This document shows positions 1 to 64,000 of a DNA stretch of 64,000 nt, piece after piece; the stretch's first letter is position 1; the number at the start of each line of letters is the position of its first letter. The position numbers and the translations under genes were made by a program. A model generated the notes under the pieces. That model worked only from the letters and a program-made list of their open reading frames with translations, was not told the origin of the DNA and made no database searches. This DNA is from Arcobacter venerupis (GTDB lineage: Bacteria; Campylobacterota; Campylobacteria; Campylobacterales; Arcobacteraceae). The stretch is taken from the NCBI RefSeq assembly GCF_013201665.1, contig NZ_CP053840.1, forward strand, positions 434,001 to 498,000, in the 5' to 3' direction.

Positions 1-695
1 TAGAGTATGCAAAAACTAAAAATATTGTAGTAAAAAATGTGGCTGATTATTCTACATCAAGTGTAGTTCAAGTGGCTTTTGCGATGATATTTTATTTTGT
101 TCAAAAACTAAATTATTACAAAACTTATGTTGATAATGGAGAGTGGGAAAAAGCACCAGCATTTACTCATATAGATGAAATATTTTTTGAGTTAGATAAT
201 AAAAGAGTTGGAGTTATTGGTTTTGGAAATATTGGAGAAAATTTAGCAAAAAAAGCTCAAGTTTTTGATTGTGAAGTTGTTTATTACTCTACAAGTGGAA
301 GAAATTCTAATTCAAATTACAAGAGAGTTGAACTTGACGAGTTATTACAAACCTCAGACATCATAAGTATTCATTGCCCACTAAATAATGATACAAGAAA
401 TTTATTGACATATGAAAATATGAAAAATATAAAAGAGGGTGCAATTTTATTAAATCTAGGTCGTGGTGGAATTATAAATGAAGATGATTTAGCCAAAATT
501 ATAGATGAAAAAGAGATTTATTGTGGTATTGATGTGGTTTCAAAAGAGCCAATTGAGAGTTCAAATCCATTATTAAAAGTTAAAAATAAAGATAGACTAC
601 TTTTAACTCCACACATTGGTTGGGGTTCAAGTGAATCAAGAAATAGACTTATAAAAAAAGTAGCACAAAATATAAGAGATTTTTTGAATAAATAA
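1..695 (+). CDS. D-2-hydroxyacid dehydrogenase, 5' end cut off by window
   Basis: NAD-dependent reduction of a 2-keto acid or oxidation of a D-2-hydroxy acid; the exact substrate cannot be told. The reading frame is open from base 3, and the residues before the GTG at 39 (AKTKNIVVKN) continue the family's conserved run into VADYSTSSV, so the gene starts left of the window. Visible signatures are the Rossmann loop GFGNIG, the NLGRGGIIN block with the substrate-binding Arg, and the catalytic His in LLTPHIGW. A full-length member has about 310-330 residues, so roughly 90-100 are missing. Family assignment is firm; substrate is not. Confidence 0.9.
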   Translation, partial: EYAKTKNIVVKNVADYSTSSVVQVAFAMIFYFVQKLNYYKTYVDNGEWEKAPAFTHIDEIFFELDNKRVGVIGFGNIGENLAKKAQVFDCEVVYYSTSGRNSNSNYKRVELDELLQTSDIISIHCPLNNDTRNLLTYENMKNIKEGAILLNLGRGGIINEDDLAKIIDEKEIYCGIDVVSKEPIESSNPLLKVKNKDRLLLTPHIGWGSSESRNRLIKKVAQNIRDFLNK

Positions 696-910
696 AATAT
701 AAAAGAGTTAATGATCTGTGGAATGATGAGTCACATGAGTGTGGATTCAACTACAAGAGCAGCTTTTGATTTAGGGTTTGATTGTACAATTAGAGATTTG
801 GAGTTTTTAGGTAAAAAGTAAAAGCAAGTGAAGTTCATAACTCTTTTGTGTCAGTACTTGGAAGTGTTTTTGCTAGAGTTGCTAGTTGTAAAGAAATAGT
901 TTTTAATTAG
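696..910 (+). pseudogene. decayed isochorismatase-family hydrolase fragment
   Basis: Directly after the dehydrogenase stop, bases 702-821 read ICGMMSHMSVDSTTRAAFDL and then RDLEFLGKK before a stop. From 818 a second frame continues VKASEVHNSFVSVLG to a stop at 908-910. Joined, these match the C-terminal half of cysteine hydrolases of the isochorismatase/YcaC type as I know the family. The catalytic Cys of the MxHMC motif is Ser here (codon 738-740), the segment between CTI and RDLEF is shortened, the frame is broken near 818, and no N-terminal half precedes it. I take it as a dead remnant. Confidence 0.7.
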
Positions 911-965
911 GATAGAGTGACTTTTTACAAAAAATTAATTCTTATTTAGCTACTATTTTTTAAAT

Positions 966-1108
966 TTATTTCTCAGGGCAAGGTGAAATTCCTTACTGGT
1001 GGTAACTATACTTAATAGAAGTCCACGAGCGCTTTATTTTATAAAGGTCAGCAGATTTGGTGTAAATCCAAAACCAACAGTTAAAGTCTGGATGGAAGAG
1101 AATATAAT
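966..1108 (+). promoter_or_regulatory. FMN riboswitch (RFN element)
   Basis: The stretch follows the RFN consensus in order: AGGGCA at 975-980, AGGTGAAATTCCTT (981-994), CTGGTGGTAA (996-1005), GTCCACGAGCGC (1021-1032), GGTCAGCAGATTTGGTGTAAATCC (approximately 1047-1069), the AACCAACAGTTAAAGTC block and GGATGGAAGAGA up to about 1102. Outer strands near 967-974 and 1099-1106 can close P1. It lies about 90 bp upstream of ribB, the classical target, and should lower ribB expression when FMN is plentiful. Confidence 0.95.
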
Positions 1109-1153
1109 ATCACTTTTATTGTTACACAATTAGGAGTATATTGCTATATGCAC

Positions 1154-1161
1154 TGCCCTGA
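1154..1161 (+). promoter_or_regulatory. octamer able to pair with the riboswitch 5' side
   Basis: TGCCCTGA at 1154-1161 is perfectly complementary to TCAGGGCA at 973-980, at the entrance of the RFN element. A long-range helix between them would compete with the base of the aptamer, giving a plausible switch between FMN-bound and free states. A GCCCTGATTC block also follows RFN elements of enterobacterial ribB leaders, as I recall them. The alternative fold is inferred. Confidence 0.5.
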
Positions 1162-1194
1162 TTCATAGGTTTACTTAATATTAAAGGTATAACA

Positions 1195-1827
1195 ATGAAT
1201 CAAAAAATGACTACTGAAAAATTTCCTCGTATGGAAAAAGTACTTCACTCTTTACAAGAAGGTAAAGGAGTGATTGTTTTAGATGCTTACAATCGTGAAA
1301 ATGAAGCTGATTTAATCTTCTCAGCGCAAAATCTAACAATAGAACAAATGGCACTATTAATTAGAGAGTGTAGTGGTATAGTTTGTTTATGTTTACCCAA
1401 ACAAAAAATTCAATCGCTTGGTTTATCTATGATGGTAGAAAATAATAACTCAGCTTTTCAAACACCTTTTACTGTTTCAATAGAAGCAAAAGAGGGCGTT
1501 ACAACTGGTGTATCTGCAAAAGATAGAGTTACTACAATAAAATCAGCTATTGATGATGATGGATATTTAAAAATTGTATCCCCTGGACATATATTTCCTT
1601 TGAGTGCAAATGAAAAAGGAGTATTAGGTCGAGAAGGTCACACAGAAGCTAGTGTTGACTTAATGAAACTTGCAAAATTAAAACCATATGCAGTATTGTG
1701 TGAATTGACAAATGAAGATGGTAGTATGGCAAAAGGGGAACAAATAGAACAATTTTCAAAAAAATATGATATGCCAATTATTAGTATTGAAGAAATCATT
1801 AAATATAGACATACTTTAGGAGTTTAA
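1195..1827 (+). CDS. ribB: 3,4-dihydroxy-2-butanone 4-phosphate synthase
   Basis: Converts ribulose 5-phosphate to 3,4-dihydroxy-2-butanone 4-phosphate plus formate, the branch that supplies the four-carbon unit of riboflavin. The 210 residues match a stand-alone RibB. The acidic metal/substrate motif RENEADL is at residues 34-40, followed by GVSAKDRVTTI, PGHIFPL and GHTEASVDL. Arg before PGH is Ser here, which is uncommon. There is no fused GTP cyclohydrolase II domain. AAAGGT lies 9 bp before the ATG. Control is by the FMN riboswitch just upstream. Confidence 0.96.
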   Translation: MNQKMTTEKFPRMEKVLHSLQEGKGVIVLDAYNRENEADLIFSAQNLTIEQMALLIRECSGIVCLCLPKQKIQSLGLSMMVENNNSAFQTPFTVSIEAKEGVTTGVSAKDRVTTIKSAIDDDGYLKIVSPGHIFPLSANEKGVLGREGHTEASVDLMKLAKLKPYAVLCELTNEDGSMAKGEQIEQFSKKYDMPIISIEEIIKYRHTLGV

Positions 1828-1885
1828 TATTGTAAAGTGAATTTAAACCAATTTTTGTAAAATAAGAAAAAACATTGGATTACTA

Positions 1886-2809
1886 ATGATTAAAAAGATT
1901 TCTATTTTATTTCCTCTATGGGCTGTATTATTCTCTATAGTTTCATATTTCCAACCAAGTTTGGTGGTTGGATTTAAGTCTTGGATTATTCCACTTTTGA
2001 TACTTATTATGTTTTGTATGGGAATTACCTTAAAACTTGATGATTTTAAAAGAGTTTTTAAAAGCCCTAAAATCATAGCTTTGACAGTTGCCTTACAGTT
2101 TTTATTTATGCCTTTATTTGCTTTTTTAGTTTCTAAAATATTTAATTTATCTGATGAATTACTTGTGGGTATGGTTTTAGTTGGTGCAGTTTCAGGTGGA
2201 ACTGCATCTAATGTAATAGCATTTTTAGCAAAAGCTGATGTGGCACTCTCTATTACTATGACAATCGTTTCTACACTTTTGTCTATAATAATTACTCCAT
2301 ATTTGACACTTCTTTATGTGGGACAAACTGTTCCCGTTCCTGCTACGGATATGTTTATTAGTATTTTAAAAATTGTATTTGTGCCTGTTGTAATAGGGCT
2401 TGTTTTAAATCATTTTTTTAATAAATATATTGAAAAAAGACATGATATTTTTGCACTTTTATCTATTATTTCAATTGTATTTATAATAGGAATTATTATA
2501 GGTATAAATGAAAGTAAAATTTCTACAATTGCCATGTCTTTGATGTTAGCAATAGCTTGTCATAATCTTTTAGGGATAATTGCTGGATATTATTTTGCGA
2601 AGCTGTTTGGTTATGATAAAACTGTTTGCAAAACAGTTGCTATAGAAGTAGGAATGCAAAACTCTGGTTTAGCAGTTGTACTAGCAATGAAATATTTCAC
2701 ACCTTTAAGTGCACTTCCTGGGGCTATATTTAGTATTTGGCATAATATTTCAGGTTCTATTCTTGCAGGTATTTGGGCAAAACAAGAAGAGGGAAAAATC
2801 AATATTTGA
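1886..2809 (+). CDS. bile acid:sodium symporter (BASS) family transporter
   Basis: Polytopic membrane protein of 307 residues with about nine or ten hydrophobic segments and the family block GGTASNVIAFLAKADVALS near residues 108-126, which forms the crossover/substrate region in BASS proteins. Members carry bile acids, pantoate precursors or other organic anions with sodium; the substrate here is unknown. It starts 58 bp after ribB with no terminator in between, so it may be read from the FMN-riboswitch transcript. A terminator overlaps its stop codon. Confidence 0.88.
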   Translation: MIKKISILFPLWAVLFSIVSYFQPSLVVGFKSWIIPLLILIMFCMGITLKLDDFKRVFKSPKIIALTVALQFLFMPLFAFLVSKIFNLSDELLVGMVLVGAVSGGTASNVIAFLAKADVALSITMTIVSTLLSIIITPYLTLLYVGQTVPVPATDMFISILKIVFVPVVIGLVLNHFFNKYIEKRHDIFALLSIISIVFIIGIIIGINESKISTIAMSLMLAIACHNLLGIIAGYYFAKLFGYDKTVCKTVAIEVGMQNSGLAVVLAMKYFTPLSALPGAIFSIWHNISGSILAGIWAKQEEGKINI

Positions 2810-2822
2810 TTTTTCCTTTTTT
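2792..2822 (+). terminator. intrinsic terminator of the ribB-transporter unit
   Basis: Perfect 11-bp stem GGAAAAATCAA / TTGATTTTTCC (2792-2802 and 2806-2816), loop TAT, followed by a run of six T. It overlaps the transporter stop codon and points on the plus strand. Confidence 0.85.
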
Positions 2823-4221
2823 ATTTATACTCTTCTATATTAATTACTTTATTAGAAATGATTTGAGCTAGAGTTCTATCATGGGTAACAAGAAGAACAC
2901 TTAGATTTTCAGTTTCAACTATCTCTTTTAGTAAAAATAAAACCTCTTTTTGAGATATAGGATCAAGTCTTGATGTAATTTCATCTGCAAAAATAAAAAT
3001 AGGTTTTAAAAGTAATACTCTGATTATAGAAAGTCTTTGTAATTCTCCTCCTGATATTTCAGATGGTGTTCTATTTAATAACTCTTTTGATAAGTTAAAT
3101 TTTTCTAAAAATGAATATAATTTTTCTTTTGCAATTTTATGTAATTTTAGTAAATCCCAAAAGCCATCTTTTAATATTTGCTCAGGTAAAAAAGCACTTG
3201 GTGGATCTTGATAAATCTTTTGAAATTGGATTTTTGAATAATTTTTGTTTTTTATAATCTCTCCAGAATCTGATGATAAGTGATCTAAAATTATATTTCC
3301 TAATGAACTTTTTCCACTACCACTTTCCCCAACTATTGATACTATTTCACCTTTTTTTATATCAAATGATAATTTTTTAAAAAGTATATTTTTATCAAAC
3401 TGTTTAGATAAATTTTTTATATGAACTGTTGTTTCATCTTTTGGTTTTGTTTTTTCTATTTTCCAAAATGTTGGTTCTGCCAAAATTAATCTTTTTGTGT
3501 ACTCTTTTTGTGGATTATTGAAAATTGATTTTGTATCAGAATATTCAATGATTTCTCCATCTACCATAATTCCTAAAGAGCCTTCTATTTTTCTTGCAAT
3601 TTCTAAATCATGGGTAATAACAAATAAAAGTTTATTTTGTTTTATTTGTTCATTTAATTTATCAACTATCGAGTCACACAGTTTTTTATCCAATCCTTTT
3701 GTTGGTTCATCAACTAAAATTAGGCTTCCTTCTTGAACATGGGTAATTGCAATTGTTAATCTTTGGCACATACCTCCTGAAAGTTCATAAGGATATGAAT
3801 TTGTAAACTTTTCTAGTTTTACATCTTTTAGTTCTTCTAATGATTTTTTTAAACTATGTTTTTCATTATTTTTATATGTGAATTGTCTAACTTCTTTTAT
3901 TTGTTCAATTACTTTCATAGTTGGGTCTAAAGATAACCATGGTTCTTGAGGAAGTAAGGTTATATGTTTTCCCCAAAGTTTTTCCCTTTCTTTTTTTGAT
4001 AATTTTAATAAATCAATATTATCAAGTAATATTTTTCCTGATACTTCTAATTCTTGAGGTAAAATGCCCATTACAGCATCAATAACTAAAGATTTACCCG
4101 AACCTGACTCTCCTAATAAAACAAGAGGTTTTTTTGTAGATATTTCTAAATTTATATCTTTTACAAGTACTTTATCTTTTGTGTAAATTGTTAAATTTTC
4201 TATTTTTAATTGTTTATGCAT
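2821..4221 (-). CDS. peptide/nickel-type ABC transporter, two ATPase domains in one chain
   Basis: Cytoplasmic energy unit of the importer encoded upstream. One 466-residue protein carries two complete nucleotide-binding domains. Domain 1 has Walker A GESGSGKS, signature LSGGMCQRL and Walker B LILVDEPTKGLD; domain 2 (from about residue 265) has Walker A VGESGSGKSS, signature ISGGELQRL, FIFADEITSRLD and VTHD. In Dpp/Opp/Nik systems these are normally two proteins of about 320 residues with C-terminal extensions; here each half is minimal (about 230), i.e. a DppD-DppF type fusion. It overlaps the permease gene by 8 bp. Confidence 0.9.
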   Translation of the reverse strand: MHKQLKIENLTIYTKDKVLVKDINLEISTKKPLVLLGESGSGKSLVIDAVMGILPQELEVSGKILLDNIDLLKLSKKEREKLWGKHITLLPQEPWLSLDPTMKVIEQIKEVRQFTYKNNEKHSLKKSLEELKDVKLEKFTNSYPYELSGGMCQRLTIAITHVQEGSLILVDEPTKGLDKKLCDSIVDKLNEQIKQNKLLFVITHDLEIARKIEGSLGIMVDGEIIEYSDTKSIFNNPQKEYTKRLILAEPTFWKIEKTKPKDETTVHIKNLSKQFDKNILFKKLSFDIKKGEIVSIVGESGSGKSSLGNIILDHLSSDSGEIIKNKNYSKIQFQKIYQDPPSAFLPEQILKDGFWDLLKLHKIAKEKLYSFLEKFNLSKELLNRTPSEISGGELQRLSIIRVLLLKPIFIFADEITSRLDPISQKEVLFLLKEIVETENLSVLLVTHDRTLAQIISNKVINIEEYK

Positions 4222-5002
4222 TTACACTCCTTTTAGACATAAGTTGTAGTGATAGAACAATTAAGAATATAATGAAAGAGGGCAATAAAACCAATAAGGG
4301 TTCTTCTTCATAATATGGTAATAGTTCAATAATCATACTTCCTAATTCAGCTGTTGGTGGTCTTATTCCTACATTTATTGCACTTAATGAAGAAATAGCA
4401 ATAATTGCTGTACTCATTGAAAAAGTTGAAATAGTAAATATCATGGGTAAAAGTTTTGGAATAATTAATTTTCTTAAGATATAAAAAAAACTAAATCCTA
4501 AAGATTTTGATGATTCAACAAAAGGCTCAACCAGCAATGATTTGGTTTTTAATCTAGTAATTTTGAAAAATTCAATCCATAAAATTAATGCAAGTCCTAC
4601 ATAAAGTGGCAAAAAATCTCCAGGAGAAAAAGCAATTAATACAAGAATCAGCAACAATCCTGGAAGTGCTAATAATATATCACAAATAATATTTAAAAAT
4701 TTATCAGTTAATCCACCTTTGTATGCTGCTAATATTCCTAAGGTAACACCTGGTATAAAGGCAGTTACTGTTGTAATTAAAGCTAGGAAAAATGAAAGCT
4801 GTGTAGCTTGGGCAACTCTTACTAATACATCTCTTCCATATTGGTCTGTTCCTAAAGGATGCTCTAAACTTGGATTTGCAAATATATTAAATAAATCTTG
4901 TTGGTCGCTTTCATAATTTAAAATAATTTGACTGAGAATTGAGAAAAACGCTAAAAATATTAAAATATATAAACCAATATAAAAAGTTCTTTTATTTTCC
5001 AT
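4214..5002 (-). CDS. ABC importer permease, DppC/NikC type
   Basis: Inner-membrane permease of 262 residues with an N-terminal transmembrane segment, the conserved HPLGTDQYGRDVLVR stretch of DppC/OppC/NikC proteins (about residues 48-62), five further hydrophobic segments and an ATPase-docking loop near VEPFVESSKSLGFS. It pairs with the neighbouring DppB/NikB-type permease. Translationally coupled: its start overlaps the upstream gene by 11 bp and its end overlaps the ATPase gene by 8 bp. Substrate class (peptide, nickel or metal-chelate) cannot be resolved from sequence. Confidence 0.9.
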   Translation of the reverse strand: MENKRTFYIGLYILIFLAFFSILSQIILNYESDQQDLFNIFANPSLEHPLGTDQYGRDVLVRVAQATQLSFFLALITTVTAFIPGVTLGILAAYKGGLTDKFLNIICDILLALPGLLLILVLIAFSPGDFLPLYVGLALILWIEFFKITRLKTKSLLVEPFVESSKSLGFSFFYILRKLIIPKLLPMIFTISTFSMSTAIIAISSLSAINVGIRPPTAELGSMIIELLPYYEEEPLLVLLPSFIIFLIVLSLQLMSKRSVNA

Positions 5003-5948
5003 TATATTTTTTCTCCTTTAATCTTGGGTCTAAATTTAGTGCCAAAATATCTACAATTAGATTTATAAATACAAATATTAATCCCATAATTAAAACAGTA
5101 CCTTGAATCATTGGTATATCTCTTGCCACAATTGCATGAACTAAAGCATGACCAATTCCAGGGAAAGCAAATATGGTTTCTACAACTACAACACCTTCTA
5201 TTAAATAAACAGATTGAAGGGCTAAAAATGATATTAAAGGAATTAAAGCATTTTTAATGCCATGTCTTTTTATTGTTATATTTTGTGATAAACCTTTAAA
5301 TCTTCCATATTTAAAATAAGAAGAGTTTTGAACATCATTCATAGAATCTGTTATTAATCTATTTGAAACAGCAGCTAATCCAAGGCAAAGAGTTAATGTT
5401 GGTAATACAAAATTTTTCCAACTCTCAAATCCAGCAGGTGGCAAGATGTTAAACCAAATACTAAATATCAAAATAAGAATTAGTGCTAAAACAAAAGGAG
5501 GAATTGCTCTAATAATAATTGAAATTAACATAACACTATTATTTACAAATTTATATTTGCTAATAGATGTAAATATTCCTAAAGGAATAGCAATAATTAA
5601 TGAAACAATAAAAGCCAAAAGAGCTAAAACAAAAGAGTATCCCAATTGAACTTTTAATTCTTGAATAACGCTATTTCCACTAACTAATGAATATCCTAAG
5701 TCAAGTTTTAAAAAATTAAAAATTGATATTAAATATTGTTCATATAAGGGTTTATTTAATTGCAATTCTATTCTAACACTTTGTGCAATTTCAGCAGTAA
5801 GACCATCTGGACCATATCTTCCTGCTGCGATTCTCATAGCAATATCACCAGGTAATAAGTGCATCATTAAAAAACCTATACTACTTGATAATAAAGCAAC
5901 TATAATGACTTGAAAAAATCTTTTTATAAAAATATTTATAAACATCAA
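4992..5948 (-). CDS. ABC importer permease, DppB/NikB type
   Basis: 318-residue inner-membrane permease. Family marks are the N-terminal helix followed by MHLLPGDIAMRIA, the DLGYSLVSGNSV stretch and the C-terminal block VVVVETIFAFPGIGHALV, typical of DppB/OppB/NikB. About six transmembrane segments. It lies 6 bp after the binding-protein gene and overlaps the DppC-like gene, so all four genes form one operon. Confidence 0.9.
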   Translation of the reverse strand: MMFINIFIKRFFQVIIVALLSSSIGFLMMHLLPGDIAMRIAAGRYGPDGLTAEIAQSVRIELQLNKPLYEQYLISIFNFLKLDLGYSLVSGNSVIQELKVQLGYSFVLALLAFIVSLIIAIPLGIFTSISKYKFVNNSVMLISIIIRAIPPFVLALILILIFSIWFNILPPAGFESWKNFVLPTLTLCLGLAAVSNRLITDSMNDVQNSSYFKYGRFKGLSQNITIKRHGIKNALIPLISFLALQSVYLIEGVVVVETIFAFPGIGHALVHAIVARDIPMIQGTVLIMGLIFVFINLIVDILALNLDPRLKEKKYNGK

Positions 5949-5954
5949 ATATCT

Positions 5955-7451
5955 TTATTTATCAAATTTAATATCAGATAAATTATAAGAAATTTCAAAA
6001 GGATCAATTTTAAGATTTTTGATTTTTTTATTTGAAACAACAGTAATACTTGACCAAGTTAATGGAATAGATGGTAACTCTTCATTTAAAATCTTTGATA
6101 TTTCAAACTGAGTTACTAAATTAGCTTTTTCATACAGTGATTTTAAATCAGATGCCATTTTTTCATTTTTCCAATTCATAGCGCCCCAATCTCCACCATT
6201 CTCACCATAATCTTCAATGATTGTTCCTAAAGGGTTAGGAACTAATGTAAAGTTTTTTGAAATAAGGGCTAATTGTAAAGAGTTATCTTTGTGTTTTCTT
6301 ACAACTTCAGATGAATTTGTAACAGATATTTTTAAATCAATTCCAACTTGTTTTAATTGATTTTGAACAACTGTTGCAATGATAGGTAGTTCTGGCCAGT
6401 TTGGATAAGTAATAAGTTCAAGCTCTAATTTTTTGCCATTTTTATATAAAAAACCATCATTTTGTTTTTCCCAACCACTATTTTTTAGTAGTTCTTCTGA
6501 TTTTTTAATATTAAATGTTAGGGGTTCTATATTTTTATTGTGCCAAGCTACAAGCTCAGGTGGAAACATTTGTGTTGCTGCTAAAGATTCATCTTTTAAA
6601 ATTCCTTTTGCAATAGCATCTCTATTTATTGCATAACTAATAGCATGTCTTATATTTTTGTCTTTTAAAATTTCATCTTCTGAATTTAGTTTTAATTTTC
6701 TAGTTCTAAATATTTTTACTGTTTGAATATCTAAATTAGGGTTTTTCTCTAATGACTTCAATGATATTGGCAAAATTGAAAAAGCAATATCTGCATCACC
6801 ACTTTTAATCATTAATGCTCTTGTTTCATTGCTTCCAACAGCATTATATGTGAGTTTTTCAACTTCGTTAGTTTTCCCCCACCAAGAATCAAATCTATCT
6901 GCTTTTATTAAAAGAGGTTCAGTTATATTTGTGATTTTAAAAGGGCCTGTTCCTATAAATTTTACAACTTTTCCATTTTCAAAGGAATTTTTACTTAATA
7001 TCAAAGTAGTGTAGTGAGCAAGATATGCGGGTAAAATACTAACCTTTGAAGTTAGTTTTATTATCAATTCATCATTATTTGAATCTATTTTTTCAATAGG
7101 TAAATATCTTAAAATACTTTTTTCTTCTACATCTTCTCTATTTAAATTTAAAGCTACTGTTTGTGCATCTAAAATAGTATCATCTTGAAATTTTACATTA
7201 GGTCTTATTTTAAATTTCCATGTTAATTCATCTGCTGAGGTTTCCCAACTAGTAGCTAAATTTGGAAGAATTTCACCTTTGTCATTTACTTTTACAAGAT
7301 TTTCAGCAATCTGAAGTCTTGAAAAAATATATCCTGATTTTGTTGGTTCAAGACCTTTTATTTCATTTGGTCCTATTACTTTTAACTCATTTGCATGAAG
7401 AGTTAAAAATGAAAAAATTAAACATAATTTTATAAATTTTATAATATCCAT
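5955..7451 (-). CDS. periplasmic substrate-binding protein of a peptide/nickel-type ABC importer
   Basis: Family-5 extracellular solute-binding protein of 498 residues. I place the start at 7451 rather than at the upstream in-frame ATG (7487), because AAAGGAAA lies 6 bp before it and translation then begins directly with a signal peptide (MDIIKFIKLCLIFSFLTLHA). The body shows family features such as ENLVKVNDKGEILPNLATSW, the ISYAINRDAIAKGIL block and a C-terminal IPLTWSS region. No lipobox Cys. It resembles NikA/DppA, but there is no decisive nickel or peptide signature. Confidence 0.88.
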   Translation of the reverse strand: MDIIKFIKLCLIFSFLTLHANELKVIGPNEIKGLEPTKSGYIFSRLQIAENLVKVNDKGEILPNLATSWETSADELTWKFKIRPNVKFQDDTILDAQTVALNLNREDVEEKSILRYLPIEKIDSNNDELIIKLTSKVSILPAYLAHYTTLILSKNSFENGKVVKFIGTGPFKITNITEPLLIKADRFDSWWGKTNEVEKLTYNAVGSNETRALMIKSGDADIAFSILPISLKSLEKNPNLDIQTVKIFRTRKLKLNSEDEILKDKNIRHAISYAINRDAIAKGILKDESLAATQMFPPELVAWHNKNIEPLTFNIKKSEELLKNSGWEKQNDGFLYKNGKKLELELITYPNWPELPIIATVVQNQLKQVGIDLKISVTNSSEVVRKHKDNSLQLALISKNFTLVPNPLGTIIEDYGENGGDWGAMNWKNEKMASDLKSLYEKANLVTQFEISKILNEELPSIPLTWSSITVVSNKKIKNLKIDPFEISYNLSDIKFDK

Positions 7452-7498
7452 TATTTTCCTTTTGTTGATAATTATTATTGGAATCATATTTTAAGTAT

Positions 7499-7527
7499 AA
7501 TTAAATGCAACTTAGTTGCATTTAATT
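7499..7527. promoter_or_regulatory. perfect 13-bp inverted repeat, candidate operator
   Basis: AATTAAATGCAAC (7499-7511), spacer TTA, GTTGCATTTAATT (7515-7527): a perfect 13+13 palindrome 48 bp upstream of the start of the ABC-importer operon. No T-run follows on either strand, so an operator fits better than a terminator. The binding regulator is unknown; a metal-responsive repressor would suit a metal-chelate importer, but that is a guess. Confidence 0.6.
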
Positions 7528-7582
7528 TAAGAAATACAGCATATTTTTATTATTATAAAATATTAAGATTTTTAAATTTAAT

Positions 7583-7603
7583 AATATAAGCACAGCTTAT
7601 ATT
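7583..7603. promoter_or_regulatory. 9-bp inverted repeat in the EF-hand gene promoter region
   Basis: AATATAAGC (7583-7591), ACA, GCTTATATT (7595-7603), 54 bp upstream of the EF-hand gene. Could be an operator or simply AT-rich symmetry. Confidence 0.35.
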
Positions 7604-7656
7604 TAATATGCAATTAAAAGAGTATAATTTATTATCTAATAAAAAAGGGAGAAATA

Positions 7657-8232
7657 ATGAAAAACTTATTTAAAACAATTAAATTAGGTTTTTTGGTGGC
7701 TGGTTCTTTATCAGTTATAACAACTGCACTTATTGCAGAAGATTTACCAAATAGAGGTCCCATAGAGTTTTCATCTTATGATACAAATAAAGATGGATTT
7801 GTAAGTGAAAAAGAGTTTAATGATATAAGAGCAAAAAGAATGGAGCAAAAAGCTACTTCGGGAATGCCTATGAGAAATGTTGCTAATGCACCAGATTTTA
7901 CTGCTTTAGATACAAATAAAGATGGAAAATTAACTGAAATAGAGTTATTAAAAGGTCAAAATAAACAGATGCAAAATAACCAAGGTAAAAAAGGCATGGG
8001 ACAACAAGCTAATATGCCAAACTTTGAAGATTTTGATTTAAATAAAGATGGAATGATTAGTTCTAAAGAAATGGACGAAGCACGAGAAAAAAGAATGGAA
8101 GAAAAAGCATCTGAAGGTAAGATGATGAAAAATATTGGAAATCAACCACTATTTTCAGATATTGATACTAACAAAGATGGAAATATCAGCAAAGAAGAGT
8201 TTTTAGCTCATCAAACAAAACAAAGACAATAA
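7657..8232 (+). CDS. secreted EF-hand calcium-binding protein
   Basis: 191 residues with a signal peptide (about residues 1-27, ending LIAED), so it acts in the periplasm or outside. Four canonical EF-hand loops are visible: residues 42-53, 85-96, 127-138 and 170-181, each D-x-N-K-D-G. The protein is an internal duplication: residues 44-96 and 129-181 share the pattern NKDG-KExxxxRxKRMEEKA-GxxM-DTNKDG. Calcium binding follows from the loops; the biological role is unknown. A strong AAGGGAGA ribosome site precedes the ATG, and the gene is monocistronic between a promoter region and a terminator. Confidence 0.92.
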   Translation: MKNLFKTIKLGFLVAGSLSVITTALIAEDLPNRGPIEFSSYDTNKDGFVSEKEFNDIRAKRMEQKATSGMPMRNVANAPDFTALDTNKDGKLTEIELLKGQNKQMQNNQGKKGMGQQANMPNFEDFDLNKDGMISSKEMDEAREKRMEEKASEGKMMKNIGNQPLFSDIDTNKDGNISKEEFLAHQTKQRQ

Positions 8233-8240
8233 TTCTATCT

Positions 8241-8260
8241 GAGGGTGTTTTTACACCCTC
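8241..8260 (+). terminator. hairpin terminator after the EF-hand gene
   Basis: 8-bp stem GAGGGTGT / ACACCCTC with a TTTT loop, 8 bp after the stop codon; the trailing sequence AATATTT is a weak U-tract. Confidence 0.7.
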
Positions 8261-8361
8261 AATATTTACTACGAGTTTTTTTATTCACATAATTACTTTT
8301 GCAATGTTATTAAAACTAAGATTTTGAGAAATAAAAGCTCTCTTGAAAACTTGGAAGTTTC

Positions 8362-8575
8362 CGCTTTCTCTTACTTTTTGGTCTCAAAAAAGTAAGCAAA
8401 AAAGACTGCCGTGTTGATGAAGGCAAAGCTTCCTAAGATTTGCTCCTTTATTTTCTGCGTTGTGGAACTCGCAAAAAAGAGTGAATTTGTCACTCTTTTT
8501 TACTCAAACAGTCCTCACTTTTCACCGAAAATAAAGAATCAAACCTTAGCTTCATCAAAGGCAGGAAGAAATCCA
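8362..8575 (+). repeat. structured dispersed repeat, copy A
   Basis: Non-coding element made of nested inverted repeats: CTTACTTTTT / AAAAAGTAAG (8370-8379, 8387-8396); an imperfect outer pair around 8433-8456 and 8528-8552; and an inner perfect 12-bp hairpin AAAAAAGAGTGA / TCACTCTTTTTT (8473-8484, 8490-8501). The inner hairpin is framed by GGAACTCG and TACTCAAACAGT. The same layout occurs inverted downstream (copy B). I recall this type of element as a common intergenic repeat in proteobacteria that often gives false ORFs. No protein-coding signal. Confidence 0.6.
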
Positions 8576-8659
8576 TATAGTTCAAACAATCTTTTTTAAA
8601 TTGAGATATAAGAAATTTGAAATAAAAAAATAAAAAATGCAAATGTCCTTATCCCATAT

Positions 8660-8885
8660 TCCAACATCTGCAGAAGCTGAGCGTTTGTTTCCTCTTTTCG
8701 AAAAAGTCTTGCAACTGTTTGAGTAAATAAATGTACTAAATGCACATTTATTTACGAGTTTTCTCAAAGAGAGTGTAAACACAGGCAAGACAGAAAAGAT
8801 AAAACAATAAGTGAAGGAACCCAAAGGGCTTCGAAGCCGTTGGTGGTTTTGTTTACTTTGTCCATACAAAGTAAGATATACGAAG
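8660..8885 (-). repeat. structured dispersed repeat, copy B (inverted)
   Basis: Read on the minus strand it repeats the plan of copy A: CTTACTTTG...CAAAGTAA (8-bp arms 8853-8860 and 8867-8874), a GGGTTCCTTC stretch, then AAAACTCG, a perfect 12-bp hairpin (8723-8734 / 8744-8755) and TACTCAAACAGT. The stem sequence of the inner hairpin differs from copy A while the framing sequence is kept, as expected if structure is what is conserved. It holds no credible gene. Confidence 0.55.
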
Positions 8886-8959
8886 ACCTTTAGGTGTTTA
8901 TGAGAATTCTCAACATAAAAAAGAATTATTTATTATAAATAAGTTGCATTTCTTCTAAT

Positions 8960-9991
8960 TTAGTCAACTTTTTGATTATCATATAATTTGTTGATTTTAT
9001 CTTCTTCAGCTGAAACTATGACAGCAATTCCTGCTCCTTCATTGATCCATTGATAACAACCAATGTGAATATTGTGATCACTTTTATCAATATGATAATT
9101 ATGTCCAACATCAAATACATTGAAAATTTTAATTTTTATATCATCTTCAGTGTTAAGAATAAAATTAAAACCATCGGTTGGTTGTTCAGCTTTAAAGTAA
9201 ACAGACATCCAATGGTCATGTCCATATTCTTTAATTCTAAGTTCAATATCTAAATGTTCAAATCCTTTACATTCATCCTGAATTTTAATTTCGACTACTT
9301 TAGAATCTTCTCTTGTAACAAAATTTGGTTTAATATCATCATCATATTTGTAAGTTTTTCTTTCGCCATTTGGCTTATTGACAATTAAATCACATGTTGA
9401 TAAATTATCATCTAACATAAAACCAATTGTAATAGGTGCAAAACCTTTGTTACTTGGGTATAGTCTATAAGAGTAAGTTCCAACTGTTACTATGCGTTGT
9501 TTATCTTTATCAATTTTAGCAATAATATTAATACTATAATTACTTCTTACATTTTTTGATGCAACACTTAGTGTTTCATTTGCATAGTAATTATAATAAT
9601 CTTGTATATTAGAATATTTTTTCATTTCTGCTTCTGAAGGTTGTAGAATATTTTCTAAAACTTCTTTTTTGCTTTTAGTATTCATATTACTTAAGAAATT
9701 CTTTTTTACGACAATATTTTCTAAAAGTTCTCTAATATTATCAAGAAAATCAGTTGTTTCCAATGTGAAATTAAAAAGTGCAGCAACAAATGTAGCCATA
9801 CCTAATGTTTCAAAGAGTGATGAAAGAATTAAAAGGTAACTATTTTGAGTTTGTTGTGTAATTAATATTGATATTACAATAAGTAAGATACTTAACCAAA
9901 AATAATTAATAAAGAATTTTTTTAAAAATAAAGTTTTAGCAGTTTTTGTTTTTTTTTCAGTTTCTTGCCTATTAATTTCTTGTTTACTCAT
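8960..9991 (-). CDS. unknown protein with two N-terminal membrane helices and a soluble C-terminal domain
   Basis: I do not recognise this 343-residue protein. It starts with a charged cytoplasmic segment (MSKQEINRQETEKKTKTAK), then two hydrophobic helices at about residues 28-47 and 52-76, a charged helical stretch (about 80-125) that could be coiled coil, and a C-terminal part (about 140-340) rich in alternating beta-type sequence, ending in KVD. N-in/C-in topology would leave the large domain in the cytoplasm. It stands alone between a repeat-filled intergenic region and recQ. Its ribosome site is AAAGGAACAAA. Possibly accessory; no function is assigned. Confidence 0.75.
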   Translation of the reverse strand: MSKQEINRQETEKKTKTAKTLFLKKFFINYFWLSILLIVISILITQQTQNSYLLILSSLFETLGMATFVAALFNFTLETTDFLDNIRELLENIVVKKNFLSNMNTKSKKEVLENILQPSEAEMKKYSNIQDYYNYYANETLSVASKNVRSNYSINIIAKIDKDKQRIVTVGTYSYRLYPSNKGFAPITIGFMLDDNLSTCDLIVNKPNGERKTYKYDDDIKPNFVTREDSKVVEIKIQDECKGFEHLDIELRIKEYGHDHWMSVYFKAEQPTDGFNFILNTEDDIKIKIFNVFDVGHNYHIDKSDHNIHIGCYQWINEGAGIAVIVSAEEDKINKLYDNQKVD

Positions 9992-10155
9992 TTTGTTCCT
10001 TTTTCAGTTAGTTATTTTATTTAAAATAGCCTTAAAAATATACATGAATTATACATTCTAAATCTAATGTTATTGCATAATTTTAAATTAAATAATAAAT
10101 CTTCCTCTCATATCAATTCATACACCCCTAATTCAAACTATGCTACCATCACAAA

Positions 10156-12261
10156 ATGAATAATAAACATAAAATCCTAAAAGATATTTTCGGACATGAC
10201 CACTTTAGAAGCTTCCAAGAAGAAGTTGTAGATTGTATCATCAATAAACAAGATGTATTGACAATCTTGCCAACTGGTGGTGGAAAATCACTTTGTTATC
10301 AACTTCCTACTCTTCTTATGAATGGAACTACTGTTGTAATCTCTCCACTTATTGCGCTTATGCAAGACCAGATAAAAGCATTGAATGATTTGAATATTAG
10401 TGCAGAGATGATAAGTTCTGCTACTTCAAATGATGAAAATAGTTTCACTCTTCAAAAGCTTTTAAATGGGGAGTTAAAATTTATTTATGTTGCACCTGAG
10501 AGGTTCACTTCAAATGAGTTTGTATCAGTTTTACAGCGAATAAATATAAACTATTTTGTAATAGATGAAGCGCACTGTGTATCTGCTTGGGGGCATGAGT
10601 TTAGAGCTGAGTATAGAAATCTTGATAGATTAAAAAGATTTTTTCCAAATACTGCTATTTGTGCATTTACTGCAACTGCTACAAAAAAAGTTGAAGCTGA
10701 TATTGCTTCTTCTTTGAACTTGCAAAATCCTAGACATTTTAGAGCAAAAACTGTAAGAGATAATCTTGATATAAAAGTAGAACCACGAATTGCAAATGGG
10801 AAAACTCAAATATTAAACTTCCTAAAAACTCACAAAGGTTTATGTGGAATCATCTACACTTTTACACGAAAAGAAGCGGAATCAACAGCTGAGTTTTTGA
10901 GTGAAAGTGGATATAGTGCAAAAGCTTATCATGCAGGACTTAGTAATGATAGAAAAAATGAAGTTTTTAATGATTTTGTATATGAAAAAATTGATATTGT
11001 AGTGGCAACCATCGCTTTTGGTATGGGAATTGATAAATCAAATATCCGTTTTGTAATACACACTTCATTGCCAAAAACTCTTGAAAACTATTATCAAGAA
11101 ATAGGTCGGGCAGGACGTGATGGAGCAATGTCTTATGTTTATATGCTTTACTCAAAATCTGATGAGGTAAAAAGAAAAATACAAATAGAAGAAGCCATCG
11201 ACAATGCTTACAAACAAACTGGACTTGATAAGTTAGAGTTTATGTATAGATATTGTGTGAGCAATAATTGCCGTCATAAGATGATTGCAGGTTATTTTGA
11301 AGATGAGATAGAAGCTTGCAAAACTCTATGTGATAACTGCACAAAAGGTGAAGTGGAGCAGGTTGATATGAGTGTGGATGCTCAAAAACTTCTAAGTGCC
11401 ATTTACAGAAGTGAACAAAGATTTGGATTAAATCACATCATAGATATTTTAAGAGGTTCAAAAAATCAAAAGTTATTAGATTTTGGACATGATAAACTGA
11501 GTGTTTATAATTTGGGTGCTGATAAAAGCAAAAATGAGTGGATAGCAATTGCAGATAAATTAATAGATATTCAAGCACTTACTTTAGGGGAATTTCGAGC
11601 TTTGAAAATAAGTTCTTTAGGTTTAGAGATTTTAAAAGGTAAAGAGAAACTTTTTATTGATAGTGATAAACTAGGAATTGCTTCAAAAATCCAAGAAGAA
11701 GAAACAGAGTTAAGTTTTGATGAGTTAGTTTATGAAAGATTTAGAACTTTAAGAAGAGAAATAGCATTAGAACATGAAGTTCCAGCTTATGTGATATTTG
11801 GAGATAAAACTTTAAAAGAGTTTGCTTTAAAGTTGCCAATTACAAAAGATGATATTTTAAATATAAATGGTGTGGGTCTTGTAAAATATGAAAAATATGG
11901 AGAGACATTTTTAAATTTATCTAAAGAGATAAAAGAAGAGTTTTCTGAAAAACTTGAACAAAAAGAGCCATTAAAAAAACTCACAAAAACATATCTTGAA
12001 ACTTACGAGCTTTTAAATGAGGGAAAAAGTGTAGAAGAAATTGCACAAATTAGAGATTTAGGATTAACCTCAGTTCTTAGTCATATTTCAGTTTTAGCTG
12101 AACATGAAAAAATCTCAAAAGAGAAAAAAGAAGAGTTATTAAAACCCCTTGAAATTCCTTCAAATATAAAAGCTTGGATAGAAGAGGGAGCAAAACTTGA
12201 AAGCCTAAAAGAGTTAAGACAATATTTGTATTTGTATGAATACTTATCTAATAATTCATAA
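10156..12261 (+). CDS. recQ: ATP-dependent DNA helicase RecQ
   Basis: 3'-5' superfamily-2 helicase in recombination and fork repair. The 701 residues show Walker A TGGGKS (40-45), DEAH (137-140) within VIDEAHCVSAWGHEFR, and the C-terminal helicase motif YYQEIGRAGRDG. The RecQ zinc site follows (YRYCVSNNCRHK and CKTLCDNC), then an RQC winged helix, an HRDC domain (YERFRTLRREIALEHEVPAYVIFGD, about 522-546) and a C-terminal helix-turn-helix region with SVEEIAQIRDLG. This is longer than E. coli RecQ (about 610) because of that last region. GHEFR replaces the commoner GHDFR. Confidence 0.96.
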   Translation: MNNKHKILKDIFGHDHFRSFQEEVVDCIINKQDVLTILPTGGGKSLCYQLPTLLMNGTTVVISPLIALMQDQIKALNDLNISAEMISSATSNDENSFTLQKLLNGELKFIYVAPERFTSNEFVSVLQRININYFVIDEAHCVSAWGHEFRAEYRNLDRLKRFFPNTAICAFTATATKKVEADIASSLNLQNPRHFRAKTVRDNLDIKVEPRIANGKTQILNFLKTHKGLCGIIYTFTRKEAESTAEFLSESGYSAKAYHAGLSNDRKNEVFNDFVYEKIDIVVATIAFGMGIDKSNIRFVIHTSLPKTLENYYQEIGRAGRDGAMSYVYMLYSKSDEVKRKIQIEEAIDNAYKQTGLDKLEFMYRYCVSNNCRHKMIAGYFEDEIEACKTLCDNCTKGEVEQVDMSVDAQKLLSAIYRSEQRFGLNHIIDILRGSKNQKLLDFGHDKLSVYNLGADKSKNEWIAIADKLIDIQALTLGEFRALKISSLGLEILKGKEKLFIDSDKLGIASKIQEEETELSFDELVYERFRTLRREIALEHEVPAYVIFGDKTLKEFALKLPITKDDILNINGVGLVKYEKYGETFLNLSKEIKEEFSEKLEQKEPLKKLTKTYLETYELLNEGKSVEEIAQIRDLGLTSVLSHISVLAEHEKISKEKKEELLKPLEIPSNIKAWIEEGAKLESLKELRQYLYLYEYLSNNS

Positions 12262-12268
12262 ATTAGAC

Positions 12269-12309
12269 TTGACAATAAGCATATCATATGATAATATCTT
12301 CATATGATA
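12269..12309 (+). promoter_or_regulatory. promoter with two palindromic operator half-units for the copper operon
   Basis: TTGACA (12269-12274), exactly 17 bp, TAATAT (12292-12297). A consensus -35 box is unusual in Campylobacterota. TCATATGATA occurs twice, at 12284-12293 and 12300-12309, 16 bp apart and each with the core palindrome TCATATGA. The first copy overlaps the -10 box and the second lies about at the start site. This is the expected layout for repression by the ArsR protein encoded two genes downstream. Confidence 0.7.
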
Positions 12310-12335
12310 AAATTAACATATAAAATGGAGTAATT

Positions 12336-12542
12336 ATGAAAAAAACATTTAAAGCAAAAAATATCTCTTGTATGAAATGTGCAAACTTGATAAAAGGTTC
12401 TTTAGAAGATGATTTTGGAGCAATTGAAGTTAACTTAGAATCAAGCCCAAAAGAAGTTACTGTTAATATAGAAAATGAAGAACAAGAAGCTACTTTTAAA
12501 GCAGAAATGAGTTCAATCGGATTTGAAATTATAGAAGAGTAG
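12336..12542 (+). CDS. CopZ-like heavy-metal-binding protein (HMA domain)
   Basis: 68 residues forming one ferredoxin-like HMA domain. The metal site is SCMKCAN with Cys12 and Cys15 (CxxC). Such proteins carry Cu(I) in the cytoplasm to the P-type ATPase or its regulator. It is first in a tight three-gene operon with an ArsR regulator (1-bp gap) and a Cu-type ATPase. A good ribosome site (ATGGAG) precedes it. Typical MTCxxC is replaced by ISCMKC, still a valid soft-metal site. Confidence 0.85.
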   Translation: MKKTFKAKNISCMKCANLIKGSLEDDFGAIEVNLESSPKEVTVNIENEEQEATFKAEMSSIGFEIIEE

Positions 12543-12543
12543 C

Positions 12544-12900
12544 ATGAGTAATTCGAAACAACTTATTCGTTCTTGTTGTGAAGATATAAGTTATATTTGT
12601 GATATAGAAAAAAAATTACCCAATGAGGGTGAACTTGCCCAATTAAGCAATATTTTTAAAGCACTAAACGATCCCATTCGAGTAAAAATTTTATTTGCTC
12701 TTTTAGAGTATGAAATTTGTGTGGGAGAGATGGTGAATTTATTACAAATCCCTCAATCTCACGTTTCCCACCAACTTAAAATTTTAAGAAAATATGGAAT
12801 TGTTGAGTTTACAAAAGATAAAAAAATGTCTTTTTATTACATAAAAAATGAGTATATAAAAACATTATTGATACTTGCGCAAAAGGGCATAAAGGAATAA
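12544..12900 (+). CDS. ArsR/SmtB-family metal-responsive repressor
   Basis: 118-residue winged-helix dimeric repressor. The recognition helix region is IPQSHVSHQLKILRKYGIV (about 69-87) and the wing KDKKMSFYYI. Cysteines at 11, 12, 19 and 59 (EICVGEM) suggest an N-terminus/alpha-3 metal site similar to CadC, with Gly61 in place of the second alpha-3 Cys. It presumably binds the paired TCATATGA sites upstream and releases on metal binding. Given its partners the inducer is probably Cu(I), although most ArsR sensors of this layout respond to Cd, Zn or Pb. Confidence 0.88.
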   Translation: MSNSKQLIRSCCEDISYICDIEKKLPNEGELAQLSNIFKALNDPIRVKILFALLEYEICVGEMVNLLQIPQSHVSHQLKILRKYGIVEFTKDKKMSFYYIKNEYIKTLLILAQKGIKE

Positions 12901-12902
12901 AA

Positions 12903-15083
12903 ATGTCTAAAGAAAAAATCAATCTAAATATTTCAGGAATGACTTGTGTAAATTGTTCAAATGGAATAGAAAAGGTTGTTGGTAAATTAAAAGGTTTAGA
13001 ATCTTCAAAAGTGAGTTTCGCTTCAAATGAGGGTGAATTTTATATAAATACAGAATTCTTAGATAAACAAAGTCTAATCAATAAAATAGAAAAGCTAGGT
13101 TATGGAGTTGAAGAAAATTTAGAAGCTTTAGAAAAAAGTAAATTAAAAGCATATAACAAGTTAAAAAGAGTTTTTATACTTAGTGCAACTATTGCTGTTA
13201 TTATGTTCTATTTTATGTTCTTTCCACTTGAAAATATGCAAATAAATCAATATTTGATGTTTTTTTTAGCAACAGTTGTTCAGTTTTATGCTGGTTCAAG
13301 ATTTTATATTTTGGCCTTTAAGGCTTTACGAAATAAAAATTATGATATGAATGTGTTGGTAGCTTTAGGAACAAGTGCTGCTTATTTTTATTCTGTTTTT
13401 GTAGTTTTATTCCCTTCTTTATTTCCTGAACATTTAAGATTTATCTATTTTGATGGAGCTGTTGTAATTATTACTTTTATACTTTTAGGGCGATTACTTG
13501 AAGAGCGTTCAAAAGCAAAAGCAACTGATTTTTTAAAAAAACTTATGGATTTAGCTCCTTTAAATGCAACCTTAATTTGTGAAGATGGAAGTTATAAAAC
13601 TATTTTAGCAACACAGTTAAAAGTAGGAGATAGAGTTTTAATAAAATCAGGAGAAAAAATATCAACAGATGCACTTATAAAAAAAGGTAGTGCAGATATT
13701 GATACTTCTATGATTACAGGTGAATCAATGCCTGTTTATAAAACAATAGGCGATGAGGTAATTGCAGGAACTTTAAACACTTCTGGTGTTATTGAAGTGG
13801 AAGTTTTAAAAGAGTCAAAAGATACAACACTTTCTAAAATAGTTGAGCTTTTAAGTACTGCCCAAAGTAAAAAATTACCAATTAGCAGATTTGCAGATAA
13901 AGTTGCAAATATTTTTGTACCTGCTGTTATTTTGGCTTCTGTTGTGACTTTTTTAGTTTGGTTTTTTATTGTGGGAGACACAATGGGCGCAATATTAGCT
14001 TCTATTTCTGTATTGATTATCTCTTGTCCTTGTGCTTTAGGACTTGCAACTCCAATTGCCATTGTAAGTGCTGTTGGAAAAGGTGCACATGAGGGAATTT
14101 TGATAAAAAATCCAGAAATACTAGAACTAATAAAAGATATAAAATATGCAGTATTTGATAAAACGGGAACTTTAACAACTGGAATTATTAGTGTAAAAGA
14201 TGCTCTTTATGAAGAGTCACTTTTAGATATTTTAGCTTCACTTGAAACACAAAGTGAACATCCTATTTCAAAAGCTGTGGTAAATTTTGCTAAGGCAAAA
14301 AATCTAGCTTGTGATAAAACATTTGAAGATACTCAAATCATTGCAGGGCAAGGAATAAGTGCAAGTTTTGAAGATAAAAAACTATTAATTGGAAGTCTTA
14401 GTTTTTTAGAAAAAAATGATGTTGTCCTAGAAACTAAATATTTAGAGTTTTATAATAAATCATTAAATGATGGCTCGGGAGTTATTTTGGCTTCTTTTGA
14501 TAAAAAATGTGTGGCAGTTTTTGCTTTAGCAGATACCATAAAACAAGGTGCAAAAGAGTTAATAATAAATCTAAAAGCAAAAAATATAACTCCAATTTTA
14601 TTAACAGGTGACAATGAAACTACAGCAAATAGTGTGGCAGAAAAATTAGGAATAGAAAAAGTATATGCTCAAGTTCTTCCCGATGAAAAATACAAAGTTA
14701 TAATAGAACTTCAAAAAGAAGCAAAAGTCATGTTTGTGGGTGATGGAATAAATGATTCTCCCTCTATAAAACAAGCAGATATTGGAATAACACTAAATTC
14801 AGGTTCTGATATAACAAAAGATGCGGGAGATATTATTTTAATAAATAATGATTTAAATGCAGTATTAAAAAGTATAAATTTATCAATTGAATCAATGAAG
14901 ATTATCAAACAAAATCTATTTTGGGCATTTATTTACAACGCTGCTGGAATTCCATTAGCAGCTGGTGTTTTTTTCCCGATTTTTGGAATAATGCTAAGCC
15001 CAATGTACGCAGGAATTGCCATGAGTTTTTCTTCAGTTACAGTAGTTCTAAATTCTTTGAGATTAAAACTAAAAAAAATTTAA
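12903..15083 (+). CDS. copA: Cu(I)-exporting P1B-type ATPase
   Basis: 726-residue inner-membrane pump. One N-terminal HMA domain with GMTCVNC (Cys15, Cys18), eight hydrophobic segments, the TGES actuator motif, the membrane metal site SCPCALGLATP, the phosphorylation motif DKTGTLT, the HP dipeptide (SEHPISK) and GDGINDSPS. The C-terminal helices contain YNAAGIP and MSFSSVTVVLNSLRL, which fit the Cu(I) subgroup (P1B-1) rather than Zn/Cd. It is co-transcribed with the chaperone-like protein and ArsR gene (2-bp gap), giving a complete copper detoxification unit. Confidence 0.93.
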   Translation: MSKEKINLNISGMTCVNCSNGIEKVVGKLKGLESSKVSFASNEGEFYINTEFLDKQSLINKIEKLGYGVEENLEALEKSKLKAYNKLKRVFILSATIAVIMFYFMFFPLENMQINQYLMFFLATVVQFYAGSRFYILAFKALRNKNYDMNVLVALGTSAAYFYSVFVVLFPSLFPEHLRFIYFDGAVVIITFILLGRLLEERSKAKATDFLKKLMDLAPLNATLICEDGSYKTILATQLKVGDRVLIKSGEKISTDALIKKGSADIDTSMITGESMPVYKTIGDEVIAGTLNTSGVIEVEVLKESKDTTLSKIVELLSTAQSKKLPISRFADKVANIFVPAVILASVVTFLVWFFIVGDTMGAILASISVLIISCPCALGLATPIAIVSAVGKGAHEGILIKNPEILELIKDIKYAVFDKTGTLTTGIISVKDALYEESLLDILASLETQSEHPISKAVVNFAKAKNLACDKTFEDTQIIAGQGISASFEDKKLLIGSLSFLEKNDVVLETKYLEFYNKSLNDGSGVILASFDKKCVAVFALADTIKQGAKELIINLKAKNITPILLTGDNETTANSVAEKLGIEKVYAQVLPDEKYKVIIELQKEAKVMFVGDGINDSPSIKQADIGITLNSGSDITKDAGDIILINNDLNAVLKSINLSIESMKIIKQNLFWAFIYNAAGIPLAAGVFFPIFGIMLSPMYAGIAMSFSSVTVVLNSLRLKLKKI

Positions 15084-15093
15084 AGAAACTGCT

Positions 15094-15657
15094 TTATTCA
15101 TCGCTAAACCATTTTTTATTGTAATCTTTTAAAGATTCAGGATAATATCTGTGTTTAGGGATGTTATTTATTATCACTGCAATTATTAGCAAAATAAAAG
15201 CTCCAGAAGTCACAGGAACTAAAACATATAAAAACCCCAAGTCATGTATTTGATTACTTCCAATAACTGCAATTAGGGCTGTTGCGCCACCTGGCGGATG
15301 TAAGGTAAGAGTTAATTGCATAATTAAAATGGAAGTTGAAACAGCAAAAGCTGAACATAATAGAATGTTTCCAGAAAATAATTTAAATGAAATCACTCCC
15401 ACTAATGCGGATAAAATATGTCCACCAATTAAATTTCTAGGTTGAGCAAGGGGAGAATTCACCGCTCCATAAACTAAAACAGCACTAGCTCCAAAAGAGC
15501 CAATTACTAAAGTTAAATCTTTGTCATTTAAGATATTACGATGAAAATATGAAATGGCTAATATTCCTATAAATGAAGCAATCCAAGACCAAAGAATATT
15601 TGATTTTTCCAAAGATTCTGAATTTATTTTTTTGAACTGTTTAAAAAACTTTTTCAT
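15094..15657 (-). CDS. HPP family membrane protein
   Basis: 187-residue integral membrane protein with about four or five hydrophobic segments and the family signatures GSFGASAVLVYGAVNSPLAQ (about 53-72) and LHPPGGATAL (about 118-127, the HPP motif). Some HPP proteins have been linked to nitrite transport in plastids and cyanobacteria; the role here is unknown. It converges with copA, with a 10-bp gap and no obvious terminator between. Confidence 0.85.
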   Translation of the reverse strand: MKKFFKQFKKINSESLEKSNILWSWIASFIGILAISYFHRNILNDKDLTLVIGSFGASAVLVYGAVNSPLAQPRNLIGGHILSALVGVISFKLFSGNILLCSAFAVSTSILIMQLTLTLHPPGGATALIAVIGSNQIHDLGFLYVLVPVTSGAFILLIIAVIINNIPKHRYYPESLKDYNKKWFSDE

Positions 15658-15733
15658 TTACAAACTTTTAATTTAAATTAAAGTTATAGTATCAAAAAGT
15701 TTAAAGTAGATGATTGATTTGAGTCAAGATTAA

Positions 15734-15763
15734 TTTTATAAGAAGATAGTTCTTCTTATAAAA
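15734..15763 (-). terminator. hairpin at the end of the glycosyltransferase gene
   Basis: Perfect 13-bp stem TTTTATAAGAAGA / TCTTCTTATAAAA with loop TAGT, overlapping the stop codon of the minus-strand gene. The trailing tract on that strand is short, so termination strength is uncertain. Confidence 0.6.
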
Positions 15764-16868
15764 TATTTAGTTGGTGAGCTAAATCGTCAGCAATTCTTTT
15801 ATAGTTTCTTACATCAAGAAGTCTTTTTTGACCATTAATTCCAACTTGTGCCACTTCCTCTTTTGATAGTGAAATAATATATTCAAGTTTTTCTTTTATT
15901 GATTGTTCATCAAAGTTTGTAAACCAAGCACTAACATTGTCTTCAAAAATTGAAGCATTATTTTCATTATTACTCATAATACAAGGAACGGCACTTGAAT
16001 AATAATCTAAAACTTTCATAGGGGTTGAACTATTAAATAGTGCAATATCTGGAAGTGGTGATAATCCAACATCTGCAAGTGCAATAAGTTCCAATAACTC
16101 ATTTCTTGTTTTTGCATCATGAATTTCAATATTATCTCTTAGATTTGAAAATTCATTTAATAAATCATCTAAATATTCAGGGTCTTTTGTTGAAATCATT
16201 AGTTTATAATTTGAACTACTAATATTACTAAATGCTTCTAAAATAGTTTCAAACTCTCTTAATTTATCAAGAGTTCCTGCATAAAAGAATCTTTTTTCGC
16301 TTCCTTCATGCTGAATGTTACTTTGTAAAACATCTGGGTCAATTGCCGATGGAATTACAAAAGTTCTAATTTTTACATCTTTGAAATAATCATTTTTCAT
16401 TTGAAAAGAAGTTGGTAAAAAAATATCACACTCATTTATAAGATAAATTTCTGAATAAGTTTGAATTTTATTACTTATAACATCAAAAAGTGTTTTTTTA
16501 TTATTAGCTTCATCCGTTTGAAGTTTTGCAATTCTTTTAGGAAAAGATAATCTAAAGCCAACTTTGAAATTATATTTTTCTTTTTGTTTTAAAACTTCTT
16601 TTAATAAATCCGTAGAATTTCTAATTACAACAAATTGATATTCGTATAAATCTATTCCACTGTTTGATAATTCTTTGATAATATTATTTTTTAGATTTTC
16701 TGGAATTATGATTCTACCATCATCTTCTATTTCAATCTTTGTTTTAACTTTTGAAAAATAAGTTGTGTTTATATCAAAATGTTTAGTTAAATATTTTTGA
16801 AATAAAGGGCCAATAAAACTATGGTCTGTGTATTCATCTTGATCAGTAATATATAAAAACTTGCTCAT
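15756..16868 (-). CDS. glycosyltransferase-like protein (GT-B fold, family 4 type)
   Basis: 370 residues. The C-terminal half looks like a GT4-type donor domain: RFFYAGTLDKLREFETILEA, then ALADVGLSPLPD and TPMKVLDYYSSAVPCIMSN, where family members bind the nucleotide-sugar. The N-terminal acceptor half is not distinctive. No signal peptide, so it is probably cytoplasmic or membrane-associated. It stands alone with its own AAAGGAG ribosome site and no neighbouring polysaccharide genes, so the product cannot be predicted. Confidence 0.78.
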   Translation of the reverse strand: MSKFLYITDQDEYTDHSFIGPLFQKYLTKHFDINTTYFSKVKTKIEIEDDGRIIIPENLKNNIIKELSNSGIDLYEYQFVVIRNSTDLLKEVLKQKEKYNFKVGFRLSFPKRIAKLQTDEANNKKTLFDVISNKIQTYSEIYLINECDIFLPTSFQMKNDYFKDVKIRTFVIPSAIDPDVLQSNIQHEGSEKRFFYAGTLDKLREFETILEAFSNISSSNYKLMISTKDPEYLDDLLNEFSNLRDNIEIHDAKTRNELLELIALADVGLSPLPDIALFNSSTPMKVLDYYSSAVPCIMSNNENNASIFEDNVSAWFTNFDEQSIKEKLEYIISLSKEEVAQVGINGQKRLLDVRNYKRIADDLAHQLNIL

Positions 16869-16947
16869 GTATAACTCCTTTAAAATTTTCTAAAAAATTT
16901 TAGCATTAAAGTGTCGCAACAAAAAAGCATTTAAAAAAAGATTAAGT

Positions 16948-17439
16948 TTAGTAGAGTTTCCCAAATAAATCAACATGGGTTAAATAGACTCGCAAATCAA
17001 ATTCAACTTGATGATAAGAGGGCATCATAAAGGTGCAAAGATTGTAAAAAGCTTTGTCATGCTCTTTTTCTTTGAAGTGAGCAAGTTCATGTACAACAAT
17101 CATTTGTAAGAACTCTTCAGGCATGTTTTTAAAAACTGAGGCAACTCTTATTTCATTTTTTGATTTTAGTTTTCCACCTTGAACCCTCGAAACAATTGAG
17201 TGCATTCCCAAAGCATTGTTGATTACATTTATTTTTCCATCATACATTACTTTTGAAACTTGATGTTTTTTAAAATATTCGTTTTTGAAATCCATCACAT
17301 AAGAGTATAAAGTTTTGTCATTTGTAAAGCTGTGAGCGTTTGGATATTTTGTTTTTATGTATGATGATAGTTTTTCTTTTTCTATCAAAACTTTGATTTT
17401 ATCTTGTAAATCTTTTGGGTAGTGGTTTAGGTATTTCAT
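16948..17439 (-). CDS. YgjP-type metallopeptidase domain protein
   Basis: 163-residue protein with the zinc motif HELAH at 117-121 and a third histidine at 127 (HELAHFKEKEH), the layout of the YgjP/WLM (formerly DUF45) group. No signal peptide or membrane segment. Family members are thought to be soluble peptidases; the substrate is unknown. It follows the last gene of the unknown four-gene cluster by only 22 bp and may be co-transcribed with it. Confidence 0.82.
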   Translation of the reverse strand: MKYLNHYPKDLQDKIKVLIEKEKLSSYIKTKYPNAHSFTNDKTLYSYVMDFKNEYFKKHQVSKVMYDGKINVINNALGMHSIVSRVQGGKLKSKNEIRVASVFKNMPEEFLQMIVVHELAHFKEKEHDKAFYNLCTFMMPSYHQVEFDLRVYLTHVDLFGKLY

Positions 17440-17461
17440 GGGCGAATTATAACTTATTGTG

Positions 17462-18775
17462 CTATAACGCTTCCTTATTAAGAAAACTACTACTTAAAAA
17501 GTCTTTATCTTCTTTTGATTCTTTTCCATCCCCAAACAAATATTTCAACATAAGTTCCTCTTTACTTAAAACTTCTTTATTCTCTTTTTTTGTATTAGTT
17601 TTATTACTTGTTAAATCTATATCATTATATTTTTGAGTAAATTGTGTTGTATCTAAATATTGAGATTCATATTCTTCCTTTTTATGAGCCATTGCTTCTG
17701 TTGTTTTTGCATCTTTCCACTCTTTTATCCAACCATTTTTTTCAGTCCCAAAGTTTTCACTTTGTTTTACATCATAAAATGAACCATTTTGATAATCTAT
17801 TGATAAAACTAAATCTGGTACTGAATCAAATCCATTTCTTGCAAGTTTTGCCAACGCTGCTCCATCTGAAGCTATACTCATCTGTTTTGTAAAATCAGAC
17901 TTATTTGGATTTTCATTAATCTTTTTTGTATATATTTCAAATACATCTGTTCCATCTTCTGTTACAAACTTTCCATCTTTTATTTCTAAATCTTTTAAGT
18001 TATAACCTGTTACATCTTTTATATTTTGAACTAAACCATATTTTGAAGATGATTCTGCATTATATTGTGTTGAATCATCTGAACGACTTGAACTAATATG
18101 TAAAAATAATTGTTTTGCATTATCAGCAGTATTTATAACATCTTCAATAGATTTAGTAAGAGTTTCATCATCAGTTCCAGTAACAGTTGCTTTTAGAGTA
18201 TTTGGGTCAATGGTAAATGAAAGTTTAGTATCTTGTGGAATTGAGATATTATATTTATCTAACAAAGATTGAAATTGTTCATTCACTTTTTCTCTATCGT
18301 ATGCTTTTCTTTCTGCTACATCTACATCACCTAAAATTGGTGTTTCATCTCTTAAAATTGCATCTGCGTAAGCAAACATTTTTCTGTCTTTTAAATAGTG
18401 TATTTCTGTACTATAAGCAATATCTCTTTCTTGTTTAGTTAATCCTTGTACATAATAAGGTGATGAAGTATTTTTATATTTATCAAAAATATGGTTATAA
18501 GGATAATCAAATTTCTTATTTTCTTCATTCATTTTTGAATAATGTTCTTCTAAGATTTTAACTTGTCTTGCTTCTTCTGGATTTACATAACCATTTCTAG
18601 CTTGAATAACAGTCTCTTCTTCTAATGATTCACTATTTGAACTTATATCTATACTAACTGAATCAGTTAATTTTTTTGTTTGAGTAGTAAAACTACTTTC
18701 TGCTTGTGAGCTTTGAGTTACTTTTATTGCCCCATTTAACGAGCTAAATGATTGTGTATTTGAGTTTATAGTCAT
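17462..18775 (-). CDS. unknown protein, mosaic tandem paralogue A
   Basis: 437 residues, no cysteine, no signal peptide. The Ser/Thr/Gln-rich N-terminus (MTINSNTQSFSSLNG) resembles that of proteins exported by flagellar or type I routes, but this is only an impression. Residues 1-65 are identical to paralogue B; about 66-150 are diverged; about 152-355 are nearly identical; then come diverged and conserved patches up to a unique tail. The middle (KLSFTIDPNTLKATVTGTDD) reminds me of DUF4885, not verified. Start supported by AGGGAG and by identity with the paralogue. Confidence 0.8.
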   Translation of the reverse strand: MTINSNTQSFSSLNGAIKVTQSSQAESSFTTQTKKLTDSVSIDISSNSESLEEETVIQARNGYVNPEEARQVKILEEHYSKMNEENKKFDYPYNHIFDKYKNTSSPYYVQGLTKQERDIAYSTEIHYLKDRKMFAYADAILRDETPILGDVDVAERKAYDREKVNEQFQSLLDKYNISIPQDTKLSFTIDPNTLKATVTGTDDETLTKSIEDVINTADNAKQLFLHISSSRSDDSTQYNAESSSKYGLVQNIKDVTGYNLKDLEIKDGKFVTEDGTDVFEIYTKKINENPNKSDFTKQMSIASDGAALAKLARNGFDSVPDLVLSIDYQNGSFYDVKQSENFGTEKNGWIKEWKDAKTTEAMAHKKEEYESQYLDTTQFTQKYNDIDLTSNKTNTKKENKEVLSKEELMLKYLFGDGKESKEDKDFLSSSFLNKEAL

Positions 18776-18805
18776 GATTACTCCCTTTATTCTTTCAACT
18801 TTATC

Positions 18806-20134
18806 TTAATTCTTAAGTGAAGTATTATTTATTTGATTCTTCTCATTATCTTCTTTTGATTCTTTTCCATCCCCAAACAAATATTTCAACATAAGTTCCT
18901 CTTTACTTAAAACTTCTTTATTGTCTTTTTTTGTATTATTTTTATTATTTGTTAAATCAATATCATCATATTTTTTAGTAAATTGTGTTGTATCTGAATA
19001 GTCAGATTCAGTCATAGAATCAGCTCCTTGCGATTTTTTTTTATCAAAAAGTGCTTCTTTCCACTCTTTAATCCAACCACTTTTTTGGGTTCCAAAATTT
19101 TCACTTTGTTTTACATCATAAAATGAACCATTTTGATAATCTATTGATAAAACTAAATCTGGCACTGAATCAAATCCATTTCTTGCAAGTTTTGCCAACT
19201 CTGCTCCATCTGAACCTAGAGTCATCTGTTTTGTAAAATCAGACTTATTTGGATTTTCATTAATCTTTTTTGCATATATTTCAAATACATCTGTTCCATC
19301 TTCTGTCACGAACTTTCCATCTTTTATTTCTAAATCTTTTAAGTTATAACCTGTTACATCTTTTATATTTTGAACTAAACCATATTTTGAAGATGATTCT
19401 GCATTATATTGTGTTGAATCATCTGAACGACTTGAACTAATATGTAAAAATAGTTGTTTAGCATTATCAGCAGTATTTATAACATCTTCAACTGATTTAG
19501 CAAGAGTTTCATCATCAGTTCCAGTAACAGTTGCTTTTAGAGTATTTGGGTCAATGGTAAATGAAAGTTTAGTATCTTGTGGAATTGAGATATTATATTT
19601 ATCTAACAAAGATTGAAATTGTCCATTTACTTTTTCTCTATCGTATGCTTTTCTTTCTGCTGTTTCTATAACTCCACCTGATACTGGTCCACCTGATTTA
19701 AAAATAGGGTCATCTTTTAACATTAAATTACCATTATCTTTTCCATTTCTTTGGAAGCGGAGTTCATTAGTATATGCAGCATTTCTTTCTTCTTTAGTTA
19801 ACCCTTGTATATAATAAGGAGAAGAAGTATTCTTATATTTATCCCAAATATGATTATAAGGATTTTCGAATTGATTATTTTCTTCAACAGCACTTGAATA
19901 GTATTCCCGCATAATTTTAATTCGTGCTTCTTTTTCTTCATTTACGTAACCATTTCTAGCTTGAATAACTGTCTCTTCTTCTAATGATTCACTATTTGAA
20001 CTTATATCTATACTAACTGAATCAGTTAATTTTTTTGTTTGAGTAGTAAAACTACTTTCTGCTTGTGAGCTTTGAGTTACTTTTATTGCCCCATTTAACG
20101 AGCTAAATGATTGTGTATTTGAGTTTATAGTCAT
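18806..20134 (-). CDS. unknown protein, mosaic tandem paralogue B
   Basis: 442 residues from the ATG at 20134, chosen over the in-frame ATG at 20155 because AGGGAG lies before it and paralogue A begins identically. No cysteine or signal peptide. It shares a near-identical N-terminus and core with the next gene, but its region 66-155 carries a different sequence, including a Gly-rich SGGPVSGGV stretch, and its tail differs. Conserved motifs across both copies: YKNTSSPYY, AERKAYDREKVN and EELMLKYLFGDGKESKED. Last but one in a cluster of four similar-style genes. Confidence 0.8.
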   Translation of the reverse strand: MTINSNTQSFSSLNGAIKVTQSSQAESSFTTQTKKLTDSVSIDISSNSESLEEETVIQARNGYVNEEKEARIKIMREYYSSAVEENNQFENPYNHIWDKYKNTSSPYYIQGLTKEERNAAYTNELRFQRNGKDNGNLMLKDDPIFKSGGPVSGGVIETAERKAYDREKVNGQFQSLLDKYNISIPQDTKLSFTIDPNTLKATVTGTDDETLAKSVEDVINTADNAKQLFLHISSSRSDDSTQYNAESSSKYGLVQNIKDVTGYNLKDLEIKDGKFVTEDGTDVFEIYAKKINENPNKSDFTKQMTLGSDGAELAKLARNGFDSVPDLVLSIDYQNGSFYDVKQSENFGTQKSGWIKEWKEALFDKKKSQGADSMTESDYSDTTQFTKKYDDIDLTNNKNNTKKDNKEVLSKEELMLKYLFGDGKESKEDNEKNQINNTSLKN

Positions 20135-20155
20135 GATTACTCCCTTTTTATGCAT

Positions 20156-20336
20156 AATATAGTTTTCTTACTGCTTGATTATAATTTTTTTGAAATAATC
20201 ATAACCATCAACTATTTGTCTATTTAATTGAGAAGTTCTAAGATTTTTATCAATATGTATATCCTTATTTGATACTTATAAAACTTGCATTTATATCTTT
20301 AGCATATGTTCATCTTTAGTTTACTTTTTAAATATA
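20156..20336. other. 181-bp non-coding gap
   Basis: AT-rich spacer between paralogue B and the 246-residue gene. A short open stretch without a start codon is present on the minus strand, but I see no RNA gene, clear promoter box or terminator. Confidence 0.4.
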
Positions 20337-21077
20337 TTAAGAATTACTCTTTATTTCATTATGTTTTTTTTGAAGAATTATAAAATCATTTAATAATTTT
20401 TGATACAACTTTCTATCTTCCTCTGAGATAACAGGATTTTTAACCAGTTCATAATACTCTTTTACTATTGCTTCCATAAATTTTTTATAATCTGATATTT
20501 CCCAATTCTCTTTTGTAGAGTTTTTTCTAAGTTCTGGATTATCTCTTTGGGGAATTAAACATCTTTTATCATTCCAACCCAAATTAGCAGATAATCTATC
20601 AAAAAAATATAACATTTCTATTTGTTCGTCAATTGTTTGAACTGTTTCAAATACAGCCTTATTAAAATCTTCATTATCAGTCATTTTTGTAGCTGTAAAC
20701 ATTGCACCAATTTTAATATCTGTACTTTTCACAAGAGGAATTTTATCAGCAGATATGCCACTTCCATAAAGTGCAGAATCTAAAAAATCTCCAAGTTTTT
20801 TAACTTGTTCAAAACTCAAACTTTGTATTTCTGCTAGTGTAAAATAATCATCAGCTAAAATATCTCTAAATATTCTTTCTTCTGTTGGTGATAGAGATGA
20901 AAAACTTGTATATTTATCAATAAAAGCTACAACTCTAAATGTTTCTTTTTTTTCTGTTGTTTCTTCTATTTGAGTATTTAAAAGTGTAGCAAATGAGTTA
21001 TTACTATTTTGTGTTGTTGAAGTTTGTGATGATGATATAGTTGAATAAGGATTACTATTTGTTGATAATATTTCCAT
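20337..21077 (-). CDS. unknown protein with a low-complexity N-terminus
   Basis: 246 residues. The first 35 are Ser/Asn/Thr/Gln-rich (MEILSTNSNPYSTISSSQ), with a single Cys in the whole chain. The rest is a helical soluble domain (LSPTEERIFRDILADDYFTLAEIQSL, MTDNEDFNKAVFETVQTIDEQIEML). I do not recognise a family. The N-terminal style matches its three neighbours, suggesting a shared export route or partner. Own ribosome site (AAGGGGAG) 4-6 bp upstream. Confidence 0.75.
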   Translation of the reverse strand: MEILSTNSNPYSTISSSQTSTTQNSNNSFATLLNTQIEETTEKKETFRVVAFIDKYTSFSSLSPTEERIFRDILADDYFTLAEIQSLSFEQVKKLGDFLDSALYGSGISADKIPLVKSTDIKIGAMFTATKMTDNEDFNKAVFETVQTIDEQIEMLYFFDRLSANLGWNDKRCLIPQRDNPELRKNSTKENWEISDYKKFMEAIVKEYYELVKNPVISEEDRKLYQKLLNDFIILQKKHNEIKSNS

Positions 21078-21113
21078 TTTACTCTCCCCTTTTTAATTCT
21101 TTTCTTTTTCTTA

Positions 21114-21704
21114 TTAACTCATTTTTAATAACAATTTTAATTTATCATAAGCTTTATCCTCATTAGAATTATCATCACGATTTATGTTTTTTGGATTATT
21201 TTGTATCTCTTGAAGCATATCTTTTATATTCATAATAGCTGTATCAAAATCAAATGCTCCAATATCTTGAGCTGAATTATTTGATTGAGTTGTATTCTCA
21301 TCTGCTTTTTGTATAACTTGCCCACTAACTCTTTTTTTAGCTTCTTGTATTTCAAGAGTTAATTTTTTTAAAGCAGTTTCTATTTCTTCATTAGTTGATT
21401 TATTATCATCTTTCATCTTTAGAATTTCTTTTAATTTTTCTTCAAATCCTTTTAACTCTCCAACAGTAAAACCTGTTTTAAGTAAAGAAATTATGTCCTC
21501 GTAAAGACTTTGAGTTGAAGGTTCTTCTTTTATAACTTCGTCATTTTCTTTATTTACAAAAGTTTTTTCTTCATTAGCTGTTTTTGAAGAAATTAAACTT
21601 TCAAATGCATCATTTTTTTCTTTATTAACATTATGATTTTTATTTGAATTACTATAATCTTGACTATTTGAACCTAGTGTTGATATTAGACTTGAAGTGT
21701 TCAT
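21114..21704 (-). CDS. unknown helical protein, first gene of the cluster
   Basis: 196 residues from the ATG at 21704, preferred over an upstream in-frame ATG at 21770 because AAAGGGGA lies 6 bp before it and MNTSSLISTLGSN matches the style of the neighbouring N-termini. Very charged, Asn/Lys/Glu-rich, no cysteine. A helical section (KGFEEKLKEILKMKDDNKST...IETALKKLTLEIQEAKKR, about 83-123) is a probable coiled coil. The length and Ser/Asn-rich start recall flagellar hook-length or export-type proteins, but no diagnostic motif is present. Function unknown. Confidence 0.7.
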   Translation of the reverse strand: MNTSSLISTLGSNSQDYSNSNKNHNVNKEKNDAFESLISSKTANEEKTFVNKENDEVIKEEPSTQSLYEDIISLLKTGFTVGELKGFEEKLKEILKMKDDNKSTNEEIETALKKLTLEIQEAKKRVSGQVIQKADENTTQSNNSAQDIGAFDFDTAIMNIKDMLQEIQNNPKNINRDDNSNEDKAYDKLKLLLKMS

Positions 21705-21865
21705 ATTTTCCCCTTTACTTTTATAACTGTATTTCTTATTATACTTTTTTAGTATCACAAATAGTGTCACATTATAAAGATATTTTATTATTTATATAAA
21801 TTAGGTTAAATAAAATATTGGAATTGAAAATAGGGATTGAAGATTTATGAGGATGAAAAATCTAA

Positions 21866-21890
21866 ATAAAAAAAGAGAATTAAATCTCTT
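21866..21890 (-). terminator. intrinsic terminator of the dynamin-like gene pair
   Basis: On the minus strand AAGAGA-TTTAAT-TCTCTT is followed by seven T in eight positions; it overlaps the stop codon of the second GTPase gene. Confidence 0.75.
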
Positions 21891-23907
21891 CTTTTATTTT
21901 TTCTAAATCTTTAATTTTATCAAGATATTGTTCTTTTTTTGATTTTACAAAATTTATTCTATCTTCATTTATCTCTAAGTATTGCTCTTTTGAGTATTTT
22001 ACTATTTTAAACAGATAGTTTCTTTTTGAAGTTAAGAAATCTTCAATTTTCTCAAATGCAAAATTTGCTTTTAATTTTCCAACGATTTCATCTTCTCTTG
22101 GGTGAGAGATAGAAAATCTTGTTGGCTCTTTTTTATATAACTCTTCAGATTCAGATATTTGTTGTTCAAAGTGGCTAATAGTCGCTTGTGTAGTTTGAAT
22201 ATAAGAATATGATAAGGCTCCATTGAAGTAAGCGAATTTTTTTCTTAATGCAGATATATTTTCTAAAATAGCTGTATGGTATGTTTTTAAAACATTTTCA
22301 TATACTTTTGCAGCAAAGTGTCTTGTATTTGAAAATTCTAAATCTGAAGCAATTTCTCTGTGTTTTCTAAGAAGTTCATATGGTTCTTGCCATTTTCTAA
22401 CTTCATTATTAATTAGATTGTATACATCTTTGAAAGATTCATCTGTGTTTAGTTCAATATTTTTTAATAGTTTAATTGACCTTTTAAACATTTTATCAAT
22501 AGTTTGGTCATCATAAAATAGGCTTTTATAAATTGCATCTGAATCAATCCAAAATGTTTCATATTGGAATTTTTCTATTTTCCCACCTAAGAAACTTTTT
22601 GATTCTTCAAATCTAAAAGCTGGTTTTCTTTTAATATTTTTGTATGTTTCATGGGCAATTTTTTCCATAATTGTTTCTAATGAGTTATAAATATTAAATA
22701 ACTCTTTTGAATATTTTTTCTGAATATTTTCAAATTGTTCAATAACTTTTGGTTCACAAGCTTTTAATACATCAATTAAAACATCATAAACTTTTGTAAT
22801 TGTTTCATACTCTTTAGAAAGAATATCACAAATGCCTCTTAAATCTTTTTTAATTGCAAACTCTTTTGTTTCTGCTGCTTGTGGTCTAATTGTATTTTCA
22901 ATAAATTCCAGAACTTGGTTGATATTAGATTCTTTTAAAAGTTTCATATCTCCTGACATATCTTTTGTGTTAATTTCACTAATTTTTTTGTGGAATTCTT
23001 CAAATCTATCTTGGAAAAAATCTAAAGTAGAAACACCAATATTTTTATTTAGTTCAGTTTTAAACTCTTTTGTAATAGCTTCAAATGAATCATCAAGTAA
23101 TACTCTTTTTTGATGTGCTCTTGATTCCAGTGCCATTTTTGCAGAAATAGGAGTAACTTGTGCAAAATATTTCCCAAATTTTTCAGTTACGTATTTTGTA
23201 GTTGTTTCAACTTGCTCAGGAGTTAACTTATCTTTTTGATTTAAAACACATAAAGATTTGTTTTTAAAGTGTTGCATATACTCTTCTAAAACTTCTGCTT
23301 CTGAAAGTTTTCCTGCATTATCAATAAGAGTTAACCAAATAATTCCTCCAACATCTCTTAGAACTTTTCTAGTTGTATCAGTATCACTTTGAGATTGAGA
23401 GTTAAGTCCTGGTGTATCAACAAATGAAATATCTTTTAAAATATCCATAGGAGCATAAAGGGTAAGATATTTTATATCTTTCATTTCGTGTTGTCTTTGA
23501 TCTGTAAAATCAGCAATTGCTTCTATTGGAGCAAATTCTTGAGCACCTGAATAATATGTAATTTTTAGTTTATACTCTTCTCCATAATTTATAAAGTTTA
23601 CCTTTGAAGTAACTGGTGTAATTCCTGTTGGAAGTACATTCCTTGCAAGTAAAGCATTTAAAAATGTAGATTTTCCAGAAGAAAATTGTCCTGTAATTGC
23701 AATTTCAATTGGGTATCTAGCTCGTCTAATTTGTTTATTTAAAATACCAACAAGTTGATTTGAAGGTAGGAATTTTTCATCCAAAAGTTTAGCTTGAACT
23801 TTTTTTATGTCTCCTACTAATCCCTCTTCATAAACTATTTCGTGAATTGTATATGTTTCTTTATACTCAGTTACAAAACTTTTTAGGATATTAAAATTTG
23901 CACTCAT
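21880..23907 (-). CDS. bacterial dynamin-like GTPase, second of pair (DLP2-like)
   Basis: 675 residues. GTPase domain near the N-terminus: G1 GQFSSGKS (73-80), G2-type Thr in TGITPVTSKV, G3 DTPG (164-167), G4 NQKD (223-226). Long helical regions follow, as in bacterial dynamin-like proteins that tether or remodel membranes, including a possible membrane-contact segment near AYFNGALSYSYIQ. It corresponds by order to C. jejuni Cj0412 (DLP2), whose pairing with DLP1 has been described structurally. The start codon overlaps the stop of the first GTPase by 1 bp, pointing to fixed stoichiometry. Confidence 0.9.
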   Translation of the reverse strand: MSANFNILKSFVTEYKETYTIHEIVYEEGLVGDIKKVQAKLLDEKFLPSNQLVGILNKQIRRARYPIEIAITGQFSSGKSTFLNALLARNVLPTGITPVTSKVNFINYGEEYKLKITYYSGAQEFAPIEAIADFTDQRQHEMKDIKYLTLYAPMDILKDISFVDTPGLNSQSQSDTDTTRKVLRDVGGIIWLTLIDNAGKLSEAEVLEEYMQHFKNKSLCVLNQKDKLTPEQVETTTKYVTEKFGKYFAQVTPISAKMALESRAHQKRVLLDDSFEAITKEFKTELNKNIGVSTLDFFQDRFEEFHKKISEINTKDMSGDMKLLKESNINQVLEFIENTIRPQAAETKEFAIKKDLRGICDILSKEYETITKVYDVLIDVLKACEPKVIEQFENIQKKYSKELFNIYNSLETIMEKIAHETYKNIKRKPAFRFEESKSFLGGKIEKFQYETFWIDSDAIYKSLFYDDQTIDKMFKRSIKLLKNIELNTDESFKDVYNLINNEVRKWQEPYELLRKHREIASDLEFSNTRHFAAKVYENVLKTYHTAILENISALRKKFAYFNGALSYSYIQTTQATISHFEQQISESEELYKKEPTRFSISHPREDEIVGKLKANFAFEKIEDFLTSKRNYLFKIVKYSKEQYLEINEDRINFVKSKKEQYLDKIKDLEKIKEEI

Positions 23908-26261
23908 TAGTGTAATCCTTTTATTGTTGTAGAAATGTTCTCAAGTTTTTTAATATTTTTATGAATATCAATAGATAACTGAGCTTTATTTTTATCATTT
24001 TCTTCAAATGAACTGATTTGATTTTTAAGAAGTTCTTCATCATTTTTAAGTTTTTGCTCAAAAGTTCGTAAAGGAGCATTTAAAGTTGCAAAGAAAGATT
24101 CAATTAATAATGAACTAACTTTTTTAGCTTTTGCTTTAATATCTTCTTCAATTGAAGTAAATTGGTTTTTTATTAAAAGTTCAACTTCCCTGTCAAGTTC
24201 ACTTAATTTTGCTTCTTTTGCTTTTGAAACAGCATCAATAACTAAAGAAATTAAAACCTCATTATTAGATGTTAAAAAACCTGCTTTAAAATCATCTTGG
24301 AAAAATCCTCTAGCATCAAAGTTATCATTTTTATGTCCAATTGTAAAACCTAAATCATGATATTTTTGTTCACATTGTTCACCAATAGTTTGAGATTTTT
24401 TGATAAATTTATATCTATAATCTCTAATAACATCAATAATTCCATCTTTAATTGCAGTCTCAACAATAACTTTTATTCTTGAATTTTCAGGTCTTTTTTT
24501 TGTTTTTTCAAAAGAGTATCTTACATCTCCCACAACTCTTTTTTTAATCACATTTTGAAGTTCTAAAAGTTCACTTTGTAAAAATGTTTCTAGGGAATCT
24601 ATGTAAGCTTTTGAGTCATTTTTATAGTAATTAATATCTTCATTCATAGCTTGAAAAATTCTAGTATTTACTACTTTTTTCTTGTTGAAATCTTGAAGTT
24701 CTTTTTCCAATTCATCTTTTGATTTTGATAAAAGTTTTAATTCATAGTTGTAAAAAGAAGTTTGTTTTTCAAGTATTTTTTGTAATTGATTTTTAGATGA
24801 TTGAATTACAAGTTCACCTTTTTGTGAATTTGAACCAAATAAGGTTTCATTTAGATATTTCTCAATTTCTAAAATTCCTGTATCTTCAAGTGTATATCCA
24901 GCATCAAGAGCTTCTTGTTCTCGTCCAGTTCTATGTAATAGTGCCATTCTTCCAGAAATAGGAATAAATTTGATAGTTTTTAAAATATAATCAAGTTGAG
25001 AATCTTTATTTTGAGCTCTTAACTGTTTTTCTATTGAAGATTTTGTATAGTTAATAACTTCTTCAAGTTGCTCTTTTGAAACAGTATCAGCTCGCGTAAT
25101 TACAACTAAAAGTTTTGAGATATTTTGGTAAAGTAGGGCATCAATAATAAACTCAACATCTTTTAGTGTTGCACTTTGAGATACATTCATAAGATGTAAC
25201 ATCATGTCACAAGCACTGATATACTCTTTTGTAATCTCTTCCCTTTGAATAACTGGGTCATCAAGGCCTGGTGTGTCAACTATCTCAATTCCATCACTTA
25301 AAAAATCAAGTTGAGAACCAAGTTCAACATATTTTACAAGATTACATTTTTTACCACTTGCTTCTGCTGATGTATAAGATGATAAGTCATTAATATCAAC
25401 TTCATCAAATCTAGAAACAGGTTTTATATAATTTTGTAGTTCATCCCCAAAGATTTTGTTTGTTTCATTCACAAACTCTTTCATTGATTCAAGTTGTTCT
25501 GCTGATTTTAAAATTCTATCCCACTCATGAGTATTCCAATAAAAAACTTTTGCATTATCAGTTGGATTGTATTTAACTATAGTTAAATTTGCAGTTTCAG
25601 GAACAACAGCGCTTCCAAGAATCTCTCGTCCCATTAAAGCATTTAACATTGTTGATTTACCCGCATTCATAACACCAGTAATTCCAATAGAGAACTTTTG
25701 ATTATTTAGATAATTTTTTGTTGTTTCTAATTCATCTAAAATTTCTTGATTTGTTAAATCAACTTTTATATCAGCTATTAATTTTTCTACAGTAGATTTT
25801 AAATCTTTAAATGAATTTTTTACTATTTTATCATTTATTGAATCAGCATTAATTGTATTATCATCTTCTTGAAGATTTAACTCTTTTGAATCAAATAAAG
25901 ATATTAATTTTGTATAGTTTTCATTATTTAATATTGCTTCTTGTTTTAGATACTCAAAAGATGAGTGTAAAATAGATACATTTAGTTTTGATTTATTTAA
26001 AAGAATTGTTTCAAGAATATTATGTTGTAAATGATTTAATTCATTAATATTTGAAGGACTTTTAACCTTTATTTGTTGACATAAAGTTTTGAATGAAGTA
26101 AGTGGTAAATACTTGTCAAAATTTTTTCTAGTTGCACTTAATATTAATGCAAAAATTGTAAATATTTCTTTATCTAGGTCTAAATCCATAGGTTCTATAT
26201 CTAAATTTTGTTCAAATGTAATACCATGATATAGTAAGAAATAATCGTTTGTTAAACTCAT
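23907..26261 (-). CDS. bacterial dynamin-like GTPase, first of pair (DLP1-like)
   Basis: 784 residues. About 190 N-terminal residues of helical extension precede the GTPase domain, as in the larger partner of the Campylobacter pair: G1 GVMNAGKS (196-203), Thr of G2 in VVPETANLT, G3 DTPGLDDP, G4 TRAD. The rest is helical with coiled-coil stretches (LKLLSKSKDELEKELQDF; SSFEENDKNKAQLSI). It likely works with the downstream GTPase as a heteromer on membranes. It lies 96 bp after frdB, separated by a hairpin, with its own GGGAG ribosome site. Confidence 0.9.
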   Translation of the reverse strand: MSLTNDYFLLYHGITFEQNLDIEPMDLDLDKEIFTIFALILSATRKNFDKYLPLTSFKTLCQQIKVKSPSNINELNHLQHNILETILLNKSKLNVSILHSSFEYLKQEAILNNENYTKLISLFDSKELNLQEDDNTINADSINDKIVKNSFKDLKSTVEKLIADIKVDLTNQEILDELETTKNYLNNQKFSIGITGVMNAGKSTMLNALMGREILGSAVVPETANLTIVKYNPTDNAKVFYWNTHEWDRILKSAEQLESMKEFVNETNKIFGDELQNYIKPVSRFDEVDINDLSSYTSAEASGKKCNLVKYVELGSQLDFLSDGIEIVDTPGLDDPVIQREEITKEYISACDMMLHLMNVSQSATLKDVEFIIDALLYQNISKLLVVITRADTVSKEQLEEVINYTKSSIEKQLRAQNKDSQLDYILKTIKFIPISGRMALLHRTGREQEALDAGYTLEDTGILEIEKYLNETLFGSNSQKGELVIQSSKNQLQKILEKQTSFYNYELKLLSKSKDELEKELQDFNKKKVVNTRIFQAMNEDINYYKNDSKAYIDSLETFLQSELLELQNVIKKRVVGDVRYSFEKTKKRPENSRIKVIVETAIKDGIIDVIRDYRYKFIKKSQTIGEQCEQKYHDLGFTIGHKNDNFDARGFFQDDFKAGFLTSNNEVLISLVIDAVSKAKEAKLSELDREVELLIKNQFTSIEEDIKAKAKKVSSLLIESFFATLNAPLRTFEQKLKNDEELLKNQISSFEENDKNKAQLSIDIHKNIKKLENISTTIKGLH

Positions 26262-26281
26262 TTTAAATCTCCCAAAAATAT

Positions 26282-26317
26282 AAAAAGTTAAATATCACTT
26301 ATGATATTTAACTTTTT
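26282..26317 (-). terminator. long hairpin between frdB and the dynamin-like genes
   Basis: Perfect 15-bp stem AAAAAGTTAAATATC / GATATTTAACTTTTT, loop 6, ending in TTTTT on the minus strand. It lies just before the ribosome site of the first GTPase gene, so it can end frd transcripts or reduce read-through into the GTPases. Confidence 0.7.
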
Positions 26318-26331
26318 ATATTTATTATATT

Positions 26332-26353
26332 AACGAAGGAAAAATCCTTCGTT
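26332..26353 (-). terminator. second hairpin behind frdB
   Basis: Perfect 9-bp stem AACGAAGGA / TCCTTCGTT with AAAA loop, 4 bp after the frdB stop. Without a T-run itself; may act as an RNA 3'-end stabiliser in tandem with the longer hairpin. Confidence 0.5.
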
Positions 26354-26357
26354 ATAA

Positions 26358-27089
26358 CTATCTAAGTGCTACTAGTTTTCTTCTTAAGTAAGCGATTTTA
26401 TTTTGTAATGGTAAGTGTTTTGGACAATGGTCTTCACACGCCATTAAAGACATACAACCAAATATTCCATTATCATCACCAATTAATTCATAAAAATCTT
26501 CTGCACTTCTTTTATCATGTGGATCTACTTCAAATCTTGCAACTCTATTTAATCCAACAGGTCCCACAAAATCTGGTCTCATTAATGCTGTCCCACAAGA
26601 AGCAACACAAATACCACATTCAATACATCTATCTAATTCAAATGTCTCATTTGCTACATCTGGATCGATTCTATCTTCTAATTTTGAAATGTTTACTTCA
26701 TGGTCATTATGAATCCATGATTCAACTCTTTTTGACATACTATCCATCCATTTACCAGTATTAACAGATAAATCTTTGATTAGTTCAAATGCAGGCATAG
26801 GCATTAATTGTAATTTACCACTTGGGTAATTAGCAATTAAAGTTCTACAAGCAAGAGTTGGTTTACCATTTACAACCATTCCACAACTTCCACAAATTCC
26901 AGCACGACAAACAAAGTCAAAAGATAAATCAGCATCTTTTTCTTCTCTAATTTTCATTAAAGCAATGAAAAGAGTCATACCTGGAGTTTCTTCTAAATGA
27001 TAATCAACAAAGTGAGGTTTAGAAACCTTACTTCTTGGATTGAATTTTAAAACTGATATTGTAATATCTCTACCTTTTTCAATACTCAT
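26358..27089 (-). CDS. frdB: fumarate reductase iron-sulfur subunit
   Basis: 243-residue electron-transfer subunit between FrdA and the di-heme FrdC. [2Fe-2S] ligands Cys61, 66, 69 and 81 (CRAGICGSC...C). The [4Fe-4S] and [3Fe-4S] clusters are bound by [12 protein letters not shown] and [13 protein letters not shown]. The sequence is of the Wolinella/Campylobacter type. It overlaps frdA by 1 bp. Works at the cytoplasmic face in fumarate respiration with menaquinol, and in Campylobacterota the same enzyme often also serves as succinate dehydrogenase. Confidence 0.96.
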
Positions 27090-29074
27090 TATAAATCTCC
27101 TGCTCTTTCGTTATTCTCTCTATAGTTCATTGGTAAATCAAATGGCATTAAAGCATGTTGGATTTCATGTCTATCTTTACCCTCTGCACTTAATTTTTCA
27201 CTAATTTCATCAACTTCTAATTGTCTTTTTTCAGATAATTCATTTTCTATAATCATCCCTTTTGCACCATATCCTCTAAATGCAGGAGGCATTTCCATAG
27301 TCATAATATCTAATGCTTCATAAGAAATAGTTGGAAGAGTTTGATTTGCATCTGGCCAAGAAGTTAATGTTCTATTTAACCAATTTGCATCATCTCTTTT
27401 TAAGAAGTCTTCTCTATAGTGAGCACCTCTTGATTCTGTTCTTTGTAATGCACCTAGTGCAACACATAATGCAATTTTTAACATTCTTGGAACTCTATAT
27501 GCTTCTTCAAGCTCTGGATTTCCAACTCTTTCTTTTGATTTAACATTGATATGTTTTGTTTTCTTTAATAACTCTTCAAGTTCAGTTACAGCTTCTTGTA
27601 AGTGAATACCATCTCTAAAGATACCAACTTTTTCATCCATTAATAATTGCATTCTATTTTTGATTTTGAAAATATCTTCATTACCTTCATAAGCTAAAAT
27701 TTCATTTAAATAATTGTCTTGTTTATCTAAAAACGTTTGAACCGTTTTTGTTGGAATTGTAACATCATTAGCCAAACAATAATCAGCAAAATAGTTACCA
27801 ACAATCATACCAGCAACAACTGTTTCAGAAACTGAGTTCCCTCCAAGTCTATTAAATCCATGCATATCCCAACAAGAAGCTTCACCACAAACAAATAAAC
27901 CATTTAAAGTTTGTGACTCACCAGTTGGTTTTGTTCTAATTCCACCCATTGAGTAGTGTTGCATTGGAAGAACTGGTGCCCATCCTTTTTTACCCTCATC
28001 TGCTGGATCAATTCCATTAAAAATTTGGCAAATTTCTTGAACGTCTCTTAGATTTTTCTCAATATGTTCACGTCCAAGAATAGAAATATCTAACCATACG
28101 TGGAAACCATACGGAGAAGGAACACCTTTACCATTTCTGATATGTTCAATCATTCTTCTTGAAACAACGTCTCTTGAAGCTAGTTCTTTTTTCTCAGGTT
28201 CATAATCTGGCATAAATCTATGACCATCAACGTCTCTTAAGATTCCACCATCTCCTCTACAACCCTCAGTTAATAAAATACCTGATGGTACGATTGGTGT
28301 TGGGTGAAATTGTACTGCTTCCATATTTCCTAAAGTTGCAATTCCAGTTTCAAGAGCAATCGCTGCCCCAATACCTTCACAAATTACAGCATTTGTAGTT
28401 TGTTTAAATACTCTACCATATCCACCAGTTGCGATACATGTACCTTTTGCAACATAAGCTTCTAATTCACCTGTAATTAAATCTCTTACAATTGCTCCAT
28501 AACATCTTCCATCTTCATGGATAATTGATAAAGCTTCTTTTCTATCTCTAATATCAACATTATGTCTTAAAGCTTCATTTGCAACACCAAATAACATAGT
28601 ATGTCCAGTTGCATCTGCTGTATAACAAGTTCTCCATTTTTTAGTTCCACCAAAGTCTCTTGATGTAATTAATCCATGTCTATCAGCATCTTCAGTAATT
28701 GTTGTTTTTTTTGCATTGATAACTGCTTCTCTTGATCCCTCTTTAACTCTAGACCAAGGAACCCCCCACGATGCTAATTCTCTAATTGCTTTTGGTGCAG
28801 TGTGTACGAACATTCGGGCAACTACTTGATCACATCCCCAGTCAGAACCTTTTACAGTATCAGCAAAGTGTAAATCTTCATTATCACCATCAGACATTTT
28901 TGAGTTACCTAAAGATGCTTGCATACCACCTTGAGCAGCAGCACTATGTGATCTTTTTACAGGAACTAAAGATAAAACAGTTGTACTTAAACCTTTTTTT
29001 TGTGCAGCAACAGCAGCTCTTAAACCTGCAAGTCCTCCACCAATTACTAATGCATCACAGTAATTAATTTTCAT
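27089..29074 (-). CDS. frdA: fumarate reductase flavoprotein subunit
   Basis: 661-residue catalytic subunit. N-terminal FAD-binding [10 protein letters not shown]; covalent FAD attachment at His43 in [10 protein letters not shown] (the position used in Wolinella FrdA); active-site stretch [23 protein letters not shown]; further FAD contact [13 protein letters not shown]; Arg/His-rich C-terminus [11 protein letters not shown]. Complete and typical in length. Overlaps frdC and frdB by 1 bp each, so the three subunits are translationally coupled. Confidence 0.97.
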
Positions 29075-29874
29075 TATGCAATTCCCCCAACACTTTTATT
29101 TGTAATTTTGTATTCTATTACACTTGCAGTTGGAGTATATTTTTGACCAACTGTTCCATTTGCCGCATTTTCCATACCAATTTTCATATAAGCTGCTAAT
29201 GAAGCAAATCCTAATACTAAGAAAAATACAGTTAAAGACCATTTAACTTTTTTTAGTGTTTTTCTTGTAGCTTTAGGATTTTCACCATCAAACCAACCCC
29301 ATTTAACACACAATCTATAAAGACCAATTGTTCCATGAAATTCAACAGCTAATAATAAAAGAATATATAAAGGCCACATATATTCAGACCAAACTCTATC
29401 TGCACTTTCATATGGTCCGATTGCATCTGCATGAGTCATAATAATATATAAGTGAACTGAACCCAAGAAAAACATTGCAAAACCTGTAAAGGCTTGAGTA
29501 AACCACAGTTTTGTGTCATCGTGATTCATACTTTTTGCATGAGCTTTCATAACTTGATATTGTTTAAAATTACTAGGTAATTTTCTCATACCTAATGCGG
29601 CATGAACAATAAAAATTACAAATACTATAAACGCAATTATAGAAACAATGATTGGTTGCCCTTCATTGAAAATAAAACTACCTTCAAAGAATTTTGTAAT
29701 TGTATACATAAAATCTTTGCTGATTAAAATTGATGAGACAAAAAGCATATGCCCCCACATAAATAAAGCTAAAAATCCTCCCGTAAAACTTTGCATAAAA
29801 TCAAGTTTTGCAGGCAATCTACTTTTCTTTCCTTCTTCTGTTTTCCCCAAATAACCTTCTATTAGGTCACTCAT
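29074..29874 (-). CDS. frdC: fumarate reductase cytochrome b subunit
   Basis: 266-residue di-heme membrane anchor with five hydrophobic helices. His42 (MWGHM), His91 (FIVHAALG), His141 (GSVHLY) and His180 (EFHGTIG) line up at constant offset with the four heme ligands of Wolinella FrdC (44, 93, 143, 182 as I recall). It oxidises menaquinol and passes electrons to FrdB. First gene of frdCAB; the promoter must lie in the roughly 200 bp upstream. Confidence 0.95.
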
Positions 29875-29997
29875 TTGCTATCCTTTCTGCGATTTAGATT
29901 TTTTAGAATAATAGCGAAATAATAGCTTAAAACTACTTCAAACATCATTATATTTTTGTTAAAAAAAAGGTAAGAAAAGTGGATAAAATTGGACAAG

Positions 29998-30017
29998 AAA
30001 GCCCTAGTTAGGGCTTT
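29998..30017. terminator. hairpin between frdC and nuoN
   Basis: AAAGCCCTA / TAGGGCTTT stem (9 bp drawn, about 8 formed), followed by TTTTAATT on the plus strand. It sits 68 bp after the nuoN stop and may end the nuo transcript on the minus strand, though the T-run is better on the plus side. Confidence 0.5.
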
Positions 30018-30084
30018 TAATTAAGATGGTCTTAGAAGAAAAAATTAATTATCACGAAGAAAAAATGTTACTTATTAACACAGT

Positions 30085-31605
30085 CTATTTTATAAATAAT
30101 GATTGAACAGCTAATTGAGTTAAATTAATTATTTGATCAATATTCATAGCAGGAATAAAAAACACAATTGCTGAACCTATTCCACCTAAAACAGTTAATA
30201 TTGCAACAAAAGCAATAGCATATGTTGAAACTCTTTTATCATTAAATTCAACTGAAATACATTCAACTTTTGGAGGATAAAAATACATTACCGCTATTAA
30301 TTTAAAATAGTAATATATTGAAACTATTGTTGCAAATATTGCAATAATTGTTAAGATAGTGTATCCCGCATTAATGGCTTCTGTAAATACATAAAGTTTA
30401 CCTATAAATCCAATAGTTGAAGGAATTCCTGCTAATGAAAATAAAAATATTGTCATCATAGCTGCTAAAAAAGGTCTCTCTTTTGCTAAACCTTTAAAAT
30501 CATCATAAGTAACTTTTACATTTGTTTCTGAAATAATATGTGAAGCTAATCCAAAAGCTCCAAGAGCTGATAACAAATATGCAATTAAATAAAACATTGT
30601 TGCATATGCAGCGTCAATATTAATAATATATCCATCTTTATAACTTAATGCAATGAACGCTAAAAGTAAATATCCCGTATGAACAATAGATGATGCTGTT
30701 AACATTCTTTTTACAATTTTTTGAGTAATTGCTAACCAAGTTCCAAAGATTAATGTTAAAACAATAATTACAGTCAAAATTCCATCCCAGAAATCTATAA
30801 TTGGTGAAATATAGTTTAGTATTGTTCTTAAGAAAAATGAGAAAATTGCAATTTTAAAAGTTGAGGCCATATAGGCTGTAATAACCATCGGTGCCCCTCG
30901 ATAAACATCAAGAACCCATGATTGAAATGGAAAGGCTGCGATTTTAAATAAAAATGTAAATAAGATTAATGTTAATCCAATATACACAAGAATCATATCA
31001 TCAGAACTAGCTGTTCCTATAAATGCAGATATATTAGCTAAGTTTGTACTTTGAGTTGCTCCATAAATTAAAACAACACCTAAAAGATAAAAAGCTCCAA
31101 TAAATGATCCCAAAACTAAATATTTGAAAATTGCTTCAACCCTTTTTGAGTCATCAGAGTTATAACCAACCATAATATAAACTGAAAAAGATGCAATTTC
31201 TAGTGCAACGTAAGCAGTTACTAACTCATTTGCATGGGCTAAAATCATCATTCCAAATAAAGCAAAAAGTAAAATTGAAAAAAATTCACCTTTAAAATAA
31301 GATCTATGTTGGAAATAATGTTCACCAATTAAAAGAGTAAGCAATGTACTACTTATTAATAAAATGTTGAAAAAGTTTGAAAAAGTATCAAAAGTTAAAA
31401 CATTGTTTAATAAACTCATATAAGGTTGAACTGAAAAAGAGTTATTTACATTACATAAAGTAAAACCTAATGCAATAATTAGAAAAAATGAAGAAACAAT
31501 AATAAAATCTTTTACAACAAATTTTTCATACATACTCATAAACATAAGTACTAATGCACCAGTTAATATAATTAGTTCAGGAAGTAAATAGATAATTTGA
31601 CTCAT
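30085..31605 (-). CDS. nuoN: complex I subunit N
   Basis: 506-residue antiporter-like membrane subunit with about 14 hydrophobic helices. Conserved Glu and Lys of the proton channel lie in [20 protein letters not shown] and in the later helices ([20 protein letters not shown]). Last gene of the nuo operon; its start overlaps nuoM by 4 bp. Normal length and composition. Confidence 0.94.
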
Positions 31606-33089
31606 TTTTCAGCTCCAATTTGTAAAATATCATTTAAGTAGTGAGTTACAGTTGGTTCAAATTTATTCATAAAAATTTCTGGATAAAATCCCATTAAAAA
31701 TACTAAAATTACCCATGGAATAAATCCTATAATCTCTTTTATTTTTAAATCTCTCATTACAAGTTCTTTTGAACCCTCAGGTCTATTTTGCAATATTGCT
31801 CTTTGAAACATCCATAACATATAAGAAGCTCCAATTATTACAGTAAGAGTTGCTATATATCCTAAAGTATGATTAAATTCATAAATACCAAAAATGATTA
31901 AAAGTTCAGATACAAAACCATTTGTTCCTGGAAGTCCAATGTTTGCAAATAACATAACAGCAAATATAAAAGTGAATATTGGAGCTTTTTTTGCAATTCC
32001 ACCTAAGTCTTTTATAGTTTTAAATCCTGTTTGTTCATGCATTAATCCAACAAGTAAAAACAGAGCTCCAGTTGCAATTGCGTGTGCAATTATTAAATAT
32101 AATGCTCCATTTATTCCATAAGAGTTAAGGGAAAAAATACCAGCAGAGATAAAACTTAAGTGAGATGCTGATGAATAAGCAAACATTCTTTTAATATCGT
32201 CTTGCATAAGTGCTGCAATTCCAAAATAAACAAGTCCAAATAATCCAATAGCTACAAACCAAGTTGAAAATTCAACATAAATTTCTGGAAATATTGGAAT
32301 CATAAATCTAACTATTGCATAAACTCCAAGTTTTGCCATAATTGATGATAATAAAAAAACTGCACCAGTTGGGGCATTTTTATATGTTTCCATAATCCAA
32401 GTGTGAAGTGGAAAAATTGGGATTTTAATAGCAAAAGCAGCTAAAAATGCTAAAAATAACCAAACTTTTGTATCGTAAGGAATAGTTGTAATTAGCATTA
32501 ATTTATCATAAGCAAAAGACCAAACACCAAATTCATTATGATAAGAAACACCTAAATATAAAATTGAAATGAACATTAATAATGAACCAGCCATTGTATA
32601 AACAGTTACTTTAATAGTTGTAAATACTTTGTCACCAAAGCCGTAAGAACCAATCATTAAGAATACTGGTAAAAGCATAACTTCCCAAAAGAAGTAGAAA
32701 AGTACAATATCTAAAGATAATAAAGTACCTGTTACTCCTGTTTGAACTAAAAGCATATTTATCCAATAACCTTTTGTTTTTCCTTCCCATAATAATAAAT
32801 AAGCAGTTGGAATTAAAATAGCAATCATCATTAAAATAGTAAGAGAAAAACCATCTAATCCAATATAATAATTTATTCCATAAGTTTCAATCCAAGGAAC
32901 ATTTGTAACAAATTGCATACCTGCACTTGGAGCAAATTCAATATATATTTTTAATACAAGTGCCAAAATTACAGTTGTAGTTAAAAAGGCTATATTTCTA
33001 ATTGCATTTACATCTCTTGTTGTCATCATTAATCCAAATGCAACAACAGCAGGTAAAAATATAATAAATGAAAGAATATCTGAACTCAT
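31602..33089 (-). CDS. nuoM: complex I subunit M
   Basis: 495-residue antiporter-like proton-pumping subunit. The conserved [16 protein letters not shown]-type helix (Glu in WE), the [20 protein letters not shown] loop and the [10 protein letters not shown] segment identify it. Complete. Overlaps nuoN by 4 bp and follows nuoL by 1 bp. Confidence 0.95.
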
Positions 33090-33090
33090 A

Positions 33091-34977
33091 CTATAATCCT
33101 AATGTGATATATAAATAGATAAAGATTGAAGTCATACCTATTAGCATAAATGCAGCATAAAATCTAACATTTGCATTTTGTATCATGGCAACTCTTTTAC
33201 CAATATTTACAAAACCAATTGATGAATTCATAACAAATGCATCAATAACTTTTTCATCTAAAACTTTATCAATAAATGTTGATAGTTTTTTTGTTGATTG
33301 AACAAATAAAACATTATAAATCTCATCAATATAAAATTTATTTCCTATTATTCCTGTTTCATCTTCTGGTTTTGTTACATCAAATTTTGCATATTTTTTA
33401 TGAGCTACTACAATTCCAGCAGCTGCAACTATAACTGATAGAATCATTAAAACATACTCTGTTAAGTGACTCATGTGAATATGTTTTGAGTGAAGTTGTT
33501 CTAACCAAGTATCTACAAAATGATTTCCACCAAAAACAGCAGGAAGATTTAAAAAACCAGCACCAATAGCACCAATAGCTAAAATCAATAAAGGAATAGT
33601 TATTGTTTTTGATGTGTAAACATAATGTTCATTGTGATGGTTTGGTGCCACAAAAACTATGTAGTACATTCTAAACATATAAAATGCTGTTAAAAAGGCT
33701 GTAAACATACCAATTATCCAAATAAAATATTGACCTTCTTGAAAAGCAGCTGCTAATATTGCATCTTTTGAAAAGAATCCAGAAAATGGAGGAATCCCAG
33801 AAATTGCAATAACTCCAACTAAAAAAGTTGTTCCAATAATTGGTAAAGTTGCTCTATGTTGTGCAATTTTGAAAATATTTTGTTCATGATGAACTGCCAT
33901 AATTACACCACCTGCTCCCATGAATAACATTGCTTTAAAAAATGCATGTGTAAATACATGAAAAAGTCCAGTTGAATAAAAACCAAGTCCAACGGCAATG
34001 AACATATACCCTAATTGACTCATAGTTGAGTAAGCTAGAATTTTTTTAATGTCTGTTTGTCTTGTAGCAATGATTGCTGCAAATAAAGCTGAAAAAGCTC
34101 CAATATAAGCTATGAATAATCCTATTTCTTCGATTCCAGCATATAAAAAGTGAAATCTAGCAACCATATAAACCCCAGCTGTTACCATTGTTGCTGCATG
34201 AATTAAAGCTGAAATTGGAGTAGGTCCTGCCATTGCATCAGGAAGCCAAACATAAAGAGGAATTTGAGCTGATTTTCCCATGGCTCCAATGAATAATAAA
34301 AAACCTGAAAGAAGTAATAATTCATTTGAAACATTACCTAAGTTTGCTTCAATTGAATCAAAAGATAAATCAACTTGACCTAAGGCAAAAAATAGAGTTA
34401 CAATTCCTAATATAAAACCAAAATCCCCAACTCTATTTGCGATAAATGCTTTGTTTGCAGCTAATACATTCATAGCATTTCCATAATAGAATTTAATTAA
34501 AAGGTATGAACAAACTCCAACACCTTCCCATCCTATAAATAAAATAATTGGATTATCAGCTAATACTAAAATTAACATAGAAGCTAGAAATAAGTTAAAA
34601 TAGGCAAAAAATTTACCATATCCACTGTCACCTTTCATATATCCAACTGCATAAATATGAATTAGCCAACCAACAAAAGTTACAAACATTGACATAAATA
34701 TTGAAAGATTATCACCTAAAAAAGCCATTTCAATATTTAATTTATCAACACTTAACCAAGTGAAAAGTTGTTGTTTAAAGATAATTTTTTCATCATTCAT
34801 TCTTAAAAATAGAGAAAGAGTTATTAAAAAAGAGATAAAAGGAGTTATTGTTCCAATTAATGAAAAATAAATATCAGATATCTTACTTTTTTTTATGTTG
34901 TAAAAATATAATAAACCACTTAAAATTGATCCTAAAAGAGGAGCCAAAATAATCCATACTAATAGTGAGGTATTCAT
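33091..34977 (-). CDS. nuoL: complex I subunit L
   Basis: 628-residue antiporter-like subunit with the long C-terminal lateral helix expected of NuoL. Signatures: GWEGVGVCSYLLI, KSAQIPLYVWLPDAMAGPTPISALIHAATMV and ILAYSTMSQLGYM. It sits at the distal end of the membrane arm and carries protons. Overlaps nuoK by 4 bp. Confidence 0.95.
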   Translation of the reverse strand: MNTSLLVWIILAPLLGSILSGLLYFYNIKKSKISDIYFSLIGTITPFISFLITLSLFLRMNDEKIIFKQQLFTWLSVDKLNIEMAFLGDNLSIFMSMFVTFVGWLIHIYAVGYMKGDSGYGKFFAYFNLFLASMLILVLADNPIILFIGWEGVGVCSYLLIKFYYGNAMNVLAANKAFIANRVGDFGFILGIVTLFFALGQVDLSFDSIEANLGNVSNELLLLSGFLLFIGAMGKSAQIPLYVWLPDAMAGPTPISALIHAATMVTAGVYMVARFHFLYAGIEEIGLFIAYIGAFSALFAAIIATRQTDIKKILAYSTMSQLGYMFIAVGLGFYSTGLFHVFTHAFFKAMLFMGAGGVIMAVHHEQNIFKIAQHRATLPIIGTTFLVGVIAISGIPPFSGFFSKDAILAAAFQEGQYFIWIIGMFTAFLTAFYMFRMYYIVFVAPNHHNEHYVYTSKTITIPLLILAIGAIGAGFLNLPAVFGGNHFVDTWLEQLHSKHIHMSHLTEYVLMILSVIVAAAGIVVAHKKYAKFDVTKPEDETGIIGNKFYIDEIYNVLFVQSTKKLSTFIDKVLDEKVIDAFVMNSSIGFVNIGKRVAMIQNANVRFYAAFMLIGMTSIFIYLYITLGL

Positions 34978-35288
34978 GAATTTTCCCCCTGTGTTAGAGT
35001 ATTGAAAATATCAGTATCCAAAGATTTTCTTGATCTGTATAATAAAATTATAACAGATAAAAATATTGCAGCCTCAGCAGCAGCAATTGATATAACCATA
35101 ATTGTAATAATTTGTGGATCCATATTAAAATGGTATCTAGCAAAGGTTACTAAAAATAGATTAACTCCATTTAGCATAAGTTCAAGTGACATATAAATAA
35201 CGAAGATATTTCTTCTTGCAATCACTCCAATTACTCCAATAGAGAATAACATCATTGATACAAAGGCGTAAGATGTTAATGAAATCAT
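34974..35288 (-). CDS. nuoK: complex I subunit K
   Basis: 104-residue, three-helix membrane subunit (MrpC-like). Conserved buried Glu residues occur in YMSLELMLNGVNL and in AAAEAAIFLSVI. Overlaps nuoJ and nuoL by 4 bp each. Normal. Confidence 0.94.
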   Translation of the reverse strand: MISLTSYAFVSMMLFSIGVIGVIARRNIFVIYMSLELMLNGVNLFLVTFARYHFNMDPQIITIMVISIAAAEAAIFLSVIILLYRSRKSLDTDIFNTLTQGENS

Positions 35289-35812
35289 AATTGTTCTCCT
35301 TCGTTATTAAGTTTAGATTTTCTTCTTTTTGCAAGTACAACTGAACCAATAAGTGCAATTAATAGTAAAATAGAAATTAATTCAAAAGCAATAAACCAAT
35401 TATTATATAGTTCCATTCCTACGGGTTTTATATCTCCAAATTCTGTGTTACTAATACTTAAATCTTTTTCAGGTAATTTAGCAACAGCTTTTAATATAAG
35501 AATATTTAATGGAATCATAATAATAGCCCCAATAGCTATCAGCTTATATTTATTTGGCTCTTTTGGTAAATCTTCTTCTTTAATATTTAAGAACATCAAT
35601 ATGAATAAAATTAGTGTCATAATTGCACCAGCATAAACAATAATTTGAACTAGAAATAAAAATGTTGCATTTAAAAGTGCAAACATTCCAGCAACACTTA
35701 ACATTGTTATTAAAATACCAAGGGCACTATACATTGGATTTGTATATACAATCATGGCAATTGCACCACTAATTGCTAAAAATGCCAATGCAATAAAAAT
35801 TAAATCAGCCAT
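35285..35812 (-). CDS. nuoJ: complex I subunit J
   Basis: 175-residue membrane subunit with five hydrophobic helices and the QIIVYAGAIMTLILFILMFL helix, which holds the family's conserved Tyr-Ala-Gly block. Overlaps nuoI by 8 bp and nuoK by 4 bp. Confidence 0.94.
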   Translation of the reverse strand: MADLIFIALAFLAISGAIAMIVYTNPMYSALGILITMLSVAGMFALLNATFLFLVQIIVYAGAIMTLILFILMFLNIKEEDLPKEPNKYKLIAIGAIIMIPLNILILKAVAKLPEKDLSISNTEFGDIKPVGMELYNNWFIAFELISILLLIALIGSVVLAKRRKSKLNNEGEQL

Positions 35813-36311
35813 TGTTTAAATCCTTTGATCTTTCATTTGCCATTAATGCTTTTTTATCAAGTATAAAATCTTCTCTTTTACTAGCTGTAAATGCAAAAAT
35901 TCCTGTATCCATTCTAATTGCATCACAAGGACAAGCTTCAACACAATATCCACAAAACACACACTCTAAAAGGTCAATTTTAAACTCTTTTGGCCTTTTT
36001 TCATCATAACCATCAAATCTCTCTTGGGCTTCAATAAAAATACAATCAGCTGGACAGGCAGTTGCACACATAAAACATGCAACACATTTTTCAGTGTCAT
36101 TTTCATGTTTTGTAAGCCTGTGAACACCTCTATATCTTTCATTTAAATCTGTCGGTTGAACTTCTGGATATTGCATAGTTTTTAAATTATTTATATCAGT
36201 AAGGTTTTTAACAAAATGTTTAAATGTTGTTTTCATTCCCCCTGCAATTGCAGGAAGGTATAGTTTATCTTTGAATGATTTACCGTATCTTGGTACTACT
36301 TTTATTCCCAT
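35805..36311 (-). CDS. nuoI: complex I subunit I, 2x[4Fe-4S]
   Basis: 168-residue ferredoxin-like subunit with two C-x2-C-x2-C-x3-C-P sets (CVACFMCATACP and CVFCGYCVEACP) for clusters N6a and N6b, linking the NuoG side to N2 in NuoB. The N-terminal segment is slightly basic with FKDKLYLPAIAGG, as expected of a membrane-facing amphipathic helix. One base separates it from nuoH. Confidence 0.95.
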   Translation of the reverse strand: MGIKVVPRYGKSFKDKLYLPAIAGGMKTTFKHFVKNLTDINNLKTMQYPEVQPTDLNERYRGVHRLTKHENDTEKCVACFMCATACPADCIFIEAQERFDGYDEKRPKEFKIDLLECVFCGYCVEACPCDAIRMDTGIFAFTASKREDFILDKKALMANERSKDLNNG

Positions 36312-36312
36312 T

Positions 36313-37596
36313 TTAACTTCCTCTTACTACAACAAAGATTGCAGTTATTACGATATTTAAAAGTGCTAATGGAATTAGTACTTTCCAACCTAACATTTGT
36401 AATTGATCATATCTGAATCTTAAAACTGTCCATCTAACCCAAATATAAACAAAAGCCATCATAAAAAATTTAATTAAAAAAGTCCCTACTTGTATAACTG
36501 CTGTTGCAATATTTACACCATTAGTTCCAAGTCCAGTGATTAAAAAAGCGATTAATACAATCATAATAAATACAGCTATAGAAGAGAATACAGCTGTTAA
36601 AACTTTTGTCTCTTTTTCCCTTGACTTATTAGCTCCAATTGCACGATTATTTTTTTTCATCCATCTAATAAAAAAATAGATTTTAATTGGAAGAATTATT
36701 ACTATTGCACTAATTACATAAATAATATTACTTTGAATTGCTTGAGTATCTAGCCATGGGATTTGATAACCACCAAAAAACAAAGTCACTATAAGTGCAC
36801 TTGATGCACTCATTGCTGCATATTCCCCAACTTGAAAAAGTCCAAATTTCATAGCTGAATATTCTGTATGATAACCAGCAACTAACTCTGATTCTCCCTC
36901 TGCTAAGTCAAATGGAGCTCTATTTGTTTCTGCAAAGGAACAAACTATAAAAATAATAGCAGCCAATGGTTGTATAAATATTCCCCACATAGGAACAACG
37001 CCAAAATAAGTTCCAGCTTGAGCATTTACTATATCTGTTAAATGAATTGAACCATAAGATATAATCATAGAGATAATTGCAAGTCCCATAGCGGCTTCAT
37101 ATGAAATAACCTGAGCTGAAGCTCTAATTGAACCTAAAAGTCCATATTTACTTCCAGAAGAATATCCTCCAAGAATAATTCCATAAACACTAAGTCCTGC
37201 AAAGGCTAAAAACCACATAATTCCCAATTGATTTGGAATTGCTTGCATAATATTTTCTTTTCCGTCAATTACTAAAACATCAGCAAATGGAATAACTGCA
37301 AATGTTAAAAAAGAACAGAAAAATACAATAACAGGTGCTATTGTAAAGAAAAATTTATATTTTATATGTGAAGCTGTAAAGTCTTCTTTGAATATAAGTT
37401 TTAACATATCAGCAAAACTTTGTATTACACCACCTAATCTAAATGGTCCAATATGACATCTATTTGGACCACTTCTATCTTGCATAAACGCAGATATCCT
37501 TCTCTCCCACCATACAAAAACAGGAGTTAATCCAACTGCTAGAATAACAGTTATAAATATATTTACAATTATAATAACTATTGATGAAGTACTCAT
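36313..37596 (-). CDS. nuoH: complex I subunit H, long form
   Basis: 427-residue quinone-chamber membrane subunit. The loop ERRISAFMQDRSGPNR, the segment FAETNRAPFDLAEGESELVAGYHTEYS and C-terminal FIWVRWTVLRFRYDQ-type sequence are conserved. It is about 100 residues longer than the E. coli protein (325). The extra sequence lies before the last helices (around NNRAIGANKSREKETK and the following hydrophobic segments) and probably adds membrane helices. Overlaps nuoG by 4 bp. Confidence 0.94.
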   Translation of the reverse strand: MSTSSIVIIIVNIFITVILAVGLTPVFVWWERRISAFMQDRSGPNRCHIGPFRLGGVIQSFADMLKLIFKEDFTASHIKYKFFFTIAPVIVFFCSFLTFAVIPFADVLVIDGKENIMQAIPNQLGIMWFLAFAGLSVYGIILGGYSSGSKYGLLGSIRASAQVISYEAAMGLAIISMIISYGSIHLTDIVNAQAGTYFGVVPMWGIFIQPLAAIIFIVCSFAETNRAPFDLAEGESELVAGYHTEYSAMKFGLFQVGEYAAMSASSALIVTLFFGGYQIPWLDTQAIQSNIIYVISAIVIILPIKIYFFIRWMKKNNRAIGANKSREKETKVLTAVFSSIAVFIMIVLIAFLITGLGTNGVNIATAVIQVGTFLIKFFMMAFVYIWVRWTVLRFRYDQLQMLGWKVLIPLALLNIVITAIFVVVRGS

Positions 37597-39029
37597 ACAG
37601 TTCCTTTCTCAATCATAGATTTTAGATCTTCGATTATTGTTGTAATAGTTTTTTGTGGAGTATTTTTATTCATTTTTGAAATAACTTTTTGTTTAATTCC
37701 ATCCGCATTTATATATGTCCCTGATTTCTCATAAAATGAAGCAAGAGGAATAGCAACATTTGAATATTGAATAGTTTCACAGTTATGACTAAATAAAGAG
37801 ATTACTTTTTTATTTTCAAGTAAAGATTTATTATTATCAAAATAGTTATTTTCTATTATTATTACTAAAGAAGCAGAATTTAATGATGAATCAAAGAACT
37901 CTTTTGTTTCATTTATTTCTAACTCTTTAAATGAGTTTCGATTAACCGCTCTATCATTATTTTTTAAATAATCATCTCCAAAATTTTCATCTATTGTATT
38001 TGGAGAATAACCAGAAACTTGAACATTTAATTTAATTGCTAAATTTTTTACATTTAACATCTCTTCATAAGAAAGATTTGCACTTAATACAAACAGAATA
38101 TTTTTATTTGTTGATAGTTCTTTAAAAATATGTGTAATTGTATTATCAATTAATGTTGGATTTTTATCAATTTGTGCAGTTTCAAATCTATTTGTGCTTT
38201 CATTTGTGTAAGATAATCTTCCCTCATCACACATAAACCAACCATTTATAGCTTTATTTACTCTTGGTCTAAATCTGAAAATTTGGTCATCTTTATATTT
38301 TTCTTTTCTATGATCAACATAAATATTGCACCCTTTTGAACAACCATTACAAATTGCATCAAAAGTCTCTAAGAACCAAACTCTTTGTTTAAATCTAAAG
38401 TCTTTATTTGTTAAAGCTCCAACTGGACAAATATCAATAACATTCATAGCATAAGGATTATCAAGAGGCTTTCCAGGGAAAGTTCCAATCACTGAGTGAT
38501 CTCCTCTATTTATAACACCTAACTCATTTGTTTTTGTAATATTTGAGCAAAATCTTATACATCTAGTACAAAGTACACATCTTTCTTGATCAAGCATTAC
38601 GTTAGAACCTAAGTCAGTTCTTTTTCTTGCATGATTTTTTGCTTCTACATTTATTCGCGATTCATAAAAACCAGATAACATGTAGTAATCTTGTAGTTTA
38701 CACTCTCCTGCTTGATCGCAAGTAGGACAATCTATTGGATGATTAATAAGTTCAAGTTCAAGAATATCTCTTCTAACTTTTTCAATATTTTTACCCGTTG
38801 TTCTTACAATCATTCCATCTTTAATAGGAGTGTCACAGGCAATTTGAGGTCTTTTTTGACCCTCAATTTCAACCATACACATTCTACAATTTCCATCTTT
38901 TCCTAAGGCTTGGTGATAACAAAAATGAGGTATATGGATGTTTTCATCCAATAACTTGTCAATTAACAAGCTGCCTTTGCTAGCTTGCATTTGTGCTCCA
39001 TTGATTGTGATGTCAACCATTTCACTCAT
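37593..39029 (-). CDS. nuoG: complex I subunit G, C-terminally short
   Basis: 478 residues against about 800-900 in many bacteria. All N-terminal clusters are present: N1b (Cys37, 48, 51, 65), N5 (HPIDCPTC...GEC), N4 (CVLCTRCIRFC...CPVGAL), and a further C-x2-C-x3-C (CNGCSKGC) with a later Cys in FMCDEGR that fits N7. After that only about 210 poorly conserved residues remain of the molybdopterin-like domain. The stop overlaps nuoH by 4 bp, so this is not a frameshift. Lies after gltA with a 34-bp gap. Confidence 0.9.
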   Translation of the reverse strand: MSEMVDITINGAQMQASKGSLLIDKLLDENIHIPHFCYHQALGKDGNCRMCMVEIEGQKRPQIACDTPIKDGMIVRTTGKNIEKVRRDILELELINHPIDCPTCDQAGECKLQDYYMLSGFYESRINVEAKNHARKRTDLGSNVMLDQERCVLCTRCIRFCSNITKTNELGVINRGDHSVIGTFPGKPLDNPYAMNVIDICPVGALTNKDFRFKQRVWFLETFDAICNGCSKGCNIYVDHRKEKYKDDQIFRFRPRVNKAINGWFMCDEGRLSYTNESTNRFETAQIDKNPTLIDNTITHIFKELSTNKNILFVLSANLSYEEMLNVKNLAIKLNVQVSGYSPNTIDENFGDDYLKNNDRAVNRNSFKELEINETKEFFDSSLNSASLVIIIENNYFDNNKSLLENKKVISLFSHNCETIQYSNVAIPLASFYEKSGTYINADGIKQKVISKMNKNTPQKTITTIIEDLKSMIEKGTV

Positions 39030-39063
39030 ATTTTATCCCCTTACACTTAAGTTAGTTTTTTTC

Positions 39064-40350
39064 TTAGTTACCTGTATATAATTGTCTAGGTCTTGCTATT
39101 TTGTGTTTTGGATCTTGTTTTAATTCTGACCATTGAGCTAACCAACCTGGAGTTCTACCAATAACAAAGATTGGAGTAAACATTGCAATTGGAATTCTAA
39201 GTGCAGTTAAAATTACACCTGAATAGAAATCAATATTTGGATATAAACCTCTTTCTTTGAAGTAATCATCACTTAATGCAGCTTGTTCAACAGCATGTGC
39301 AATATCAAGTAATTTAGAATCAAGTTTTAACTCTTCTTTTAATTTATCTTGTAAACCTTTTAATGTTTCAGCTCTTGGGTCTCTATTTTTATAAACTCTA
39401 TGTCCAAATCCCATTAATCTGAATGGGTCATTTCTATCTTTTGCTTTTGCAATATAAGTAGGAACATTTTTAACATCACCAATTAATCTTAATTGATCCA
39501 TAACTTTTTCATTAGCTCCACCATGAGCAGATCCCCATAGAGCAGAGATACCAGAAGCAATTGCAACATAAGGATGAGCTTCAGTAGAACCTACATTTCT
39601 AACAGTTGTTGTAGAAGCATTTTGTTCATGATCAGCATGTAAAGTTAAGATTGCATCAAGTGCATCAATTTCAACTTGTTTGATTTCATCATTTACTCCA
39701 TCACCTAAATATTTCATTTTTCCACCTGGATATGCTCTTAACATATATAAGAAGTTTTCAGTGAAATATCTATTTACATCTGGATAAATTAGTGGTGTAC
39801 CAATTGAATTTCTATAAGCCATAGCAGCAATAACTGGCATTTTAGCTAAAATTCTTCTTCTCATCATTTTAAATTGTTCTTCATCTTCTAAATGTAAATG
39901 ATCTTTATAAAATGCTGCTAAAGCCATAGTTGCAGCTCCCATAGTTGCCATTGGGTGAGCTCCATCTGGTAATGCATCAAATAATCTAATGATTCCTTCA
40001 TGTAAGAATGATCTATGTCTGATTTCTAAATCAAAGTTTTTAGAAGCTTCAGGAGTTGGAAGTTTTCCTCTCATTAATAAATAAGAAACATCTAAGAAAG
40101 AGTGTTTACCAGCTAAATCTGTAATATCATAACCTCTATATCTTAATTCAGAATTTTCACCATCAATAAATGTGATTTTTGATTCACAAGATGCAGTTGA
40201 AGTGTAACCTGGGTCATAAGTAAACATTCCTGAGTCTTTGTAAAATGTAGATATATCTACAACGCTAGGTCCTCTTGTTCCATCAACTATATTATATTCA
40301 TATGATTTGCCATTTCTGTTATCTGTTAATGTCATTGTATTTTTTGTCAT
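39064..40350 (-). CDS. gltA: citrate synthase, inserted in the nuo operon
   Basis: Condenses acetyl-CoA and oxaloacetate to citrate, the entry step of the TCA cycle. 428 residues, hexameric type-II form by length. Catalytic blocks: GSAHGGANEKV (active His), GFGHRVYKNRDPRA (His and Arg), and an Asp-containing NIDFYSG segment. It lies between nuoF (23-bp gap) and nuoG (34-bp gap), same strand, without a terminator, so it is probably co-transcribed with complex I. Confidence 0.97.
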   Translation of the reverse strand: MTKNTMTLTDNRNGKSYEYNIVDGTRGPSVVDISTFYKDSGMFTYDPGYTSTASCESKITFIDGENSELRYRGYDITDLAGKHSFLDVSYLLMRGKLPTPEASKNFDLEIRHRSFLHEGIIRLFDALPDGAHPMATMGAATMALAAFYKDHLHLEDEEQFKMMRRRILAKMPVIAAMAYRNSIGTPLIYPDVNRYFTENFLYMLRAYPGGKMKYLGDGVNDEIKQVEIDALDAILTLHADHEQNASTTTVRNVGSTEAHPYVAIASGISALWGSAHGGANEKVMDQLRLIGDVKNVPTYIAKAKDRNDPFRLMGFGHRVYKNRDPRAETLKGLQDKLKEELKLDSKLLDIAHAVEQAALSDDYFKERGLYPNIDFYSGVILTALRIPIAMFTPIFVIGRTPGWLAQWSELKQDPKHKIARPRQLYTGN

Positions 40351-40373
40351 AATTTCTCCTGTTATTAGTTAGT

Positions 40374-41633
40374 TTAGTTTTTAAAATATAAATTAAATTC
40401 GTGAGGGAATTTTTTTACAATACTTTGAATAATATCTTTTACAGCAGGTGCAAAAACACAAATTGTTTTTCCATTCATTGTATTACATATGTCAAGTATT
40501 GTATTTAAATCCTCTGTTGAACCATCGCCACTTATGATTTTTTTCAAAATCTTATCTATCCAGCCAGTACCTTCTCTACAAGGTGTACATTGACCGCAAG
40601 ATTCATGGTGATAGAACTCTATCAAATTTTTAGCTACATCAACCATAGATGTATCTTGATCAATAACTATCATTCCTCCTGTCCCTAAAGTTGAACCTAT
40701 ACTTCCCATAGACTCATAATCTAATACCGCTATTTCAACTTCATCTGCTGTTAAAATTGGACAAGATGAACCTCCTGGAATAATTGCTTTTAATTTTTTC
40801 CCCTCTCTCATCCCTCCGCCAATTTGATTTAAAAAATCTATCATTTTATTTCCATATGCTATTTCATAAACACCTGGATTTTTCACAGGTCCTGAAATTG
40901 CAAATAACATAGTCCCAGGTGATTTTTCTGTACCATATTTTGTATAGCCTATTGCACCATTTTCAACAATATTTGGTACACTAGCAATTGTTTCAACATT
41001 ATTAACAGTTGCTGGATTATCAAAAAACCATTCACACTCTTTTCCTGCAGGTTTAAGTCTGGGATGTCCTCGTTTCCCCTCAAGTGATTCAATAAGTGCT
41101 GATTTTTCTCCACAAATATAAGCTCCACCACCTCTATGAACTGTAATATCAAGTTTAAAATCATATTTATTCATGATTTTATCACCAATAATTCCATTTT
41201 CGTAGGCTTCTTTTATTGCAACATTCACTCTATCAATAAAAAATTTATATTCACCTCTTATGTAAATATATGCATGGTGAGCATTTATTGCATAACAAGT
41301 ACAAATAATTCCTTCAATTAAAAGATGTGGGTCGTATTGGAAAATTTGTTTATCTTTAAAAGTCCCTGGTTCTGATTCATCTCCATTTACGATTAGAAAA
41401 GCTGGTCTTGGATCATTTTTAGGCATTAATTCCCATTTTGGTCCACAAGCAGCTCCACCACCACCTTTCCCTCTAAGTCCTGATGCTGTAACTTCTTTTA
41501 TAACATCATCTGGATTCATAGAAAAAAGTTTGTCAATAGAAGAATATCTTCCATTTGCAAGAGCAACTTCTAATTTATGAGAATTTGGAATGTCAAAATT
41601 TTTGCTTACAATTTTTGTTATCATTTTTTGCAC
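40374..41633 (-). CDS. nuoF: complex I subunit F with altered nucleotide pocket
   Basis: 419-residue FMN and [4Fe-4S] subunit. The N3 ligands are intact: Cys346, 349, 352 and 392. The FMN-loop glycines are kept, but where canonical NuoF has GRGGAGFPTGLKWSFMP this protein reads GKGGGGAACGPKWELMP, so the two stacking Phe are Ala61 and Leu69. GEETAL is GEKSAL (Lys177 for Glu). The third Phe, in PRLKPPFPA, is Gly197 in PRLKPAGKE. By the Thermus structure these are the NADH-contacting residues. Native NADH use is therefore doubtful. Overlaps nuoE by 13 bp. Confidence 0.92.
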   Translation of the reverse strand: MQKMITKIVSKNFDIPNSHKLEVALANGRYSSIDKLFSMNPDDVIKEVTASGLRGKGGGGAACGPKWELMPKNDPRPAFLIVNGDESEPGTFKDKQIFQYDPHLLIEGIICTCYAINAHHAYIYIRGEYKFFIDRVNVAIKEAYENGIIGDKIMNKYDFKLDITVHRGGGAYICGEKSALIESLEGKRGHPRLKPAGKECEWFFDNPATVNNVETIASVPNIVENGAIGYTKYGTEKSPGTMLFAISGPVKNPGVYEIAYGNKMIDFLNQIGGGMREGKKLKAIIPGGSSCPILTADEVEIAVLDYESMGSIGSTLGTGGMIVIDQDTSMVDVAKNLIEFYHHESCGQCTPCREGTGWIDKILKKIISGDGSTEDLNTILDICNTMNGKTICVFAPAVKDIIQSIVKKFPHEFNLYFKN

Positions 41634-42100
41634 TCCTTAATTAATTCATCAACTTTTTCTATAGTTAATTTTTCATGGTATTCACCATTTAAAGCAAACA
41701 TCGGAGCTCCACCACAAGCTCCCATACATTCAACTTCGCTTAAATGAAATAATCCATCTTCACTTGTTTGTCCAGCTTCAATTCCTATTGTTTGTTTTAT
41801 GTAATTTTTTATTTCTTGAGAACCACATAACATACAAGATAGAGTTTTACATAATTCAATATGATATTTTCCAATAGGTTTTAGGTTAAACATAGTATAA
41901 AAAGTTGCAACTTCATATACTTGAATAGGAGTTTTTCCTAATTTATCAGCTACATAAATCATTGATTCAGGGCTAAGCCATCCCTCTTGTTCTTGAACTA
42001 ACCAAAGAGCAGGTAACATACAAGAGTCAATTTTTGGATATCTTGATACATATTCTTGAAATTTAACTTCATTCTCAGGTGTATATTTAAAAGTATTCAT
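41621..42100 (-). CDS. nuoE: complex I subunit E, [2Fe-2S]
   Basis: 159 residues, thioredoxin-like fold. N1a ligands are Cys84 and Cys89 (C-x4-C), with Cys125 and Cys129 (CMGACGGAP). N-terminal helical bundle typical of the 24-kDa subunit, with EQEGWLSPESM and VYEVATFYTMF. Partner of NuoF in the input module. Overlaps nuoCD by 1 bp. Confidence 0.94.
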   Translation of the reverse strand: MNTFKYTPENEVKFQEYVSRYPKIDSCMLPALWLVQEQEGWLSPESMIYVADKLGKTPIQVYEVATFYTMFNLKPIGKYHIELCKTLSCMLCGSQEIKNYIKQTIGIEAGQTSEDGLFHLSEVECMGACGGAPMFALNGEYHEKLTIEKVDELIKECKK

Positions 42101-43734
42101 TATCTATCAAACTCCCCGGCAATAAAATTCATACTCGCCATTGTAACAACAGCATCTGCTAACATTCCACCTTCAAAAATTTTTGATAGGGCTGAAAGTG
42201 AATAAAAGCAAGGAGGTCTACATTTAACTTTGTAAGGTCTTCCACTTCCATCACTAACTATGAAAAATCCTAACTCGCCATTCGCGGCTTCAGTTGATGA
42301 ATAATATTCACCTTTGGGAACTTTTATTCCCTCAAATGTTAATTTGAATTGATTCATTAAACCCTCAATATTTCCATAAACATCTTTTTTACTTGGAAGT
42401 AAAATTCCTGGAGCATTTACATTTATAGGTCCATCAGGAAGTACCTTCATAGCTTGTTTAATAATACTAATAGATTGTCTCATTTCTTCAAATCTACACA
42501 TCATTCTGTCGTAAATATCTCCATGACTTCCTACAACAATGTCAAAATCAAAATTTTCATATCCATAATAAGGTTTATTTTTTCTCAAATCATGAGCTAC
42601 ACCAGCAGCTCTTAAATTTGGTCCAGTAATTCCATATTGAATTGCAAAATCTGGTTTTATAACACCAACATCTTGAGTTCTATCTAAGAAAATCTTATTA
42701 TGAGCAATTAATGATAAAGCGTCATCAATAGCTGTTTGCGTTGCTTTTAAAACTGCTGTTAAATCTTCATTAAAACCATCATATAAATCAAATTCTAAAC
42801 CACCAATTCTTGTGTAAGTATTTGTTAGACGTGCACCTGTTAATTTTGATAATAAATCATAAGCCATATCACGTGGAGCAAATAGATACCAAAAGTTTGT
42901 TAGTCCACCTAAATCAACCATATTTGCTGCATTACAAACTAAATGGTCAATAATTCTACTTAATTCACCAATAATTACTCTTATCATTTTGGCTCTGGGA
43001 GTTATGTCAATATTTAACATCTCTTCAACCGCTTTTGAATAACCAATATTATTTAAAATAGCACTACAATAATTTAATCTATCAGTATATGGAATAATTT
43101 GTGAATAAGTGTGAGTTTCACAAGATTTTTCAAAACCTCTATGTAAATATCCAATTTCTGTCACACAAGCTGCAATTGTTTCACCTTCCATTGCAACAAA
43201 ATTTCTTATTGTTCCATGACTTGCTGGGTGTGATGGTCCTACATTTAATAACATTAAATCATTAATATCTTCTGGTGTATAACCTTTTGATGCTAATAAA
43301 GGGTTCATTTCATCCATCAAATCTTCAGTTTCAGTACAGATTTGACCTTTTGTGATTTCATAATCTTTTCTTAAAGGATGTCCAACAAACTGATGATGAT
43401 TTAAAACTCTTTTTAAATTAGGATGACCTTTGAACTTAATACCATACTGGTCATAAGCTTCTCTTTCTGCCCAATTTGCAGATTCATATAAATCACTAGC
43501 AGTTATAACTTCAAGAGTATTATCATCAACAAAAGCTTTTATAGAAATTTGATTTTTAAATGAATAATCTCTTAAAATATAAACCACAGCAAATCTTGAT
43601 GGAGTTGTATCTGGAAATTTTAAATAATCAACTACTGTAATATCTAATAATATTGTGTAATTTTCTTCATTTTTTAATCTTAAAAGAGTTGTTCTAATAT
43701 CTTTAGAATCAATTAATAAATCACAATTAAGCAT
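42100..43734 (-). CDS. nuoCD: fused complex I subunits C and D
   Basis: 544 residues. Residues 1 to about 140 are NuoC ([35 protein letters not shown]); the rest is NuoD, with [29 protein letters not shown] at the quinone site, and C-terminal [13 protein letters not shown] and DR. The linker has no stop or frameshift. The fusion is as in E. coli; several Campylobacterota have separate genes, as I recall. The NuoC part looks shortened at its N-terminus. Overlaps nuoB by 8 bp. Confidence 0.94.
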
Positions 43735-44242
43735 CTAAAAATCCTTTAAACTCTTTTACTCTATCTTTTAAAATAGATTCATCATGTGCTCTTTCTTGAA
43801 TTCTCATAATTGCATCAAGAATAGCTTCAGGACGTGGAGGACAACCTGCAATATATTCATCTACTGGAATAATTTGATCTATTCCTTGAAGAGTTGTATA
43901 GTTATCATAAAAACCTCCACTACATGCACATGCACCCATAGAAATAACCCATTTTGGTTCACACATTTGTTCATAGATTTTTTTTAAAATAGGAGCTTGT
44001 TTATATGAAATAGTTCCAGCAACAATTAATAAATCTGCTTGTCTTGGAGAAAATCTTACAACTTCTGCTCCAAATCTTGATAAGTCATATTTAGAACCAG
44101 CAGCAGCCATAAATTCTATGGCACAACAAGCTGTTCCAAATACCATTGGCCATAATGAGTATGATCTTCCCCAATTTACTGCATGATCAAGTCTCGTTGT
44201 AACAATAGAGTCACCTAATTTAGATTCAACTCCTAATCCCAT
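43727..44242 (-). CDS. nuoB: complex I subunit B, N2 cluster
   Basis: 171 residues. [4Fe-4S] N2 ligands Cys39, Cys40, Cys105 and Cys134 ([24 protein letters not shown]) give the last electron carrier before quinone. Overlaps nuoA by 10 bp. Standard length. Confidence 0.95.
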
Positions 44243-44595
44243 GATAAAGCCTTTTTCTTATAAAGATAAATTAATCCTGCGAAGAGTAATCCCATAAATA
44301 TAAACATTTTAAAAAGTCCGAAATAACCTAACTCTAAAATATTTATAGCCCAAGGAAACATAAAAATTATTTCCACATCAAATAATAAAAAGGAAATGGC
44401 AACTAAATAAAACTTGACAGAAAATCTAAAATTAGTTGTTCCAATAGGATTAGTAACCCCACTTTCATAAACACTATTTTTCATTTCTGAGTTTTCGTTT
44501 TTTGGGCCAACAAATTTGCTAAGTACAAATACACTGGTAAGTATAAGGCCAATAGCCACAAAAATAACAGAGGCTAGAATTAATTGAGTTGACAT
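44233..44595 (-). CDS. nuoA: complex I subunit A
   Basis: 120 residues with three membrane helices and the loop [25 protein letters not shown], where family members carry YECG (Cys is replaced by Ser here). The [11 protein letters not shown] motif in the second helix is conserved. First gene of the operon, with GGGGGA as ribosome site. Confidence 0.93.
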
Positions 44596-44649
44596 TTTTC
44601 CCCCTATTTATTAAATATTATTCACTGATTGTACACTAATTTATAATAC

Positions 44650-44655
44650 ATTATA
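44650..44655 (-). promoter_or_regulatory. -10 box candidate for the nuo operon
   Basis: TATAAT on the minus strand, 55 bp upstream of the nuoA ATG in a 130-bp AT-rich gap. No clear -35 box, which is normal for this phylum. Confidence 0.4.
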
Positions 44656-44725
44656 AAGTTTTCCACATATTTACAAGTATTAATCTTTATAGTGAGAAAA
44701 AAGGTAATACTTTGCTATTTTTTTG

Positions 44726-45898
44726 CTATGAAAATTCTTTAGATAACTGATTTAGTGCTATTTCTAGGGCTTTTTGACTAAGAGCTAGATTTAATCTAAA
44801 ATGTTTATCTCCACTGCTACCAAAAGAAACACCATCATTTAATGCTATTTTTGATTTTGTAAGTAATATATTTTTAATTTCATTATGTGAAAGATTATAT
44901 TTAGAAAAATTCAACCATAAAAGATAAGTTGCTTCTGGAATATTAAAATCAATCTTCATATTTTTCTTTTTTAAATAATCTTTTGCAAACTCAATATTAC
45001 TTAAAAGATATTTTTTTAATTCTTCAACAAATACTGAACCATTATCATAAGCTGCTTTTGTAGAAATATATCCAAAAAAGTTTATTGATTGAATTTCTCT
45101 TTTTTGAGCAATTTTTTTAAATTTATCTAAAATCTCTTCATTTTTACTTATAGCATATGCACAATTTAATCCAGCAATATTAAAAGTTTTTCCAGCACTA
45201 TTTAAAGTAATAGTTTGATTTGCAATCTCTTTTGATATTGAAGCTAATGGAGTGAATTTTTTAAATGTAATATCTGAATGAATTTCATCTGAAATTATTG
45301 TAATATTGTGTTTTAAACAAATAGTTGCAAGTTTTTCAAGTTCTTCTTTACTCCAAACACGACCTACTGGATTGTGAGGTGAACAAAGAGCTAGAATTTT
45401 TGTTTTAGAAGTGATTTTAGATTCTAAATCTTCTAAATCCATAGTGTAATAACCATTGTCATTTTTTAATTCATTTATTACTACTTTTCTATTATTTGCA
45501 TTTACAGACTTAAAAAGTGGAGGATAAACTGGAGTTTGAACAATTACTTCATCACCTTCATTACTAAAGGCTTCAATGCAAGCACTATAAGCTGGAACAA
45601 CACCATTTATCATATAAATATCTTCTTTGTATATTTCCCAAGAGTGTTGATTCTTTTGCCAGTTTATTATTGATTCATATAAAGCATCACTATCTATGCT
45701 ATAACCATAAGAAGCATTTTTCGCAGCATCAATAATTGCCTCATTTATAAAACTTGGAGTTTTAAAATCCATGTCTGCAACCCAAAGTGGATTTAGATCT
45801 TCATATCCAAAATATCTTTTTAAACCATCCCACTTTGCACAATTTGTATTTTTTCTATTAACTACTTCATCAAAATTGTATTCTATATTATCAAGCAT
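44726..45898 (-). CDS. PatB/MalY-type PLP-dependent C-S lyase
   Basis: 390-residue fold-type-I aminotransferase-like enzyme. The N-terminal NFDEVVNRKNTNCAKWDG and WVADMDFKTP blocks are typical of PatB/MalY cystathionine beta-lyases. The PLP lysine is in NSAGKTFNIAGL, with the conserved SPHNPVGRVWSKEEL and ISDEIHSDITF segments. Likely cleaves cystathionine or other cysteine S-conjugates to pyruvate, ammonia and a thiol. Stands alone, divergent from the UbiD gene. Confidence 0.9.
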   Translation of the reverse strand: MLDNIEYNFDEVVNRKNTNCAKWDGLKRYFGYEDLNPLWVADMDFKTPSFINEAIIDAAKNASYGYSIDSDALYESIINWQKNQHSWEIYKEDIYMINGVVPAYSACIEAFSNEGDEVIVQTPVYPPLFKSVNANNRKVVINELKNDNGYYTMDLEDLESKITSKTKILALCSPHNPVGRVWSKEELEKLATICLKHNITIISDEIHSDITFKKFTPLASISKEIANQTITLNSAGKTFNIAGLNCAYAISKNEEILDKFKKIAQKREIQSINFFGYISTKAAYDNGSVFVEELKKYLLSNIEFAKDYLKKKNMKIDFNIPEATYLLWLNFSKYNLSHNEIKNILLTKSKIALNDGVSFGSSGDKHFRLNLALSQKALEIALNQLSKEFS

Positions 45899-45988
45899 AT
45901 GTAAAACCTCTATTATAAACTATTTTTTATTGATAAAATGATATAAGATTTATACTAATTACCTTATTAGGTTAACTTTGGGGAAGAA

Positions 45989-47800
45989 ATGAAAGAAGCT
46001 ATTGAACTATTAAAAAAGAATGATTTACTAAAAATTATTGATGATGAACTAGATATTTATTTAGAAATTCCACACATTGCATATATAGAAGTTAAAAAAG
46101 AGGATTCTAAAGCAATCTTATTTACAAACGTAGTGGATAAAAAAAACAATAAAAAATTTGATATTCCAGTATTAATGAATGTATTTTGTAATGAAAAAGC
46201 GGTAAACCTTTTTATTGGTGATGGGGATAAAATAGGACGAGAAATTGAAAGCCTATTAAAAATGAAACCACCTACAACTTTTAGTGAAAAGCTTTCAACT
46301 TTTGGAAAACTATTTGCACTTAAAAACACAATTCCTAAAAAAAATAAAGGAAAAGGTGAGTGTCAAGAAGTTATAAAATTAGGTGCTGATGCGAAACTTT
46401 CTGATTTACCAATTCTTACAACTTGGGAGCAAGATGGTGGGCCTTTTATTACAATGGGACAAGTTTATACAACTTCATTAAATGGTGAATTAAAAAACTT
46501 AGGAATGTATAGACTTCAAGTATATTCTGATAATACTCTTGGAATGCATTGGCAAATTCATAAAGATTCAAATCACTTTTTCCATGAATACAAAGCTGCT
46601 GGTAAAAAAATGCCAGTAAGTATCGGAATTGGTGGAGATCCTATGTATATTTGGTGTGGACAAGCGCCACTTCCAATTGGTGTTTTTGAACTTATGCTTT
46701 ATGGATTTGTAAAAAATAAAAATGCTCAACTTGTAAAATCAATAACAAATGATATTTATGTTCCAAGGGATAATGACTTTATTATTGAGGGATTCGTAGA
46801 TCCTTCAAAACTTCGAATTGAAGGGCCTTTTGGAGATCACACAGGTTATTACACCCTTGAAGAAGAGTATCCATTTATGGAAATTACTGCAATCACATCA
46901 AAAGCAAAACCTACATTTTTAGCAACAGTTGTTGGAAAACCACCACTAGAAGATAAATATATGGGACATGCAACAGAGAGAATATTTTTACCATTATTAA
47001 AAACAACTGCTCCTGATTTGATTGATTATTATATGCCTGAAAATGGAGTATTTCATAATCTAATTTTAGCGAAAATTAAAACTTTATACCCAGGACATGC
47101 AAGTCAAATGATGCATGCATTTTGGGGAGTAGGGCAAATGAGTTTTGTAAAACATGCTATTTTTGTAGATGAAAAAGCACCAGATTTAACAAATCATGAT
47201 GAGGTTATAAAATATATTTTAAATAGGATAAATGTTGATGATATGTTAGTTTCTAGGGGTGTTGTTGATGCCCTTGATCACTCAAGTCCAAAATTTGCAG
47301 TTGGTGGAAAGCTAGGACTTGATTGTACTGGTGATGAAATCGAAGAGTTGGGAATCACACTTTTAGAAGATAGTGAATTATTATCTAAAACACAAAATAT
47401 TACAGCAGAAGTAAAAGATTTAAAACAATATTTTAAAGATACAAAAAATCCAATTACAGTAATAAGCGTAGAAAAAACAAGAAATCAAAAATATCTTTTT
47501 GAAGATTTAAAACCACTATTTGAACATATTAAAATTTTAATAATTGTAGACGCAGCTAAAAATGATGTTACAAATCCATATATGTTAGTTTGGAGAGTTG
47601 CTAATAATATTGACTCTAACAGAGATTTATTTATTGATGGACACACTATTTGTTTGGATGCTACTGATAAAAACTCATACGACAATTTCAAACGAAGATG
47701 GCCTGATGATGTTGATTGTACAAAAGAGGTAATTGAATCGTTAAGACAAAGAAAAATCTTAGATGTAAGTGATGAATTTATAAAACAATTCTATTTATAA
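45989..47800 (+). CDS. UbiD-family decarboxylase, probable menaquinone biosynthesis
   Basis: 603-residue prenylated-FMN-dependent decarboxylase. It has the UbiD core (EGPFGDHTGYYTLEEEYPFMEI around residues 276-297, YRLQVYSDNTLGMHWQIHKDSNHHF-like cofactor region) and a long C-terminus. In Campylobacter and Helicobacter this gene is commonly annotated as the decarboxylase of the futalosine menaquinone route; that role fits a menaquinone-using respirer but is inferred. A good GGGGAAG ribosome site precedes it. Confidence 0.88.
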   Translation: MKEAIELLKKNDLLKIIDDELDIYLEIPHIAYIEVKKEDSKAILFTNVVDKKNNKKFDIPVLMNVFCNEKAVNLFIGDGDKIGREIESLLKMKPPTTFSEKLSTFGKLFALKNTIPKKNKGKGECQEVIKLGADAKLSDLPILTTWEQDGGPFITMGQVYTTSLNGELKNLGMYRLQVYSDNTLGMHWQIHKDSNHFFHEYKAAGKKMPVSIGIGGDPMYIWCGQAPLPIGVFELMLYGFVKNKNAQLVKSITNDIYVPRDNDFIIEGFVDPSKLRIEGPFGDHTGYYTLEEEYPFMEITAITSKAKPTFLATVVGKPPLEDKYMGHATERIFLPLLKTTAPDLIDYYMPENGVFHNLILAKIKTLYPGHASQMMHAFWGVGQMSFVKHAIFVDEKAPDLTNHDEVIKYILNRINVDDMLVSRGVVDALDHSSPKFAVGGKLGLDCTGDEIEELGITLLEDSELLSKTQNITAEVKDLKQYFKDTKNPITVISVEKTRNQKYLFEDLKPLFEHIKILIIVDAAKNDVTNPYMLVWRVANNIDSNRDLFIDGHTICLDATDKNSYDNFKRRWPDDVDCTKEVIESLRQRKILDVSDEFIKQFYL

Positions 47801-47805
47801 AAAAT

Positions 47806-47833
47806 AAAAGTTTGCTCTTAAGAGCGAACTTTT
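47806..47833. terminator. bidirectional terminator between convergent genes
   Basis: AAAAGTTTGCTCTT / AAGAGCGAACTTTT: 14-nt arms with one G-U, flanked by A-run and T-run, between the UbiD gene and the convergent exporter gene. Confidence 0.8.
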
Positions 47834-48299
47834 ATATAACTGGCCTGTTTAATCTCATATAATACAAAGATGTAAGTGCTAATCCAAAAGTAATAGCTCC
47901 TAAAATTGCCAATGCTCTTAAGAAGTTTTCTATAAATAATTCAATTAATTCAGGTGTAACTCCATGGGAATTCATATCAACTAAAGCAATCATTGCTGTA
48001 AATGCATAAGTTCCAGGAATCATAGGAATAATTGCAGCAACTGAATATACAGGTCTTGGAATCAAAAATTTTCTTGACCATTTAAGAGTTATATATCCTA
48101 TGTATGAAGAAGCAATAAAAGTTGAAAGCTCAATAGAAGCCCCAAGTTCAATAGATACATTTCTAATAATATAAGTAATTCCACCTCCTAGTGCACAAAA
48201 CTTCAAAGTATGTTTTGGAACATTAAAAAGCATTGCAAATCCAGTTGAAGCGATACTTGCAAAAATTGATTTAATTAAAATATCTAAAATTATTTCCAT
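47832..48299 (-). CDS. YjjB-type subunit of a split threonine/serine (or succinate) exporter
   Basis: 155 residues with about four or five hydrophobic helices (ThrE_2/DUF3815 type; IRNVSIELGASIELSTFIASSYIG, RPVYSVAAIIPMIPGTYAF). It pairs with the YjjP-type gene 1 bp upstream. In Corynebacterium the two parts are fused as ThrE; in E. coli YjjPB has been linked to succinate export. Substrate here unproven. Confidence 0.87.
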   Translation of the reverse strand: MEIILDILIKSIFASIASTGFAMLFNVPKHTLKFCALGGGITYIIRNVSIELGASIELSTFIASSYIGYITLKWSRKFLIPRPVYSVAAIIPMIPGTYAFTAMIALVDMNSHGVTPELIELFIENFLRALAILGAITFGLALTSLYYMRLNRPVI

Positions 48300-48300
48300 T

Positions 48301-49074
48301 TTACCACCCTTTGATATTAAAAATTGACATTGCTAAAACTATACCTGATGATGAAGCAATAGTTAAAAGTATTGCTTGAAGCCATCTTCCCCAACCCATA
48401 CTTAGATAACCTTTGAATGAATCTAAAAATGAGTTTACAAAAGGAACTCCTGGAACCAAAAGTAAAACACTTGAAGCTAAAATAATATTTGGAGTGGTAC
48501 TAATATTTAGCAATATTACAAGACTTGCTAGAGTTGTTGCTATAAATGAAGTAATACCAAAAGTAATCATCATTAGAAATCTTTTTCTATTTAGTTCTTG
48601 TCTTACAAACATGGCAAAACTTGCAACGGCAAAAGTAATAAAAAATGCTGGTAAATCTCCATGTTGTAGCTTTGAAAATGATGCACAGGCAAATCCCACC
48701 ATAAATACAACTAACCATCTATTATAGTGGTTTGGTTTTATATCTTTTATAGTTAACATAACAAAATCTGCATCATGTTTTGTTCTTTCCATTTCTATAA
48801 CCATTTGTTGTACATCACAAACAATCGACATATTAATGGGTTTATGATGAACTCTTCTTGTTGTTGTAACTGATTGATTGTTATATAAAGTTGTTAATAC
48901 AATAGCTGATGGAATTAGTGACATTTCAACAGAATTAACACCTAAGGCATTTCCTAATCTTTGAGCTGTTTGTTCAACTAAGATGCTTTCTGCTCCAAAT
49001 TCGAGCATTAGTACAGCTGCTTTTATGATAGCTTGGGTAATTTTTGTTTGTTCTGGGTGGGTTATTTCTGACAT
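48301..49074 (-). CDS. YjjP-type subunit of a split threonine/serine (or succinate) exporter
   Basis: 257 residues (ThrE/DUF1212). The N-terminal cytoplasmic domain has ALMLEFGAESILVEQTAQRLG-like sequence and VTTTRRVHHKPINMSIV, followed by five hydrophobic helices. Forms an inner-membrane exporter together with the downstream YjjB-type protein. Confidence 0.88.
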   Translation of the reverse strand: MSEITHPEQTKITQAIIKAAVLMLEFGAESILVEQTAQRLGNALGVNSVEMSLIPSAIVLTTLYNNQSVTTTRRVHHKPINMSIVCDVQQMVIEMERTKHDADFVMLTIKDIKPNHYNRWLVVFMVGFACASFSKLQHGDLPAFFITFAVASFAMFVRQELNRKRFLMMITFGITSFIATTLASLVILLNISTTPNIILASSVLLLVPGVPFVNSFLDSFKGYLSMGWGRWLQAILLTIASSSGIVLAMSIFNIKGW

Positions 49075-49201
49075 GCTTCTTTATTATCTATGTGAATTTT
49101 TTTGGAATTATAACTAAATATATTAGATTAAATTGTGCCCCTATGTATAAAATTTAATAAAAAGAGTTTATTAGATATAATTTTTCAAATAAAGGCATAT
49201 C

Positions 49202-49534
49202 TTGAAAAAATTAACAACTTACTATACAAATAAAAATATATTATTCAAAGAGATAAAACAGATTTTACCAAAGCAATTAGATTCAAGAAAAAAAATAGAT
49301 ATTTATTGTGCAACAACGATTGATGCGAAATTTTATGCAATATTTATAGTTGATTCAAAAAGTAGATTTATAAGAAAAAATGCAAATGACTTAATGGAAC
49401 TTTGTGAAAAATTAGCAGTTTATTTAGACCATAATTTTAAGAAAAAAGAGTTATTAATCTCAAGTCCTCTTTGCTCAAAAGCAAAAGAGTATTTAAAACA
49501 AAATGATTGGAGTGTTAGAGTTGATTTTATGTGA
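49202..49534 (+). CDS. small unknown protein upstream of coaX
   Basis: 110 residues starting at TTG (AAAGG about 10 bp upstream, TATAAT at 49176-49181). Basic, alpha/beta-like sequence with KIDIYCATTIDAKFYAIFIVDSKSRF; no signal peptide, no known motif that I recognise. It overlaps the next gene by 14 bp if that one begins at 49521, indicating translational coupling in the operon with coaX, hisG and a methyltransferase. Confidence 0.7.
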   Translation: MKKLTTYYTNKNILFKEIKQILPKQLDSRKKIDIYCATTIDAKFYAIFIVDSKSRFIRKNANDLMELCEKLAVYLDHNFKKKELLISSPLCSKAKEYLKQNDWSVRVDFM

Positions 49535-50147
49535 TATTGGAAATACAACTTATCATTTTTTGATAAAGGGTAAACATAAAAAGTATTTTTTAGATGAAAA
49601 AGTTCCTCCTTTTGATGATGAGGTTTATTTTGTTTCTGTAAATGAAAAAGCTAGTAAAAAATTAATCAAAAAAAATCCCCATGCTAAAAATATAAATAAA
49701 CTTCTAAACTTTCAAACTTCATATTTAGGTTTAGGAATTGATAGGGCTCTTGCTTGTTCTTTTCAAGATAATTGTGTCATTGTTGATGCAGGAAGTGCAA
49801 TAACTGTTGATGTTATGGAAGAGGGCAATCATAAAGGTGGATTTATACTTTTGGGTTTGAGAAGATTTATGAAAAGTTACCCAAAAATATCAAAAAAACT
49901 AAAGTTTGAGTTTGAAAAAGAGATAAATTTAGATAAAATACCGCTTCGCACGAAAGATGCTATACAATATGCTATGTTAAAATCTATCATTTTACCAATC
50001 AAAGAAGTAAGTTTAAATAAAAATATTATATTCACTGGTGGTGATGGGCTAGCTTTGAGTAAATATTTTGAAAATAGCACATATAAAAAAGATTTAATAT
50101 TTGAGAACATGAAAAGGATTATTGATGCTAACAATTGCATTGCCTAA
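49521..50147 (+). CDS. coaX: type III pantothenate kinase
   Basis: Phosphorylates pantothenate, first step of CoA synthesis. ASKHA-fold motifs: DIGNTTYHF (phosphate 1), GIDRALAC, DAGSAITVDV (phosphate 2) and HKGGFILLGL, then TGGDG. I put the start at TTG 49521 (MILCDIGNT, 208 residues), because family members begin a few residues before DIGN and GGAG lies 8 bp upstream; ATG 49503 is an alternative. The 3' end overlaps hisG by 23 bp. Confidence 0.9.
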   Translation: MILCDIGNTTYHFLIKGKHKKYFLDEKVPPFDDEVYFVSVNEKASKKLIKKNPHAKNINKLLNFQTSYLGLGIDRALACSFQDNCVIVDAGSAITVDVMEEGNHKGGFILLGLRRFMKSYPKISKKLKFEFEKEINLDKIPLRTKDAIQYAMLKSIILPIKEVSLNKNIIFTGGDGLALSKYFENSTYKKDLIFENMKRIIDANNCIA

Positions 50148-50733
50148 GGGAAGAATTGCTGAGGAAACTCTTGATAAATTTGAAAAAGCTTTTGGTGAAA
50201 AGTTTATTTTTGAAGATAGAAAATTAATACTTGAAAAAGCTGGATTTAGATTTTTAAATGTTAGAAATCAAGATGTACCAACTTATGTAATGCATGGCGC
50301 TGCTGATTTAGGTGTTGTTGGACTGGATGTTCTTGAAGAAAAAGAGTATGACTTAATCAAACTTCTTGATTTACAACTTGGAAAGTGTAAAGTTGCTTTT
50401 GGATTAAGAAAGGGTGAAGAGTTAAATTTCAATAAAAGTAAAATCACAATTGCTACAAAACATGAAGTAATCGCTAAAAAGTTTTTTGAACAAAAAGCAA
50501 TGGCAGTTGAGATTATCAAACTTTATGGTTCTATTGAATTAGCACCTTTAGTTGGACTTTGTGATTGTATTGTTGATATTGTTGAAACTGGTGAAACAAT
50601 GAAACAAAATGGGCTTGAAATAGGACCTACAATTATGGAAAGTTCAGCTCACTTAATAGCAAATAAAAACTCTTTTTATGCTAAAAAAGATTTAATTTTA
50701 GACTTAAAAGAAAGAATAGAAGCACATATATAA
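50125..50733 (+). CDS. hisG: ATP phosphoribosyltransferase, short form
   Basis: First step of histidine synthesis (ATP plus PRPP). 202 residues from ATG 50125 (AAAAGGA upstream) make this the short form lacking the C-terminal ACT-like regulatory domain. Motifs LTIALPKGRIAEET, HGAADLGVVGLDVL and the PRPP loop DCIVDIVETGETM are intact. Short HisG works only with HisZ in known systems; no hisZ is present in this window, so it should be elsewhere. C. jejuni has a long form as I recall, making this a lineage difference. Confidence 0.93.
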   Translation: MLTIALPKGRIAEETLDKFEKAFGEKFIFEDRKLILEKAGFRFLNVRNQDVPTYVMHGAADLGVVGLDVLEEKEYDLIKLLDLQLGKCKVAFGLRKGEELNFNKSKITIATKHEVIAKKFFEQKAMAVEIIKLYGSIELAPLVGLCDCIVDIVETGETMKQNGLEIGPTIMESSAHLIANKNSFYAKKDLILDLKERIEAHI

Positions 50734-51431
50734 TGGGATTAGATTTATACGCAAAAGTTGAGCCTTATTTAGATTTTGAAGAAGAAGTTTATACTTTACA
50801 TAGAGAATTTTTACGATTTGTAATGGTAAATGACCTTGATAATATAATTGATATTGGTTGTGGTCAAGGATATTTTTTAGAGAATCTAAAAGTAAATAAA
50901 AAGAAATATTTTGGAATTGATTTAAGTGTTGAACAAATCAAAGTTTGTGAAACTAAAAATCTAAATGCAAAAGCAATAGCTTTAGGCGAAGTAAAAGAAA
51001 AATTTGATTGTGCAACAGCTATTTTTGATGTTCTAAATTATATTCCCAAAAAAGAGTTAAAGCAGTTTATCAAAGAGACAAATCTTGTTTTAAATCAAGG
51101 TGCTTATTTTATTTTTGATGTAAACTCACTTTTCGGATTTGAAGAAGTTGCTCAAGGGTGTATTACTATTGATGTTGAAGACAAATTTATTGCTATTGAT
51201 GCAAATTTTGAAAACAACAAACTTCAAACGGATATTACACTTTTTGAAAAACAAGAAAATGGACTTTTCTCAAAAGAACAAGATTCAATAATCCAAGAAT
51301 ACCACTCAAAAGAGTTTTTAACGAAACTTCTAAAAGAGTGTGGTTTTGAAATTCAAGAGATAAAAGAGTTTAATTTACATACAGATGAACATGCTGATAA
51401 ATTAATCTTTATTTGTAAAAAAATAGCCTAA
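50733..51431 (+). CDS. class I SAM-dependent methyltransferase
   Basis: 232 residues. Motif I IDIGCGQGYFLENL (about 39-52), acidic end of strand 2 FGIDLS, post-I and motif IV region FDCATAIFDVLNYI. Substrate unknown. Starts directly at the hisG stop (overlap of 1 bp), so it is coupled to the operon. Confidence 0.85.
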   Translation: MGLDLYAKVEPYLDFEEEVYTLHREFLRFVMVNDLDNIIDIGCGQGYFLENLKVNKKKYFGIDLSVEQIKVCETKNLNAKAIALGEVKEKFDCATAIFDVLNYIPKKELKQFIKETNLVLNQGAYFIFDVNSLFGFEEVAQGCITIDVEDKFIAIDANFENNKLQTDITLFEKQENGLFSKEQDSIIQEYHSKEFLTKLLKECGFEIQEIKEFNLHTDEHADKLIFICKKIA

Positions 51432-51441
51432 TACAAAATAC

Positions 51442-51484
51442 TCAAACTTTTGTGTTAGAGCAAAACGCCAACACAAAGGTTTGA
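51442..51484 (+). promoter_or_regulatory. hairpin covering the ribosome site of the FmdE-like gene
   Basis: TCAAACTTTTGTGTT (51442-51456) pairs with AACACAAAGGTTTGA (51470-51484), 15-nt arms with a single G-U type mismatch and a 13-nt loop. The AAAGG ribosome site (51475-51479) is inside the right arm, 8 bp before the ATG. Such a fold would hold back translation; no T-run follows, so a terminator is less likely. Confidence 0.55.
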
Positions 51485-51487
51485 CTT

Positions 51488-52090
51488 ATGATGACTTACC
51501 CACAATTTTTTAATAAAATCCCAATAATAAAACTACAAGATGATTTAGCCTCTTTTTTAGGTGCTTTTGAAGATGGAATAATAGAATTTTCATATTTAGA
51601 TATCGTAAAAAGTGCAGGGCATTCGTGTCCTACGGTTTTAGGAGCTTATCTTATGACGTTTAAAGGTTTAGAAGCTTTATATAAAAATGAGATCCCAATA
51701 CGTGGTGAAATTATTGTTGAATTTAGCGAAAGCCAAACTACTGGCGTTGCAGGAGCTATTGGAAATGTGATTATGAATATCACGGGAGCTGCTACAACAA
51801 ATGGGTTTAAAGGTCTTGCTGGAAAATATGATAGAAATCATTTAATGAAATTTGAACAAGATATAAATGGTTCAAATGTAAGATTTACAAGAACAGATAG
51901 CCATAAAAGTGTAGAAGTTTTTTATAATCCATCTTCTGTAAAACCACATGAAGATTTAAATTTCTTGATGCAAAAATCTTTGCAAGGAAATGCTACAAAT
52001 GATGAAAAACTTGAGTTTGGAAAACTTTGGCAAAAAAGAGTTGAAGATATTTTTGATAATATTCAAGAAGTTATAAATATAAAAGAGTAA
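51488..52090 (+). CDS. FmdE-like protein
   Basis: 200 residues. The AGHSCPTVLGAYLMT stretch (about 43-57) resembles the GHxCPG metal-binding motif of FmdE (formylmethanofuran dehydrogenase subunit E) family proteins, with His44 and Cys46. No methanofuran pathway is expected here; FmdE-like proteins in such bacteria have no settled role and have been connected with molybdenum/tungsten enzymes. The gene is separated from the methyltransferase by a regulatory-looking hairpin and ends in a bidirectional terminator. Confidence 0.6.
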   Translation: MMTYPQFFNKIPIIKLQDDLASFLGAFEDGIIEFSYLDIVKSAGHSCPTVLGAYLMTFKGLEALYKNEIPIRGEIIVEFSESQTTGVAGAIGNVIMNITGAATTNGFKGLAGKYDRNHLMKFEQDINGSNVRFTRTDSHKSVEVFYNPSSVKPHEDLNFLMQKSLQGNATNDEKLEFGKLWQKRVEDIFDNIQEVINIKE

Positions 52091-52103
52091 AACTCTTTTA
52101 TAT
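52077..52103. terminator. bidirectional terminator between the FmdE-like gene and trpS
   Basis: Perfect 11-bp stem ATATAAAAGAG / CTCTTTTATAT with loop TAAAA, spanning the stop of the plus-strand gene and ending just before the trpS stop. Confidence 0.7.
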
Positions 52104-52104
52104 T

Positions 52105-53070
52105 TTAGATTAAACCCACAGCATCTCTAATAATTTCCATTTTAGCTGCTGCAATTTTTCTAGCTTTTTGTGCCCCAAAAGTTAATATTTCTCTTACTTC
52201 TTTTTTGTTGTTTAAGTAATATTCTCTTTTTTCTTCATAAGGTGCAAAATATTCATTTATTTTTTCAAGTAGAGTCATTTTAAAATGACCATATCCCTCA
52301 CCTGGAGTTGCATATCTTTTTTGTAAATTTTTTAATTCATCTTCATTCATAAATAGTTTACATAAAGTATAGATATTACAGTTTTCCCACTCTTTTGGCT
52401 CATCCAATTCTCTTGAATCTGTTACAATTCCCATAACTTGTTTTTTTCTTTGTTTTGCACTTGTAAACATATCAATTGTATTGTTATATGATTTAGACAT
52501 TTTAGCTCCATCAGTTCCTGGAACTGTAGCAACTATTTCATCAACTCTTGATTCAGGTAAAACAAAAATCTCTTTATTATAAGCGTGATTGAACGAAGTT
52601 GCAATATCTCTTGTCATTTCAACATGCTGAATTTGGTCTTTTCCTACAGGCACGATATTTGAATCAAATAGTAAAATATCAGCAGCCATTAAAACTGGAT
52701 ATGAAAATAATCCATGACCTGCTACAATTCCTCTTGCTGTTTTATCTTTGTAAGAGTGAGCTCTCTCTAATAGTCCCATAGAAGTGTGATTTGATAGTAT
52801 CCAGTATAACTCAAGAACCTCTTTTACATCGTGTTGTACCCAAAATGTTGATTTTTCTGGGTCCATTCCTAGTGCTAAAAAGTTAATTGCTGCTTCATAA
52901 GTATTGTTTTCTAAAGCTTCTTTTTCTTTCACTGATGTTAAAGCATGATATGATGCTAAAAATGCAAAAAGTTCACCTTCATTTTGTGACTCTATCATTT
53001 TTTTTACCATACCAAAATAGTTTCCTATGTGTATTGTTCCTGATGGTTGAATACCTGATAAAATTCTCAA
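52105..53070 (-). CDS. trpS: tryptophanyl-tRNA synthetase
   Basis: 321-residue class Ic synthetase charging tRNA-Trp. HIGH-type motif PSGTIHIGNYFG at residues 9-20, KMSKS in DGAKMSKSYNN (about 190-200), and the VGKDQIQHVEMTRDIA block. Full length, standard bacterial type. Confidence 0.97.
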   Translation of the reverse strand: MRILSGIQPSGTIHIGNYFGMVKKMIESQNEGELFAFLASYHALTSVKEKEALENNTYEAAINFLALGMDPEKSTFWVQHDVKEVLELYWILSNHTSMGLLERAHSYKDKTARGIVAGHGLFSYPVLMAADILLFDSNIVPVGKDQIQHVEMTRDIATSFNHAYNKEIFVLPESRVDEIVATVPGTDGAKMSKSYNNTIDMFTSAKQRKKQVMGIVTDSRELDEPKEWENCNIYTLCKLFMNEDELKNLQKRYATPGEGYGHFKMTLLEKINEYFAPYEEKREYYLNNKKEVREILTFGAQKARKIAAAKMEIIRDAVGLI

Positions 53071-53121
53071 ATCATAATCCTTTTATTTTTTGCAGAATTA
53101 TATCTAAAGTATCCAAAAAAT

Positions 53122-53661
53122 CTAAAAAAGTAAGATTTTAAAACCTATTAAAATAAGCACAACTCCACCTAAAATTTCAGCTTTACTTTCATATTTTTCT
53201 CCACCATGACTTCCTACAAATACACCAATATAACTAATGATAAATGTAATAAATCCAATAAGAAATAAAGATAAATAAACATTTAAATCAAAAAGATGTA
53301 AAGTAAATCCAGCAGCCATCGCATCAATACTTGTAGCAATTGCTAAAGTCAATAAAATTTTATTTGATATTTTTGTTATCTCTTCTTCAACATTTTCATT
53401 TAAGGCTTCATATATCATTTTCCCACCAATGATTACTAATAAGACAAAAGCAATGATGCTATCATATCCTTGAATATACTCTTTTAGTCCAATTCCTCCA
53501 AGGTATCCAATAAATGGCATTAATGCTTGAAAAATACCAAAAAATAATCCAGCTTTTAATGCTAAGATTTTTACATCACCTTTATTTTTTATTCCAAGCC
53601 CAATAGAAACTGCAAAGGCATCCATACTAAGCGCAAATGATAAAATTAAAATTTCTAACAT
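53122..53661 (-). CDS. mntP: manganese efflux pump MntP
   Basis: 179 residues with six hydrophobic helices in two DUF204 repeats. The repeat-specific acidic motifs SMDAFAVS (about 12-19) and SIDAMAAG are both present, as is GGKMIYE in helix 3. Exports Mn(II). It overlaps the preceding MFS gene by 7 bp and so appears to be the last gene of the siderophore-uptake operon. No yybP-ykoY-type manganese riboswitch is visible upstream. Confidence 0.92.
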   Translation of the reverse strand: MLEILILSFALSMDAFAVSIGLGIKNKGDVKILALKAGLFFGIFQALMPFIGYLGGIGLKEYIQGYDSIIAFVLLVIIGGKMIYEALNENVEEEITKISNKILLTLAIATSIDAMAAGFTLHLFDLNVYLSLFLIGFITFIISYIGVFVGSHGGEKYESKAEILGGVVLILIGFKILLF

Positions 53662-54830
53662 CCAAATCCTCTTTTTTTATATGAAAGAGAGATTGTAACT
53701 AAAATAGCAAAAATTAAACTTGCAAAGATAAATGGAAACTCTGGGGAGATTTTATATAAAACTGTACTAAGTAATGGTCCTACAATAATTCCAAAACCTT
53801 GAGCAGATGATACCGTTCCTGCTGCAACTCCTTGTTCATTTGCATTTACACTATTTGAAGTAATTGCCATAAATGCTGGCATTATCATACCTAGCCCAAT
53901 AGTTCCAATACAAAAAGCAAGAGTTAATTCAATTTTTGTTGATATAAGACTTATTAAAAAATATCCTACTGTTGCGAAAATTGAGCCTAAAATCAACCAA
54001 GATATAGATTTTACATTTTTTAGTTTTGAAACTATAATTTGTGTAGCTATAAATACAACACCAATTATTGCCAAAATATATCCAGTAGTTTTTGCAGTAT
54101 CTATTTCACTCATTTGAAATTTATCTAAGATGAAAAAACCTAAACAAACTTGTGAAGTAACAATACTAAACATAGTAATAAATGAAGCAATCATTGGAAG
54201 TCTTAGTCTTTTATCAAAAAAATGTAAAGGTGTATCTTTTGTTTTTTTAATTTTGACATCTTTTTCTAAAAAGAAAAAGACCATAAAAACTGCAATTAAT
54301 GGCAAAATTGCAGCAGCATATAAAGGAATAGCCAATCCATAAACAGCTAAAGCCCCACCAATTATAGGTCCTAAAATCATACCCAAACCATTTGATGCTC
54401 CAAGACTAGCCATATAAGAAGTTCTTTTTTGTGCTTCTACTTTATCTGCGATTAAAGCATTTGAAACTGGTGGAACAGCTGAATAAAATACTCCTATTAA
54501 TAATCTTGTGGCGATTAAAACTAAAAGAGAAATAATAACAAGTGGAGGAGTTATAACTGCATAATTTACAAATATTGCTAAAAGTAAATAAGAGATAAAA
54601 AATCCAAAAATTGCAAGTAGTAAGATATTTTTTCGTCCATAAATATCACTTTTTTTACCCCAAAATCTTGATAAAAAAATCCATGCAACACCTGCAAGTG
54701 CTACCATAAGACCTGCATGCCACTCTTGTAAACCTAATTTTCTCACTATTGGACCAACTACTGCTAAAAAAGCCATCATTGAAGATACACATAAAATTGT
54801 AATAACCATTAAAGGTTTAATTTCTTTCAT
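53655..54830 (-). CDS. MFS transporter (DHA1/TetA-like)
   Basis: 391 residues from ATG 54830 (AAAGGAATTG upstream), preferred over an in-frame ATG at 54860 inside the previous gene. Twelve predicted helices. The loop 2-3 motif SRFWGKKSDIYGRKNILL and the helix-5 motif GASNGLGMILGPIIGGAL are typical of drug/proton antiporters. In this setting it could export a siderophore or fragments released after iron removal, but sequence alone cannot show that. Confidence 0.85.
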   Translation of the reverse strand: MKEIKPLMVITILCVSSMMAFLAVVGPIVRKLGLQEWHAGLMVALAGVAWIFLSRFWGKKSDIYGRKNILLLAIFGFFISYLLLAIFVNYAVITPPLVIISLLVLIATRLLIGVFYSAVPPVSNALIADKVEAQKRTSYMASLGASNGLGMILGPIIGGALAVYGLAIPLYAAAILPLIAVFMVFFFLEKDVKIKKTKDTPLHFFDKRLRLPMIASFITMFSIVTSQVCLGFFILDKFQMSEIDTAKTTGYILAIIGVVFIATQIIVSKLKNVKSISWLILGSIFATVGYFLISLISTKIELTLAFCIGTIGLGMIMPAFMAITSNSVNANEQGVAAGTVSSAQGFGIIVGPLLSTVLYKISPEFPFIFASLIFAILVTISLSYKKRGFGC

Positions 54831-56034
54831 ATTCAATTCCTTTAAAAAATAATAATACATACATCATTGAAATAAATGAAAATAAAGAAGCAACTATAAT
54901 CATAGTGCTATAACCGAAAATTCCTGATAAAGATACTCCAAAAGCACTAGCAAGAACTCCCATTAACATAAAAGGGAAAAATTGCAAAGCATATTCTGTA
55001 CTTGGAGATTTTGTTGATAATTGATCCATCATCAAAGCATGAATAATTGGCATAGAAGCGCTATAACTTATAAAAATAATACTCATAGATAAAGAAGCAA
55101 ATAAAATATTTGTATATCCATTAACTAAAAACAATAGAGTTAAAAATCCTAAACATTCAAAAATGCTAATGCCAATAAGCATAGTTTTTCTAGAAAATAT
55201 TTTTAATAAATAGCCACTAATTACAGAAGCAATAATTCCTAGAATACTTCCAACTACACCATTTATAAAACCTATTTTATCTAAGCCATAACCCACATCA
55301 ACTAATATTGGAGTTAATAAAGCATAAGAAATAGTCATTCCTATTGGATAAAGAATCAATAAGACAAGTAATAAAATACGCCCTTTTTTATTCCAGAATT
55401 GGAAAAAAAGTCTCCATGAGATATCCTGAATTGTATGTTCAACTACACATTTTGATTCTTTATAAAGTAATAATTGAATAAAAGTAATAGTTGTAATAAA
55501 TGCTAAAAGTAAGACTGTTACACTCCAACCAAAATATTCATAAATAGCTAAAGCTCCTCCAACTCCTAAAATATTTCCAAGTATTCCTCCTGAAGTTTTA
55601 AGTGTTCCTCCTAATCCTCTTTCACTTTTAGTTAAAAGTTTAAAAGCTAAACCCTCAGCTGCTATATCTTGTGTAGAAGCTAAAAGTCCTACTAAAATAA
55701 GAGCTATAATAACAATTAATTTATCTTCAATAACATCAAAAAAAGAGGTAAAAACAATTGAAATAATCAAAAATAATTGTACTATTTTAAGGAAACTAGA
55801 ATAATTTCCATGATGTTTTGTAACATATTTATCTACCCAAGGTGCCCATAAAAATTTTATTACCCAAACTAAACTAATTAGAGAAAAAAATCCCAATTCT
55901 TCAAGTTGCATTCCACTTTTTCTCCAAATTGCAATAATTGCTACTGAAAAAAAAGAAAAACCAACATATTGAGTGATATATAAACTAGCTAACAATAAAA
56001 TAGATTGAGGCGTTAAACAAGAACATTTATGCAT
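54817..56034 (-). CDS. RhtX/FptX-like siderophore MFS transporter
   Basis: 405 residues, about twelve helices. Family resemblance to RhtX/FptX/AmpG: QYVGFSFFSVAIIAIWRKSGMQLEELGFFSLI at the N-terminus (about 23-54), KFLWAPWVDKY, and STQDIAAEGLAFKLL. RhtX and FptX move ferric rhizobactin or pyochelin across the inner membrane. It overlaps the ABC gene by 8 bp and the next MFS gene by 14 bp (from start 54830), so it belongs to the same operon. Confidence 0.8.
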   Translation of the reverse strand: MHKCSCLTPQSILLLASLYITQYVGFSFFSVAIIAIWRKSGMQLEELGFFSLISLVWVIKFLWAPWVDKYVTKHHGNYSSFLKIVQLFLIISIVFTSFFDVIEDKLIVIIALILVGLLASTQDIAAEGLAFKLLTKSERGLGGTLKTSGGILGNILGVGGALAIYEYFGWSVTVLLLAFITTITFIQLLLYKESKCVVEHTIQDISWRLFFQFWNKKGRILLLVLLILYPIGMTISYALLTPILVDVGYGLDKIGFINGVVGSILGIIASVISGYLLKIFSRKTMLIGISIFECLGFLTLLFLVNGYTNILFASLSMSIIFISYSASMPIIHALMMDQLSTKSPSTEYALQFFPFMLMGVLASAFGVSLSGIFGYSTMIIVASLFSFISMMYVLLFFKGIEYERN

Positions 56035-57799
56035 CTAAACTCCATTCTTTTACTCTTTGTTGAGCTTGCCACATATTAAAATATTTACCTTTTTCTTTTA
56101 CTAATTCATCATGTGTACCACTTTCAACAATTTCTCCATTATTAACTACAAGTATATTATCAGCACCTGCAATAGTAGAAAGCCTATGAGCTATAACGAT
56201 AATGGTTTTATCTTCTACAAGTTTATCAATGGCTCTTTGGACAGCTACTTCACTTTGGGTATCAAGAGCTGCCGTTGGTTCATCAAGAATAACTATTGGA
56301 GCATTTTTTAAAATGGCTCTTGCAATACTTATTCGTTGTTTTTCTCCTCCACTTAAATTTCCACCAATATCTCCTATTTTAGTATTGTAGCCATTGGGTA
56401 ATCTTGTGATAAATTCATGACAATAGGCGCTATTTGCAGCATCTTCTACTTCTTTATCTGTTGCTTTTGGATTTGCCATACGAATATTATTCATAATCGT
56501 ATCATCAAATAAATAGACATCTTGAAAAACAACTGATATATTTTTCATTAAATCATTAGCTGTCATATTTTGGATGTTAACCCCACCAATTTTAATTGTT
56601 CCTTTTTGAATATCTGCATATCGCATAATTAGTTTAGCCAATGTTGTTTTACCACAACCAGAATGTCCCACAATAGCTGTCATAGTTTTATTTGGCATAA
56701 AAAAATTTATATTATTGATAGCTTTTTTATCTTGATTAAGATATGTAAAATCTACATTTTTAAATTCTATATCAAAGTTATTATTTTTTTGTATAGGTTC
56801 ATATATTATTAAAGGTTTAATTTCTAAGATTGATTTGATTTTTCTAAAAGCTGAATCCATCAAATCAAACATAGGAACAACCCCTAAAAGTAAAGATAAT
56901 GGTTCTGTTAATCGAGCAACAATTATAATACTAGCTCCTAATGTTACTAATGCCAAACTATTATCTTTTATAAACCAAGCTCCAATAAATAAAATTGCTA
57001 AAAGAGTAAATTCAATTAAAATCCCCATTAATACAAAGGGTAATTGTCCTTTATATAATCCTTGTTTTTGTATTTCTTTAACATTTTTTATAGAATTTTG
57101 TAAATTTTGTGCATTTATACCAACTTTATTAACAGCTCGTAAAACTGTTAATCCTTGAATATACTCTATAAATCGAGCTTCTAAAGAAGCATTTTCAGTA
57201 GTAAATTGAGTTTTTTCTTCTATTGCTAATTTTCTTTTCCAAGCATATAAAGGAATAGCAAGGGGAAATAAAATTAACATAATTAATGCCAATCTGTAAT
57301 CTACAATAAATGTTGCAATAACAATAGTAAAAGGTACAATTACTATTTGTAAAAATAAAGAAGCCATCATGCCCATGTGCAAAACAGTTTCATCTACATT
57401 ACTTGAAAAAACAGCATTAAGTTCACCTGTTTTATAGCTTGATAATTTTTCTAAAGGCATTGTTCTTAAACTAATTCCTAATTTTGTTCTAATATCGTGG
57501 GTAATTTCCACAATATTCCCTGCATAATCAAAATCATGTCCTTTCCATTTTGTAATAAATGAAATTCCACTAAAAAATAACATTAGAATAAAATATAACC
57601 AAATGTCATTTATAATTAAAGTTGGTGCAAATAAAGATTTTAAAAAGGGATAGAACATTGAAAATGCTAAACCTTGAGCAATAAAAGATAAAGTAAATAA
57701 TAATAAACTTTTTTTAAAACTATTAACATGTTTACCTGATAATTCTAATGTAATTTTATAAACTTCATAAATTGATGCAAATTTCATTTTTGTTTTCAT
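56027..57799 (-). CDS. ABC half transporter, YbtP/IrtA-B-like (second)
   Basis: 590 residues: six membrane helices, then an ATPase domain with Walker A GHSGCGKT, signature LSGGEKQR, Walker B IVILDEPTAALD and H-loop AHRLST. Exporter-type fold, but in yersiniabactin and mycobactin systems such pairs (YbtP/YbtQ, IrtA/IrtB) import the ferric siderophore. It overlaps the first half-transporter gene by 4 bp and should form a heterodimer with it. Confidence 0.87.
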   Translation of the reverse strand: MKTKMKFASIYEVYKITLELSGKHVNSFKKSLLLFTLSFIAQGLAFSMFYPFLKSLFAPTLIINDIWLYFILMLFFSGISFITKWKGHDFDYAGNIVEITHDIRTKLGISLRTMPLEKLSSYKTGELNAVFSSNVDETVLHMGMMASLFLQIVIVPFTIVIATFIVDYRLALIMLILFPLAIPLYAWKRKLAIEEKTQFTTENASLEARFIEYIQGLTVLRAVNKVGINAQNLQNSIKNVKEIQKQGLYKGQLPFVLMGILIEFTLLAILFIGAWFIKDNSLALVTLGASIIIVARLTEPLSLLLGVVPMFDLMDSAFRKIKSILEIKPLIIYEPIQKNNNFDIEFKNVDFTYLNQDKKAINNINFFMPNKTMTAIVGHSGCGKTTLAKLIMRYADIQKGTIKIGGVNIQNMTANDLMKNISVVFQDVYLFDDTIMNNIRMANPKATDKEVEDAANSAYCHEFITRLPNGYNTKIGDIGGNLSGGEKQRISIARAILKNAPIVILDEPTAALDTQSEVAVQRAIDKLVEDKTIIVIAHRLSTIAGADNILVVNNGEIVESGTHDELVKEKGKYFNMWQAQQRVKEWSLDA

Positions 57800-59580
57800 T
57801 TTACATCCCCTTTATAGTGTAAATGCCAATTTTGTGATTTTTCATAGTCACTCCACAATTTTGCATAAATTCCTTGATTTTCTAAAAGTTCATTATGTTT
57901 TCCTATTTCACTTATTTTCCCATCATCAAAAACAATAATTTGCTCCACATCTTTGATTGTGGATAATCTATGAGCTATTACTATAACAGTTTTATTTTTC
58001 ATTAAATTTGCTAAAGCTTTTATAATTTCTTCTTCATTTTCTGGATCTGCAAATGCGGTTGCTTCATCTAAAACTACAATAGGAGCATTTCTTAAGATTG
58101 CTCTAGCAATTGTAATTCTTTGTTTTTGACCACCTGAAAGATTTGTTCCTCTATCTCCAGCTAATGTTTCATAACCTTTTGGTAAAGTCAAAATAAAATC
58201 ATGAATTTGGGCTGCTTTACAAGCTTCAATCATATCTTCTCTAGTAGCATTTGAATTTGCTATTTTGATGTTATTTTCAAGGGTATCATTAAATAAAAAA
58301 GTATCTTGAAATACAAAAGAAATGGTGTCCATTAAGGTTGTTGCATCAATATCTTTTATATCAACTTCTCCTATTTTGATACTTCCACTTGTAATATCCC
58401 AAAACCTAGGAATTAGTTTTGCTATAGTACTTTTTCCAGCACCTGAATGTCCAACTAATGCTGTTACACTTTTTTCTTTAACTTTAAAACTAATGTTTTG
58501 TAGAGCATAATCTAATCTATTTTCATATTTAAAAGATACATTATCAAATTCTATATTTAAATTTTTAAGTAATTGTTTATCTTTTTTATAAGTTAATTGT
58601 GGTAAATCCATAATTTCTTGAATTCTAAGTGCTGAAGAACTTGATTTTTTGATAAAGTTACTCATCCACATAATAGGCATTAACGAATCAGCCATTCCCG
58701 TACTTACAAGTAATATTGCAATAAAACTCACAAAATCTAATGTACCATTCAAAACAAAAAAGATTCCAAGAAGGCTTATGGCTAGTAAAGTTGGCATAGG
58801 ACTTAAAATTGTCATCGAAATTTTTGCAGGAGTACTTGTTTCAGCTATCCAAGCTTTTAAATGAACTCTATATCTAAGTAATGATTCATTGTATCTTTTA
58901 AAAGAGCTTGTTCCATCATCAAAAGTTCTTACTACCATCATTGCTTGAATAAATTCTATTACTGCTTTATTTATGTCAGACTGACTTTGTTCATAATTTT
59001 TTCTGTGATTTACTGAATCTTTCATCACAAAATACATAATCACTGCTCCAATAAGTAATACAGACAAAGCTACTAGTGCGAAAACATAATTAATAATTAG
59101 AAGTGCAAATAATGAAGCTATTGGAGTAGTGATACTTTTACCAATCATAGGAATACTATCAGCTACAAAAGCGTGAAGATTTTTTACATCATCTAACAAA
59201 ACTTTTTTTAAAGCTCCTGTTCCAGTTGTTATTACATATCCCAAAGGTATTTTTGCTAAATGCGCTGTAATATTTGTTCGTAAAATCTCTTCAAGTTTAA
59301 AAGCACCTAAATGAGATATTACAAAAGAATAATATCGTGTTAAAAAAGAGATAATTACCACAAAAGTTAAGAGTAAAAAAGCTTCGTTAAAAGAAAGCTC
59401 AAATTGAAAAAAATCCGATTTTTCTTTAATACTTAATAATAAAACATAGGCTAATAAAACAAACCCAATTATTGAAGTTATTCCTCCAATAATAGATAAG
59501 CTAATAGCTGTTTTAATATAACCATTTACAGGAGCTATAATAGCCCAAAGTCCTTGTTTATGTTTTTCATATTTTTTCAT
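57796..59580 (-). CDS. ABC half transporter, YbtQ/IrtB-like (first)
   Basis: 594 residues: six membrane helices, ATPase domain with Walker A GHSGAGKS, signature LSGGQKQR, Walker B IVVLDEATAFADPENEE and AHRLSTI. The Phe-Ala-Asp-Pro-Glu D-loop is the version I associate with siderophore-type ABC pairs. Located between the TonB receptor and its partner, so probably moves a ferric siderophore or its iron across the inner membrane. Confidence 0.87.
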   Translation of the reverse strand: MKKYEKHKQGLWAIIAPVNGYIKTAISLSIIGGITSIIGFVLLAYVLLLSIKEKSDFFQFELSFNEAFLLLTFVVIISFLTRYYSFVISHLGAFKLEEILRTNITAHLAKIPLGYVITTGTGALKKVLLDDVKNLHAFVADSIPMIGKSITTPIASLFALLIINYVFALVALSVLLIGAVIMYFVMKDSVNHRKNYEQSQSDINKAVIEFIQAMMVVRTFDDGTSSFKRYNESLLRYRVHLKAWIAETSTPAKISMTILSPMPTLLAISLLGIFFVLNGTLDFVSFIAILLVSTGMADSLMPIMWMSNFIKKSSSSALRIQEIMDLPQLTYKKDKQLLKNLNIEFDNVSFKYENRLDYALQNISFKVKEKSVTALVGHSGAGKSTIAKLIPRFWDITSGSIKIGEVDIKDIDATTLMDTISFVFQDTFLFNDTLENNIKIANSNATREDMIEACKAAQIHDFILTLPKGYETLAGDRGTNLSGGQKQRITIARAILRNAPIVVLDEATAFADPENEEEIIKALANLMKNKTVIVIAHRLSTIKDVEQIIVFDDGKISEIGKHNELLENQGIYAKLWSDYEKSQNWHLHYKGDVK

Positions 59581-59605
59581 ATAATTTTCCTAAAAGGTTT
59601 AGATA

Positions 59606-59644
59606 AAAAGTATATAGATATTGATAAGTCATATCAATATCTAT
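59606..59644 (-). terminator. attenuating hairpin between the TonB receptor and the ABC genes
   Basis: Perfect 13-bp stem ATAGATATTGATA / TATCAATATCTAT (59614-59626, 59632-59644), loop AGTCA, followed on the minus strand by ATACTTTTT. Would let the receptor be made in excess over the inner-membrane transporters. Confidence 0.7.
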
Positions 59645-59680
59645 TTTAAGTTAAAGGGATTATTTTTTATTTTAGAAGTA

Positions 59681-61765
59681 TTAAAATTTATAGATAGCAC
59701 CTACACCAAATCTTCTTGGTTCATTAAATCCTACCCATGAAACACTAGCTTTTGACATATATGAAGTTACATAATCTTCATCGGTGATATTTGTTATATA
59801 GCTATAAATATCCCAAGTATTTATTTTATAGCCAATTTTAGCATTAGAAGTAATTCCTCCATCAGCTTCAATCATTTGATTATCATTTGCTCCATCCGCA
59901 TAAGTTGTACTTCCTCTTGCATTAAAATCTAATCTTCCATAAATACCAGCATCAGCGATATAAGCTATCCCTAAATTTGCTGTATATCTTGGTGTACTTT
60001 CAATTCTTTCTCCATCAAATTTTCTAGTTCCATTATCATAATCATCATATTTTGCTTGAATTAATCCTAATGCTCCTGATAATTCTATATTGTCCGTTAG
60101 AAAATATTTTCCATCAAGTTCTATTCCTTGTGAGTGAGCTTTTTTTGCATTATCAGTTATAAATTGAGCACCAAGTTGTTTATAAACATGAACATCTTCA
60201 ATATTCATTCTAAAAATTGAAGTATTAATTAAATATGTTTCTCCTGTATGTTTCATCCCTAATTCATAATTTGTTGATTTTTGTGGATCAAAAGTATTAT
60301 CACTACTTACATTTGTTGATGGAAAAGTATTAAACCCTCCTGGCATATAACCATTTGAAACCGATAAATATGTAGTTAAATTGTCATTTATGAAATATGA
60401 AAGTGCAGCTTTTGGTAAAAAACTATTCCAATCTTTTTCATCTTGATAAGTTAAATCAGGAAATGATGAACCTCCCCAACTACTAGTTCCAATTAAATCA
60501 ATCTCTTTTTTGATTTTTTGATATCTTGCACCTAATGTTAATTCAAAACTTTCACCTAAGGGAATCATAGTTTGTCCAAAAATTGCTTGAGTTTTACTAT
60601 TTGTTGTAGAGTAAGTATCTCCTTCATAAACTGCACCATTATAGTCTTGTTCATAACCATACGGACCTTGATCTCTATCTTCTTTATCCAAATAGATTCC
60701 CGTAATCCATTTTATATTTTGATTTTTACTTGATAGTTTTAGCTCTTGTGCCCAAGTGTCAAGATTTGTATAATTCCATTGTTTTAAGCCATCATTTGCA
60801 CCTTGATTTGCTTTATTATCTGTATCAAATTGGGCATCTAAATCAGATTTTTTATGAGTTGTAGTAGAATCAATTTTAAATTTTTCCACTTCATAAGAGA
60901 GATTTAAAGCTTGTGAATTTACTTTTGATTTATCAAATGCAGGAACATCAAAACTTGCATTTTTGGCATCTTTTCGTTTTAAACTATTTATATCTAAACT
61001 TGGGTTTGAACTAAAACCATCCATAAAGTAGTTTTTTACATAATTGTTTGTAATAGTTAATTTTGTTGATAACTCATCTGTGGGTTTAAAAAGTAAAAAT
61101 CCACTCGTTTTTCTATCTTTTTTTTCATTTGCATTTTCATTCATACCTTCATAATTATTTGTAATCCAACCATCATCACTTTTAAATGAACCATTGATTC
61201 CAGCGAATAATTTATTATCTATTATTGCTCCACTGGCATTTAGTGTTGTTTTCATGAAGTTATCATTTCCATATTCAGCTCCAATACTACCTTTGAATTC
61301 ATTTGTTGGAGTTTTTGTAATAATATTAATAACTGCTCCAATGGCATCTTTACCGTAAAGTGTACCTTGAGGACCTCTTAAAACCTCAATTTGTTCCACA
61401 TTTGCTAATGATGGATCAAAATCAAATCTATCATAATATGGAACTCCATCAATATATATAACAATAGGATTATTATTTGTAAACATTGAAGTATTTAATC
61501 CTCTAAATGAGCTTTGTTTACCATTTGAAGTATCTTGTATATTCATACTTGGAATTTGTTTTATAACATCAGATATATTTTTAATTCCTTTATCTTGTAA
61601 ATCTTCTTCACTAATTACTGTGATACTTTGAGGAACATCTTGAACATTTTCTTCTATTTTATTTGCACTAACAGTTATATCTTCAAGTATAAAAGTACCT
61701 TCTTGAGCATATAAAATCGAACTAGCAATTAAAGAAATAAATAGCAGCTTTTTACTTTTTAACAT
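59681..61765 (-). CDS. TonB-dependent siderophore receptor (FyuA/FptA-like)
   Basis: 694-residue outer-membrane receptor. Signal peptide to about residue 20 (SSILYAQ), TonB box region EDITVSANKIEE, plug domain with VPQSITVIS and IEVLRGPQGTLYGKDAIGAVINI (about 127-149), a 22-strand barrel, and terminal FGVGAIYKF ending in Phe for BAM recognition. Brings a ferric siderophore into the periplasm. First in the operon, below a Fur-like site shared with the divergent regulator. The exact siderophore is unknown. Confidence 0.92.
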   Translation of the reverse strand: MLKSKKLLFISLIASSILYAQEGTFILEDITVSANKIEENVQDVPQSITVISEEDLQDKGIKNISDVIKQIPSMNIQDTSNGKQSSFRGLNTSMFTNNNPIVIYIDGVPYYDRFDFDPSLANVEQIEVLRGPQGTLYGKDAIGAVINIITKTPTNEFKGSIGAEYGNDNFMKTTLNASGAIIDNKLFAGINGSFKSDDGWITNNYEGMNENANEKKDRKTSGFLLFKPTDELSTKLTITNNYVKNYFMDGFSSNPSLDINSLKRKDAKNASFDVPAFDKSKVNSQALNLSYEVEKFKIDSTTTHKKSDLDAQFDTDNKANQGANDGLKQWNYTNLDTWAQELKLSSKNQNIKWITGIYLDKEDRDQGPYGYEQDYNGAVYEGDTYSTTNSKTQAIFGQTMIPLGESFELTLGARYQKIKKEIDLIGTSSWGGSSFPDLTYQDEKDWNSFLPKAALSYFINDNLTTYLSVSNGYMPGGFNTFPSTNVSSDNTFDPQKSTNYELGMKHTGETYLINTSIFRMNIEDVHVYKQLGAQFITDNAKKAHSQGIELDGKYFLTDNIELSGALGLIQAKYDDYDNGTRKFDGERIESTPRYTANLGIAYIADAGIYGRLDFNARGSTTYADGANDNQMIEADGGITSNAKIGYKINTWDIYSYITNITDEDYVTSYMSKASVSWVGFNEPRRFGVGAIYKF

Positions 61766-61812
61766 TTTTCAATCTCTCTTTTTAGGTGTATTTAAATAAG
61801 TTTGAATTATAA

Positions 61813-61827
61813 TGATATTAATTATCA
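61813..61827. promoter_or_regulatory. Fur box candidate
   Basis: TGATATTAATTATCA matches the 7-1-7 Fur consensus TGATAATnATTATCA at 13 of 14 defined positions. It lies in the 116-bp region between the divergent TonB receptor and AraC-type regulator genes. Confidence 0.75.
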
Positions 61828-61881
61828 AGTTCAAGTATGAATTTAGTAATTTAGTATTTTTTTTTAACATTAAGGGAGAGA

Positions 61882-62859
61882 ATGTCTTATAATTTTACAT
61901 TAGACAATATGAGTGAATTTATGTGTTCTTCAAAAGTTAAAAAAGAGTTTAATTTAATATTTCCAGATAAAATAGGTTCAATGAGTTGTGAAAAAGAGAT
62001 TATAAATGAAGATATTTTTCTTTTTAAAACTCATGCAAAAACCAAGCAAAATATTGAAATTCAAGCTAATTCAAAAGTTGATAGTTTAATTATTAGTATT
62101 TTATTAGATGGAAAAATTAAATATAAAGATTTACCTTACGAAAAAGTTGAAACATATATAAAAAATGATACTTATATAAAATATATAGATGAATATGATT
62201 CTACAACTATATTGGATAAAGATTGTAATTCTAAAGGAATAGCGATATCAATAAAAAATAATTTTTTAGAAAAATATCTTTATTCTCATTTTTCTGTTAT
62301 TGAAGAATTAAAAAATCAAAAATCAAATAAATTATCTTCAACATTAATTCATAAAATAGATAATCAGAAAAATATTAAACTAGCACAAGAACTTTATAAC
62401 TCACCTTTTCATGGTAATTTACATGATATATATTTGCAAAGTAAATGTTTGGAAATTATTTATAATGAATTAAATGAACTAATAAGTCCTACTAAATATA
62501 ATTCAGATGAAAAAATAAAACTCTCAGAACAAGATATTGAAGCTTTATATAAAGCTAGAGATATTATTCTTTTAACCCATGAGTTTCCTGATTTAACTAC
62601 TCTTTCAAGAAAAATTGCATTAAATGAATTTAAATTAAAGTTTGGTTTTAAACAACTTTTTAACACAACTCCTGGAAACATGATATTAGAACATAAAATG
62701 ATACATGCTAAACAACTACTTGAAACAAGTGAATTTTCTATCTCTGAAATTTCAAACTTTGTTGGATACAAACACCAACAAAGTTTTACAAATGCATTTA
62801 TCCAATTTTTTGGAATTCGACCTAAAGATGTTATGAAAAGTAGAAAATATTATTATTAA
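61882..62859 (+). CDS. AraC-family regulator (PchR/YbtA type)
   Basis: 325 residues. The C-terminal domain carries two helix-turn-helix units (DLTTLSRKIALNEFKLKFGFKQLF and FSISEISNFVGYKHQQSFTNAF), ending in IRPKDVMKSR. The N-terminal part would bind the inducer, a ferric siderophore in PchR and YbtA. Divergent from the receptor operon, which it presumably activates when the siderophore is present. AAGGGAGAG ribosome site just before the ATG. Confidence 0.88.
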   Translation: MSYNFTLDNMSEFMCSSKVKKEFNLIFPDKIGSMSCEKEIINEDIFLFKTHAKTKQNIEIQANSKVDSLIISILLDGKIKYKDLPYEKVETYIKNDTYIKYIDEYDSTTILDKDCNSKGIAISIKNNFLEKYLYSHFSVIEELKNQKSNKLSSTLIHKIDNQKNIKLAQELYNSPFHGNLHDIYLQSKCLEIIYNELNELISPTKYNSDEKIKLSEQDIEALYKARDIILLTHEFPDLTTLSRKIALNEFKLKFGFKQLFNTTPGNMILEHKMIHAKQLLETSEFSISEISNFVGYKHQQSFTNAFIQFFGIRPKDVMKSRKYYY

Positions 62860-62926
62860 AATTCATATTTAATTCCAAGCTAAAATCTTTTCATTATTTA
62901 TTTTATTTTAAGTTTATAAGTAATAG

Positions 62927-62945
62927 TATACCCCTATATAGTATA
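62927..62945 (+). promoter_or_regulatory. CsoR/RcnR-type operator candidate
   Basis: TATACCCCTATATAGTATA: a C-tract within inverted TATAC/GTATA ends, the pattern (AT-ACCCC-n-GTAT) bound by CsoR/RcnR regulators. It lies 15 bp upstream of the regulator gene start. Confidence 0.55.
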
Positions 62946-62959
62946 TTAAGGAAATAAAT

Positions 62960-63259
62960 ATGGCATATTGTTGTGATGTAGAACGAAAAAAGCTACAAAA
63001 TAGAATTAGTAGAATACATGGTCAAGTACATTCATTAAAGAATAAATTTAATGATGAAAATTTTAAATTAGAAGAAGATCCATATGAAACAATTAGACAA
63101 TTAACAGCAATTAAAGGTGCTGTTAGTGGAATGATTAGTTCTTTTATCGAACATTATGCTAAAGGTCATATGATAGAGAGTATAAGGAATGCTTCAACTT
63201 CTGAAGCAGAAGCTCAAATTGATAATTTATTAGAAATAATAAAAGTTTATGGAAAATAA
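62960..63259 (+). CDS. CsoR/RcnR-family metal-sensing repressor
   Basis: 99-residue four-helix DUF156 protein: N-terminal CC (4, 5), RISRIHGQVHSLKN (15-28), QLTAIKGAVSG (47-57). Compared with RcnR, the Cys35 position is Pro41, the His60 position is Tyr66 with His65 beside it, and His64 matches His70. The canonical ligand set is therefore altered, while His20, His24 and Cys4/5 could contribute. Downstream, 10 bp away, is a His-rich CDF exporter, giving a DmeR-DmeF-like arrangement for Ni/Co or Zn control. Confidence 0.85.
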   Translation: MAYCCDVERKKLQNRISRIHGQVHSLKNKFNDENFKLEEDPYETIRQLTAIKGAVSGMISSFIEHYAKGHMIESIRNASTSEAEAQIDNLLEIIKVYGK

Positions 63260-63269
63260 AGGATAAAAA

Positions 63270-64000
63270 ATGGGAAATTGTAAATTTGGTTTAAACGATC
63301 ATCAACCTTTTTTTGGAAATAAAGAAAAAAATCATCATAATCACGAAACCAATAAACTTCATTTTAAACAAAATGATATATCTTCGTATAAAGAACATAA
63401 GTTTTCATTTCATAAACCTAATGAACATGAAAAGAATGAATATAGTTGTGGACATGACCATGAACATGATCATAATCATGGACATTCCCATGATCATAGA
63501 GGAACAGATAAAAAAGTTTTAAAATGGGCTTTGAGTATTACTTTAATTACTATGTTCTTAGAGTTTTTTTATGGTTTTTTATCAAACTCTTTGGCTTTAA
63601 TTTCAGATGCTATTCATATGTTTACACACTCTTTTGCTTTGATTATTTCTCTTCTTGCAATTATAATAGCAAGTAAAAAAGCTCCCCTTTCTAAAACTTT
63701 TGGTTTTTATAGAGCAGAAGTATTGGCAGCATTTATAAATGGAATTACTATTGTTTTATCTATAGTTTGGATTGTTTATGAGTCAATAGAGAGGTTTTTA
63801 AATCCTCAAATAATTGATATAAAAACTGCAATGATTGTGGCTATTATTGGACTAGTAGTAAATATCATTACTGGAATAATTTTGATGCAAGGGGATAAAA
63901 ACAATATCAATTTAAAATCAGCCTTTGTGCATATGTTAAGTGATGCACTTTCATCGGTTGCAATTATAATTGGATATATAATTATCTATTTTACACAATG
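63270..64000 (+). CDS. CDF-family metal exporter with His-rich N-terminus, 3' end cut off
   Basis: The ATG at 63270 with AAAGGA upstream opens a frame that runs to the window end (about 243 codons). Residues 1-75 are very His-rich (NHHNHET; CGHDHEHDHNHGHSHDHR), likely a metal-binding buffer. Then cation-diffusion-facilitator helices follow: SLALISDAIHMFTHSFAL (with the metal-site Asp/His pairs) and KSAFVHMLSDALSSV. The N-terminal length and the adjacent RcnR/CsoR-family repressor recall DmeF (Co/Ni) rather than plain ZitB. The C-terminal cytoplasmic domain is outside the window. Confidence 0.9.
   Translation, partial: MGNCKFGLNDHQPFFGNKEKNHHNHETNKLHFKQNDISSYKEHKFSFHKPNEHEKNEYSCGHDHEHDHNHGHSHDHRGTDKKVLKWALSITLITMFLEFFYGFLSNSLALISDAIHMFTHSFALIISLLAIIIASKKAPLSKTFGFYRAEVLAAFINGITIVLSIVWIVYESIERFLNPQIIDIKTAMIVAIIGLVVNIITGIILMQGDKNNINLKSAFVHMLSDALSSVAIIIGYIIIYFTQ

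Follow-up and report, generated by a model that had tools for sequence, protein, structure and literature searches.

Homogenised frames and separately inherited variable blocks in a tandem pair of DUF4885 genes from Arcobacter venerupis

Two adjacent minus-strand genes of Arcobacter venerupis, here called gB and gA, encode DUF4885 paralogues. Block-wise silent distances and conflicting trees show that the constant frames of the two genes have been homogenised with each other, while their variable blocks have kept separate histories common to other species. The genes lie in a window of 64,000 nucleotides, the whole stretch of DNA that was analysed (contig NZ_CP053840.1, positions 434,001 to 498,000), and positions below refer to that window. 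On balance we lean toward reading gA and gB as accessory proteins of the flagellar regulon, putatively exported, with a polymorphic helical subdomain that gene conversion, acting block by block, and interspecies exchange keep re-dealing.

Block architecture of the two genes

The features discussed here are as follows.

17440..21879 (region): four-gene islet, flanked by the genes of a YgjP-type metalloprotease and of a dynamin-like protein
17462..18775, minus: gB, downstream DUF4885 paralogue, open reading frame of 437 aa; PF16226, 337 bits
17504..17623, minus: gB constant C-terminal block, residues 385-424; 95.8% nucleotide identity and dS 0.05 to gA
17624..17716, minus: gB variable block 2, residues about 354-384; 62.4% nucleotide identity to gA, 88.2% to the upstream copy of related genome G022 (G022up)
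17717..18325, minus: gB constant core, residues 151-353; 95.9% nucleotide identity and dS 0.10 to gA
18326..18583, minus: gB variable block 1, residues 65-150, of a type common to G022up by nucleotide identity, dS and AU test
18584..18775, minus: gB constant block N, residues 1-64; 99.0% nucleotide identity to gA 19943-20134
18806..20134, minus: gA, upstream DUF4885 paralogue, open reading frame of 442 aa; PF16226, 321 bits
18845..18964, minus: gA constant C-terminal block, from the block alignment with gB
18965..19060, minus: gA variable block 2; closest relative the Aliarcobacter cibarius plasmid copy (85.4% nucleotide identity)
19061..19669, minus: gA constant core, from the block alignment with gB
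19670..19942, minus: gA variable block 1; closest relative the A. cibarius plasmid copy, cibP (75.2% nucleotide identity, support 99/99)
19943..20134, minus: gA constant block N, from the block alignment with gB
20337..21077, minus: neighbouring gene of cluster c2, a family without a name, 246 aa; Pfam and NCBIfam give nothing above the cut-off
21114..21704, minus: neighbouring gene of cluster c9, likewise without a named family; fourth in the window for N-terminal S/T/N/Q content

Both proteins match the Pfam profile PF16226 (DUF4885; gathering cut-off 34.4 bits) over positions 21-325 of its 325. gA starts at the homologous ATG at 20134, and there is an additional in-frame ATG at 20155. Together with the two upstream ORFs, the pair makes up a block of four minus-strand genes. 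In genome G014 the metalloprotease and dynamin-like genes lie about 40 bp apart, i.e. the site is empty, and in G022 a single c2-like ORF stands between them; the four-gene block is thus missing at the same site in both genomes, which marks it as an islet. No tRNA was found within 14000-27000.

The first-pass annotation had placed two adjacent ORFs of 437 and 442 residues at these positions and described alternating identical and diverged blocks with unique tails, the identity holding at the DNA level; amino acid and nucleotide alignments bear out each of these points. At the protein level, identity runs from 100% in block N, where the only two nucleotide differences are both synonymous, through 48.8% in variable block 1 (67.8% at the nucleotide level), 94.1% in the core and 41.9% in variable block 2, to 90% in the C-terminal block. 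Both variable blocks contain indels, and the tails beyond the C-terminal block are unrelated. The middle part had been given as 96% identical, a figure that stands for the DNA and is too high for the protein. Block N is an S/T/N/Q-rich, disordered N-terminus in gB, and the identity reaches about 14 bp further upstream, into the ribosome-binding site. Sliding windows along the alignment reveal sharp steps in identity, which excludes the smoothly distributed divergence that would have spoken against a mosaic. The longest run of identity between gA and gB extends over 71 of the 566 sites that are polymorphic in six homologues; such a run was reached in 0 of 20,000 shuffles, so the clustering of differences is far from chance.

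A protein search of the genome (3.21 Mb, one contig) finds only gA and gB and no third copy, and a DNA search of the genome for silent cassettes of variable block 1 returns gA, gB and one stretch of 40 bp. In silent-cassette antigenic variation, e.g. pilin systems, a constant frame carries exchangeable variable segments. The present genes are alike in both respects but exist as only two full, expressed-looking copies with no cassette library, which falls short of demonstrating the likeness to antigen- or partner-variation systems suggested at first pass.

In the AlphaFold model of gA (mean pLDDT 71.5), residues 52-370 are ordered and residues 1-51 are predicted to be disordered. Variable block 1 forms the N-terminal helical part (66-130) and a loop (131-153); an alpha/beta core follows, and then a long helix that runs into a linker (372-406), which is disordered and contains variable block 2. 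A fold search of the DUF4885 model against the PDB and viral structures gave nothing above background, and a second search with VIA-align reached a best Z of 3.9, with no convincing match. FlaG (PF03646), suspected from the hairpin-helix pattern, received an hhalign probability of 1.4% in a comparison of shallow alignments (four FlaG sequences).

Recombination between and beyond the two genes

From the N- to the C-terminal block, dS between gA and gB is 0.05, 0.59, 0.10, 0.27 and 0.05 (Nei-Gojobori distances, the short-block values resting on 18-56 synonymous sites). Between gB and G022up the same series reads 0.46, 0.16, 0.33, 0.18 and 0.60, a mirror image of the first. Because the contrast between gA and gB sits at silent sites, it points to recombination and not to selection alone. 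In the variable blocks dN/dS is raised and mostly below 1, a range that falls short of demonstrating diversifying selection.

The trees of the blocks disagree accordingly. For variable block 1, the A. cibarius plasmid copy is the partner of gA (support 99/99), and gB joins G022up, to which it is 87.6% identical in nucleotides, on a branch that is not strong (80/94); the AU test rejects a gA+gB clade with p 3.7e-6. The constant blocks place gA and gB together with support of 100/100, and here the AU test rejects gB+G022up with p 6e-43. Within the conserved tracts gA and gB are closer to each other than to their orthologues, and elsewhere the trees conflict, as concerted evolution by gene conversion would have it.

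G022 also carries a tandem DUF4885 pair, with the variable-block types in the opposite order; the downstream copy there combines an A-like block 1 with a block 2 that is nearer the B type. With one genome compared per species, the median dS between the host genome (G000) and G022 is 0.57 over ten genes, the flanking genes and recQ included; two of the ten are DUF4885 genes and one is c2, and the other seven range from 0.33 to 0.72. Set against this median, the dS of 0.16-0.18 in the variable blocks of gB and G022up means that the exchange of these blocks most likely postdates the species split. Most simply, an A-type sequence would have overwritten gB in block N, in the core and in the C-terminal block.

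We consider less likely, though it survives best among the alternatives, a history in which gB arrived as a ready-made chimera, or in which a recently duplicated gA received B-type variable segments, with no conversion in place. DUF4885 genes do pass from species to species and to plasmids, the islet is a recent addition at its site, and the variable blocks of gA are likewise nearest to a plasmid copy. Such an arrival would, however, need the import of two separate variable tracts, and G022 has the same A/B tandem in the opposite order. The frames of gA and gB differ by a dS of only 0.05-0.10, versus at least 0.16 to any other sequence found, which argues that the frames met recently in one lineage.

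A second, independent mosaic was found in Bacillus. The tandem DUF4885 pair of B. safensis (L084) is 100% identical in nucleotides over residues 25-46, 78.6% over 47-99 and 95-96% over 100-285, the variable stretch corresponding to about residues 82-142 of gA. In copy 2 the variable block and its B. australimaris counterpart share 98.7% identity, with a dS of 0.03 against 0.20 and 0.29 in the core; between copy 2 of B. altitudinis, which ends at a contig edge, and B. xiamenensis, the variable block has a dS of 0.07 and the core one of 0.29. Since the variable block is more alike than the core between these species, the block itself was passed between species in that group. The species compared are closely related and are taken together as a single replicate; with it, the mosaic is shown to have arisen at least twice, in Arcobacteraceae and in Bacillus. 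The first-pass annotation had offered gene conversion of constant parts or cassette-like exchange of variable parts; block dS, conflicting trees and the Bacillus replicate support both.

Gene conversion between tandem flagellin genes is known from flaA/flaB of Campylobacter. Concerted evolution of constant parts is common to both cases; the variable parts of gA and gB differ in being kept distinct, and are common to other species.

The family and its link to the flagellum

Scanning genome contigs for DUF4885 with a single protein as query gave no match; a family-alignment query did, and placed the family in Bacillus, Lysinibacillus, Sporosarcina, Viridibacillus and Clostridia. Most Bacillota members, the YbdO-type proteins of the Bacillus group among them, are 38-49% identical to gA (Anaerocolumna, 29%). 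Distribution is patchy: 13 of 100 relatives (weak partial matches included), 17 of 397 genomes of the phylum and 11 of 249 Bacillus-order genomes have a copy, with broken copies in several genomes. A literature search for the DUF4885 name returned no match, and the function is undescribed there. Two copies sit on Aliarcobacter plasmids; that of A. cibarius pACIB (L071) has a group II intron maturase gene on either side and a Tn3 transposase close by, with a frameshifted gene of family c1 (below) as its neighbour. In three longer members of 473-499 aa (L053, L056, L059), profile region 209-293 is repeated in part at the C-terminal end.

B. subtilis, the control genome, holds a DUF4885 gene, and in one Bacillus-order genome a c1-DUF4885 pair lies at 215 kb, a position by which we take the pair to be ybdN-ybdO of B. 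subtilis. The ybdO gene thus probably belongs to the family; it is listed under SigD and AbrB control (PMC6323116; PMC5200910). Upstream of DUF4885, a perfect TAAA-N16-CCGATAT, a promoter of sigma-28/SigD type, is present in Alkaliphilus, Viridibacillus and Bacillus sp. CECT 9360, sigma-28 sites with one mismatch in the B. pumilus group, and TAAA-N13/15-CCGATAT in two Campylobacterales loci. The Arcobacteraceae copies differ from the YbdO type in that they have a C-terminal extension and no sigma-28 consensus upstream (the best score for gA and gB is no better than for shuffles), and the tandem mosaic is not reported for the YbdO type. The Arcobacteraceae copies (L051-L058, L071, L072) have in common a TTAAACTAATATTAAGAA-like element, conserved some 25-35 bp ahead of the ATG, that is possibly their promoter type in place of sigma-28. 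It does not clearly recur before flagellin genes at 13 loci, for four of which the upstream region was misextracted. We note that the host genome has flhA and flagellins. Co-occurrence with flhA was discarded as flagellar evidence: all 29 DUF4885 genomes have the gene, but so do 31 of 32 Bacillales without DUF4885, and it has no discriminating power. Taken as a whole, DUF4885 is an accessory family of patchy occurrence with a probable tie to the flagellar regulon.

The protein start, MTINSN or MRINTN (MxINTN), is flagellin-like, and no Sec signal is visible. The S/T/N/Q fraction over residues 2-41 is 0.54 versus 0.24 in control ORFs, leader statistics that are slightly inflated because for some homologues the start site was picked by its pattern. 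Among window ORFs of at least 100 aa, the four contiguous ORFs at 17462-21770 rank first to fourth for N-terminal S/T/N/Q, with c2 the highest, and pLDDT is below 50 for gA residues 1-51, which describes an unstructured polar N-terminal leader. From the flagellin-like start, the disordered leader, the missing Sec signal and the SigD/sigma-28 promoters of other taxa, we suggest that gA and gB probably leave the cell via the flagellar type III apparatus.

In the reading that we favour, two old classes of variable block, each an N-terminal helical subdomain with its loop and a C-terminal linker, are carried in near-identical frames. The constant blocks would supply an export leader and a common scaffold. 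Outside the cell the core would do a common job and the variable subdomain would bind a polymorphic partner, with block 1, together with block 2, supplying specificity. The identical flanks around the variable blocks should be good substrates for homologous recombination, which would homogenise the frames and move variable blocks between copies; transfer on plasmids or islets would then allow exchange between species. Carrying two types and re-dealing a block may broaden or change specificity. A wider version, which we regard as speculative, sees a recognition system spanning phyla, in which tandem allelic exoproteins of the flagellar regulon have a subdomain re-dealt via identical flanks for partner or self/non-self specificity.

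The accessory, flagellum-dependent secreted proteins Fed, Cia and FspA of Campylobacter are co-expressed with flagellin, and FspA occurs in two isoforms among isolates (PMC5223770). DUF4885 resembles them as an accessory protein of obscure biochemical function; no sequence similarity was shown, and secretion is only putative for DUF4885. Naming the polymorphic part of the protein and tying the family to flagellar control turns an unknown domain into a testable problem, for which Bacillus is an easy laboratory model. If the export reading is true, the flagellum of motile bacteria ships an unstudied, diversified recognition protein.

It is doubtful that DUF4885 is instead a cytoplasmic factor of the flagellar regulon, such as a regulator, chaperone or filament-length factor. 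SigD control would suit one, as many SigD-regulon proteins are intracellular; the flagellin-like start, the long S/T/N/Q-rich disordered leader and the genomic pairing with c1, a protein bearing a Sec-type signal peptide, are at odds with it, and patchy distribution and polymorphism are unusual for housekeeping factors.

Neighbouring genes and the remaining alternatives

The c1 family (e.g. L052:9810-10691 and L080:3870-4745) comprises proteins of about 285 residues with a signal-peptide-like N-terminus, encoded about 110-220 bp from DUF4885. The orientation is divergent, except for one Clostridia locus, where both genes are on the same strand, and one convergent Arcobacteraceae locus. It stands beside DUF4885 in most Bacillota loci and in about half of the Arcobacteraceae loci, and most pairs of members are 48-56% identical across phyla. 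No Pfam or NCBIfam family matches it; a double beta-sandwich is predicted, in which one part is like the collagen-binding/PPC domain of ColG (TM 0.70 on target). YbdN, the putative B. subtilis member, is in use as a donor of a Sec signal peptide (PMC5142396). In Campylobacterota and Bacillota alike, DUF4885 is often adjoined by this family, which has a Sec-type signal peptide and no name. Seven of the 100 relatives have c1, all seven with DUF4885. It is absent from the host genome and G022, and several other genomes that retain DUF4885 have it frameshifted, broken or lost; c1 is therefore not a required immunity or chaperone gene.

This pattern makes it quite improbable that the genes form a polymorphic toxin or interbacterial competition system with c1 as the immunity gene in relatives, since an immunity gene would not tolerate such losses. 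A variable domain framed by constant blocks, alleles in tandem, islets of patchy occurrence and a conserved divergent neighbour do recall such systems, but the variable part is internal and not C-terminal, neither the DUF4885 pair nor its neighbours nor c1 matched a toxin or defence family in the PADLOC and Pfam searches, and the DUF4885 model gave no fold match to a toxin. Ordinary duplication, with purifying selection on constant blocks and relaxed or diversifying selection on variable ones and no recombination, draws on the core being one of the family's better conserved parts and is very improbable, because silent sites alternate likewise (dS 0.05 to 0.59), block trees and AU tests contradict it, and the N-terminal block, identical here, is one of the less conserved parts between species (61-83% aa).

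A phage origin of the DUF4885 pair was considered and rejected: there was no phage record or PHROG match, and only two weak hits to viral contigs. Relatives of c2 occur near DUF4885 genes in other Arcobacteraceae (L051, L057, L058, L070). Beside the islet, at 21880-26261, stand two adjacent dynamin-like GTPases, which occupy the same site in G014 and G022.
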